This document shows, piece by piece, positions 1 through 32,150 of a stretch of 32,150 nt of DNA. Below the pieces are notes generated by a model that did no database searches, had not been told where the DNA came from, and saw nothing but the letters and a program-made list of their open reading frames with translations. Position 1 is the stretch's first letter. Every line of letters begins with the position of its first letter. The DNA comes from a virus: the IMG/VR virus record IMGVR_UViG_3300020469_000156, positions 1 to 32,150 of that record; one strand, given 5' to 3'. Both the position numbers and the translations under genes were made by a program.

Positions 1-21
1 ATACGCTTAAGGAGCGATAAC

Positions 22-327
22 ATGGCAATAACTAACAACATAACACAGTTAGATAGCGAATACGGAATTGCGTTTGACGGTGCGTACTTTCGGATTGTCA
101 CAGCGGCAATCAGCCGACAACGTGGGACTGACCCCAAGTTTTCAGTAATGATTGACTTGTCAGCTTACGGCACGAGTAGTCCGACAGACGATACCCGCGA
201 AGTAATGTTTCGTCGGTATAACGCCCCGCTCACAGAAATTGAAGCTGCCTCTGGCTCTGCTTTCCTAGACAAGTGCTACGCTTGGGTGATGGCGCAGGCT
301 GATATGTCGGGCAGTAAAGCAGCTTAG
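22..327 (+). CDS. Small fibre-associated hypothetical protein
   Basis: This 101-residue protein has no motif I can tie to a function. It starts at an ATG with GGAG at 11-14 upstream. If the genome closes on itself, the fibre gene stops at bases 8-10, so this gene follows the fibre immediately and is co-transcribed with it. The protein is soluble, with no membrane segment; the middle contains short beta-prone stretches and the C-terminus has an alanine-rich helix. Its position between the fibre and a second fibre-like protein suggests a tail or fibre accessory role, by context only. Confidence 0.75.
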   Translation: MAITNNITQLDSEYGIAFDGAYFRIVTAAISRQRGTDPKFSVMIDLSAYGTSSPTDDTREVMFRRYNAPLTEIEAASGSAFLDKCYAWVMAQADMSGSKAA

Positions 328-336
328 GAGTAAGAC

Positions 337-864
337 ATGAGTACACTACGGACAATTGGCAGTGGAGCGCTGGAGTTTATTGCGTCATCTGGAGCAATTA
401 GTGACGCAGCAAATGTTAGCTTTACTCAGTTCAATAGTAGCATATACGACCACTATGCGTTTTTCTTTCAAAGCGTCATTCCTGCTACGGACAATGTACA
501 TCTTTACGTTAGAACTAGTACAGATGGAGGGTCAAATTATGATGCAACAAATGGTAATTATCAAGTTGGTGGTGGAAATAGAACAGGATTAGAGGTTGCT
601 TATTACGTGGGGTCTGACAGTAATGAGTTTGGTGTTGGAGGGATTTTCTATATATACGCACCACATTTAGCTACATACACGTATGCTGACCATGCTAACA
701 TAGTATATACGTATGGTAACGGAACTGCTTATAGCGCAAATGCTGCGGCGGGAAATGGTGTAGTCCGAAGAGTGGCAGACGATGTTGATGCCGTGCAAAT
801 TTTGTTTTCATCAGGCAATATTGAATCTGGCGAGATTACAATGTTTGGAATAACAAATTCATAG
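337..864 (+). CDS. Putative distal tail fibre / receptor-binding protein
   Basis: This is a 175-residue, Ser/Gly/Asn/Tyr-rich, beta-type protein with no membrane segment. Around residues 38-75 it has the pattern YDHYAFFF, then PATDNVHLYVRTSTDGG and GNYQ. From memory, this arrangement recurs in phage fibre tips and fibre-associated proteins as a jelly-roll-like domain. An AGGAG precedes the ATG by a few bases. The gene lies just after the fibre (once the genome is closed) and before a tail-assembly-chaperone-like gene, which supports a role at the distal fibre. Receptor binding is inferred, not shown. The gene is slightly AT-richer than its neighbours. Confidence 0.65.
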   Translation: MSTLRTIGSGALEFIASSGAISDAANVSFTQFNSSIYDHYAFFFQSVIPATDNVHLYVRTSTDGGSNYDATNGNYQVGGGNRTGLEVAYYVGSDSNEFGVGGIFYIYAPHLATYTYADHANIVYTYGNGTAYSANAAAGNGVVRRVADDVDAVQILFSSGNIESGEITMFGITNS

Positions 865-870
865 GAGAGA

Positions 871-1155
871 ATGATGGCGCGCTATCACAATTCAAACGGA
901 ACTAAAGTTCAGTTTACAGCAGACGAGGAAACTGCTCGTGATGCGGAAGAAGCGGCATGGGCTTCGGGTGCCAACACCCGTGCAGCGGCGTCTGTGCGCG
1001 AAGAGCGTGACGCGAAACTAGCTGCATGTGATTGGCGCGCGTCCAGCGATTTAACTCTGTCAAACCAGTGGCGCACTTACCGACAGGCGCTGCGAGATGT
1101 GTCAACGCAATCTGGTTTTCCAAACTCAGTTACATGGCCTACGGAACCTAGTTAA
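871..1155 (+). CDS. Phage tail assembly chaperone-like protein
   Basis: The 94-residue protein has a C-terminal half of the form RDAKLAACDWRAS, then WRTYRQALRDVSTQSGFP, then VTWP. This W..YRQALRD....GFP..V.WP signature matches the short phage tail-assembly chaperone family (Pfam Phage_tail_APC, named from memory). In other phages such proteins sit next to fibre genes and help fold or attach fibres. The N-terminal half is acidic and helical. The stop codon overlaps the start of the next gene by one base, indicating translational coupling. Confidence 0.7.
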   Translation: MMARYHNSNGTKVQFTADEETARDAEEAAWASGANTRAAASVREERDAKLAACDWRASSDLTLSNQWRTYRQALRDVSTQSGFPNSVTWPTEPS

Positions 1156-1334
1156 TGGCAGATATAAATGAGCGCGTTTCTGCGCTAGAAAAGGATGTAG
1201 TTGCTTTGCAAACTGAGGTTAGAATCCAATTCAAGGAAGTCTTTACTCGGATCAAGCGGCTTGAAACTGTGCTTATAGCTACATCTGGTGCAACAATTAT
1301 TATGCTTTTAACTATTCTTAGTAGGATGGGGTAA
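1155..1334 (+). CDS. Small coiled-coil membrane protein (XhlA-like)
   Basis: This short gene encodes 59 residues, read from the ATG that overlaps the previous stop. The N-terminal part (about residues 5-38) is a charged heptad pattern (ERVSALEKDVVALQTEV) typical of a coiled coil. The C-terminus (about residues 41-56) is a hydrophobic transmembrane helix ending in a short basic tail. This soluble coiled coil plus one C-terminal membrane helix is the architecture of XhlA-type haemolysin/holin-accessory proteins. It opens the lysis cassette, so a role in lysis is likely, though unproven. Confidence 0.65.
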   Translation: MADINERVSALEKDVVALQTEVRIQFKEVFTRIKRLETVLIATSGATIIMLLTILSRMG

Positions 1335-1338
1335 GCAT

Positions 1339-1551
1339 GTGGTACATGTTTTTGTCCTTGTTCTTTATCTTGGCATGGGAGCAGAGCGCGTCCCTATAAA
1401 GTCTGAACTTTATTTTAGGCGAGTAGATATTTGCAACTGGTATGCTCAAGAATTAGTTCGTCGCTTTGGCTACCCACAATCTAATGACTATGGCACTGCT
1501 TACTGTATTCCTCAAAAGGTAAATCCAAATGAGGTAACAGTTTATGATTGA
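1339..1551 (+). CDS. Small hypothetical protein with hydrophobic N-terminus
   Basis: 70 residues from a GTG start. Residues 1-15 (VHVFVLVLYLG) are strongly hydrophobic and could be a signal or anchor; the rest is polar with two cysteines (in DICNW and AYCIP). An ATG two bases upstream opens only a 20-codon frame, so the GTG is preferred. No good ribosome binding site is visible, and translation may be coupled to the preceding gene four bases upstream. The end overlaps the next gene by 8 bases. Probably an envelope-targeted lysis-cassette protein; no family recognised. Confidence 0.5.
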   Translation: MVHVFVLVLYLGMGAERVPIKSELYFRRVDICNWYAQELVRRFGYPQSNDYGTAYCIPQKVNPNEVTVYD

Positions 1552-2020
1552 TCCTGTTACTGCTTTCGCTGCTGCTAACGTAGCATTTAAAAGTATTAAG
1601 ACTCTTGTTGGTGCTGGTCGTGAGCTAGAGGACGTAAGCAAACAGCTTGGTTCTTGGTATTCTGCTGTCGCTGACATATCTAAAGCTGAGTCTCAGCGTA
1701 AAAAACCCACTCTCTTAGAGAAACATTCTCATAGCGGTGACATTGAGCAGGAAGCAATGGACATTGTTATCCGCAAGAAAACTTTAATGGAGCGCGAGAA
1801 AGAGATTAAGTTTATGCTTAATATGCGATTCGGCCCATCAACATATGACGATATGTTGCAAATGCGTAGACAAATTCGTAAAGAAAGAGAAGAAACTGTG
1901 TATGCTGCAATGGAAGCTAAGAGGCAAATAGCTAACAACTCTGCTATAGCTGGATTGTCTTTAGGTATAATTGGTTTGCTTGGTGGTGGGATTTATTTAA
2001 TTGTGTTGGCTACTAAATGA
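1544..2020 (+). CDS. Hypothetical protein with coiled coil and C-terminal membrane helix
   Basis: 158 residues. The N-terminus (residues 1-25) is mildly hydrophobic and Ala-rich. Residues about 60-130 are highly charged and helical with heptad character (MEREKEIKFMLNMR, MRRQIRKEREE). The C-terminus (about 133-155) is a glycine-rich hydrophobic segment (GLSLGIIGLLGGGIYLIV) followed by ATK. This topology suits an inner-membrane-anchored protein. The gene overlaps its neighbours at both ends (8 and 4 bases), so it belongs to the same translated block as the holin candidates. A spanin- or holin-accessory role is possible but is inference from context. Confidence 0.65.
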   Translation: MIDPVTAFAAANVAFKSIKTLVGAGRELEDVSKQLGSWYSAVADISKAESQRKKPTLLEKHSHSGDIEQEAMDIVIRKKTLMEREKEIKFMLNMRFGPSTYDDMLQMRRQIRKEREETVYAAMEAKRQIANNSAIAGLSLGIIGLLGGGIYLIVLATK

Positions 2021-2274
2021 TTTTTCTTGTTGCTTATTTTTATGCTGGTTTGGTTAATCCTGAGTTTGTTACTTGCCAGTTAGCCAAGCGCACTAAGATA
2101 CAAGGCGAAATGGTTTGCATTTACAAAGGGCCAAATAATACGATAGGGTATCATTACCCAAGTTTTAGTTTTAAAGAATGTCCGAGACAGTTTCAGTGTC
2201 GTTATTCTCCTAATGTAAAACGGCGTCCAACTGTTAAAGAGATAATGGAAGGCTTACAAGGAGGCTTTGAATGA
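2017..2274 (+). CDS. Small exported-looking cysteine-containing protein
   Basis: 85 residues, starting with an ATG embedded in the previous stop (ATGA overlap). The N-terminus (residues 1-14, MIFLVAYFYAGLV) is hydrophobic and could act as a signal sequence. The rest is basic and has four cysteines (about residues 20, 34, 54 and 61), which would suit disulphides in the periplasm. I do not see a convincing lipobox. It ends in an ATGA overlap with the holin candidate. It could be the outer partner of a spanin pair, but nothing in the sequence proves this. Confidence 0.5.
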   Translation: MIFLVAYFYAGLVNPEFVTCQLAKRTKIQGEMVCIYKGPNNTIGYHYPSFSFKECPRQFQCRYSPNVKRRPTVKEIMEGLQGGFE

Positions 2275-2471
2275 CAATAGTTTTTTCTAAGATACTAGAG
2301 TATAAACTTCTGCCCCGTTTTATGATGTTTGTAATGACTGTAGTTTATGTGCGCTGCATTGAGTGGGCCTTATCTATGCCTGACATATCAACACAACAGG
2401 CTTCATTAATTTCTGTAGTTACAGGCGCAATGACAGGAGCCTTTGCCGTATGGCTTTCACATGAAAAGTAA
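2271..2471 (+). CDS. Putative holin (two membrane segments)
   Basis: 66 residues. One hydrophobic helix lies at about residues 14-30 (RFMMFVMTVVYVRCIEW) and a second at about 43-62 (LISVVTGAMTGAFAVWL), with a short polar loop (SMPDISTQQ) between. The N-terminus holds Lys and Arg and the C-terminus ends HEK. Small size, two membrane helices and position two genes before an endolysin fit a class II holin. Start and stop overlap neighbouring genes. The 114-residue gene at 2579 is a rival holin candidate, so one of the two may be an antiholin. Confidence 0.6.
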   Translation: MTIVFSKILEYKLLPRFMMFVMTVVYVRCIEWALSMPDISTQQASLISVVTGAMTGAFAVWLSHEK

Positions 2472-2619
2472 TGTGATACAGGTTCCAAAGCTAAGTGATC
2501 TTGATAGTCAGTTTTTGCTTTTAGAAAAACAAAAGCATGAGATAGAAGAACAGGCAAAACTTATAGCGGAGAGGGCTAATGATAGGTGGAATAGTAACCG
2601 CGATCAGCGGACTAGCTAG
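2461..2619 (+). CDS. Nested small charged helical protein
   Basis: 52 residues starting inside the end of the holin candidate and ending inside the next gene, overlapping it by 41 bases in another frame. Residues about 13-42 (DLDSQFLLLEKQKHEIEEQ) form a charged amphipathic helix; there is no membrane segment. No strong ribosome binding site precedes the ATG, so expression would depend on coupling. Without this gene there would be a gap of about 107 bases in an otherwise gapless cassette, and GAGAGG near its end supplies the site for the next gene. Plausible but unproven. Confidence 0.45.
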   Translation: MKSNVIQVPKLSDLDSQFLLLEKQKHEIEEQAKLIAERANDRWNSNRDQRTS

Positions 2620-2923
2620 TAGTTACATAGACGGCAAGACAGCAGTACAAAAAGCTAACGCTGAGATAGCATTAAAGAAGGCTACCTCTGAAACTGATTG
2701 GGAACAGTCAGCTATAGAGGCCAGTAAGGATTCGTGGAAAGACGAGCTATGGACAGTAGTATTTGTAGCTATTCTTCTGATGAACTTCATTCCTTCTATG
2801 CAGGACGTAATGGCACAAGGCTTTGCTAATCTTGAAACCACACCGCTGTGGGTACAGTGGGGTATGTATGCAAGTATAGCTGCCAGCTTTGGCATTAGAA
2901 CAATGAGAGGATTTAAAAAGTAA
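2579..2923 (+). CDS. Holin-like protein (3TM-holin type)
   Basis: 114 residues. The N-terminus is a short Gly/Ala/Ser-rich segment (MIGGIVTAISGLASSYI). A helical polar region follows, with KDSWKDELWTVVFVAILLMNFIP at about residues 49-72, and a last hydrophobic stretch at about 91-107 (WVQWGMYASIAASFGI) before a basic tail. The ..SWKDE.W.. entry into a membrane helix and the W-rich end resemble the three-segment holins of gene-transfer-agent-like elements (Pfam GTA_holin_3TM, from memory). Its stop overlaps the start of the endolysin by one base. It is the more likely true holin because it directly precedes the endolysin. Confidence 0.65.
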   Translation: MIGGIVTAISGLASSYIDGKTAVQKANAEIALKKATSETDWEQSAIEASKDSWKDELWTVVFVAILLMNFIPSMQDVMAQGFANLETTPLWVQWGMYASIAASFGIRTMRGFKK

Positions 2924-3375
2924 TGGGTTATGTATTAGGCAAACGTAGTTTGCAAAGGCTAGGCACTGTAGATGACAGGCTTCAACGCATTGTTCAGTAT
3001 GCTATCACTGTAACTAAGCAAGACTTTTCTGTAATCTGTGGCATTCGCACCAAGTCTGAACAACGTAAGTTGGTTGCCTCTGGTGCATCGCAGACCATGA
3101 AAAGTAAACACTTGGATGGTTTGGCTGTTGATCTTATGGCTTACAATGGCGGCGGTAGATGGGAGCTTAATCTATACGACGAGATAGCTGATGCTATGGC
3201 AGAAGGTGCCAGCTTTGAAAAGGTGCCGTTAAGATGGGGTGCAGCTTGGCACATCAATGACATTGGTGGTTGTGATCTTACTGCCGAGGGTGCGATGAAT
3301 GCTTATATAGATTTACGCAGATCGCAGGGTCGCAGACCATTTATAGATGCGCCGCATTTTGAATTGATGATATAG
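2923..3375 (+). CDS. Endolysin, M15-family peptidoglycan peptidase
   Basis: 150 residues. The zinc-ligand motif SKHLDGLAVD at residues 61-70 supplies His63 and Asp70, and DAPHFEL at 143-149 supplies the third ligand, His145. This SxHxxGxAxD...H arrangement is that of the VanY / peptidase M15 fold, which includes phage L-Ala-D-Glu endopeptidases such as the T5 endolysin. There is no signal peptide, so it needs a holin to reach the wall, and holin-like genes lie directly upstream. It is the last gene of the rightward transcript before a hairpin terminator. The exact bond cut cannot be told from the sequence. Confidence 0.88.
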   Translation: MGYVLGKRSLQRLGTVDDRLQRIVQYAITVTKQDFSVICGIRTKSEQRKLVASGASQTMKSKHLDGLAVDLMAYNGGGRWELNLYDEIADAMAEGASFEKVPLRWGAAWHINDIGGCDLTAEGAMNAYIDLRRSQGRRPFIDAPHFELMI

Positions 3376-3377
3376 AA

Positions 3378-3408
3378 AGGCCCACTAGGTAGCTAATCCA
3401 GTGGGCCT
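3378..3408 (+). terminator. Terminator hairpin after the lysis cassette
   Basis: A perfect 9-base stem, AGGCCCACT (3378-3386) with AGTGGGCCT (3400-3408), has a 13-base loop and starts two bases after the endolysin stop. There is no long T tract after it (TATGATAAG), so it may act weakly or as an end-protecting hairpin for the rightward late transcript. The stem is symmetrical and could also stop leftward readthrough. Confidence 0.65.
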
Positions 3409-3440
3409 ATGATAAGTCACAAGGCTGGAGGCTACGTACC

Positions 3441-3524
3441 ATAAACGCAGTTTAGGCCCTGCCTTATCTGGGGGTGTTTATTAGGCTGATGAATACGACC
3501 TAGCCGACCGCCCCCTGCGTTATA
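3441..3524. other. Folded intergenic element between convergent operons
   Basis: ATAAACGCAG at 3441-3450 and CTGCGTTATA at 3515-3524 form an outer stem with one bulged base. Inside are G-rich (CTGGGGGTG, from about 3470) and C-rich (CCGCCCCCTG, ending 3517) stretches that can pair and a small TAGGCT/AGCC hairpin. I see no open frame with a ribosome binding site and no tRNA T-arm signature. It is probably part of the transcription-stop region or a structured RNA end. Confidence 0.4.
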
Positions 3525-3563
3525 AAAAAAGGGCGATGACGCAATGGAGAAACATCACCGCCC
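3524..3563 (-). terminator. Rho-independent terminator for the leftward early operon
   Basis: Read on the minus strand, GGGCGGTGA pairs with TCATCGCCC (plus-strand 3531-3539 with 3555-3563, one mismatch) and is followed at once by seven T (plus-strand A7 at 3524-3530). This is a classic intrinsic terminator, about 90 bases after the stop of the last leftward gene at 3653. Confidence 0.8.
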
Positions 3564-3603
3564 AAGGGAGGAAGATCATAAGACTAGGGAGAAACTACAA
3601 TCT

Positions 3604-3631
3604 TATGCGGGTGACTACGATATACCGCATA
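3604..3631. repeat. Inverted repeat (hairpin) downstream of the last leftward gene
   Basis: TATGCGG (3604-3610) and CCGCATA (3625-3631) form a perfect 7-base stem with a 14-base loop, flanked by two copies of AATCTTAT. There is no T tract, so it is not an obvious terminator; it may stabilise the 3' end of the early transcript. Confidence 0.4.
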
Positions 3632-3652
3632 ATCTTATACAACTCAATAGAC

Positions 3653-3973
3653 TTATATGTGCTTCCACCAATCGTCTGCTATCTCTGGCTCTACCGGCTC
3701 TTTGTAGTCAGCCGGTTCTAGCTTGTAAGCATAAAGTCCGTTGCCTTCGTATCGTCTTGATACAGTACGAAAGCCAAACTTCTTCTTTCGTAAGTCTCGC
3801 AATGCAGCGCTTGCACTTGCCTCTGGTGCGCCCGTTGCATTGCTTAACTCAGATAGCGTAACCCAATCATTTTCCTCCATGTATTGTTTTACTTTTTGTA
3901 ACTGTGGCATGAGCCTGTTGAAGTCACGCTCATGCACATAGTCATCTCCATCAAAGTGTGGTTCATTGCCCAT
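3653..3973 (-). CDS. Winged-helix-type DNA-binding protein
   Basis: 106 residues. Residues about 24-68 read as a winged helix: QLQKVKQYMEENDWVTLSEL, SNATGAPEASASAALRDLRK, then a hairpin (FGFRTVSRRYEG, GLYAYKL). The recognition helix is probably PEASASAALRDL. The C-terminus is acidic and Pro/Trp-containing. It is the last gene of the leftward operon; its ATG overlaps the stop of the SSB-like gene by one base. A regulator of late or early transcription is possible, but the target is unknown. No family name recognised. Confidence 0.65.
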   Translation of the reverse strand: MGNEPHFDGDDYVHERDFNRLMPQLQKVKQYMEENDWVTLSELSNATGAPEASASAALRDLRKKKFGFRTVSRRYEGNGLYAYKLEPADYKEPVEPEIADDWWKHI

Positions 3974-4362
3974 TAGAACGGCGGTATCTCATCGTCAAAG
4001 TCTATCTCAGGCACCTTAGCCTTATCAAGACTCTGAGTCTGCTGCTGCTGGCTCTCTGAGAGGGCGAGAGACATATAGTTGCCGCCATCTTTAGACTTCT
4101 TCCAACCTGCTAGTTTTAATTTGGTATCATCTACTGGCCCTGAGTAATCGGGTCGTCCTTCATTGCCTTGTTTATCGTTCTCAAACATAACGCCTAGCTT
4201 TTGATACACCTCAATGATCTTCATACCAGCTTTTGTTTGATCTGCTACAAGTACGATCTTACTATCGTGACCCTGATTGTTGAGCTTGCCCTGTAGTATC
4301 ATGCGCTGCGTATCAAATGGTTTGAATGCTGCGCCTGAGTTAGTGTTGTCGTGTTCTGCCAT
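3973..4362 (-). CDS. Putative single-stranded DNA-binding protein (SSB-like tail)
   Basis: 129 residues. The core (about 18-95) is beta-strand-rich with aromatic and basic residues (KIVLVADQ, LKLAGWKKSKDGGNYMSLAL), compatible with an OB fold. A Gln/Ser linker (SESQQQQTQS) leads to an acidic tip, DFDDEIPPF, at residues 121-129. A flexible linker ending in DDxIPF is the hallmark of bacterial SSB proteins, through which they bind RecO, PriA, exonuclease I and others. It lies directly downstream of the annealing protein and shares an operon with the exonuclease. The core is not close enough to classic SSB for certainty. Confidence 0.6.
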   Translation of the reverse strand: MAEHDNTNSGAAFKPFDTQRMILQGKLNNQGHDSKIVLVADQTKAGMKIIEVYQKLGVMFENDKQGNEGRPDYSGPVDDTKLKLAGWKKSKDGGNYMSLALSESQQQQTQSLDKAKVPEIDFDDEIPPF

Positions 4363-4379
4363 GCTTTTGGCTCCTGTAT

Positions 4380-4832
4380 TTACCAGCTATTGCCAGCGGT
4401 TTTACTGCCGCTATCTGCGGCGTACTTATTGCCGTCCATCTTCCCAAGGAAGACGTCAGCGTTAAACCCTAAGTGTGATAGGGCTTTGGTTAGGCCGTCA
4501 GTGACAGCCATCTTCGGTGCATCCTCGGCAAGTCTGCCTTTCTTTGCATCAAAGAACTTACGGCACCCAGTGAAGGGGCCAAAGGCATTGACCAACTCAC
4601 CGTGCCATACCTGTACGTCTGCAACTACAGCTTTGTCACCGTTGGATAAATCAATGAATCTTGTTTGGTTAATCCAGCCCCACCCTTTACCGATGGGGCC
4701 AAACTCTGCAGTAGCGCAGCGTATCTGATACATAGGATCAATAGCTGTAAATGATCGTGAGCCAAAGCTCACTTGCTTTAGGAACTTAGGGTCTGATTGC
4801 TCAACCCTGTTCCATATGTCTAGGTTATCCAT
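4380..4832 (-). CDS. Rad52/ERF-type single-strand annealing protein
   Basis: 150 residues from the ATG at 4832, chosen because GGAG lies six bases upstream; an in-frame ATG at 4844 is an alternative start. The segment AVTDGLTKALSHLGF (109-123), followed by FLGKMDGNKY, resembles the Rad52/Sak signature in which a TDALKRAL helix precedes G..L....Y. Aromatic and glycine-rich strands (FGPIGKGWGWINQ) precede it. Such proteins anneal complementary single strands beside an exonuclease and SSB; the YqaJ-type exonuclease is upstream and the SSB-like protein downstream here. The start overlaps the previous gene by 8 bases. The exact superfamily is uncertain. Confidence 0.65.
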   Translation of the reverse strand: MDNLDIWNRVEQSDPKFLKQVSFGSRSFTAIDPMYQIRCATAEFGPIGKGWGWINQTRFIDLSNGDKAVVADVQVWHGELVNAFGPFTGCRKFFDAKKGRLAEDAPKMAVTDGLTKALSHLGFNADVFLGKMDGNKYAADSGSKTAGNSW

Positions 4833-5070
4833 CTGCTTCTCCATTACGCAGTGTGTTAATGCCAATATTGTAGACACATTCTTTGTAGAATGCTTCTACC
4901 TCGTCCATATTTTTTATGTCACGAAGGCGTTCAGCTACATACCGTAGATTAACAACGCCTTCACGCTTTTGATTAAGCGCTGCCTTTGCTTCAAGTCTTG
5001 CTTTAGCAAGAGTAGCTTCAAAGTGTTGATCTTTTTTACTTGGACGTCCGCGTTTTCTTTTCTCAACCAT
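4825..5070 (-). CDS. Small basic protein with AT-hook motif
   Basis: 81 residues starting at the ATG at 5070, which has AAGGAG seven bases upstream; an ATG at 5088 lies before that ribosome binding site and is less likely. Residues 1-13 (MVEKRKRGRPSKK) contain an RGRP AT-hook, which binds the minor groove of AT-rich DNA. The remainder is helical and charged (KARLEAKAALNQK, VAERLRDIKNMDEVEAFYKE). The role is unknown; within the recombination operon it may be a DNA-architecture or recombination-accessory protein. Confidence 0.65.
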   Translation of the reverse strand: MVEKRKRGRPSKKDQHFEATLAKARLEAKAALNQKREGVVNLRYVAERLRDIKNMDEVEAFYKECVYNIGINTLRNGEADG

Positions 5071-5081
5071 TTGTATTCTCC

Positions 5082-5411
5082 TTACCATGGCTTTCGTTCT
5101 ATTCCGTTTAGAACATTCTTTATGTTTTTTACTTTATAAAAGTGTGGGTATAATATTCTATGTTCCCTTCCTATGCTTCTATTATAAACTGGTCTAAACT
5201 CGTAAATAAGACTTGACTCAAAACACTCAGCTTTATCTTTATCTTTAAATTCTTGATAAATAATATGACCTCTTGCTGTACTTGCGTAAGGCTTTCTAGT
5301 TCTAAAGTGAGACTTTATTCTTTCTTCTAAGTTTTTAGACACACCAATGTAGTCTACATCAATGCCATATTTACCACGCATATCTGGTATAAAAGCATAA
5401 ACCCCTATCAT
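5082..5411 (-). CDS. GIY-YIG family nuclease
   Basis: 109 residues. GVY at 3-5 and YIG at 21-23 are followed by NLEERIKSH with the catalytic Arg31, then Glu65 in ECFESSLIYEF and Asn77 in FRPVYN. All expected GIY-YIG residues are present and the length equals a lone catalytic domain, without a separate DNA-binding domain. The start overlaps the exonuclease stop (ATGA) and no strong ribosome binding site is present. It is visibly AT-richer than flanking genes and sits between the exonuclease and the annealase modules, so it could be a recently acquired, possibly homing-type, gene. A repair or host-DNA-degrading role is the alternative. Confidence 0.82.
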   Translation of the reverse strand: MIGVYAFIPDMRGKYGIDVDYIGVSKNLEERIKSHFRTRKPYASTARGHIIYQEFKDKDKAECFESSLIYEFRPVYNRSIGREHRILYPHFYKVKNIKNVLNGIERKPW

Positions 5412-6208
5412 TGCTTTGCACTTTCTTTGCGTGTTGATATTCTAAGTGATCCGCGCTTGTCTCTGCGTATAGTTAACAAGTCACAGTACACTTCCCGTTC
5501 GTTATCTCCCACCATTTGCTTAAGACTTTTCTTGGCTAACTCAAACGATTTGGCATAGGCTTCGTTGCCAATGTAGTCGTGAGCTATAGATGTAAAGTGA
5601 TTGTCGCTGTTAGCATCACGCTTAATCATATCATCTACAGGTATGTTATCTATCTTCATAGTTTCTGGCTGGTCGTAACCAAGTGGCTCTGTATCTGTAT
5701 CTACATGATACCAAAATTGTTTGATCGCAGTCATCATAAGGTTAAAGTATGACTCGCTCCATGCAACGTGCGAACACTCCCATTTGTTGTTGCCAAAAAA
5801 AGCAGAGAGGAAGCATCCGTCTTTGCCAGACAGCTTCATGTAACACTGCAACTGTGGCATGTAATATTCAATCAACGCATCCATAGTGTTGTATGAATTG
5901 GTATGCTTGCACTCAACGATAGAATCACTACACATACCATCAATTGTACCCTTCATGGGTACGCCATCAACATTGCGTTGATATTCATATTGATGTTTAG
6001 TTATAAAGAAAGCACCGTCATCTGCTGGCATGTTTTCCTCAAACCACTGCATGTTGAATGACTCAGTGTAACTACCCATGCGTACCGCAAGGTTGTCGTT
6101 AAGATTAGGGCTAGGTATCTTGCCCGTCTTGATCTGCCATAGATCGTACCAATCTCCCTGCATAATTTTTACACAGTCAGACCCACCTATAAATCCTGTA
6201 CGTTTCAT
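5408..6208 (-). CDS. YqaJ-type viral recombinase exonuclease
   Basis: 266 residues from the ATG at 6208, preferred because GGAG lies six bases upstream; in-frame ATG (6220) and TTG (6229) starts exist. The N-terminus carries FIGGSD (residues 6-11), as in lambda-exonuclease/YqaJ nucleases. The PD-(D/E)XK core is GTIDG (Asp90) followed by IVECKHTN (Glu99, Lys101), and YYMPQLQCYM contributes the conserved Gln119. The family resects double-stranded ends to give 3' single strands for the annealing protein, here encoded three genes downstream. This pair would drive recombination-dependent concatemer formation. Confidence 0.88.
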   Translation of the reverse strand: MKRTGFIGGSDCVKIMQGDWYDLWQIKTGKIPSPNLNDNLAVRMGSYTESFNMQWFEENMPADDGAFFITKHQYEYQRNVDGVPMKGTIDGMCSDSIVECKHTNSYNTMDALIEYYMPQLQCYMKLSGKDGCFLSAFFGNNKWECSHVAWSESYFNLMMTAIKQFWYHVDTDTEPLGYDQPETMKIDNIPVDDMIKRDANSDNHFTSIAHDYIGNEAYAKSFELAKKSLKQMVGDNEREVYCDLLTIRRDKRGSLRISTRKESAKQ

Positions 6209-6231
6209 AACATTCTCCATTGTTATCAAGG

Positions 6232-6474
6232 CTATTTGTACTGCATATGTGCAGCAACATCAACAGCTATTTTAAATAATTCCTCAAGCACCAGCACCAA
6301 CTCGCTGCGCCATTGGGATATACTCATGTCTTGCTTTCTGCCACCGTCCCTTTCTATCTGCATTTCTATTAGGTGATTCAGTCTCTCCACTCGCTTCTCT
6401 AATATGCCAATCCTGTTTAAACGCGTTGTGCTTAGAGGTAAGCTCTTCAATCGTTGCATTGGCGGTCTTGTCAC
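6232..6474 (-). CDS. Small coiled-coil protein overprinted on the preceding gene
   Basis: 80 residues from a GTG at 6474 with an excellent ribosome binding site (AAGGGAGG, six bases upstream). Residues about 18-42 form a heptad-like helix (RLNRIGILEKRVERLNHLIE) and 50-78 a second amphipathic helix (SISQWRSELVLVLEELFK). The first 191 bases are shared with the end of the 228-residue gene in another frame, leaving only 52 bases of its own sequence. The regular heptads and the ribosome binding site argue that it is real, but the overlap is unusual. Function unknown. Confidence 0.5.
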   Translation of the reverse strand: MTRPPMQRLKSLPLSTTRLNRIGILEKRVERLNHLIEMQIERDGGRKQDMSISQWRSELVLVLEELFKIAVDVAAHMQYK

Positions 6475-6970
6475 CTTGTTCCTCCCTTAGTCTAGTTTCG
6501 TAGGTAAATCTGTATTCATCCAGTTCATCGTCTGTAACTGTAGTTGTATGAACCAAGCCGTGTGATAGCCGGCCATATAGATAATCAACTGGCACATAGT
6601 CTTTGGCTTTGATTCTTTTTTCTATGGCAGTGAATGGATTAAAGTCCCACTCGCTCTTGCCTTCTGTAGCTACAGCACGATTAGTCTCGTCAGCAGCAGA
6701 CTTGGCAGCAGTGACAAACACTTTGACAGACGGCCAGTTACGCGCTCCATGGATGGCGCGTACCTGTCTGTCTGTTCTCTCTAAAAACAAATCAATCAAG
6801 CCATCGTTGACATGATTGGGCATGATGCCATTGATGTCTTGCACAATGAACTTCATCTCTTGCAATAGAGTTTCGTTGGTCATGCCTTGCGGTGGTGTGT
6901 ACCGCTTGAGTGTAGCTTGCAACCACTTGCCTATGGCTTGTGTTCTATAGTTATAATCAAGTTGTGCCAT
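6284..6970 (-). CDS. Hypothetical replication-region protein
   Basis: 228 residues from the ATG at 6970, which has GGAGG eight bases upstream; a longer frame to 7135 would run 179 bases into the initiator-like gene and is rejected. The protein is mostly helical, with basic and aromatic residues (YRTQAIGKWLQATLKRYTPP; TDRQVRAIHGARNWPSVKVF) and a charged, low-complexity C-terminus (about 175-228). It begins within the end of the initiator-like gene (14-base overlap), so the two are coupled. The arrangement recalls initiator plus helicase-loader pairs, but I see no Walker motif, so this is only a suggestion from context. Confidence 0.65.
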   Translation of the reverse strand: MAQLDYNYRTQAIGKWLQATLKRYTPPQGMTNETLLQEMKFIVQDINGIMPNHVNDGLIDLFLERTDRQVRAIHGARNWPSVKVFVTAAKSAADETNRAVATEGKSEWDFNPFTAIEKRIKAKDYVPVDYLYGRLSHGLVHTTTVTDDELDEYRFTYETRLREEQGDKTANATIEELTSKHNAFKQDWHIREASGETESPNRNADRKGRWQKARHEYIPMAQRVGAGA

Positions 6971-7301
6971 TGCGTTTATCCTCCAAGCTAAACACATTAT
7001 CATCCCACTGTGCATTGAGTATGTCATCAAGGCGTGAGTCATTGTTGCTATCAAAGTGTGATAGATCATCTTCCCATCGCTCTGCGTTGAGCCATGTAGC
7101 AGGGTGAGGAATGAAACGTATGTCTGTGTTGACACTAACCAACTGAAACTTTTGTGCAGCTTCTATAATTACTTCTGCACTTTCTATTTCACATGCTTTG
7201 ATAAATGCTATGCGAGCTACACCTTTGCCTATTCTTCTTGGGTATGACTGCCAAAATAATTTAAACTCTTCTGAGTCTGGAACTCTTGGCTTTCTTGCCA
7301 T
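6957..7301 (-). CDS. Replication-initiator-like protein (small)
   Basis: 114 residues from the ATG at 7301, preceded by AAGGAG. FKLFWQSYPRRIGKGVARIAF (13-33) and IPHPATWLNAERWEDD (64-79) are a recurring pair of motifs at the C-termini of phage and plasmid replication proteins (lambda O / DnaD-like initiators and primosomal adaptors). Here they stand alone without the usual N-terminal origin-binding domain, so this is a short version. It would link the origin to host helicase or loader. It is preceded by the resolvase-like gene and coupled to the 228-residue gene. Function inferred from motif occurrence in known replication proteins. Confidence 0.65.
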   Translation of the reverse strand: MARKPRVPDSEEFKLFWQSYPRRIGKGVARIAFIKACEIESAEVIIEAAQKFQLVSVNTDIRFIPHPATWLNAERWEDDLSHFDSNNDSRLDDILNAQWDDNVFSLEDKRNGTT

Positions 7302-7302
7302 G

Positions 7303-7623
7303 CTATTCTCCTTGTATAATTTTCTCAAACTCTTCGCCTGACATTATGACTAAAGTCTGAGGCTTACCCGTTCTTCGTTTATAAAAGGCTATGTCTCTGC
7401 CTTCTAAGACAGTGAATGGACTAGGGAAGTTAGACTTATCTCTGTATTTAACTTCACCTACCAGCCATCGCTGTCCGTCCAATGTGAGGTGGATGTCTCC
7501 GCTCCATTCTCCACCGAGCGCACCGCTAAGGGGGACTCGCTTGCACTCAACGCCAATTGACTTGAGCCATTCAACGAACCATTTTTCATGGTAAGTCCCT
7601 TTGTTTTTATTTTTGTTTGCCAC
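7303..7623 (-). CDS. PD-(D/E)XK nuclease, Holliday-junction-resolvase-like
   Basis: 106 residues from a GTG at 7623, with AGGAGG four bases upstream. KGTYHEKWFVEWLKSIG (8-24, Glu13) is followed by RVPLSGALGGEWSGDIHL with Asp43 and WLVGEVKYR with Glu57 and Lys59. This E...GD(I/L)...ExK layout with an SGA.GG..GD loop is typical of small phage resolvase-type PD-(D/E)XK nucleases. Likely role: resolving recombination intermediates before packaging. Its first 166 bases overlap the end of the zinc-finger gene in another frame. Confidence 0.8.
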   Translation of the reverse strand: MANKNKNKGTYHEKWFVEWLKSIGVECKRVPLSGALGGEWSGDIHLTLDGQRWLVGEVKYRDKSNFPSPFTVLEGRDIAFYKRRTGKPQTLVIMSGEEFEKIIQGE

Positions 7624-7763
7624 TTGTCCTCCTCATAGCAAGGCATGCACAGAAACCAATGCGTCTTAGGATACTTGCCCGATAATATAGCTACATAATA
7701 CCTACACTCTTGATCGCAGTGATCGCAGTAAGCTGACTTACCTTTGTTTGATTTGTAACTCAC
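7458..7763 (-). CDS. Zinc-finger protein overlapping the resolvase gene
   Basis: 101 residues from a GTG at 7763; no strong ribosome binding site, but it begins 26 bases inside the upstream XRE gene. Residues 12-45 carry YCDHCDQEC and FLCMPC (Cys13, 16, 20, 39, 42), enough to bind zinc. The part after about residue 47 is read from the same DNA as the start of the resolvase gene and is polar and low-complexity, unlike a folded domain. The finger half is clearly protein-like; the tail may simply be what the overlap allows. Target unknown. Confidence 0.6.
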   Translation of the reverse strand: MSYKSNKGKSAYCDHCDQECRYYVAILSGKYPKTHWFLCMPCYEEDKWQTKIKTKGLTMKNGSLNGSSQLALSASESPLAVRSVENGAETSTSHWTDSDGW

Positions 7764-7941
7764 AGTCTAACGCATCAATCCAGCATGATAACATAAAGCC
7801 GCTAGGTATACGCTTCTGTGTCTCCCACTTTTGCACTAACCCGTCTGAACATCCTATCTTAAAGTCTAAATCATTTTGAGATAGCTTTAAGTCTTTTCGT
7901 CTACTAATAAGTTCACCTATTATGTAGTCGTAAGGTTTCAT
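7738..7941 (-). CDS. XRE/Cro-type helix-turn-helix regulator
   Basis: 67 residues. ELISRRKDLKLSQNDLDFKI (10-29) and GCSDGLVQKWETQKRIPSGF (30-49) form the standard XRE five-helix pattern, with the recognition helix at about DGLVQKWE. The gene overlaps the stop of the upstream gene (ATGA). A Cro-like repressor of the early operon or a host-gene regulator is possible. Tandem 10-base repeats at 11297-11317 are candidate operators, by inference only. There is no integrase, so this is probably a temporal regulator and not a lysogeny switch. Confidence 0.75.
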   Translation of the reverse strand: MKPYDYIIGELISRRKDLKLSQNDLDFKIGCSDGLVQKWETQKRIPSGFMLSCWIDALDCELQIKQR

Positions 7942-8159
7942 TTTGGTGGGGTAAGTTTACGTTTGTCGTAATTAGGATGGGCGCCCATTAATAACTCTAG
8001 CATTCTCCATACTTTCTTAGCTGTACTGTACCTTAACTCTGAACCATTGAGAGTTCTGTAATATGTAGAGGTAGGTACACCAGCTTTGATGAAGGCTTTA
8101 GCCAACGGTACATTAGCTTCCGCAGCTTTCTTAATTAGCATGTCATAATAACTATCCAT
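7938..8159 (-). CDS. Small helix-turn-helix protein
   Basis: 73 residues. KAAEANVPLAKAFIKAGVP (11-29) and TSTYYRTLNGSELRYSTAKK (30-49) form a helix-turn-helix similar to the Cro/XRE class, with a probable recognition helix at STYYRTLNG. The C-terminus is basic (NYDKRKLTPPK). No clear ribosome binding site precedes the ATG. It is immediately upstream of the XRE gene, with which it overlaps by four bases, so the two may act together. Confidence 0.65.
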   Translation of the reverse strand: MDSYYDMLIKKAAEANVPLAKAFIKAGVPTSTYYRTLNGSELRYSTAKKVWRMLELLMGAHPNYDKRKLTPPK

Positions 8160-8176
8160 GCTATCTAGTACTGCGA

Positions 8177-8446
8177 CTATGCAAACTTGGTCAAGTGCTC
8201 CTTGATTAATTGCTTTGCTTTTTCTGTCAATGAATACTGCATCACTCTGCCTGTGCCGGAATGAAATACTAAACCCTCGCGGTTAAAGTAAGTGGGGTGC
8301 ATTCGCTGTAGCTTATCTACTGCTGACTGTCTGCTTGTGTTTGATACTTCTGCAAGAGCTTTAGTCGTTATCATTTGCTTGCGTACTTCAAGTATCTTTG
8401 CAGCTAACAGTAACTTCATGCGGTGATTCGTAATTGTATTTGCCAT
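8177..8446 (-). CDS. Winged-helix-type DNA-binding protein
   Basis: 89 residues from the ATG at 8446; an ATG at 8476 gives ten more residues, but neither has a strong ribosome binding site. The segment from about residue 21 (MITTKALAEVSNTSRQSAVD) then KLQRMHPTYFNREGLVFHSG and TGRVMQYSLTEKAKQLI has the shape of a winged helix with a beta hairpin. It overlaps the previous gene, so translation is probably coupled. Likely a transcriptional regulator; no family assigned. Confidence 0.6.
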   Translation of the reverse strand: MANTITNHRMKLLLAAKILEVRKQMITTKALAEVSNTSRQSAVDKLQRMHPTYFNREGLVFHSGTGRVMQYSLTEKAKQLIKEHLTKFA

Positions 8447-8633
8447 TCCGTATCTTTCGTATGAACCTAACGCCATGATCTATAGCGTACCTTCTAAGGG
8501 TTGCTTGTTTAGTATCTAAGATACGAGCCGCTACATCCACAGTGTAATGATTACACAATGATTGTAGCAACTCTATCTTCTCTCGCTTGTGCCTTGCTTT
8601 AATCTCAGGCCAAGTCTCAAGGTAATCAGCCAT
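8388..8633 (-). CDS. Small helix-turn-helix-like protein
   Basis: 81 residues from the ATG at 8633, which overlaps the end of the zinc-ribbon gene by 8 bases; the ATG at 8660 would lengthen the overlap. CNHYTVDVAARILDTKQATLRR reads as a helix-turn-helix, preceded by a charged helix (KARHKREKIELLQSL). The basic C-terminus ends in a region shared with the next gene in another frame. Probably DNA-binding; function unknown. Confidence 0.55.
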   Translation of the reverse strand: MADYLETWPEIKARHKREKIELLQSLCNHYTVDVAARILDTKQATLRRYAIDHGVRFIRKIRNGKYNYESPHEVTVSCKDT

Positions 8634-8859
8634 CACCGCCGCACTCTTGGCATGTTTCATAACGTGTTTCTATGTACCCACCATTGACATAATCAATAAC
8701 AGGTACATCCTTTTCCGTTACGCCTTTGCCATAGCAAGTACCGCAATAACTAGGTTCATCCCTGCATTCATTACATATAGACAGCCCATCATACGGTGGC
8801 TCATGCAAATCAAAAGTTTCATTGCAATCAGCACACTCATATTCAGTAAGGTATGTCAT
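8626..8859 (-). CDS. Zinc-ribbon protein with four CxxC pairs
   Basis: 77 residues with four CxxC knuckles: Cys9/12, 29/32, 39/42 and 70/73, the last as CQECGGDG. CGTCYGKG and CQECGGDG resemble the CxxCxGxG repeats of the DnaJ cysteine-rich domain, so it may bind two zinc ions. GGAG lies seven bases before the ATG. It overlaps the C-terminus of the upstream gene (17 bases) and the next gene downstream. Possibly a small chaperone-like or nucleic-acid-binding accessory protein. Confidence 0.7.
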   Translation of the reverse strand: MTYLTEYECADCNETFDLHEPPYDGLSICNECRDEPSYCGTCYGKGVTEKDVPVIDYVNGGYIETRYETCQECGGDG

Positions 8860-9046
8860 CGTCCATCTCCACTAAAGGCTGCTGATCTTCCCAAGCCTTA
8901 GTTGCACGTTGAATGAATTTATCTTTGTTGAAGTTGGGATTGGCTTGTTTCAACTCATCAGCAAAGACATGAAGGTGAGACGGCCAGCTAACTGACCGCC
9001 CCAACATATCAGCTACAAAATCAAGCTGCTGTTTCTGTAGTATCAT
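8843..9046 (-). CDS. Small protein with SSB-like acidic C-terminal tip
   Basis: 67 residues from the ATG at 9046, which has GAGG six bases upstream; a longer frame to 9085 is less likely. The body is helical (LQKQQLDFVADMLGR, FADELKQANPNFNKDKFIQR). It ends LVEMDDDIPY, close to the DDDIPF tip by which SSB recruits partner proteins. It overlaps both neighbours. A mimic or competitor of SSB-tip binding is a tempting idea but is inference. Confidence 0.6.
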   Translation of the reverse strand: MILQKQQLDFVADMLGRSVSWPSHLHVFADELKQANPNFNKDKFIQRATKAWEDQQPLVEMDDDIPY

Positions 9047-9257
9047 CTTTATCCTCTTCATAATGGGGTGAAACATCCGTATCAATTACAGGAAAAAGAT
9101 TTTTACATCGCTCTGCATATAAAGGAATTTTATGCACAACAATATTACCCTCATAATCTTTAGTAGTAATCATAAGATTACGAGAGCTAAAGTTATTGAA
9201 TAACTTGGTAACTTGAAACTCAATCTTAATTACGCTGTGAATACTTAGTGAATACAT
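9021..9257 (-). CDS. Hypothetical early protein
   Basis: 78 residues from the ATG at 9257, chosen for the AAGGAG seven bases upstream. The N-terminal half is beta-prone and hydrophobic (SLSIHSVIKIEFQVTKLF); the C-terminus is acidic (YEEDKDDTTETAA). The gene is AT-rich relative to neighbours. No family recognised. It follows the DUF932 gene by 11 bases and overlaps the next gene by 26. Confidence 0.6.
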   Translation of the reverse strand: MYSLSIHSVIKIEFQVTKLFNNFSSRNLMITTKDYEGNIVVHKIPLYAERCKNLFPVIDTDVSPHYEEDKDDTTETAA

Positions 9258-9268
9258 GCGCTTTCTCC

Positions 9269-10105
9269 TTACGCTAGTTCTAGCCATGACTTGTGCTTCA
9301 TGGCCTTAATGATGGCTGCTTCACGGATACGTCTCGCATTCTCTGGCGACTTTGCTTCGTCCGTGTGTGTAGCCCATGATGTTAAACAGTTATACAAAGC
9401 CCACTTGGTATTACCTAACTGCGCTCGTTCATTATCAAAGCCACCCAGTAGATTCTGTAACTGCCTGTCATTAAACTTAGCATGACTTGCCTTGTGTTGT
9501 ACGTTACATACAGTCTTTTTAAAGAAAGACTCTGCTTGTTCGGTAGTGACAGGTGTACTTCTGTATGCTTCCCATACTCCCTTGCTATTAAGAAACATTT
9601 CAAGACCATCAGCTATCTTATGAGCCGAGCTATCTACGCTTACGTTAGTCGTATGCTTAGCCCATGTCTTAGCTACAGTGTCGGCAGTAGTGCAGCCATT
9701 GAGACACCACAAACGAAAGCCTTCTGCTGATTGTTGAAAGGCCCAGCTACCATCATAGCTATTGTATGCTTGGACACGGTACTGAATGTAATCATTTACT
9801 TCTGGATCATCCAACATAATGTCGTTGAACAATACCTCAAGCCGCATCTTAGCGCCGTTGTCTGCAACGTGTGTCTTAACGCTGTAGTCTGAGCTAATGT
9901 CGCTCTTTTTGATTGAGTCCATGATTGAGTTGACCGCATCACTGTGCGTGATTGGTTTGTACTTAGACTTGTGAGTGCCAAGCGATTCACCTGTGTCAGT
10001 GCGTATTAGGTTACGCATCTTAGGTATCTCATTGCCACGCATGTCTAAGCATGGCTCCATGTCAATCGCAAAGTCCCAGTCTGTAGTGTTCATAGTATCT
10101 AGCAT
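9269..10105 (-). CDS. DUF932 family protein
   Basis: 278 residues from the ATG at 10105, preceded by GGAG six bases upstream; in-frame ATG codons upstream are possible. Features typical of DUF932 / phage-plasmid TIGR03299 proteins: GTHKSKYKPITHSDAV near the N-terminus, RLEVLFNDI, QAYNSYDGSWAFQQ, and FRLWCLNGCTT (about residues 131-141) followed by WAKHT. The molecular role of the family is unknown; it is common near replication and anti-restriction genes of phages and plasmids. It is the longest leftward gene and has a short non-coding leader (10106-10159) with a hairpin and a copy of the 10-base repeat. Confidence 0.8.
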   Translation of the reverse strand: MLDTMNTTDWDFAIDMEPCLDMRGNEIPKMRNLIRTDTGESLGTHKSKYKPITHSDAVNSIMDSIKKSDISSDYSVKTHVADNGAKMRLEVLFNDIMLDDPEVNDYIQYRVQAYNSYDGSWAFQQSAEGFRLWCLNGCTTADTVAKTWAKHTTNVSVDSSAHKIADGLEMFLNSKGVWEAYRSTPVTTEQAESFFKKTVCNVQHKASHAKFNDRQLQNLLGGFDNERAQLGNTKWALYNCLTSWATHTDEAKSPENARRIREAAIIKAMKHKSWLELA

Positions 10106-10159
10106 TTGATTCTCCATTTGATTGAGCGTGAGTGTCTGTGAGACACCCACTTTAGTATG

Positions 10160-10348
10160 TTAAACTGAACGAACTTCTATCTCTAATTCGTTATTGATTA
10201 GATCGCGAATCATAGTATCAACTTCATCACGTTGCTCTGATGTTAAAACTGTATCATCAGTATGCAAATTAGAGAGTTGTTCTTTAAGCTCTTCGGCAAT
10301 CATATTCTTAACCGCTTGAGTCAGTAGTTTAATTAGATCATCGCTCAT
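10160..10348 (-). CDS. Small acidic helical protein
   Basis: 62 residues from the ATG at 10348, with GGAG six bases upstream; an ATG at 10360 is in frame. The protein is acidic and probably all helix (DLIKLLTQAVKNMIAEELKE and QRDEVDTMIRDLINNELEIE). No motif is recognised. The bases before it (CAATCAAATGGAG) are almost the same as those before the DUF932 gene, suggesting duplicated translation-start regions. Confidence 0.6.
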   Translation of the reverse strand: MSDDLIKLLTQAVKNMIAEELKEQLSNLHTDDTVLTSEQRDEVDTMIRDLINNELEIEVRSV

Positions 10349-10402
10349 TTCAATCTCCATTTGATTGTCTACGTTGTGAAATTAAAAAATGTTGATTTCG
10401 TT

Positions 10403-10507
10403 TCAGCCAGCAAAGCCAGCCCCGTATAGCACCGCGATAGTGCCAACGACAAACACGACGAGCGCGATGCCGCTGATCACTGCGTCCAACAGGTGTCTAT
10501 TGTTCAT
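10403..10507 (-). CDS. 34-residue single-helix membrane microprotein
   Basis: A short gene with a good ribosome binding site (AGAGGA, six bases before the ATG). Residues 1-9 are polar (MNNRHLLDA) and 10-34 form one hydrophobic Gly/Ala-rich helix (ISGIALVVFVVGTIAVLYG). It is GC-richer than its surroundings and lies alone between two early genes. Many T7-like phages carry such tiny early membrane proteins; a role in host takeover or superinfection control is possible but unproven. Confidence 0.6.
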   Translation of the reverse strand: MNNRHLLDAVISGIALVVFVVGTIAVLYGAGFAG

Positions 10508-10533
10508 GTGGTGTCCTCTTAGTTAGCTATAAA

Positions 10534-10551
10534 GGGCGACCTAAGCCGCCC
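10534..10551 (-). terminator. Weak terminator or attenuator hairpin between early genes
   Basis: On the minus strand GGGCG pairs with CGCCC around an 8-base loop, followed by TTTAT. A second perfect hairpin (GGTGGC/GCCACC, plus 10560-10575) holds the stop codon of the preceding gene in its loop. Together they could partly separate the first early gene from the rest. Confidence 0.4.
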
Positions 10552-10565
10552 TGTGGTGCGGTGGC

Positions 10566-11009
10566 TTATGCCACCCTTTCCCGTAGCTTGTTCATCTTAG
10601 CTAAGTTGATGTTAGTAACTTTGGGTGTGTTCTTGGGGGCTGATGGCATCCAAGTCTCACCGCCTGTGAGGTGATGATAAACCTCTTTGTCTGCGTCATG
10701 ACGTACCTGAAGTTCGTCAAGCTCTGGCTCTAGGGTGGCAAGCCAATTGGCGCTGCGGTTCATGTCGTAAGCGTTCTCATCTTTGGTAGCCTGATCGTAG
10801 TCTGCAAAGGCGTCAGCGATTTGCTTACGTTTGAAGTTAAGGCTATTGTTAGATGTGAAGCAAGCGTCCCGAGCAAGACCGATAAGGAATTTCTCGTTGA
10901 TGACACGGCCACCGACCTTATTGTCAGGATTATCATTTGAGTGTGTATGATATTTAATGACTGCCAGTTTCATGTCAGTAAGTGTAGGTTGTGCTGTTCT
11001 CTTTGTCAT
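10566..11009 (-). CDS. First gene of the leftward operon, unknown function
   Basis: 147 residues, with GGAG seven bases before the ATG. The protein is polar and helical, with no membrane segment; FKRKQIADAFADYDQATKDE and WLATLEPELDELQVRHDADK suggest long helices, and the C-terminus (NTPKVTNINLAKMNKLRERV) is basic. No family recognised. As the promoter-proximal gene behind a long structured leader it is likely to be among the first and most strongly expressed genes, which in lytic phages often target host functions. Confidence 0.7.
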   Translation of the reverse strand: MTKRTAQPTLTDMKLAVIKYHTHSNDNPDNKVGGRVINEKFLIGLARDACFTSNNSLNFKRKQIADAFADYDQATKDENAYDMNRSANWLATLEPELDELQVRHDADKEVYHHLTGGETWMPSAPKNTPKVTNINLAKMNKLRERVA

Positions 11010-11030
11010 ATCTATTCTCCAAGTTGTCTT

Positions 11031-11053
11031 GTTGCGAGGACCATCCCCGCAAC
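11031..11053 (-). promoter_or_regulatory. Leader hairpin upstream of the first early gene
   Basis: GTTGCG (11031-11036) pairs with CGCAAC (11048-11053), extended inward by GG/CC after one mismatch. It ends about 21 bases before the early gene's ATG, just upstream of its ribosome binding site, so it could affect translation or message stability. Confidence 0.4.
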
Positions 11054-11103
11054 GAGGACTTCATGCAGGGTAGACAAACGCCCAGCTTGCTGGGTGCTTG
11101 ACG

Positions 11104-11169
11104 TTCGCCAGTACCAATTTGTCTCGCGAGGAATGGCCCGAAGGGACAGGGGAAATTGATACTTGCGAA
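11104..11169. repeat. 17-base imperfect inverted repeat in the early leader
   Basis: TTCGCCAGTACCAATTT at 11104-11120 is matched by the reverse complement of 11153-11169 at 15 of 17 positions, with a 32-base spacer. In a minus-strand RNA one of the two differences becomes a G-U pair, so the stem is better on that strand. The spacer contains CCC-TTCG-GG, which can close as a UUCG tetraloop in the minus-strand RNA. A structured RNA or operator is likely. Confidence 0.55.
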
Positions 11170-11296
11170 TGTTTTGGCGGCCATGCAATGAACAAACGAG
11201 TGCGGGGCTGGCCACAGTAACGACTTGGAGGTGCAGAGGTGTCAAAGCAGAACGCATGACCGGAACGCCACTGGCATGAAGCTGGCAGGGCGTGTG

Positions 11297-11317
11297 TTTA
11301 GTATGTATTTAGTATGT
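11297..11317. repeat. Tandem 10-base repeats, candidate operator
   Basis: TTTAGTATGT occurs at 11297-11306 and again at 11308-11317, an offset of 11 bases or one helical turn. A third exact copy is at 10151-10160, in the leader of the DUF932 gene. Spacing on one face of the helix suits a dimeric regulator such as the phage's own helix-turn-helix proteins. Confidence 0.4.
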
Positions 11318-11406
11318 TCCTCTTTAAGGAGAGTAAACGTAGAATCCGTCAATAGCAGAATGACTGTGCATTGGTATGGGTTTATGCAACATAGGATAGG
11401 ACAGGA

Positions 11407-11435
11407 TTGACAGACGTTTTATCAAGCTGCTAACC
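11407..11435 (+). promoter_or_regulatory. Possible promoter for the terminase operon
   Basis: A perfect -35 hexamer TTGACA lies at 11407-11412. About 17-18 bases later the sequence is CTAACC/TAACCG, a poor -10 match. Its place 67 bases before the small terminase start is suitable, but the weak -10 makes this tentative. Confidence 0.25.
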
Positions 11436-11437
11436 GT

Positions 11438-11460
11438 GGGGGGGAGAGGGTGAGGGGGGG
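11438..11460 (+). promoter_or_regulatory. G-quadruplex-like purine tract before the terminase operon
   Basis: Seven G, then AGA, GGG, TGA and seven G: four runs of three G are possible with loops of 1, 3 and 3 bases. It is 18 bases before the start of the small terminase gene and is extreme for this moderate-GC genome. Role unknown; packaging recognition, replication fork control or transcriptional control are possible. Confidence 0.5.
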
Positions 11461-11478
11461 CAATAGCAGGATATAGAT

Positions 11479-11850
11479 ATGTTAGAGCAACGTAAATTAA
11501 CCAAGAAACAGTCGTGTTTAGTAGATACGCTTGTAGCAACAGGATGCACATTGCGCGAAGCTGCTACAGAAGCAGGATACGCCGAAGGTGAATCAGGAAG
11601 AGTAACAGCAAGCAAAACGATACGCTTACCGCATGTGCAGTCTTACATGATGCAACGGGTCAACGAGCAGCTTGGTATGAATGCTACTGTGGCTGCAGCA
11701 CGTGTTATGAACTTGGCTACGGGGGCTAGATCAGAGTACGTTCAGCTTGAGGCTAGTAAAGACATATTAGATCGCGCTGGGTTCAAGCCCATAGACCGTA
11801 GTCAGGTTCAGGTTGCTGGGGACATTCGTGTTAGCATTGATCTGAGTTAG
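11479..11850 (+). CDS. Terminase small subunit
   Basis: 123 residues. LTKKQSCLVDTLVATGCTLREAATEAGYA (7-35) is the N-terminal helix-turn-helix of small terminases (L..KQ..F......G.....AA..AGY). A helical oligomerisation region follows, and the C-terminus QVAGDIRVSIDLS matches the tail seen in many phage small subunits. AGGA lies upstream of the ATG. The small subunit recognises the genome's packaging site and hands it to the large subunit, encoded eight genes downstream. The G-rich tract just before this gene may be the recognised site, by inference. Confidence 0.82.
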   Translation: MLEQRKLTKKQSCLVDTLVATGCTLREAATEAGYAEGESGRVTASKTIRLPHVQSYMMQRVNEQLGMNATVAAARVMNLATGARSEYVQLEASKDILDRAGFKPIDRSQVQVAGDIRVSIDLS

Positions 11851-11977
11851 TGGGTAGGGGGTTAAAAAACCGTGACTCACTGTTAGCTAGTAGTCCCTCA
11901 CTCACATTATTCTTAAAAAAAGTACCTTTGCAAAAATATTATTTTGCTCTAGGGGTTTTGTTGAACAGGAGATTGAT
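11851..11977 (+). other. Intergenic leader with hairpin and AT-rich element
   Basis: Directly after the terminase stop, AGTGGGT (11849-11855) pairs with ACTCACT (11875-11881), enclosing GGTT/AACC. Further on TATTAT at 11937-11942 lies in an A/T-rich stretch and could be a -10 element, but no good -35 is visible. AGGAG at 11967-11971 serves the next gene. Confidence 0.35.
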
Positions 11978-12244
11978 TTGCCACAAGAGTCTACCAAGAG
12001 TTTGTTAAAGCGTGCTGAGTCTTTAGAGGCTCGCATTCGTTCTATGGAGGATGCTAGTGGTGCGTTTACTCCTGCGATACCTACTAAGGGTCTTGGTTTT
12101 TTTAAGAAGAACGCGGCTCGTATTATTAATAGGTTGAAGGACATGCGGCAGGATCAGGTTCTTAGCGGCAAGGATTACAAGCGCATGAACAAGACTTTGC
12201 TTGAGTTAGACAACAAGCTGTTTCGTCGTGGCAAGCCTCGGTAA
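11978..12244 (+). CDS. Small basic hypothetical protein
   Basis: 88 residues from a TTG start with AGGAG six bases upstream. The protein is basic and helical (KSLLKRAESLEARIRSM; AARIINRLKDMRQDQ) and ends RRGKPR. It is the first of six small Lys/Arg-rich proteins between the two terminase genes. Probably nucleic-acid-binding or virion-associated; no family recognised. Confidence 0.65.
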   Translation: MPQESTKSLLKRAESLEARIRSMEDASGAFTPAIPTKGLGFFKKNAARIINRLKDMRQDQVLSGKDYKRMNKTLLELDNKLFRRGKPR

Positions 12245-12258
12245 TATAGGAGATTGAT

Positions 12259-12624
12259 ATGAAGACGGAAACAAAGCGGCCTATGGCTGGTAGGGCTAGA
12301 AGTTTATTAAAGAAGGTTAGTGCTGAGATTGACAGCATACCTAAGTACAAGGGTTCTCTTACTGGTCAACCTGCTGAGACACCATTGCAGATGGTTAGTC
12401 ATAGTATTACTGCTGCTCGTCGCGCCATTCGTTTTCTTAAGAGCCAGCCTTCTGTTTCTTCTTTGGTTTCTAAGCGTAAGAAGCTAGAGGGCATAGTTAA
12501 GGACGCGGAGGAGTTTAAGAAGATGGACTTTAGCGGAAAGCCTAGCGGCGAGATGGGCAAGGCGACTACTACTCTAAGCAAGTCTGCTTATTTGAATAAG
12601 AAGCGCAAAGAGCGTAATCGTTGA
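12259..12624 (+). CDS. Small basic hypothetical protein
   Basis: 121 residues, with AGGAG seven bases before the ATG in the same GGAGATTGAT context as the previous gene. The protein is rich in Lys, Arg and Ser, with helices at RARSLLKKVSAEIDSI and SITAARRAIRFLKSQ and a strongly basic C-terminus (NKKRKERNR). No family recognised. Its basic character suggests DNA or RNA binding. Confidence 0.65.
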   Translation: MKTETKRPMAGRARSLLKKVSAEIDSIPKYKGSLTGQPAETPLQMVSHSITAARRAIRFLKSQPSVSSLVSKRKKLEGIVKDAEEFKKMDFSGKPSGEMGKATTTLSKSAYLNKKRKERNR

Positions 12625-12660
12625 GGGCTGGCGTATTAGCATCGGTATTAAGGATTCATC

Positions 12661-12960
12661 ATGGCAACACCAGCGTGGACACGAAAGGAAGGCAAGAACC
12701 CGAAGGGGGGCTTGAACGCCAAGGGGCGCGAGGGAACGGGGATGAAGGCTCCAGTAAAAAGCGGAGACAACCCAAGAAGAGCCAGCTTCCTAGCACGGAT
12801 GGGAAACATGAAAGGCCCCGAAAGGGACGAAAAAGGAAAGCCAACTCGTCTTCTTCTTAGCTTAAGGGTGTGGGGCGCATCGTCAAAAGCTGACGCAAGA
12901 GCGAAGGCTAGAGCAATTAGTAAGCGGAACAAAGCAAAGAAAGGGAAGTCAAATGCCTAG
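12661..12960 (+). CDS. DUF6321-like basic protein
   Basis: 99 residues. PAWTRKEGKNPKGGLNAKGR near the N-terminus, then RRASFLARMGNMKGP, then a WGASSKADARAKARAIS motif, form a conserved small-protein family I know from marine phages (DUF6321, name from memory). The protein is very basic, with about a quarter Lys or Arg, and has no cysteine or membrane segment. Function is unknown; position next to the terminase suggests a DNA-packaging or virion role. Its end overlaps the next gene by 8 bases. Confidence 0.72.
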   Translation: MATPAWTRKEGKNPKGGLNAKGREGTGMKAPVKSGDNPRRASFLARMGNMKGPERDEKGKPTRLLLSLRVWGASSKADARAKARAISKRNKAKKGKSNA

Positions 12961-13084
12961 TGGTAAAGGAACTTACGGAACTAAAGTTGGACGTCCTCCC
13001 AAGAAAAAGCCAGCTATGACTAAGAAACAAAAGACATTACCGACTGCTTTAAAGAGAAAAATCATGCAGTCAAAGGCTAAGTAA
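12953..13084 (+). CDS. 43-residue AT-hook protein
   Basis: A small frame with GGGAAG before the ATG. It contains VGRPPKKKP (residues 12-20), an AT-hook-like GRP core, and a Lys-rich C-terminus (KRKIMQSKAK). Stop and the next start overlap by one base (TAATG). Likely binds DNA by the minor groove; biological role unknown. Confidence 0.6.
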   Translation: MPSGKGTYGTKVGRPPKKKPAMTKKQKTLPTALKRKIMQSKAK

Positions 13085-13251
13085 TGGCGGTTAATGCTGC
13101 TGGTAACTACACCAAGCCCACAATGCGGAAGTCTTTATTCAAGCGCATTAAGGCTGCGAATGTACAGGGTACTGCTGCTGGCAAGTGGTCGGCGCGTAAG
13201 GCTCAGTTATTAGCCAAGCGTTATAAAGCTGCTGGTGGCGGTTACACATGA
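13084..13251 (+). CDS. Small basic conserved phage protein
   Basis: 55 residues. KWSARKAQLLAKRYKAAGGGYT at the C-terminus (34-55) is a motif I recognise from small phage and giant-virus proteins of unknown function, and NYTKPTMRKSLFKRIKA precedes it. The gene is coupled at both ends (TAATG before, ATGA after). Basic and probably helical; function unknown. Confidence 0.6.
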   Translation: MAVNAAGNYTKPTMRKSLFKRIKAANVQGTAAGKWSARKAQLLAKRYKAAGGGYT

Positions 13252-13484
13252 AGAAGCCTCAGAGATCATTATTAAATTGGGGCAAGCAGAAGTGGCGCAC
13301 CAAGTCGGGCAAGCGATCTAGTGACACTGGCGAACGGTACTTACCTAGTAAAGCTATTGCTGCTCTTAGTGATTCTGAATATGCAGCTACAACCGCAGCT
13401 AAACGAAAGGGCAAGGCTAAGGGTAAGCAGTTTGTGGCTCAACCGAAAGCTATTGCTAAAAAAGTAAGGCAGTATCGTACATGA
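13248..13484 (+). CDS. Small basic conserved protein of unknown function
   Basis: 78 residues with the conserved pattern KPQRSLLNWGKQKWRTKSGK, GERYLP..AI..LS, EYAATTAAKRKGKAKGKQF and a basic tail QPKAIAKKVRQYR. I recognise it as a family widespread in marine phages and algal viruses, but no function is established that I know of. It overlaps both neighbours by four bases. It may bind nucleic acid, to judge by its charge. Confidence 0.65.
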   Translation: MKKPQRSLLNWGKQKWRTKSGKRSSDTGERYLPSKAIAALSDSEYAATTAAKRKGKAKGKQFVAQPKAIAKKVRQYRT

Positions 13485-13666
13485 GTTTTATATCTACCCT
13501 TTCCCTAGCAGAGCTAGATATACTTAGGCAGATAGTTAGAAAGGTTCATCTAACGTATGTGCCGCTGGACTTTGCCACCGACAGGGAATGCGATAAGATG
13601 ATTGACGGCATGGCCCCTGAGACTGTTGATAGAATGTTGAGGTTCGGCAGACAGTACTGTGGTTGA
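13481..13666 (+). CDS. Small hypothetical protein before the large terminase
   Basis: 61 residues. It begins in an ATGA overlap with the previous stop and ends 8 bases inside the large terminase. The sequence is helical (LAELDILRQIVRKVHLTYV; DKMIDGMAPETVDRMLRF), neither strongly basic nor membrane-bound, unlike its neighbours. No family recognised; coupling to the terminase suggests a packaging-related role. Confidence 0.6.
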   Translation: MSFISTLSLAELDILRQIVRKVHLTYVPLDFATDRECDKMIDGMAPETVDRMLRFGRQYCG

Positions 13667-15182
13667 TTTTAAATACAAACCAGACGGAGAAACGCTTAAG
13701 GCGTTTATGAAAGACAATACATTCTTTCGTGGCATTCGCGGCCCTGTAGGTTCTGGCAAGTCTGTTGGCTGTTGCATTGAGGTATTTCGCAGGGCGCTTG
13801 CACAAGATAAGAATAGCAAGGGCATACGCAGAAGCCGCTGGGCAATTATTCGTAATACCAACCCACAGCTTAGAACCACTACTATTAAGACTTGGCTTGA
13901 TTGGTTTCCAGAAGCTGATTGGGGTAAGTTTACTTGGTCGGTTCCATATACTCACCACATTAAAAAGGGTGACATTGATCTTGAGGTTTTGTTCTTAGCT
14001 CTTGATAGGCCCGAAGACGTTAAGAAATTATTGTCATTAGAGCTTACTGGCATTTGGGTTAATGAGGCTAGAGAAATACCCAAGTCTATTATGGATGCGT
14101 GTACTATGCGCGTTGGTCGCTTTCCTTCTATGCGTGAGGGAGGGCCGTCTTGGACAGGAGTTATTGCCGATACCAATGCACCAGAGGAAGATCACTGGTG
14201 GCCGATCATGTCTGGCGAGGTTCCGATTCCAGATCACATACCGCGAGAACAAGCTAAGATGTTGGTTAAACCTGACAACTGGTCATTTTTTACGCAACCT
14301 GCTGCCATGACTGAGGTTAAGAACGACGAGAATGAAGTGGATGCCTATAAGCCTAGTAAGAGCGCAGAGAATACTAAGAACATGATGGGGTCTTATTATC
14401 CTAATTTAATACAGGGTAAAACTAAAAGCTGGATAGATGTTTATGTTATGAATCGCTTGGGTTCTATACAGGACGGAAAGCCAATCTATCCTATGTTTGT
14501 TACTGACACACACGTTGCTAAAGAGGAAATCCCTGTTGCTGCTGGTTATCCTTTGTATATTGGTTTGGATTTTGGTCTAACCCCTGCAGCTACTATGGGT
14601 CAAAAGGTTAGAGGTAGATGGTTAGTACAGGATGAAGTCGTTGCGTTTGACATGGGTATTGTTAGGTTTGCGGAAGTTCTACGTGAGCAGATTGCTACTA
14701 GATTCTCTCAGTGTTCTGAGGTTATTATTTATGGTGATCCTGCGGGTGACTTTCGGGCGCAGACCGACGAATCTACCCCGTTCCACATACTTAGAGGTGC
14801 TGGCCTTAGAGCATTCCCCGCCCCATCTAATTCCGTGGATTTGCGCCTTGAGTCGGTATCTTCGCAGCTTAACAAAATGACAGAAGGCAAACCCGCTTTT
14901 CTAGTAGATCGCCGTTGTTCTCAGCTTATCAAAGGCTTTGAGGGTGGATACCAGTATCGCCGCATGGAAGTATCTGGCGAGAGATACGCAGATAAGCCTG
15001 ACAAGAATATGTTTAGTCACATTCATGACGCGCTGCAGTATATGCTGTTGGGTGCTGGCGAAGGTCGGGCCTTGATGAATAATCAAAAAGCGGCTAGGCC
15101 ATCTGTTGCCAAGAGGGACTTTGATGTATTTGCCAAGCGTAGTAGTCCCAAGCGCAGACAGGGACTATGGGCGCGTATGTAA
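13659..15182 (+). CDS. Terminase large subunit
   Basis: 507 residues from a GTG start overlapping the previous gene. The ATPase has Walker A GPVGSGKS at 28-35 and a Walker-B-like TGIWVNEARE (130-139, Glu136 catalytic) of the form seen in T7-like and related terminases. The nuclease domain has Asp304 in GLDFGLTP, Asp360 in YGDPAGD and Asp457 in HIHDALQY, the acidic triad of the RNase-H-like fold. It pumps DNA into proheads and cuts concatemers, using the connector encoded two genes downstream as its dock. The motif after its stop codon is repeated at 30826. Confidence 0.95.
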   Translation: MVDFKYKPDGETLKAFMKDNTFFRGIRGPVGSGKSVGCCIEVFRRALAQDKNSKGIRRSRWAIIRNTNPQLRTTTIKTWLDWFPEADWGKFTWSVPYTHHIKKGDIDLEVLFLALDRPEDVKKLLSLELTGIWVNEAREIPKSIMDACTMRVGRFPSMREGGPSWTGVIADTNAPEEDHWWPIMSGEVPIPDHIPREQAKMLVKPDNWSFFTQPAAMTEVKNDENEVDAYKPSKSAENTKNMMGSYYPNLIQGKTKSWIDVYVMNRLGSIQDGKPIYPMFVTDTHVAKEEIPVAAGYPLYIGLDFGLTPAATMGQKVRGRWLVQDEVVAFDMGIVRFAEVLREQIATRFSQCSEVIIYGDPAGDFRAQTDESTPFHILRGAGLRAFPAPSNSVDLRLESVSSQLNKMTEGKPAFLVDRRCSQLIKGFEGGYQYRRMEVSGERYADKPDKNMFSHIHDALQYMLLGAGEGRALMNNQKAARPSVAKRDFDVFAKRSSPKRRQGLWARM

Positions 15183-15220
15183 TTGTGCGTTGCTGATTGT
15201 TCTGTGTTGTGCTTATCGCT
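15180..15220 (+). promoter_or_regulatory. Repeated post-stop element, candidate promoter (copy 1)
   Basis: TAATTGTGCGTTGCT at 15180-15194 begins with the terminase stop codon and is found exactly again at 30826-30840. TTGCTG at 15190-15195, 18 bases, then TATCGCT at 15214-15220 gives a -35/-10-like layout ahead of the connector operon. Candidate phage-regulated promoter, by repetition and placement only. Confidence 0.4.
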
Positions 15221-15240
15221 AACCAACAAAGGAGATTGCT

Positions 15241-15567
15241 ATGTGCAAATTCATAAGTAGACCGCTTAGAAAAATAGAACGAGCTTCAAATAAACTTATT
15301 GGCAAGCCTTTAGGTATTAACACTAATATTTTTGGTGGTGGTTTAAATAAGGGCGGTGCGCCTATGGTGGATGAATCTGCAGAAGACCTGCAGGCTCTAT
15401 CCGATCAGGCTAACGAAGAGTTGGCAGAAGAAAAGCAAAAAGCTACAGAAGACACTATACAGCAAACTACAGCTAAAAGATTTAGAAGCGGATCGCGTGG
15501 TCGGCGTTCTTTGCTGCGATCTAAGTCTGGTGGTGGCGCTGGGTTTTATAACAGGTTTCAATTATGA
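15241..15567 (+). CDS. Small conserved protein upstream of the connector
   Basis: 108 residues, with AAGGAG before the ATG. The N-terminus is basic (LRKIERASNKLIGKP), the middle acidic and helical (DESAEDLQALSDQANEELAE), and the C-terminus carries GRRSLLRSKSGGGAGFYNRF, an ending I have seen in small proteins encoded just before connector genes of marine podoviruses. Stop and connector start overlap by four bases. Likely virion or assembly related; function unknown. Confidence 0.65.
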   Translation: MCKFISRPLRKIERASNKLIGKPLGINTNIFGGGLNKGGAPMVDESAEDLQALSDQANEELAEEKQKATEDTIQQTTAKRFRSGSRGRRSLLRSKSGGGAGFYNRFQL

Positions 15568-17120
15568 TAGATGATCCAATAGCTAAAGGTTACTACGAGC
15601 ATTACGCTAAGGCAAAAGCCAAGCGTGAAAACTTTATACCTTTGTTTGAAGAATGCTATGAGTATTCCCTTCCCCAGCGTGAGTCATTTTATTATGAAAG
15701 CGTAGGGCAGAGACGCGACGATAAAATATTTGACGAGACTGCTGTTGTTGGTGTGCAAGAGTTTGCATCCCGATTGCAGTCGGGCATTGTTCCTAACTTT
15801 GCGCGATGGGCTGATCTAACTGCTGGCTCCGAGGTTCCTAAAGAACAGCGTGATGCCGTTAATAATGACCTTGATGAAGTCACTGACTATGTATTTGAGG
15901 TTTTGCAGAACTCTAACTTCAGCCAAGAGGTGCATGAATCCTTTATGGATTTAGCCGTAGGCACTGGCGTTTTGGTTGCAGAAGAAGGCGATGCAATTAA
16001 TCCAATACGCTTCTCTGCTATTCCCCTGCCTCACGTTGTATTAGATACTGGCCCTGATGATCGGATAGATCACATCTACCGTGAGCGTAAGGGCATTAGA
16101 TATAATCAGTTGCAGGTTTTATACCCTGACGCTGAAATGAATGAGCAGATACAGAACCGCATGGGTAATGGCGGTAAGGATACAACGACTGTACTTGAGT
16201 TGGTTTGCCGTGATTACTCACAGAAAAACCAAGAAGTATATATGAGTTACGCTTACTGCATGACTACCGAAAGCGTGATTTACAAACGTGAGCTTAAGGG
16301 CAATGGCGCTAATCCTTTTATTTGTTTCCGTTGGTCTAAGTGTGCTGGCGAAGTCTATGGTCGCGGTCCTCTTATCAATGCGCTGTCTGCTATTAAGACA
16401 ACCAACCTAACCATTGAGTTAATCTTAGAAAATGCACAGATGGCTATATCTGGCGTGTATCAAATGGATGATGATGGCGTCATTAATCCTGATACTATAT
16501 CCTTAGTGCCAGGGTCCATTATACCAAAGGCTATTGGTTCCAATGGGTTACAGCCCGTTGCTGCAGCAGGAGACTTTAGTGTGTCTCAGCTTATACTTTC
16601 TGATATGCGCTTAAACATTAAACGTGCGCTGTATAATGACATGCTAGGCAATCCAGATAAAACTCCTGCATCTGCTACTGAGGTTGCGGAACGTATGGCT
16701 GATTTATCTAGGCGTATGGGTTCTGCGTTTGGCAGACTGCAAGCAGAGCTAGTGCAGCCAGTATTGCAGCGCGTTATTTACATTCTTAAGAAACAGGGTC
16801 GCATTGAAGTTCCTACTGTCAATGGTCGGGAAGTTAAAGTTAGGTCTGTATCTCCACTAGCGCAAGCACAGGCTAATGCAGATATATCATCTGTTGGTCG
16901 CTTTCTTGAGATGGTTCTTGGCACCTTTGGGCCGGAGGTTCTTAACCTACTAATCAATTCAGAAGAAACCGCAGCACATCTTGCTAAGAAGTTTGGTGTG
17001 CCTGACGGGTTGATTCGTGATCCAGAAGAACGTAAGCAGATAGTTGCAATGGCGCAGCAAATGCAAATGCAGCAACAACAGCAAATGCAAGAGCAACCGC
17101 CACAGGAACAACTGCAATAG
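15564..17120 (+). CDS. Head-tail connector (portal) protein, T7 gp8-like
   Basis: 518 residues, close to T7 gp8 (536). Characteristic segments: YSLPQRESFYYESVGQRRDD near the N-terminus, then FDETAVVGVQEFASRLQSG, PNFARWADLTAG, AVGTGVLVAEEG and GPLINALSAIKTTNLTIE in the middle, and TPASATEVAERMADLSRRMG towards the C-terminus. These match the T7-type head-to-tail connector family. The last 30 residues are Gln/Met-rich low complexity (QQMQMQQQQQMQEQ). It forms the dodecameric ring through which DNA passes and to which tail tubular A attaches. Confidence 0.93.
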   Translation: MIDDPIAKGYYEHYAKAKAKRENFIPLFEECYEYSLPQRESFYYESVGQRRDDKIFDETAVVGVQEFASRLQSGIVPNFARWADLTAGSEVPKEQRDAVNNDLDEVTDYVFEVLQNSNFSQEVHESFMDLAVGTGVLVAEEGDAINPIRFSAIPLPHVVLDTGPDDRIDHIYRERKGIRYNQLQVLYPDAEMNEQIQNRMGNGGKDTTTVLELVCRDYSQKNQEVYMSYAYCMTTESVIYKRELKGNGANPFICFRWSKCAGEVYGRGPLINALSAIKTTNLTIELILENAQMAISGVYQMDDDGVINPDTISLVPGSIIPKAIGSNGLQPVAAAGDFSVSQLILSDMRLNIKRALYNDMLGNPDKTPASATEVAERMADLSRRMGSAFGRLQAELVQPVLQRVIYILKKQGRIEVPTVNGREVKVRSVSPLAQAQANADISSVGRFLEMVLGTFGPEVLNLLINSEETAAHLAKKFGVPDGLIRDPEERKQIVAMAQQMQMQQQQQMQEQPPQEQLQ

Positions 17121-17130
17121 GAGATAAAAG

Positions 17131-17391
17131 TTGGCGAAAGCAAACATCGGTATTGATGGAATACAACGCACAGCTAATCAAGATAAAGTTATAAGCACTA
17201 CGATTGCTCATCTGTTTGAATCGGAAACAGGTAAGGCAGTTATGGAATACCTTAAATCTATAACAGTAAATCGTGTGCATGGGCCAAACATAACTACAGA
17301 AGAATTGCGTCATCACGAAGGGCAGCGATATATAGTTGGTTTGTTACAAGCTAGAGTGCAGCATGGTCATAAGGTAAAGCAAGATGTCTGA
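17131..17391 (+). CDS. Bbp19-like small phage protein
   Basis: 86 residues from a TTG start with GGAG upstream. FESETGKAVMEYLKSITVNR (29-48) and EELRHHEGQRYIVGLLQAR follow the pattern F....G..V..YL....., HEGQR..v..L of the Bbp19-type family (named from Bordetella phage BPP-1; from memory), usually encoded between portal and scaffold genes. Function is not established. It overlaps the scaffold gene by 8 bases. Confidence 0.65.
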   Translation: MAKANIGIDGIQRTANQDKVISTTIAHLFESETGKAVMEYLKSITVNRVHGPNITTEELRHHEGQRYIVGLLQARVQHGHKVKQDV

Positions 17392-18103
17392 GTCATTATT
17401 AAATGAATCGCCTCAACCCGCAGAAGCAACTGCAGAAGTTACGCAAACGCCGACCGATAGACCGGATTGGTTGCCTGAGAAATTTAACTCGCCAGAGGAT
17501 TTGGGCAAGGCGTACAATGAATTATCTTCTAAGCTGGGCGCAAAGGAAGAAGACCTAAAGGCTTCATGGCAAGAGGAAATGCAGAGAGAGGCTTACGCTG
17601 ATCGTCCTGCTACTAAAGGTGATTACCTTCTGCCAGAAAGTATTGATCCCGAAACTGCAGTAGATAGTCCGTTGCTTGATTGGTGGTCTGATCATTCTTT
17701 TGAAAGTGGCCTTGGTCAAGAAGAGTTCCAAAAAGGCATTGAGTTATTTGCCGAAGCAATGAATGCAGGGCAACCTGACATAGAGGCAGAAACTAAACTG
17801 TTAGGTGATTCGGCAACTGATCGCATTGAGGCAGCTAGTTTGTTTGCTAATCAGTTCTTTCCAGAAGAAAGCCTAGATGCAATAGAACGTATGTGTGAAA
17901 CGGCTGGCGGTATTGTTGCTTTAGAACACATTATGGAAAAGATGAAAGGGCCATCATTTGCAGGTGACTCAGCTATGTCTAGCCAGATTACCGAGGATTC
18001 TTTACGCAGTATGCAGAATGATGAACGCTATTGGAATCCGCAAAAGCGTGACAATGCTTACGTTAGTCAAGTAGATCAGGCGTATCGCAAACTATATGGC
18101 TGA
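17384..18103 (+). CDS. Capsid scaffold protein, T7 gp9-like
   Basis: 239 residues, acidic overall. The N-terminus is disordered and Pro/Glu/Thr-rich, followed by RPDWLPEKFNSPEDLGKAYNEL (27-48), a hallmark of T7-like scaffolds and related phage proteins. The C-terminal part is helical (FAEAMNAGQPDIEAETKLLG, LDAIERMCETAGGIVALEHI) and ends in a basic-aromatic tail (QVDQAYRKLYG), suitable for capsid binding. It lies between connector and capsid as expected, with the acetyltransferase-like gene interposed. Confidence 0.85.
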   Translation: MSESLLNESPQPAEATAEVTQTPTDRPDWLPEKFNSPEDLGKAYNELSSKLGAKEEDLKASWQEEMQREAYADRPATKGDYLLPESIDPETAVDSPLLDWWSDHSFESGLGQEEFQKGIELFAEAMNAGQPDIEAETKLLGDSATDRIEAASLFANQFFPEESLDAIERMCETAGGIVALEHIMEKMKGPSFAGDSAMSSQITEDSLRSMQNDERYWNPQKRDNAYVSQVDQAYRKLYG

Positions 18104-18608
18104 TCCTATTCTACAGCGTAGGGGCTTTCAATTAGTCCCTATGCAAAAGTCTCATGTTATGAAGTTCTACCATGACATAGCTCCGTATAGTGCGGCAGAG
18201 TATGAAGACGTTGATCTATTCTATGCCTTAGATAAAATGCAAGAAGAACAAGAGTGCATGGTATTAGAAAACCAAGACGGTATATCTGTGCAGCTTATTG
18301 GTCTACAAGCTACTGGCAATCAGCAAGTCTGTATGTGGTCTTTGTTTACTAAGCAAATGGATACAGATTGGCGCAGCGTTATTAGAGTATCTCCTGACAT
18401 TCTTAGGTACGTTCATCAGACTTACTATGAGATAAATCTAAACATATCAGCAGAAAGCGAAGGCTCTCTTAACTGGGCATCATGGCTTGGATTTACACCC
18501 ACTGGGTATATAGATGATGAAGATGGTACAACCTTAGTGCATTTTGTGCGTTGCAATCCTGACAGAAAGAATGTTTACGCTCTAGCGTCACGGCCCGTAA
18601 TGCACTGA
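18096..18608 (+). CDS. GNAT-like / T7 gp13-like protein
   Basis: 170 residues. The C-terminal half, including INLNISAESEGSLNWASWLGF and TPTGYIDDEDGTTLVHFVRC, has the final GNAT pattern of N....A..W...LGF......., while the N-terminal part has PMQKSHVMKFYHDIAPYSA. Similar short proteins in T7-like phages are called internal virion protein A (gp13) or acetyltransferase-like. The acetyl-CoA loop (Q/RxxGxG/A) is not clear, so activity is doubtful. Unlike T7, the gene is between scaffold and capsid. A core of the repeated promoter-like element lies within its last 65 bases. Confidence 0.65.
   Translation: MADPILQRRGFQLVPMQKSHVMKFYHDIAPYSAAEYEDVDLFYALDKMQEEQECMVLENQDGISVQLIGLQATGNQQVCMWSLFTKQMDTDWRSVIRVSPDILRYVHQTYYEINLNISAESEGSLNWASWLGFTPTGYIDDEDGTTLVHFVRCNPDRKNVYALASRPVMH
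18544..18581 (+). promoter_or_regulatory. Candidate promoter upstream of the capsid gene (copy 2, core)
   Basis: TTGTGCGTTGC at 18544-18554 is identical to the core of the elements at 15180 and 30826. TTGCAA at 18551-18556, 18 bases, then TTACGCT at 18575-18581 repeats the spacing of copy 1. It lies inside coding sequence about 110 bases before the capsid start, a sensible place for strong capsid transcription. Confidence 0.3.
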
Positions 18609-18688
18609 GTAGCCCGTTAGGATACCTACGTTGAGGATGCAGAAGGATACCCAGAGAACAAATGCAACCTTAATAAAGGACTCTTGAA

Positions 18689-19501
18689 ATGGCTAATACA
18701 ATTGATACAGCCTTCATCAAGCAGTTTGAATCCGATGTGCACCTAGCATATCAACGCATGGGTTCTAAACTGCGGAACACTGTTCGTACTGCAAACGCTA
18801 CTGCGTCTGTCGTTCGTTTCCAAAAGATTGGTGCTGGCATTGCTACTACTAAATCACGCAACGGTAATGTCACTCCTATGGAACTGGCGCACACAACCGT
18901 TGAAGCAACCATGAGCGACTTCTACGCTCCTGAGTATATTGACAAGTTGGACGAGTTGAAGACTAACATCAACGAGCGTCAAGCTGTTGCTCAATCTGCT
19001 GCTGCTGCTCTTGGTCGTAAGACTGACGAGCTTATCTACACAGCTATGGATGCTGGCGCTAGTAGTACTCAAATCCATGATACAAGTTCGGCTATTGAAA
19101 TTGCTGACATTCTATCATTGTTTGAAACTATGGGTGTTGCTGATGTGCCAGAAGATGGGCAGCGTTATTTAGCGATGCACCCTAAAGGGTACGCCGATCT
19201 CTTTGCAATTACTCAGTTTGCATCATCCGACTTTGTTGGAGAGCAGAATCTGCCGTTTGCTGGTGGTATGACCATGAAGGAATTTATGGGCTTTAAAGTA
19301 TTCTCTACCTCTGCTGTTACAGCGGGTAAGAATATGGCTTATCATACATCGGCAGTTGGTCTTGGTATTAACGCAGAAGTTGCTACTGAGGTTAATTATG
19401 TTGCTGAGAAAGCATCTCACCTTGCAAACTCCATGATGTCTATGGGCGCAGTCGCTATTGACGCCAACGGCATTTATGAAGTTCTTGACAACAACTCTTA
19501 A
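18689..19501 (+). CDS. Major capsid protein
   Basis: 270 residues, small for a capsid protein. There is no signal or membrane segment. An alpha/beta N-arm (HLAYQRMGSKLRNTVRTANAT), a segment with long helices (DKLDELKTNINERQAVAQSA; KTDELIYTAMDAG) and a C-terminal domain (RYLAMHPKGYADLFAIT; GFKVFSTSAVTAGKNMAYHT; MMSMGAVAIDANGIYEV) read as an HK97-fold phage capsid similar to those of marine podoviruses. It follows the scaffold, is preceded by an 80-base leader with AAGGAC at the start and is followed by a small structural-type gene and a hairpin. Confidence 0.85.
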   Translation: MANTIDTAFIKQFESDVHLAYQRMGSKLRNTVRTANATASVVRFQKIGAGIATTKSRNGNVTPMELAHTTVEATMSDFYAPEYIDKLDELKTNINERQAVAQSAAAALGRKTDELIYTAMDAGASSTQIHDTSSAIEIADILSLFETMGVADVPEDGQRYLAMHPKGYADLFAITQFASSDFVGEQNLPFAGGMTMKEFMGFKVFSTSAVTAGKNMAYHTSAVGLGINAEVATEVNYVAEKASHLANSMMSMGAVAIDANGIYEVLDNNS

Positions 19502-19515
19502 GAAAGGACTTCATC

Positions 19516-19779
19516 ATGGCTTATGACGCAGCAGGACTACATCGCATTGGGGGCGCTAGTGGCGCTGCTCTTTGGATGTATCGCACCGCAGACGCGATTG
19601 CGACAGTCAACACAGCAGGTTACTTTAATACTGCAGCAGCAATGCTAAATGTTCGTGATCTGATTATTGTGCAGGATACAAATGTACCGACTACTAATTT
19701 TGTAACTGTACTTTCTAACACTGGTTCAGTGGTGGATGTCTCTGATGGCACAGCCGTTGCTGAAACAGACGGCGATTAA
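19516..19779 (+). CDS. Small capsid-associated (decoration-like) protein
   Basis: 87 residues, with AAAGGA before the ATG. The sequence is Ala/Thr/Val-rich and beta-prone (LWMYRTADAIATVNTAGYFN; RDLIIVQDTNVPTTNFVTVL; GTAVAETDG). Short proteins of this look are commonly encoded right after the capsid gene in marine phages and may decorate or stabilise the shell; this is inference from place and composition. The gene ends at the stop codon that overlaps the ribosome binding site of the next gene. Confidence 0.65.
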   Translation: MAYDAAGLHRIGGASGAALWMYRTADAIATVNTAGYFNTAAAMLNVRDLIIVQDTNVPTTNFVTVLSNTGSVVDVSDGTAVAETDGD

Positions 19780-19812
19780 GGAGAGGGGGTTTCGGCCCCC
19801 TAACCACCTAGT
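19778..19812 (+). promoter_or_regulatory. Hairpin between ribosome binding site and tail tubular A start
   Basis: AAGGAG at 19778-19783 is followed by a GGGGG/CCCCC hairpin (19785-19789 with 19796-19800, loop TTTCGG, plus a possible A-T pair) and then 11-12 bases to the ATG at 19813. There is no other ribosome binding site near that ATG. Folding would reduce the gap from 29 to about 12 bases. The hairpin, lacking a T tract, may also slow transcription after the capsid genes, as the T7 terminator does. Confidence 0.55.
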
Positions 19813-20400
19813 ATGGCAAGCACAGCATCCGATAGCCCGATTGACATTTGTAGCCGCGCACTAATTCTTATTGGTGCAGAACCTATTACGTCATTTGATG
19901 ATGGAAACAATGAAGCACTTGTTGCTTCTAATATGTATGAGGATGTAGCCCAATCAGCTTTAGTTAATACACGGTGGCGCTTTGCAACGGATCAACTTGT
20001 ATTGAACCGACTTAGCGATGCACCTACTGGCAGATATGAAGCAGCATATCAAATGCCAAACAACTCACTTATGATCCACGCCTTAACGGTAAACGGATTT
20101 AACATTGAGTTTCAAACTTACAGTGACAATCTATTCTGTGATGCCGATGCTTCTGATGAAGTAGTGGCTGATTATACATACAGAGTTACCGAAGAGTATT
20201 GGCCTTCTTACTTTACAATGGCTGTTCAGTTTCAGTTGGCATCTGTATTTGCAGTATCATTAGCGCGTGATGGTAGTCTTTCTCAGCTTATGGATCAAAA
20301 GGGTGCAATGCTTATGGCTAAAGCCAGAGGTCTTGATTCACAATCGCAAACAACACGTAGGCTGGACACATCAAGATTTATCAGCAATAGGCGCAGCTAA
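19813..20400 (+). CDS. Tail tubular protein A, T7 gp11-like
   Basis: 195 residues (T7 gp11 has 196). DICSRALILIGAEPITSFDD (11-30), then EALVASNMYEDVAQSALVNT and RWRFATDQLVLN, are the conserved opening of this family, and VADYTYRVTEEYWPSYFTMA is the conserved middle. It forms the upper tail ring that docks on the connector. Translation may depend on the hairpin described just upstream. The stop overlaps the next start by one base. Confidence 0.92.
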   Translation: MASTASDSPIDICSRALILIGAEPITSFDDGNNEALVASNMYEDVAQSALVNTRWRFATDQLVLNRLSDAPTGRYEAAYQMPNNSLMIHALTVNGFNIEFQTYSDNLFCDADASDEVVADYTYRVTEEYWPSYFTMAVQFQLASVFAVSLARDGSLSQLMDQKGAMLMAKARGLDSQSQTTRRLDTSRFISNRRS

Positions 20401-23006
20401 TGCAGAAGGTACAGGTTCCGATAACTAACTTCCAATTCGGCGAGGTTAGTCCTTCGTTGTCATCCCGAACTGATACTGCTGTTTATACGGCGTCTGCTCA
20501 GAGAGTGGAGAATATGTTTATTCGCTCTGAGGGTGGGGTTATTAAACGCGCTGGCTTGCAAAATTTATACAAGTACACTGACATAACATACAACTCTGCC
20601 AAGACTCAGCAAGCTAGGTTAATGCCGTTTATCTTTTCGGATGACGAGCAATACATAGTTTCTATGGAGAATGCTAAGGTGCGGGTATTTATTATTGATC
20701 CGTCTACTGGTGCAGTGTCATTAACAGCTACACTTACTTCCGATGTTGATAGCGCAGCGTTACCTTTCTCTGATTCTTTTTTACATGAATACACTTTTGC
20801 CCAGTTAGGTGATGTACTATTTGTGTGTCATCCTTTGTTTATGCCAAGGCAGATTGTAAGAACGAGCCTTACTGCATTCCAAGTAGAAACATTTACGTTT
20901 GATACTCGGTCTGACAAAGAGCAGATTTACCAGCCTTACTATAACTTTCACAATGCGGGTGTATCTTTAACGCCTAGCGGAACAAGTAGTAGTATCACCT
21001 TAACCATTGGTGAGTTTAGCGCAGAGGCAGATGACGATGGTATTTCTGTATCGGCTGAAGTAGGTAATGCAGCTAATTTAGTTCTTGGTGGCGCGTTAGC
21101 ATCTAGTGGATCAGTTACATTTGTTTACGGTAGATTGGTTACTATCACATCTGGTGGTAATGATAGTGGTTTTGCATTTACTGTAACTGGCACAAATGTA
21201 GATGGCGATGCTCAAACTGAAGCTATTACTGGTGCAAATACTGGTGTAGCTACAGGAACTAAGTTCTTTAAAACTATTACACAAATTGCTGCTGCTGGTG
21301 ATCCCGCTGGAACAGTAAAGGCTGGCGTTACTGACAAAGCTGCTGTGCCTTATTTTGATACTACTGGTAGTCAATCTGGTGGCAACTATGCAAGCTCAAA
21401 GCATGTTGGAGTAACCTTACTTTATCATAAGTCGGAAATACTTATTACTTCTGTTCAGTCTGGGACTCAGGCCACTGGCACTGTGTTGGATAGTTTGTTT
21501 GTGCAGCTTAAAGTTAATGCTCTTAAAACAATTAGTGGCTCAGCAACTGTAGAAGTAACTCATGTTAATCATGGTATGAGGGTTGGGGATTCTGTCACAC
21601 TATCCGAATGTGCTGCTGTGGGTAATATTTCTACTGGCAATCTTAACGGTGCTAGAGTTATTACAGGCATCATAGATGATAATCATTATACCTTTACGGC
21701 TGGTGGTTCTGCTAACGCTTCTGTAGATGGGGGCGGTTCTCCCAAAGTAACATCTTCTGCACCTACTACAGATTGGGCAGAGCAATCATACTCTAGTCTT
21801 AGAGGCTTTCCATCTGCCATTACCTTTCATCAGAATAGACTTTGCTTTGCTGGCACAATAGCGCAGCCAGATACTATTTGGATGTCTAAGTCTGCATCTT
21901 ATTATAACTTTGATGTTGGCGATGCTAATGATAGTGATTCAATACATCTTACTGCTAGTGTTGGTGAGGTTCAGCAAATCAGGCACTTGGTTTCTAACAG
22001 AGACTTACAGGTGTTTACTGCATCTTCTGAAATGTATGTACCTGCATTTCAAGACAAACCTATTACACCAACTAACGCACAGGTTAGAAGGCAAACACCG
22101 TTTGGTAGTGATTCTATACGTCCACAGGTTTTGGATGGCGCTACTATCTTTGTGCAAGCTGGTGGCTCTATTGTGCGCGAGTATTTGTTTACAGATTCAG
22201 AGGAAGCCTACACCGCTGTTCCTGTGTCTTCTTTGTCTTCTCACTTAATAGATAACCCTGTAGAAATGAATACTTTTTATGGGGCTGTAGAGCGTTCTGA
22301 AAGTTATGTTTTTATTAGAAACGCATCTGGCAAGATGGCTGTGTTTAATTCCAACAGAGCGGAGCAACGTGCTGGCTGGGCTGAATTTACTAGCCAAGGA
22401 TTGTTTCACTCTACAGTTACTATAGATGATCGTGTGTTTGCTAACGTGGCCTTCCCGATGGGGAACGATACAACGAGGTATGTACTCTGTGAACTTAAAG
22501 CAGATTCTAACATGGATATGTCCAAGACCTATACCGCGACAAGTACGAACAATGGAATCTTCACTGTTTCATCAGACTTTGAAAACGGTGCTGTTGTTAA
22601 TGTTGTTAGCGGTAATAACTATATTGGTGAGTTTACTGTTTCTGGCGGCAATGTTGATGTCAGTGCTGTAGAGGGATTAAACACTGCAGAGATTGGTTAT
22701 AAGTTTGATGTTACTCTTAAGACCAATCCTATAGATACCAACACGCAAGCTGGCCCTGTGAGTGGTAAGATTAGAAGTCTTGCTAGTGTAATTGTTGATC
22801 TTAACTCTACGTTATCAATTAGTGTTAATGGCACTAACTTGGTTATTCGTCAGGTTAATGATGACTTATCTCAGGAACAGACTGCAGTTACAGGACGTAA
22901 AGAATTTAGATTGATGGGTTATGGCCGGACACCACAAGTAACTATTAGTCAATCAGCGCCGTTACCTTTACAGGTCAATGGCCTAATAGCGGAGTTAGTA
23001 TTCTAA
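20400..23006 (+). CDS. Tail tubular protein B, T7 gp12-like
   Basis: 868 residues, somewhat longer than T7 gp12 (794). The conserved N-terminus has NFQFGEVSPSLSSRTDTAVY and RSEGGVIKRAGLQ, and the propeller continues with LRGFPSAITFHQNRLCFAGT (about 467) and DTIWMSKSASYYNF. In between (about 180-450) sits an extra Gly/Thr/Ser-rich, beta-sandwich-like region. It ends in a small domain with VTHVNHGMRVGDSVTL, the FCCH-like domain seen in other phage tail proteins. It forms the tail nozzle and the fibre attachment site with tail tubular A. Confidence 0.92.
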   Translation: MQKVQVPITNFQFGEVSPSLSSRTDTAVYTASAQRVENMFIRSEGGVIKRAGLQNLYKYTDITYNSAKTQQARLMPFIFSDDEQYIVSMENAKVRVFIIDPSTGAVSLTATLTSDVDSAALPFSDSFLHEYTFAQLGDVLFVCHPLFMPRQIVRTSLTAFQVETFTFDTRSDKEQIYQPYYNFHNAGVSLTPSGTSSSITLTIGEFSAEADDDGISVSAEVGNAANLVLGGALASSGSVTFVYGRLVTITSGGNDSGFAFTVTGTNVDGDAQTEAITGANTGVATGTKFFKTITQIAAAGDPAGTVKAGVTDKAAVPYFDTTGSQSGGNYASSKHVGVTLLYHKSEILITSVQSGTQATGTVLDSLFVQLKVNALKTISGSATVEVTHVNHGMRVGDSVTLSECAAVGNISTGNLNGARVITGIIDDNHYTFTAGGSANASVDGGGSPKVTSSAPTTDWAEQSYSSLRGFPSAITFHQNRLCFAGTIAQPDTIWMSKSASYYNFDVGDANDSDSIHLTASVGEVQQIRHLVSNRDLQVFTASSEMYVPAFQDKPITPTNAQVRRQTPFGSDSIRPQVLDGATIFVQAGGSIVREYLFTDSEEAYTAVPVSSLSSHLIDNPVEMNTFYGAVERSESYVFIRNASGKMAVFNSNRAEQRAGWAEFTSQGLFHSTVTIDDRVFANVAFPMGNDTTRYVLCELKADSNMDMSKTYTATSTNNGIFTVSSDFENGAVVNVVSGNNYIGEFTVSGGNVDVSAVEGLNTAEIGYKFDVTLKTNPIDTNTQAGPVSGKIRSLASVIVDLNSTLSISVNGTNLVIRQVNDDLSQEQTAVTGRKEFRLMGYGRTPQVTISQSAPLPLQVNGLIAELVF

Positions 23007-23572
23007 TGGACCCAATAACAATGGCTATTTTTGCTAGTTCAGCAGTAAGTGCTTATGGTTCTGTTAGGGCTGGCAAAGCTGCAAAACAAGAAGCTGAGTT
23101 TAATGCAGCGCAGATGGAAAGAGACATGGAGCTAGGTCGCATTGAGGCAACTCAGAATGCAACGGCTATGGCCCAAGATTATGCAATGTCAGTATCAGCT
23201 AATGATGCTTTCTTTGCTTTTGCTGGCAGGGATGTAACGGATAGAAGTGTACGCGCATTTATGGAACGACAAGAAGAAATCTACAGTACAGACATTGCTA
23301 GGTTGGCATCCGATACTAACATGAGAGCGCAGAGTGTAGCGGCTATGGCTGGCGCAGAGCGTCAACGTGGACGCAATGCTTTGACTGCTGGTTATCTTGG
23401 CGCTGCTCAATCTATTGCTGGTGGGATTTACCAAGCTGGCACCGTTAGAACTGGTACTGATGTTAGCGGTGGTCCTACTACTAAGTCTGGTATGACACAA
23501 CTAAAGTACACGCAAAGCAGAACTCTAGGGCCAGTTAGAGGCTCAAAAGGCATAGGCACAGGAAGAAGATAG
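23006..23572 (+). CDS. Internal virion protein, T7 gp14-like
   Basis: 188 residues (T7 gp14 has 196). A short N-terminal hydrophobic helix (MDPITMAIFASSAVSAYGSV) is followed by a long helical, Ala/Gln/Glu-rich middle (KAAKQEAEFNAAQMERDMEL; GRIEATQNATAMAQDYAMS) and a second hydrophobic Gly/Ala segment (AGYLGAAQSIAGGIYQAG). This matches the ejectosome protein that is released first and forms the outer-membrane channel in T7. Start overlaps the previous stop by one base. It is the first of three consecutive internal proteins. Confidence 0.82.
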   Translation: MDPITMAIFASSAVSAYGSVRAGKAAKQEAEFNAAQMERDMELGRIEATQNATAMAQDYAMSVSANDAFFAFAGRDVTDRSVRAFMERQEEIYSTDIARLASDTNMRAQSVAAMAGAERQRGRNALTAGYLGAAQSIAGGIYQAGTVRTGTDVSGGPTTKSGMTQLKYTQSRTLGPVRGSKGIGTGRR

Positions 23573-26500
23573 ATGGCTGTAATTCGTCAGAGACAACAGG
23601 TTTTTAGCAAGCCAATCGGTGTCACTCGCATGGACACAGGCGAAGCAGAGTTGTGGAAAACAGTTAAGGCTGGTGCCGATCAGTTGACTTCTATTGCCTT
23701 TAGAGAAGGGCAAACCATTGCCGAGGAAACTGGGCGTGAGGCAGGTTTAAACGCACCTATGAATGAAGTGCTTGGGCTAAATCCAGAGTCAGGAAAAGTT
23801 GAACCTGTTTCTGCGCCTAGAGGTTTTGGTAGTATAGCTCGTAGGGCGTATGAAAGAGTTGTTGATGCTAGGTTTATGGATGAAGCAGATAGTCGTTTAA
23901 GGCTAAAAGCTAAAGAGCTTGCAAGTAAATACAAACGCAGTCCAACAGAGTTTGCAAACCAGATGAGTAATTTTATTGCTGAATCTGCAGATAAAACTGC
24001 TGATGGTAAATATAAAAATATCATCTTAGACAATGGTAAGAAGTATCTGTCTGAAATGCAGATAAATCTTATGGATCAAGCGCGATCAAGAGCAAGGGTA
24101 AGAGAAGCGGAACTTGCTAATTACAACTTGTTAGAAGGTGTTAGCTTTTCACGCGATGCTGCAGAGCAAGGTGACTATGGTTTAGCTGCAGAATTATCTC
24201 AACAACAAATTCAAAAAGCGCGAGACTTATATGATGCTGAATTAATAAGTTTAGCAGAATTAGTTACACATCAAACTCGTTATAAAACGGCTGTTTCTCA
24301 AGGCGTAATACAAGACATATTTACTCGCATTCCTGATGGATTGCAGCGTAAGGATTTTTTACTTCATCTAAGAACTGGTGGTGCAGATGGCTCAATGCCA
24401 CAAGTTTCATCAGATCAAAGTCTTGTTTGGGATTCTGAAAGGGGTCGTTTTATTAAACCTCTAAGCGCAGAAGATATTAATGCTGCTCGCCTTATACTTT
24501 TGCCAAGAATGTTGACAGATAGAGAATTTAGACAAGAAGCGTTTGGGACAATGATAGAAGCCTTAACGCCACTTGAAGAAATAGAATCTATGGCACAAGA
24601 GCTTGATGGCCTAGATAATGAGCAAAAAAGAAACAGAGCATTCTTAGATGATAATAATGCTGCAGATGTTTTGCGTTTTGCAGAATTATTAGATGCTAGA
24701 AAGTCTACTATTGAAGCCGTGGAAATTCAAAGGCTTAAAGATCAACAAGTATTAGAACATGCTAATGCAGCTAGAGTAATACAGCTTGAAACTATGCAAG
24801 ACAACGAAGCTTTTGGTGGCGATGCTTCTCAGTTCTTAGAGCGCATTTTAGCAAATGCACAAGGTAGTCCTGCTTTAGATATGGTTGTTGGTGGAGAAGG
24901 TCAGCCAACTGTATCTGATAGATTTGGTGGCGTGTATAACGCGCTTCAAGCTGCATCAGGTGCATTAAGTGATGAAGTTTTAGAGCGTATTGCAGGGTTT
25001 GAAAAAAGATTTAGGGATGGTGAGAAGGGTTATACTATTAGTAAATTAGCTGCAGATCGTCAAAGCGTTCAGCGATCTGCTGTTACTGCTTTACTTGATC
25101 TTGGCTTGGCAGATGGCAAATCTGAAAAACTATTAAGTGCTTTAAACGGCGATTCATCTCAAGGATTAACTACTGTGCAAGTTGCTATTGTGCAAGGAAT
25201 TAGGAGTAACGAAGCTACATTTGGCGACCTAAGTTATATTAATGAGTATATCAGTCAAAATAAATTAAGCGCTCTTGAAAAGAAACAAAGCAATTCTCTT
25301 AAGTTTCAAGCGGCTACATTGGGCAGCAATGCTATAAACAGTGGGCCTAGAGTTGGTTGGTCTGATGCTTACAATTCATTTCTTGATGAAGCTGGAAGGC
25401 TTGGGCTTGAAGAAGATGCATTAAGTGGCCCTGAGTTTGTAAGGCAACGTGATGCAATACGTATAGCTTGGTCTAAAAGTATTGTTGATAATAATTATTC
25501 TGATCTAACTGTATTAGAGCTTCAACATCTTAAAACTGCAGTTAAATCTAGGACTATTGATTCAAGTCTTAGTGACAAATCAAAAAGACTTGCTGCGGAA
25601 ATCAAGGCAATTAGTGACGAAGATTTAAATGTTGAAGCAATAACAGGTCATATTGATACTTTAATTAATGATAAACAGAAGGAAAACTCACGCCAACAGG
25701 CTGTAAATATTATAACTAACAGGGCTGTGCGTGGAGAAATGGGTTCTACTAAAGAAGAACGCAATGAAACTGCAATGTTTGTTGATGAAACTATTATCTT
25801 TAGTGTTCTTGGTGCTAAGGCTTTAGACTCAGATGATCCTATGGCTATGTCTATGGCTGTGTCAGAGGCTATGTTGTCTCCAAAATCAATGACACCTGAT
25901 GGTCAGGCAGGATTTGACGCTGTTACTGCATCAGATCAAGGAATGATTAGGCATCAAGTTCAACAAGGAATAATGCGCGGAGTTATTTCTAAAGGTTTTG
26001 TTGAGAATCTTAAGGGCATTGCTGTAGCTGGTCAGCAAAAATATACCTCTGATGAAGTTGCATTAACCATGCAGCACTTTGCTAATCTTGCTTTTTACAA
26101 AGATCGTAACGGTCAAGATTTAAATTTGTTAATGCAGTTTGAAGATATAATAGGCAAAGAAACTTTATCTAAATTAGAAGCAGCACATCATGCAAGTAAG
26201 TTGTTAGGCACAAACAATATGCAGGGCTTAATGCTGCAGATGGATGATAACGCGTTTAATCCAGAGTTTCAAAACAGGATGAAGGCTGAATTTCAAAATG
26301 GATTTGCCTTTATGGGCAAAAACGATGAAATGAAACTTTACTCAGGTGAAGCGAAAGATATGCTTGCTAACTCTGCTAAGTATTTGTGGATGGCTACAGG
26401 CGGCAATCCAGAGGCTGTAACTCAAAGCCTTAAGGCTATGTATGAAGAAAAGTTTGCTGATACTGATGGATTTGTTTTTGATGTATCTGCGCCAGAGGGT

Positions 26501-27046
26501 GTTAAAAGTAGGTTTGCACCTAGCATTGTGTTTCCTCAAGAGCCAGTAAGGGAAGCATTTTTAAATCATGTGGCTAGTGCACTTGCAAATAACACTGAGC
26601 ATCCTGTTACTAAAAAGCCCTATACATTTGGCGTTAATTCTGGCGGCGTTGCCTTTACTGTATTTGGTACTGACATTCCTTATGGCCCACGAAATAATAC
26701 TTTCCAAGCTGGGGAAGCATTTATTCATCCTATAGAAAAAAGCAGTGATGGAACTGTTTATTATCAAGCTATGGAAATGAATGAGTTTGGTGGTGTTCGT
26801 CCTGTTAGAACTAAAGATGGAAAGCCAATGTATTTCCATAGTAGAGAGCCATATCTAAACGACATGCGAAAACAATTAAGCCTACAAGAAAGCGCTGAAT
26901 CAGAAGTAATGACAAGATTAGTAACTAGCCAAAAAGCTAGAGAGGTTGAGCAAGGTGTTATAGAAGGTGCGCCAGCATTAGGTCGTAATTTAATTGAATC
27001 TGACCCCGCTTTAACAGAGGCACTAATGTCAAGGCGTAATCAATGA
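23573..27046 (+). CDS. Large internal virion protein, T7 gp15-like
   Basis: 1157 residues, larger than T7 gp15 (747). The ATG follows the previous stop with no gap. The protein is overwhelmingly helical, Ala/Glu/Gln/Leu-rich, without membrane segments or cysteine clusters (SRARVREAELANYNLLEGV; RKSTIEAVEIQRLKDQQVLE). A more globular C-terminal region (about 980-1110) contains HPVTKKPYTFGVNSGGVAFT and YGPRNNTFQAGEAF. Size, order and helical make-up fit the periplasm-spanning ejection tube protein. I see no enzymatic motif. Confidence 0.78.
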   Translation: MAVIRQRQQVFSKPIGVTRMDTGEAELWKTVKAGADQLTSIAFREGQTIAEETGREAGLNAPMNEVLGLNPESGKVEPVSAPRGFGSIARRAYERVVDARFMDEADSRLRLKAKELASKYKRSPTEFANQMSNFIAESADKTADGKYKNIILDNGKKYLSEMQINLMDQARSRARVREAELANYNLLEGVSFSRDAAEQGDYGLAAELSQQQIQKARDLYDAELISLAELVTHQTRYKTAVSQGVIQDIFTRIPDGLQRKDFLLHLRTGGADGSMPQVSSDQSLVWDSERGRFIKPLSAEDINAARLILLPRMLTDREFRQEAFGTMIEALTPLEEIESMAQELDGLDNEQKRNRAFLDDNNAADVLRFAELLDARKSTIEAVEIQRLKDQQVLEHANAARVIQLETMQDNEAFGGDASQFLERILANAQGSPALDMVVGGEGQPTVSDRFGGVYNALQAASGALSDEVLERIAGFEKRFRDGEKGYTISKLAADRQSVQRSAVTALLDLGLADGKSEKLLSALNGDSSQGLTTVQVAIVQGIRSNEATFGDLSYINEYISQNKLSALEKKQSNSLKFQAATLGSNAINSGPRVGWSDAYNSFLDEAGRLGLEEDALSGPEFVRQRDAIRIAWSKSIVDNNYSDLTVLELQHLKTAVKSRTIDSSLSDKSKRLAAEIKAISDEDLNVEAITGHIDTLINDKQKENSRQQAVNIITNRAVRGEMGSTKEERNETAMFVDETIIFSVLGAKALDSDDPMAMSMAVSEAMLSPKSMTPDGQAGFDAVTASDQGMIRHQVQQGIMRGVISKGFVENLKGIAVAGQQKYTSDEVALTMQHFANLAFYKDRNGQDLNLLMQFEDIIGKETLSKLEAAHHASKLLGTNNMQGLMLQMDDNAFNPEFQNRMKAEFQNGFAFMGKNDEMKLYSGEAKDMLANSAKYLWMATGGNPEAVTQSLKAMYEEKFADTDGFVFDVSAPEGVKSRFAPSIVFPQEPVREAFLNHVASALANNTEHPVTKKPYTFGVNSGGVAFTVFGTDIPYGPRNNTFQAGEAFIHPIEKSSDGTVYYQAMEMNEFGGVRPVRTKDGKPMYFHSREPYLNDMRKQLSLQESAESEVMTRLVTSQKAREVEQGVIEGAPALGRNLIESDPALTEALMSRRNQ

Positions 27047-30000
27047 TAACACAACTTCCTACTACTAACTTTACAGAAAACTTTGAGCCTGAGTTTAAGC
27101 AATCTATAGCTTTTTCAGATACAGTAGGTGCAATGAATAGTATTGCGTATCAGCCGTTTATTGATGCGTATAAGGCTAGAAAAAAATACGGATATAAAGT
27201 TAATCAAGATTACAATGCAGCAGATAACATTGGTGAAGAGTACCAACCATATTTCAACACTTTGATTTTTGCTCAGAACGAACAACATATGGCTGATATG
27301 AAGTCTGGTATAGATGACAGTATAGCTAATCGCAGAGTATTAGCCAATTCAAGTGCTTGGGCTGTAGCTGGTGCTGGATTATTTGATCCTATTAACTTAA
27401 TGCCTTTGCCTTTTGGTGGCGCTGGTATTGGTATAGTTAAATCTGCATTAAGAACTGGTGCCGGAGTTGGTGCATTACAAGCAGGTTTAGAGGTATCTAA
27501 ATCCCCTTATGATCCTGTTCAGTCAATGGCAGAGGGCGTTAGCAATACTGCTATGGCTGCTGCATCTGGATTGCTTTTTGGTGGAGCATTTAGTGTACCT
27601 TTAAATAGACGCATTGACGCAGAGGCTAGACACAATAAAGCTCATATAGAAGCTGTAGAACGTCAACAAAACTTTGAAGATTTAGCATCACTTACAACCG
27701 AAGAACTTGCTGCAGCTAGATCAAATCCAATACGCAAACAGTTTGAAGATGATAATACAGATAGTTTAAAAGCAGAAGCTACACGATTGCGTGAGTCTGC
27801 TGTAAGTACACAAGGCCCAATGCCTATGGGTGCAGCAGAGCAAGCAAGACTAAAGGCAGTTACTTCTGAGCTTGCTGTAAGAAATTTAGATACTGTAGGC
27901 AAAGACCCTTACGCTATAGCTGCTGGTGGTACTGGCCCTATCTACCTTTCTACGCCTATACGCAGGGTGTTAGCCGCGTCTGTACCTGATTCAGTCAAAG
28001 AGCGTATGAGCCGTATGGCGTCTGACTCTGGATTGCTGCAAAACCTACACGTTATGGGCAAGACGCTAGGTGCTTCTGTGTATCAGCGCATGGCACCGCT
28101 TAAAGGCGAATGGGTTAAGGCTGATGCAAAGCTAACTGAGTTATGGGGTTTATCTATAGGCACAGACATTAAGAAACGTGCTGGCATGAACCTTACAGAA
28201 AAAACAGTTGCTCTTGAGTCTAAGTTTGGCAGCGGTCAACGACAAACTTACAATGACTTTTTAGTTGAGATTAACAGGCAGCGTATATTTAAAGAAGAAC
28301 CTAAAACTGAGGTAGAGGTTGCAGCGCGTAAAGTGCTGGATGATTTCTATGATGTATGGGGGCAACGTTTACAAGATACGGGGCTTATAGGTAATAAGAA
28401 TAAAATTGTTGCAGACATTGTTAAGGTTGATGGTAGGATTGCTGACCTTGAGGCTAGGTTAGCCAAGATAGAATCTAACCCTAAGTTTAAGTACAAAAAG
28501 ATGACTGTTGCATCTATTCGCAGTCAAATGACTAGAGCCACCAAACGTAAAGAAGCATTGCAGGATTCTTTAGATGCTATTGCTGACGGCGATACAAAAG
28601 TTAATCCCGCTAACGAAGACTTCTTTAGCCCTAGATACTTTGACCATGCTACAGTTAGAGCAAGACGCGAAGAGTTAGAGGCTATTATATCTAAGTGGTA
28701 TATGGATAATCCATTTATCTACGTTAAAGATAAAAGTGGTAAGGTAGTAAAGCAAAGATTAGACAGTAATAAAAAAGCAACTGACGCTAGGGCTAAGGCT
28801 ACTGTAGACAGAATACTTAACGAAACTACAGAAGAAGCCGAGGATTTCTTTGGCTCTGGCAAATCAATGCACTTAAAGCACAGAGGCTTAGACATACCAA
28901 ACAAGTTGGTTTGGGAGTTCATGGTTCAGAACCCTATAGATACTATGAAGTCATATGTACACAAAACAGGTGGACGTTATGAGTTTGCCAAGATGTTTGA
29001 CGGGCAAGACTTTGACGAAATGCTAGAAGATGTACGCCTAGAAATGATGGAGGCTGGGCATTCTCAGCGTGACATTAACAAAGTAGTTAGAGACTTTGTG
29101 CATATGTATGACCGTGTAGTTACTTCGGTTATGAAGACTGACCCTGATCGTTGGGATAACAAGGCTGCATTTGTAATGAAAGAAGCGGCACAGCTTAACT
29201 ATCTTGGTAGTGCTGGTCTTTCTGCTATTCCTGACTTTGGCCGCATTATTATGGAGCATGAGATAGGTGATGTTCTTAAGGGATTGATGGAGATACTATC
29301 TAACGAGCGTGTTAGATTAACTAGCGAAGAAGCTAACTTTGCTGGTGAAGCCTTGGAAATGAATCAAGGCAATGTTCACATTCGTATGGTTGATGACATT
29401 AGCAATAACCCTAGAGCTACAACTAAGTATGACATGATGAAGAATGCGTTTTATATTGCTAACGGATTGTCGCCTATTACTCAGTTTGCCAAGACACTAG
29501 ACTCAATCATTCGCGGCCATGTTATAATCAAGGATTCTATAGCATGGAAGAACGGTACTATCTCTAAGCAGAACAAAGAGTATCTGCTGCGCTATGGCAT
29601 TAGCAAAGAGATGGCATTGAACATTGCTGTTGCTCCATATCAAGTTACTGAAAAAGGGTTTTACTTACCTAACACTAAAGATTGGGAAAACGCTTATGCG
29701 TTTCCTGACACTGGTGAGTATATGCCTAATGCTAAGATTACCTATGGCGATACTGGCAGATATAGAAAAGACGGTAGTTATGTTGCAGCGGCAGTAGACT
29801 ACGAGAAGAAAACTATTAAGTTTGACGTTGATTACATTAAGAGCACATTTGACGAAAAGCCTTGGACACAGCCAAAGGTAGAGGGTGTAAAGCCACTAGC
29901 AGAAAATGCGTTTGAAACACCGCAGCAATGGGCTAACTTTGTTATGATGCACGAAATTATGCACACAAGGTTTCAGCCAGAAGATTTAAAACTTAATCTT

Positions 30001-30828
30001 GGCAAGGGCAAAACTTATGACCGCAATAATCCAAAGCACTATGCCAAGTACGAAAACAAAATTAATGACCTTGCACTTAAAGAACACAACAAGCAGCCCA
30101 AAATAGAAGAAGAAACTCTAACAGCCTTTAGGTCTGCGCTTTCTAGCGGAATACTTAACACAATCATGATGGGTACACCCGCTGACAAGCCTATCTTAGT
30201 GGACGGTGTGGCGTACGTTCCTATGAATGTGGCACGGATGTTTGGAATGAAGGAAGATGCGCGTGTAAGGGGCTACTCACGCATTGAGAGTGGCCTTCTA
30301 GGGCTTCCCTTTCAGTTCTATAGCTACGCATTGGCAGCAACGAACAAAGTTGCAGGGTCATTTATGCAAGGGCAGATGAAAAATAGGTGGGGTGGATTAG
30401 CTACAGCTATGGGCGCTGGCTATCTATCGGTAATGATTAAGACGCCTAACTTTGCTTGGGACAACATGGATATGGAGGATCGCTTTGCTAGGGCATTTGA
30501 TCAGAGTGGTGTTATGGCTCTATACAGTGATTTGTTTTACACTGCTATGTCTACTTCTCTTGCCCTTGGTGGTCCTAATATTAGCGGTGGAATGCTTAAC
30601 CCGAAGTTCCCGCCGCGTGAGGGAACGATGGGAATGGTAGATGCAGCTACAGGTGTTGGCGGTGCTGGCGTTAGTATAACTACAGATTACGCAGAAGGCG
30701 TTGGTCAGTTTCTTAACGGTGAATACGGTGAGGGAGCTAAACAAATTATGCGCTCGTTGCCTTTTGCTAGAATGTGGTTTTGGAAAAATCAAATGAATGA
30801 GGCTACGAATGCTATATCCCGCTTTTAA
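27043..30828 (+). CDS. Giant internal virion protein with HEXXH metallopeptidase motif, T7 gp16-like position
   Basis: 1261 residues (T7 gp16 has 1318). Two hydrophobic stretches near the N-terminus (about 105-185) precede a long helical body. No transglycosylase motif of T7 gp16 is recognised. Instead MMHEIMHTRF carries HEIMH at 970-974, and Glu1004 in YENKINDLALKE, 30 residues on, could be the third zinc ligand, as in ImmA/IrrE-type peptidases. The last 200 residues contain Gly-rich hydrophobic segments, which may contact membrane. It is the last internal protein, ejected with the DNA; its stop overlaps a repeated 15-base element. Confidence 0.8.
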   Translation: MITQLPTTNFTENFEPEFKQSIAFSDTVGAMNSIAYQPFIDAYKARKKYGYKVNQDYNAADNIGEEYQPYFNTLIFAQNEQHMADMKSGIDDSIANRRVLANSSAWAVAGAGLFDPINLMPLPFGGAGIGIVKSALRTGAGVGALQAGLEVSKSPYDPVQSMAEGVSNTAMAAASGLLFGGAFSVPLNRRIDAEARHNKAHIEAVERQQNFEDLASLTTEELAAARSNPIRKQFEDDNTDSLKAEATRLRESAVSTQGPMPMGAAEQARLKAVTSELAVRNLDTVGKDPYAIAAGGTGPIYLSTPIRRVLAASVPDSVKERMSRMASDSGLLQNLHVMGKTLGASVYQRMAPLKGEWVKADAKLTELWGLSIGTDIKKRAGMNLTEKTVALESKFGSGQRQTYNDFLVEINRQRIFKEEPKTEVEVAARKVLDDFYDVWGQRLQDTGLIGNKNKIVADIVKVDGRIADLEARLAKIESNPKFKYKKMTVASIRSQMTRATKRKEALQDSLDAIADGDTKVNPANEDFFSPRYFDHATVRARREELEAIISKWYMDNPFIYVKDKSGKVVKQRLDSNKKATDARAKATVDRILNETTEEAEDFFGSGKSMHLKHRGLDIPNKLVWEFMVQNPIDTMKSYVHKTGGRYEFAKMFDGQDFDEMLEDVRLEMMEAGHSQRDINKVVRDFVHMYDRVVTSVMKTDPDRWDNKAAFVMKEAAQLNYLGSAGLSAIPDFGRIIMEHEIGDVLKGLMEILSNERVRLTSEEANFAGEALEMNQGNVHIRMVDDISNNPRATTKYDMMKNAFYIANGLSPITQFAKTLDSIIRGHVIIKDSIAWKNGTISKQNKEYLLRYGISKEMALNIAVAPYQVTEKGFYLPNTKDWENAYAFPDTGEYMPNAKITYGDTGRYRKDGSYVAAAVDYEKKTIKFDVDYIKSTFDEKPWTQPKVEGVKPLAENAFETPQQWANFVMMHEIMHTRFQPEDLKLNLGKGKTYDRNNPKHYAKYENKINDLALKEHNKQPKIEEETLTAFRSALSSGILNTIMMGTPADKPILVDGVAYVPMNVARMFGMKEDARVRGYSRIESGLLGLPFQFYSYALAATNKVAGSFMQGQMKNRWGGLATAMGAGYLSVMIKTPNFAWDNMDMEDRFARAFDQSGVMALYSDLFYTAMSTSLALGGPNISGGMLNPKFPPREGTMGMVDAATGVGGAGVSITTDYAEGVGQFLNGEYGEGAKQIMRSLPFARMWFWKNQMNEATNAISRF

Positions 30829-30840
30829 TTGTGCGTTGCT
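30826..30840 (+). promoter_or_regulatory. Repeated post-stop element, candidate promoter (copy 3)
   Basis: The 15 bases TAATTGTGCGTTGCT are exactly those at 15180-15194, again beginning with the TAA of the upstream gene. It lies 43 bases before the fibre start, with AAGGAG for the fibre further on. The downstream box seen in copies 1 and 2 is less clear here (TAGCAGG after 17 bases). Confidence 0.4.
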
Positions 30841-30882
30841 ATGGGTTTTATCTACTGTTAGCAGGACCGAAAGGAGTGCAGT

Positions 30883-32150
30883 ATGACTATTAGTTTAGCG
30901 CAAAACGCAGCGCGTGTATCTTACTCTGTAAGTGAGGGCGCTACACAAACATCGTTTACTGTATCATTTGAGTTTTTTGATGATGCTGATCTTAACGTAT
31001 ATGTAGATGGTACTTTAAAAAGTATTAGTACTCACTATACTGTAAGCGGAGGCAGCGGCTCTACTGGCGCAGTAGCTATATCAGTTACAGGAGCTACTGG
31101 CGGTAGTACTGTAGTTATTACTAGAGATATTGCGCTTGCTAGAACGACTGACTTTCCTACGTCTGGATCGTTTCAAATTGCCACGCTAAACACTGAGCTA
31201 GATCGCTTTACTGCTATTGCTGCCGACCTTAAAGATTCTTCTAATCGTTCATTGCAGCTAACAGATTTTGATACTGCAGTATCTCTTGTACTTCCTGATG
31301 TTAATAGTCGTAAAGGGACTGTTCTTGGTTTTAATGCAAGTACTGGTGCTGTTGAAGCAGGTCCAAACATTACTGCTGTTCAATCTTTAGCAGATGTTAC
31401 TACATCCATTAGCCTTCTTGGTACAAGTGATGCAGTTAGCGATATGAACACGTTAGCTACAACAACTATTGTAAACAATATGTCTACTGTAGCTGGTATT
31501 AGTTCTAATGTTTCTACTGTGGCAGGTATAGCAAGTAATGTAACTACTGTAGCTAATGATGCTACTGATATTGGTGCTGTTGCAGGTAAAGCTACTGAAA
31601 TAGGTCGGCTTGGAACAAGCGATGCTGTTGCTGATTTGGCCGTTTTAGGTACAGCTGACGTTGTTTCAGATATGAATACATTAGCTTCAGCTGCAATTGT
31701 TGAAGACATGAACTTGCTGGGAACATCTGCAAACGTCACGGCTATGGGCGTGCTGGGAACATCTGCAAACGTCACGGCTATGGCTGCACTTGCTGGCTCT
31801 AGCAGCGTTGAAATCCCTGCGTTGACCGTTAAAGCAGGTGATGGGGCAGACGGCAACTTTTTTCTAATAGCAGATAATAGCGATGATAATGGTGATGATT
31901 GGCTCATTGCCGCCAAACACGATCCATTAAAAACGCTGCAGATAACTAATAATTTTGGCACGTCAGGCGGCGTTATGCTGACGCTGACAAACTCCACAAA
32001 CCTTACATCTGAAAGCACTGCAGCATTTGCTGGTACTGTTGAGGTTGGCAATTCTGTGAAGTTTGAAAACTCAGTAAATGGTAGCTATGTCGGGTCAGTC
32101 TCAGTAAAATCTGGAAGCACAAGCAACGCCGCACGAACAATCACATTGCC
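30883..32150 (+). CDS. Tail fibre protein, T7 gp17-like N-terminus (runs off the window end)
   Basis: 422 codons are read without a stop; AAAGGAG precedes the ATG. Joined to base 1 the frame ends in PYA and TAA at 8-10, giving 425 residues. The N-terminal 125 residues (SYSVSEGATQTSFTVSFEFF; LNVYVDGT; TVVITRDIALARTTDFPTSG; LNTELDRFTAIAADL) are the T7 fibre domain that binds the tail. The shaft (about 165-305) is built of short repeats such as LGTSDAV.DM and STVAGISSNV, which suits a beta-helical or triple-stranded shaft. The end (KSGSTSNAARTITLP) is a common tip motif. Further tip proteins follow at 22-864. Confidence 0.88.
   Translation, partial: MTISLAQNAARVSYSVSEGATQTSFTVSFEFFDDADLNVYVDGTLKSISTHYTVSGGSGSTGAVAISVTGATGGSTVVITRDIALARTTDFPTSGSFQIATLNTELDRFTAIAADLKDSSNRSLQLTDFDTAVSLVLPDVNSRKGTVLGFNASTGAVEAGPNITAVQSLADVTTSISLLGTSDAVSDMNTLATTTIVNNMSTVAGISSNVSTVAGIASNVTTVANDATDIGAVAGKATEIGRLGTSDAVADLAVLGTADVVSDMNTLASAAIVEDMNLLGTSANVTAMGVLGTSANVTAMAALAGSSSVEIPALTVKAGDGADGNFFLIADNSDDNGDDWLIAAKHDPLKTLQITNNFGTSGGVMLTLTNSTNLTSESTAAFAGTVEVGNSVKFENSVNGSYVGSVSVKSGSTSNAARTITL
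31715..31783 (+). repeat. Exact 33-base tandem duplication in the fibre shaft
   Basis: Bases 31715-31747 are identical to 31751-31783, a period of 36 bases or 12 codons (LGTSANVTAMGV then LGTSANVTAMAA). The identity at the third codon positions, unlike the other diverged shaft repeats, points to a recent in-frame duplication that lengthens the shaft. Confidence 0.85.

Follow-up and report, generated by a model that had tools for sequence, protein, structure and literature searches.

Among the described systems closest to the genes analysed here are two kinds of phage protein. The internal proteins of phage T4, in the accessible sections of the source, are highly diverse, with a capsid targeting sequence as their sole common feature; their lysines contact DNA phosphates, and IPI* is injected (PMC3012670). 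T7 gp7.3 is described as mostly positively charged, placed at the DNA end in the portal-tail region and ejected, with residues K84 and K85 contacting the DNA end and a C-terminal loop anchored to the nozzle (excerpts of PMC11784390).

The window (the whole 32,150-nt stretch of viral DNA that was analysed) carries an island of genes between its two terminase genes that recalls the T4 internal proteins in encoding diverse small proteins with one common short motif, although the motif is a different one, may lie N-terminally, internally or C-terminally, belongs to a podovirus, and is carried by proteins known here from their genes alone. The likeness to T7 gp7.3 (and gp6.7) is that p8, encoded upstream of the portal gene (15564-17120), has a gp7.3-type C-terminus and that [KR][KR]SL recurs in island proteins, but the latter form a numerous set, for the most part without the GGG tail, and their genes precede TerL and not the portal gene. 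The interval also resembles the gp16-gp17 hot spot of T4-like cyanophages, which in the part of the source available holds variable genes between TerS and TerL (PMC3037559); metabolic genes are found there too, whereas here the genes mostly encode small basic proteins with a common motif. The cyanophage T4-GC119 proteins share with p3 the DUF6321 domain and a location near the terminase genes, although in these T4-like phages the domain forms the extreme C-terminus of proteins of ~365-710 aa, and p3 is almost free-standing with a basic tail. Finally, p5 and p6 align to the two halves of DUF5872 proteins (PF19197) of bacteria and algal viruses, but are split into two overlapping genes, lack the Rho_N-type tail and have no direct Pfam match.

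Six basic genes between TerS and TerL

TerS, TerL, p1 to p8 and their motif sites are all on the + strand. The terminase small subunit gene, TerS (11479..11850), is recognized by PF03592 (29.7 bits, cut-off 26.1) and phrog_2538 (5.8e-13), and the large subunit gene, TerL (13659..15182), by phrog_2 (3.8e-20); the TerL product has 65% identity to that of Pelagibacter phage Hodr. Within the interval, p1 (11978..12244; 88 aa) has a TTG start and KSLLK near its N-terminus (KSLL at aa 7-10, 11996..12007), and its leader AGGAGATTGAT is common to p2 (12259..12624; 121 aa), which contains an RSLLK motif (RSLL at aa 14-17, 12298..12309); neither matches a known family. These are followed by p3 (12661..12960; 99 aa), composed of DUF6321 (PF19846) at aa 11-71 and a basic tail, and by p4 (12953..13084; 43 aa), with an AT-hook-like KGTYGxKVGRPPKK. 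The p5 gene (13084..13251; 55 aa; phrog_17747) corresponds to the N-terminal half of the DUF5872 family and has KSLF at aa 16-19 (13129..13140), and p6 (13248..13484; 78 aa; phrog_14910), overlapping p5 by 4 nt, corresponds to the second half and has RSLL at aa 6-9 (13263..13274). A non-basic seventh ORF, p7 (13481..13666; 61 aa, pI 5.6, no family), sits between the basic island and TerL.

The products of p1 to p6 have pIs of 10.6-11.6 and net charges of +11 to +20, and are the most basic ORFs of the window apart from an overlapping basic ORF (11850-12008) that is taken as spurious. The pN/pS values are 0.06 for p1 (9 pairs), 0.28 for p2 (2 pairs), 0.13 for p3 (19 pairs), 0.10 for p4 (2 pairs), 0.12 for p5 (36 pairs) and 0.19 for p6 (49 pairs), and all six basic ORFs are under purifying selection. 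Because amino-acid-changing changes are rarer than silent ones in each, p1-p6 are genes and not chance ORFs, and the original prediction of six consecutive small basic genes between the terminase genes is borne out. That prediction also ascribed an AT-hook to one of the proteins, which holds in part. In p4 a GRP core runs on into a stretch rich in P and K, VGRPPKKK in the window, and GRP is present in 21/22 p4 relatives. The classical AT-hook core is RGRP, and p4, judged from its residues, is AT-hook-like and not of the classical type.

A swap site for basic proteins

Loci for comparison were fetched by TerL and not by island content. Among the 81 fetched, 41 (the window included) have both terminase genes, and with two further groups of 32 and 10 loci the total is 83. 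In the 41 loci of this lineage p7 is present in all 41, p3 in 35, p5 and p6 in 24 each, p4 in 14, p2 in six and p1 in one, and the position of p2 varies relative to p5/p6. To the question whether the set is co-conserved, the answer is that the six basic genes are not one conserved block. Separation of the terminase genes, which had been taken as a departure from their usual adjacency, is here the rule, with a TerS-TerL gap of 280-3002 bp in the 41 loci and 280-3863 bp over all 83. Three loci (L189, L195 and L197) have p7 alone in the interval, with a gap of 280-281 bp, and p7 lies between the terminase genes in 82/83 loci, the exception being L317. We also note that p7 overlaps the start of TerL and is its most constant neighbour, and p7 is possibly a third packaging component.

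The genes p5 and p6 come and go together: 24 of the 41 loci have both and 17 have neither, and the both-or-neither pattern extends throughout the 83. On the TerL tree the pair needs six changes, at least four of which are forced by well supported branches. A search for p6 elsewhere in the 17 loci lacking it gave 0/17, the whole records searched being fragments and the search having no positive control. Replacement is seen between sisters with 98-99% identical TerL, which trade one gene for another basic gene. Sister L161 has a single 46-aa basic gene ending KKKKSLLKR exactly where p5 and p6 stand, in flanks with 95-98% identity to those of L009, and L009 has a 117-aa basic gene with KSLL instead of p1, a place at which L161 has no gene. 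Genes for basic proteins are exchanged for one another in the TerS-TerL interval. The same interval holds an endolysin-like gene in one relative (L165), an HNH endonuclease gene in another (L198), and genes of unknown function in L168 and L171.

The slot between TerS and TerL is characterised by basic charge. The median net charge per length is 0.10 for unlabelled island ORFs, which were called mechanically and include spurious ones, versus 0.04 for the small ORFs that follow TerL, and the corresponding values in the two further locus groups are 0.15 vs 0.03 and 0.12 vs 0.00. The p-values of the first charge comparison are inflated because the sequences are related, and family-level counts are safer. 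The expectation of a basic, nucleic-acid-type set at this site is thus retained as a charge bias replicated in two groups, but not as a conserved block.

A shared short motif and two domain families

The motif [KR][ST]LL, counted per BLAST family and found first by reading the island proteins, is present in 24/90 island families versus 3.85 expected by shuffling, with none of 2000 shuffles as high, and in 5/67 families downstream of TerL versus 5.2 expected. The strings KSLL and SLLK each occur in 27/90 families, and rearrangements of these residue classes in 1-8. In loci outside the first look the motif was found in 23/52 vs 2.06, and in a second clade, for which the pattern had been set in advance, in 10/52 families vs 2.77 (0/1000 shuffles). 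A small intermediate group has weak enrichment (3/24 vs 0.89; 44/1000 shuffles); the downstream counts for the second clade and the intermediate group are 3/25 and 0/17. In the window, [KR]S[LF][LF] is found in p1, p2, p5, p6 and p8 among 47 ORFs scanned. The codons at the motif are mixed, with both AGY and TCN serines, so that selection acts at the level of the protein rather than of a DNA element, and a DNA-level repeat as the source of the motif is rejected.

The motif is not a feature of every protein associated with the slot. The commonest basic island protein, p3, is without it (1/30 members has it). The motif sites of p5 and p6 overlap with positions belonging to the family fold, and the p6 motif may be family-specific, since several other viral rows read KSLK there; a general link between the motif and p5/p6 is rejected, as 66 loci of other lineages have the motif near p6 in 3/127 families vs 3.4, with no enrichment. 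The sign that the motif favours protein ends is unconvincing (16/27 vs 44% expected). The motif-bearing families may be paralogues too remote for BLAST to detect.

Beyond the island, p8 (15241..15567) has the motif as RSLL at aa 89-92 (15505..15516) within the C-terminus GRRSLLRSKSGGGAGFYNRFQL. It ends in GRRSLLRSKSGGG followed by an aromatic tail, and T7 gp7.3 ends in GGKKSLSVARSSGGGINI. The p8 protein has both a phrog_1320 match (E = 4.6e-4) and a C-terminal [KR][KR]SL..SGGG, which together assign it to the gp7.3 family, and p1-p6 do not. By analogy, this likeness suggests what the motif could do, and for the island proteins any such role would be a putative one. The window also encodes a nozzle-type tail protein (20400-23006). 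As a separate observation, p8 has an N-terminal MC in addition to its C-terminal RRSLL..SGGG, and because T7 gp6.7 begins MCF, p8 may combine features of gp7.3 and gp6.7.

The p3 protein matches DUF6321 at 58.5 bits (gathering score 28.5) over model positions 1-72 of 72, and is thus a member of that family. Cyanophage DUF6321 proteins are encoded just after TerS or shortly before TerL. In S-CREM2, ORF137 has DUF6321 at aa 415-488 of 490 and its gene lies between TerS and TerL; the published virion table, as given in the portion of the source available, lists ORF137 with four unique peptides and 4.1% coverage (PMC10665884). S-SCSM1, for which 45 virion proteins by mass spectrometry are reported in the sections at hand (PMC9602691), encodes S-SCSM1_29, annotated 'virion protein', with DUF6321 at its C-terminus and ~1 kb before TerL; DUF6321 was located within bases 36000-85000 of this genome and not within 85000-130000, 130000-175000 or 179000-228827. 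The domain is encoded beside the connector in MEP301, and between the scaffold and capsid genes in HTVC200P. A model of p3 (pLDDT 84) has no PDB match at E<=0.001, and its BFVD matches are largely other DUF6321 proteins. In the open-licence papers searched, DUF6321 is not named.

The association of p5 with p6 extends well beyond this lineage. Viral loci fetched with p6 have p5 in 80/80 cases: in 79 the p5 gene precedes p6 in the same orientation, and in one the two are fused. Of the phage records with p5, 17/18 also have p6 at equal sensitivity; in the remaining one, S-EIVl, a profile match to p6 lies just downstream. The two are fused as a single gene in Hodr and four relatives, and in bacterial loci, which were fetched with the whole protein, the p5 and p6 parts are in one ORF in 59/59. 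Neither p5 nor p6 alone matches the DUF5872 model (gathering score 27.5 bits) at E<=10, nor does the window, and because of this the relation to DUF5872 rests on a bacterial intermediate, P0001 (28.5 bits for DUF5872), one half of which aligns with p5 and the other with p6. By these alignments, p5 and p6 each represent one half of a single bacterial protein family, DUF5872. Plasmid-borne proteins of Azospirillum and Phaeobacter score 28.5 and 26.1 bits (cut-off 27.5), and in these two, the only ones scanned, a Rho_N-type match behind DUF5872 is weak in the Azospirillum protein and strong in the Phaeobacter protein. The control genome, Caulobacter vibrioides, has a DUF5872 signal below the cut-off.

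The pair does not keep a fixed place across lineages, and stands away from the terminase genes in others. It follows a lysis-type peptidase gene in HTVC034P and Lederberg, is immediately before TerL in Methylophilales phage MEP402, and is split by a three-gene insert in HMO-2011. The HMO-2011 insert (L003 6258-8619), which separates the p5 homologue from that of p6, comprises a gene for methanesulfonate monooxygenase and two small genes. In bacteria, the recurring neighbours of DUF5872 genes are mainly those common to related genera, and none indicates a function. A model of the fused DUF5872 protein (pLDDT 82, pTM 0.58) has no PDB match at E<=10, and no Z >=2 among four chains re-aligned. Within the open-licence literature, DUF5872 is named only in a gene list of an alga-infecting virus, in the accessible part of that paper (PMC12085832), and no mention was found of the WSARKAQ string.

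Proposed virion cargo and other readings

Of several explanations for the island, the one that we favour, tentatively and at somewhat short of an even chance, is that the basic proteins are virion cargo held near the genome end through the shared short motif, because the island resembles the T4 internal proteins in being a diverse, small, basic, lysine-rich and exchangeable set with one motif. The TerS-TerL interval would then be a late-operon cargo slot for a changing set of small basic and probably DNA-binding proteins, many of which would share nothing more than [KR]-[ST]-L-[LMF], with a basic or polar residue in most cases next to it on the C-terminal side. The motif could dock the island proteins on a single partner shared by all of them, situated in the prohead or at the portal/tail vertex. 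Loaded together with the genome, they would then pass with it into the next cell, as the T4 internal proteins do by way of their capsid targeting sequence. DUF6321 in p3 may be a second, independent virion-associating domain, and p5 and p6 may act together as a two-chain DUF5872 protein. For the window's own proteins we infer DNA binding, docking, virion location and ejection alike, and no virion proteomics or DNA-binding reports for this phage group were found in the literature. A stronger version, which we regard as rather unlikely, is that [KR][ST]LL is a portable virion-loading peptide in a group of podoviruses, such that any small slot protein with the motif would be loaded at the genome end, at the portal-tail nozzle like T7 gp7.3, and delivered into the host first, making the slot the podoviral counterpart of the T4 internal-protein cargo.

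The same proteins could instead act within the infected cell and not in the virion, as late-expressed nucleic-acid-binding proteins for host takeover or counter-defence, with the motif binding an enzyme of the host or the phage, for example RNA polymerase or terminase. We consider this unlikely, though by no means negligible: the quick swapping, gain and loss seen in the changes of the p5/p6 pair are typical of counter-defence genes, and DUF5872 is free-standing in the 59 bacterial loci with no conserved neighbours, but the motif that island proteins share with p8 and T7 gp7.3 is left unexplained, as are the placement in the terminase/structural module and the presence of DUF6321 in virion lists. 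A role as packaging accessories, an idea that goes back to the original prediction, would have the proteins neutralise or condense DNA, or modulate TerS/TerL, during packaging without being cargo. It fits the placement, in that in this lineage the genes invariably stand between the two terminase genes, p7 is constant beside TerL, and DUF6321 proteins are encoded just after TerS in T4-like cyanophages too. We nonetheless judge it improbable, since the three loci that lack the whole island show it to be dispensable for packaging, and the p5-p6 pair is found away from the terminase genes in other lineages. The least probable of these readings is that unrelated accessory genes simply insert at a permissive hot spot, with charge and motif as by-products of reusing a few families. 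The endolysin-like and HNH genes inserted in some relatives are consistent with this, and the gp16-gp17 interval is a known hot spot, but it does not account for a motif enrichment that was measured per family against both shuffles and downstream genes and replicated in a second clade, nor for a charge bias present in all three locus groups.

Phage-carried, injected proteins are hard to recognise from sequence, and under the favoured cargo explanation a common short motif and a fixed genomic slot would let such proteins be listed in a widespread marine phage group; should the motif prove to be a portable peptide, the contents of the slot would be a ready list of injected effectors. Nothing was found in the open-licence literature on the motif or on basic proteins between terminase genes. 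DUF6321 and DUF5872, both unexplained, would become testable virion or DNA-associated modules. Even without the cargo idea the results are usable for annotation, with p5 and p6 recorded as a split bacterial protein and the interval as a basic-protein swap site. We also note, with regard to the annotation of DUF6321, that Pelagibacter phage Greip (L152 3876-4127) has a free-standing DUF6321 gene labelled 'RecA-like recombination protein, Gp114', and that this label probably derives from Syn9 gp114, a DUF6321 carrier.

What the first reader, a model, noticed from the sequence alone, without database searches (positions are those of the whole stretch)
29938..30063. HEXXH metallopeptidase motif inside the largest internal virion protein
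HEIMH (residues 970-974), preceded by hydrophobic MM and followed 30 residues later by Glu1004 in YENKINDLA, is a zinc-peptidase signature similar to ImmA/IrrE. T7 gp16 carries a lytic transglycosylase at its other end, and I see none here. The protein may cut a host envelope or cytoplasmic protein as it is ejected ahead of the genome.
Basis: partly seen in the sequence, partly recalled or inferred. Interest (0 to 1): 0.68.

Follow-up and report, generated by a model that had tools for sequence, protein, structure and literature searches.

The report
Zinc-protease module in phage ejection protein
This marine T7-like phage carries, inside the big protein it pushes into the host ahead of its DNA, a swappable zinc-protease domain that relatives gain, lose, replace and load with further inserts, which suggests that the DNA-injection machine also delivers enzymes that act on the host.

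Summary
HEIMH is at residues 970-974 and Glu1004 is in place, inside the 1261-aa ORF 27043-30828, a T7 gp16-like ejection protein in T7 gene order. The motif is not chance. It sits in a domain of about 140 aa inserted into the gp16 core at one site (residues ~883-1024). In 72 related viral contigs found with patterns outside the domain, this slot holds an HEXXH domain in 35, a decayed copy in 3, and nothing in 34. H, E, H and E are invariant in 36 diverse active copies. AlphaFold2 gives a confident model (pLDDT 94, pTM 0.88): three strands, an HEXXH helix and a Glu helix. Structure matches with a family name are mostly IrrE/SprT-like zinc peptidases, but weak; no solved structure matches significantly. 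Pfam MPTase-PolyVal is reached only below its cut-off. Phages with ~98% identical cores carry different cassettes, and two relatives carry the domain elsewhere in the protein. The slot maps near T7 gp16 residue 1067, in the part thought to enter the cytoplasm. Best reading: a virion-delivered zincin effector that cuts a host cytoplasmic protein. The substrate is unknown; self-processing is the main rival. New variant of the known polyvalent-protein metallopeptidases (N4 vRNAP, P1 DdrB).

The parts
27043..30828 (+). T7 gp16-like ejection (internal virion) protein, 1261 aa, without the N-terminal transglycosylase
   Evidence: phrog_342 'internal virion protein with endolysin domain' E 2.2e-25, profile from position 221; T7 gene order gp11-gp12-gp14-gp15-gp16-gp17
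29689..30114 (+). inserted zincin-like metallopeptidase cassette, residues ~883-1024, between core motifs GFYLPNTKDW and TAFRSALSSGILNTIMMGTPADKP
   Evidence: slot is 64-75 aa in 34 relatives and 190 aa or more in 38; the flanking core aligns on both sides
29734..29823 (+). three-stranded sheet of the domain (residues 898-901, 916-919, 924-927)
   Evidence: AlphaFold2 model, pLDDT 94.4, pTM 0.88
29920..29970 (+). active-site helix, residues 960-976
   Evidence: AlphaFold2 model
29950..29964 (+). HEIMH: His970 and His974 (predicted zinc ligands), Glu971 (predicted general base)
30031..30093 (+). glutamate helix, residues 997-1017, YENKINDLA
   Evidence: AlphaFold2 model
30052..30054 (+). Glu1004, predicted third zinc ligand
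   Evidence: invariant in 36 active copies; Asp in decayed L066
23006..23572 (+). gp14-like internal virion protein
   Evidence: phrog_418 E 9.8e-7
23573..27046 (+). gp15-position internal virion protein, 1157 aa
   Evidence: position between gp14 and gp16 as in T7; no family hit
19813..23006 (+). gp11-like and gp12-like tail tube proteins (19813-20400, 20400-23006)
   Evidence: phrog_394 E 1.9e-34; phrog_376 E 1.9e-107
30883..32148 (+). gp17-like tail fibre, N-terminal part (runs off the window)
   Evidence: Phage_T7_tail E 0.0068; phrog_1640 E 9e-8

Best explanation
Residues ~883-1024 are a small zincin metallopeptidase domain (three-stranded sheet, HEXXH helix, Glu helix; zinc predicted on His970, His974 and Glu1004; Glu971 as base) inserted into the core of the gp16-like ejection protein. 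It is packed in the virion core, leaves with gp16 through the portal and tail, refolds on the cytoplasmic face of the inner membrane as part of the gp16-C hub, and cuts a host protein in the first moments of infection, most plausibly a defence or regulatory protein. Shown here by sequence and model: the domain, its conservation, the insertion site and the cassette turnover. Inferred: zinc binding, activity, cytoplasmic location (from T7) and a host target.
For: H, E, H and E invariant in 36 diverse active copies. dN/dS over the HEXXH-to-Glu half is 0.01-0.08 against near relatives, close to the gp16 core. AlphaFold2 pLDDT 94.4, pTM 0.88, with the motif residues in the two expected helices. Viral-structure hits with a family name are mostly IrrE-, SprT- or metallopeptidase-like (ranks 7, 10, 11, 14, 25, 26, 28, 30, 32), and the most probable PDB hit is the minimal zinc peptidase selecase (prob 0.60). 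MPTase-PolyVal matches below threshold in 4 of 31 domain-bearing records, each inside the gp16 ORF, and in none of 10 domainless records. The cassette changes fast on a fixed core: 96-100% identity on the flanking stretches, 42-78% in the cassette, window vs L011. Decay of one copy goes with a new HELTH copy in L005-L008, L011 and L016. Presence/absence needs about 6 changes on the core tree, at least 4-5 forced by starred branches. The slot maps near T7 gp16 residue 1067; T7 gp16-C (411-1118) is placed in the cytoplasm (PMC8954989).
Against: No substrate and no activity data. No significant match to a solved structure (best E 0.83). Family matches are below their cut-offs. Profile comparison with the N4 vRNAP domain is not significant (prob 3.9%), though the same test also fails between N4 and an ArdC-type MPTase (2.4%). 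About half of the relatives do without the domain. T7 topology is borrowed across a very distant homologue; the family profile does not even match T7 gp16 directly.
Confidence: 0.55

Rival explanations
1. Self-processing: the domain cuts gp16 or its partners gp14/gp15 after ejection (or during assembly), to free gp16-C or take the channel apart so that the membrane reseals.
For: Autoprocessing is the main role proposed for MPTases in polyvalent proteins, with P1 DdrB as example (PMC5512222). The T7 channel disassembles after DNA entry (PMC11784390).
Against: About half of the relatives lack the domain, so the channel works without it. The cassette is exchanged while the flanking gp16 sequence stays at 96-100% identity, with no sign of a co-changing cleavage site. 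N4 vRNAP, the closest mechanistic parallel, is packaged uncut (PMC5512222).
Confidence: 0.25
2. Dead or structural insert: the domain folds like a zincin but works by binding (a plug, spacer or docking surface), not by catalysis.
For: Some copies have lost the motif yet keep the fold region (L022 REIMH, L066 REVMV, Hodr KEVYR).
Against: H, E, H and E persist across about 46% mean identity. Where the first copy decayed in L005-L008, L011 and L016, a new copy with HELTH is present.
Confidence: 0.1
3. Virion maturation protease that trims capsid or scaffold proteins during assembly.
For: It is packaged in the virion with the other head proteins (inferred from gp16 homology).
Against: Absent from half of the relatives; swapped without matching change in the core. 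No such role known for gp16 (own knowledge).
Confidence: 0.05
4. Chance motif in a large helical ejection protein, with no domain.
For: HEXXH arises in 1.4% of shuffles of this protein, and T7 gp16 has an unrelated HERLH.
Against: Conserved inserted domain with a confident independent fold.
Confidence: 0.02

Closest known systems
Zincin-like MPTase domains of polyvalent proteins (Iyer et al. 2017, PMC5512222; Pfam PF18818 MPTase-PolyVal)
   Same: HEXXH helix, then a Glu helix, after a three-stranded sheet; carried in the middle of large proteins delivered with phage DNA; variable inserts between the two helices; several copies in one protein; company of ART and lysozyme domains
   Different: Carrier is a T7 gp16-like ejection protein; 'gp16', 'T7-like' and 'ejection' do not occur in that paper's main text. 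Scores below the family cut-off. No clear helix before the sheet in the model
N4 virion RNA polymerase, HExxH domain C1 (Schitoviridae; PMC12633501)
   Same: HExxH domain in a protein ejected into the cell as part of a DNA-ejectosome
   Different: Fused to an RNA polymerase of ~3500 aa; sequence relation not significant here
ImmA/IrrE (Peptidase_M78) and SprT-like metallopeptidases
   Same: Small HEXXH zincins; best named structure matches
   Different: Stand-alone regulators or repair proteases; here an inserted domain of a virion protein; matches below cut-off
T7 gp16
   Same: Position in the structural operon and family phrog_342
   Different: T7 has an N-terminal transglycosylase and an empty slot near residue 1067; this protein has the reverse

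Membership tests
T7 gp16-like ejection protein | sequence match to the gp16 family | tested here: met
   phrog_342 E 2.2e-25 for the window protein; T7 gp16 matches the same family over its whole length
T7 gp16-like ejection protein | syntenic place after gp14 and gp15, before the tail fibre | tested here: met
T7 gp16-like ejection protein | N-terminal lytic transglycosylase | tested here: not met
   protein starts at profile position ~221; no Pfam hit. Relatives L013 and L017 carry a lysozyme/pesticin-type domain instead, so the enzyme domain is variable in this family
zincin metallopeptidase (HEXXH + Glu) | HEXXH and a downstream Glu, conserved | tested here: met
zincin metallopeptidase (HEXXH + Glu) | sheet followed by HEXXH helix and Glu helix | tested here: met
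   AlphaFold2, pLDDT 94.4
zincin metallopeptidase (HEXXH + Glu) | fold match to a solved zincin | tested here: inconclusive
   no E <= 0.001 in the PDB; highest-probability hit is selecase, prob 0.60, E 0.88
zincin metallopeptidase (HEXXH + Glu) | zinc binding and proteolysis | not testable with these tools
   needs bench work
MPTase-PolyVal (PF18818) | score over the curated cut-off | tested here: not met
   best 16.3 bits against 27.5; window copy has no hit
MPTase-PolyVal (PF18818) | part of a multidomain protein delivered with phage DNA | tested here: inconclusive
   carrier is gp16-like by homology; delivery itself not tested
Peptidase_M78 (ImmA/IrrE) | score over the curated cut-off | tested here: not met
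   no hit for the window copy; best E 0.042 in 3 of 36 copies
N4 vRNAP HExxH domain | profile-profile relation | tested here: inconclusive
   prob 3.9%; the positive control N4 vs ArdC-type also failed at 2.4%

The most novel reading that the evidence does not exclude
The loop near T7 gp16 residue 1067 is a general effector slot of T7-like ejectosomes: marine podoviruses load it with interchangeable zinc proteases, some carrying further nested modules that look like ADP-ribosyltransferases, and so inject fast-evolving counter-defence enzymes into the cytoplasm before any phage gene is expressed.
Probability: 0.4. Interest if true: 0.82.

Novelty: new variant of a known kind. Interest (0 to 1): 0.62.

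Why it matters
Ejection proteins of T7-like phages are studied as DNA conduits. Here the conduit protein itself carries an exchangeable enzyme at a site that should lie in the cytoplasm after ejection. If it cuts a host protein, podoviruses would act on the host before transcription starts, and cassette exchange between phages with nearly identical cores gives natural matched pairs for finding the substrate. The slot is also an easy landmark for finding further delivered enzymes.

Tried and rejected
PDB structure search with a first 186-aa model (pLDDT 79) found nothing; the tighter 131-aa model with 36 sequences was far better but still gave no significant PDB match. Profile search of PDB sequences gave no zincin. 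hhalign against N4 and ArdC-type domains lacks power, since its positive control fails too. A scan of 84,980 bacterial and archaeal genomes found no relative of the domain. The window copy finds no cultured phage; a relative's copy finds only Pelagibacter phage Hodr, whose copy is decayed and sits elsewhere. Alignment of the family profile to T7 gp16 failed, so the T7 site was mapped in a multiple alignment and is approximate. Nested inserts of L047/L061, L012 and L119 look like ADP-ribosyltransferases by eye; only L012 has a weak Pfam ART-PolyVal match (E 0.11-0.14), so this is not claimed as shown. Two scans failed on out-of-frame references and were repeated in part. Positive selection was considered: dN/dS is below 1 everywhere, so the diversity comes from exchange, not from visible point-wise positive selection.

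Full report
OBSERVATION. The ORF at 27043-30828 (+, 1261 aa) holds HEIMH at residues 970-974 and Glu1004 in YENKINDLA. HEXXH turns up in 1.4% of shuffles of the protein, so the motif alone proves little; T7 gp16 has an unrelated HERLH at 559.

WHAT THE PROTEIN IS. The order gp11, gp12, gp14, gp15, gp16, gp17 is that of T7. The window is a 32,150-base virus record, probably incomplete, since the tail-fibre gene runs off its end.

THE MOTIF LIES IN AN INSERTED DOMAIN. A scan with patterns from the gp16 core, outside the domain, gave 72 loci in which the site can be read. Between the core motifs LARYNI and GTPADKP there are 64-75 residues in 34 of them, and 190-387 in 38 (tallied by hand). Of the 38, 35 have HEXXH and 3 are decayed (L022 REIMH, L066 REVMV with YDN, L046). 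The best-80 limit and the query, which has the domain, bias this sample. The core aligns on both sides. On a tree of the core, presence and absence need about 6 changes, at least 4-5 forced by well-supported branches (quick tree, long branches present).

CONSERVATION. A domain-based scan gave 80 loci. In 36 nonredundant active copies, 13 columns are invariant and include H, E, H and E (decayed copies left out beforehand). With all copies, 30 of 34 representatives at 80% clustering keep the four residues, at 46% mean pairwise identity. dN/dS of the two-helix half against L002, L003 and L012 is 0.01-0.08, as low as or close to the core.

CASSETTE TURNOVER. L011 is 96-100% identical to the window protein on both sides but 42-78% across residues 851-1050. 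In L005-L008, L011 and L016 the first copy has lost its motif (NKEIL) and a second copy with HELTH and YELRIDQNA follows. L012, L047/L061 and L119 carry nested inserts within the domain, which look like ADP-ribosyltransferases by eye; support is only a weak Pfam match for L012. L058, L040, L041, L043, L044 and L045 carry charged helical inserts. In L154 (active, residues 631-726) and in Pelagibacter phage Hodr (decayed, 262-363) the domain sits elsewhere in the protein. So it behaves as a mobile module, not as a fixed part of the DNA channel.

FOLD. AlphaFold2 on 36 sequences gives pLDDT 94.4 and pTM 0.88: strands 898-901, 916-919 and 924-927, helix 960-976 with HEIMH, helix 997-1017 with Glu1004. 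This is the layout described for polyvalent-protein MPTases (PMC5512222), except that no clear helix precedes the sheet. In the viral structure library the significant hits are four large unnamed phage proteins of 990-1325 aa; below significance, most hits with a family name are IrrE-like, SprT-like or metallopeptidases. In the PDB nothing is significant; the highest-probability hit is selecase, a minimal zinc peptidase (prob 0.60, E 0.88), with anthrax lethal factor entries lower down.

FAMILY. MPTase-PolyVal matches 4 of 31 domain-bearing records inside the gp16 ORF, below the cut-off, and none of 10 domainless ones (a fifth record has a separate stand-alone MPTase). Of 36 copies, 5 match MPTase-PolyVal (best E 0.0058) and 3 Peptidase_M78 (best 0.042). 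The window copy matches neither. I therefore call it a zincin-like domain close to the MPTase-PolyVal group, not a member of that Pfam family. hhalign against the N4 vRNAP domain aligns HEIMH with HELVH but is not significant, and neither is its positive control.

MECHANISM. By multiple alignment the slot lies near T7 gp16 residue 1067 (approximate; no direct match). T7 gp16-C (residues 411-1118) is modelled as a cytoplasmic hub after ejection (PMC8954989; PMC11784390). By that analogy the protease would be delivered to the cytoplasm at the start of DNA entry. Fast exchange on an unchanged core fits an effector with changing host targets better than self-processing, which would need a matching cut site and would be missed in the many relatives without the domain. 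N4 vRNAP carries a comparable domain and is packaged uncut (PMC5512222). Zinc binding, activity, location and substrate are all inferred.

NOVELTY. Metallopeptidases in phage-delivered proteins are known (PMC5512222, PMC12633501). Six full-text searches turned up no report of one in a T7 gp16-like ejection protein; most subscription papers are not in that library. Verdict: new variant of a known kind.

Noticed in passing
window 27043-27942 (gp16 residues 1-300): A second variable region: stretches of the N-terminal 300 residues are only 44-78% identical between phages (window vs L006, L008) whose cores are about 98% identical.
   Followed up: partly
L013:3852-4350 and L017:4020-4480: Relatives carry an N-terminal lysozyme-like (E 3.6e-4) or pesticin-type (E 2.8e-35) domain on the gp16-like protein in place of T7's transglycosylase.
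   Followed up: partly
L047, L061, L012, L119: inserts within the zincin domain: Nested inserts of ~90-240 aa with features reminiscent of ADP-ribosyltransferases, at different points of the domain.
   Followed up: partly
L159:386-1291 (-): The virus record of L154 also encodes a stand-alone MPTase-PolyVal protein (133.7 bits), with relatives in about 20 other viral contigs.
   Followed up: partly
window 2923-3375 (+): Small Peptidase_M15-like protein (E 3.7e-6), a likely endolysin or murein peptidase.
   Followed up: no
window 5408-6229 (-) and 9269-10150 (-): YqaJ-like recombinase (E 4e-9) and DUF932 protein (E 5.6e-18) on the minus strand.
   Followed up: no
T7 gp16 residue 559 (L192): T7 gp16 has a HERLH of its own, outside the slot: a warning against reading HEXXH alone.
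   Followed up: no
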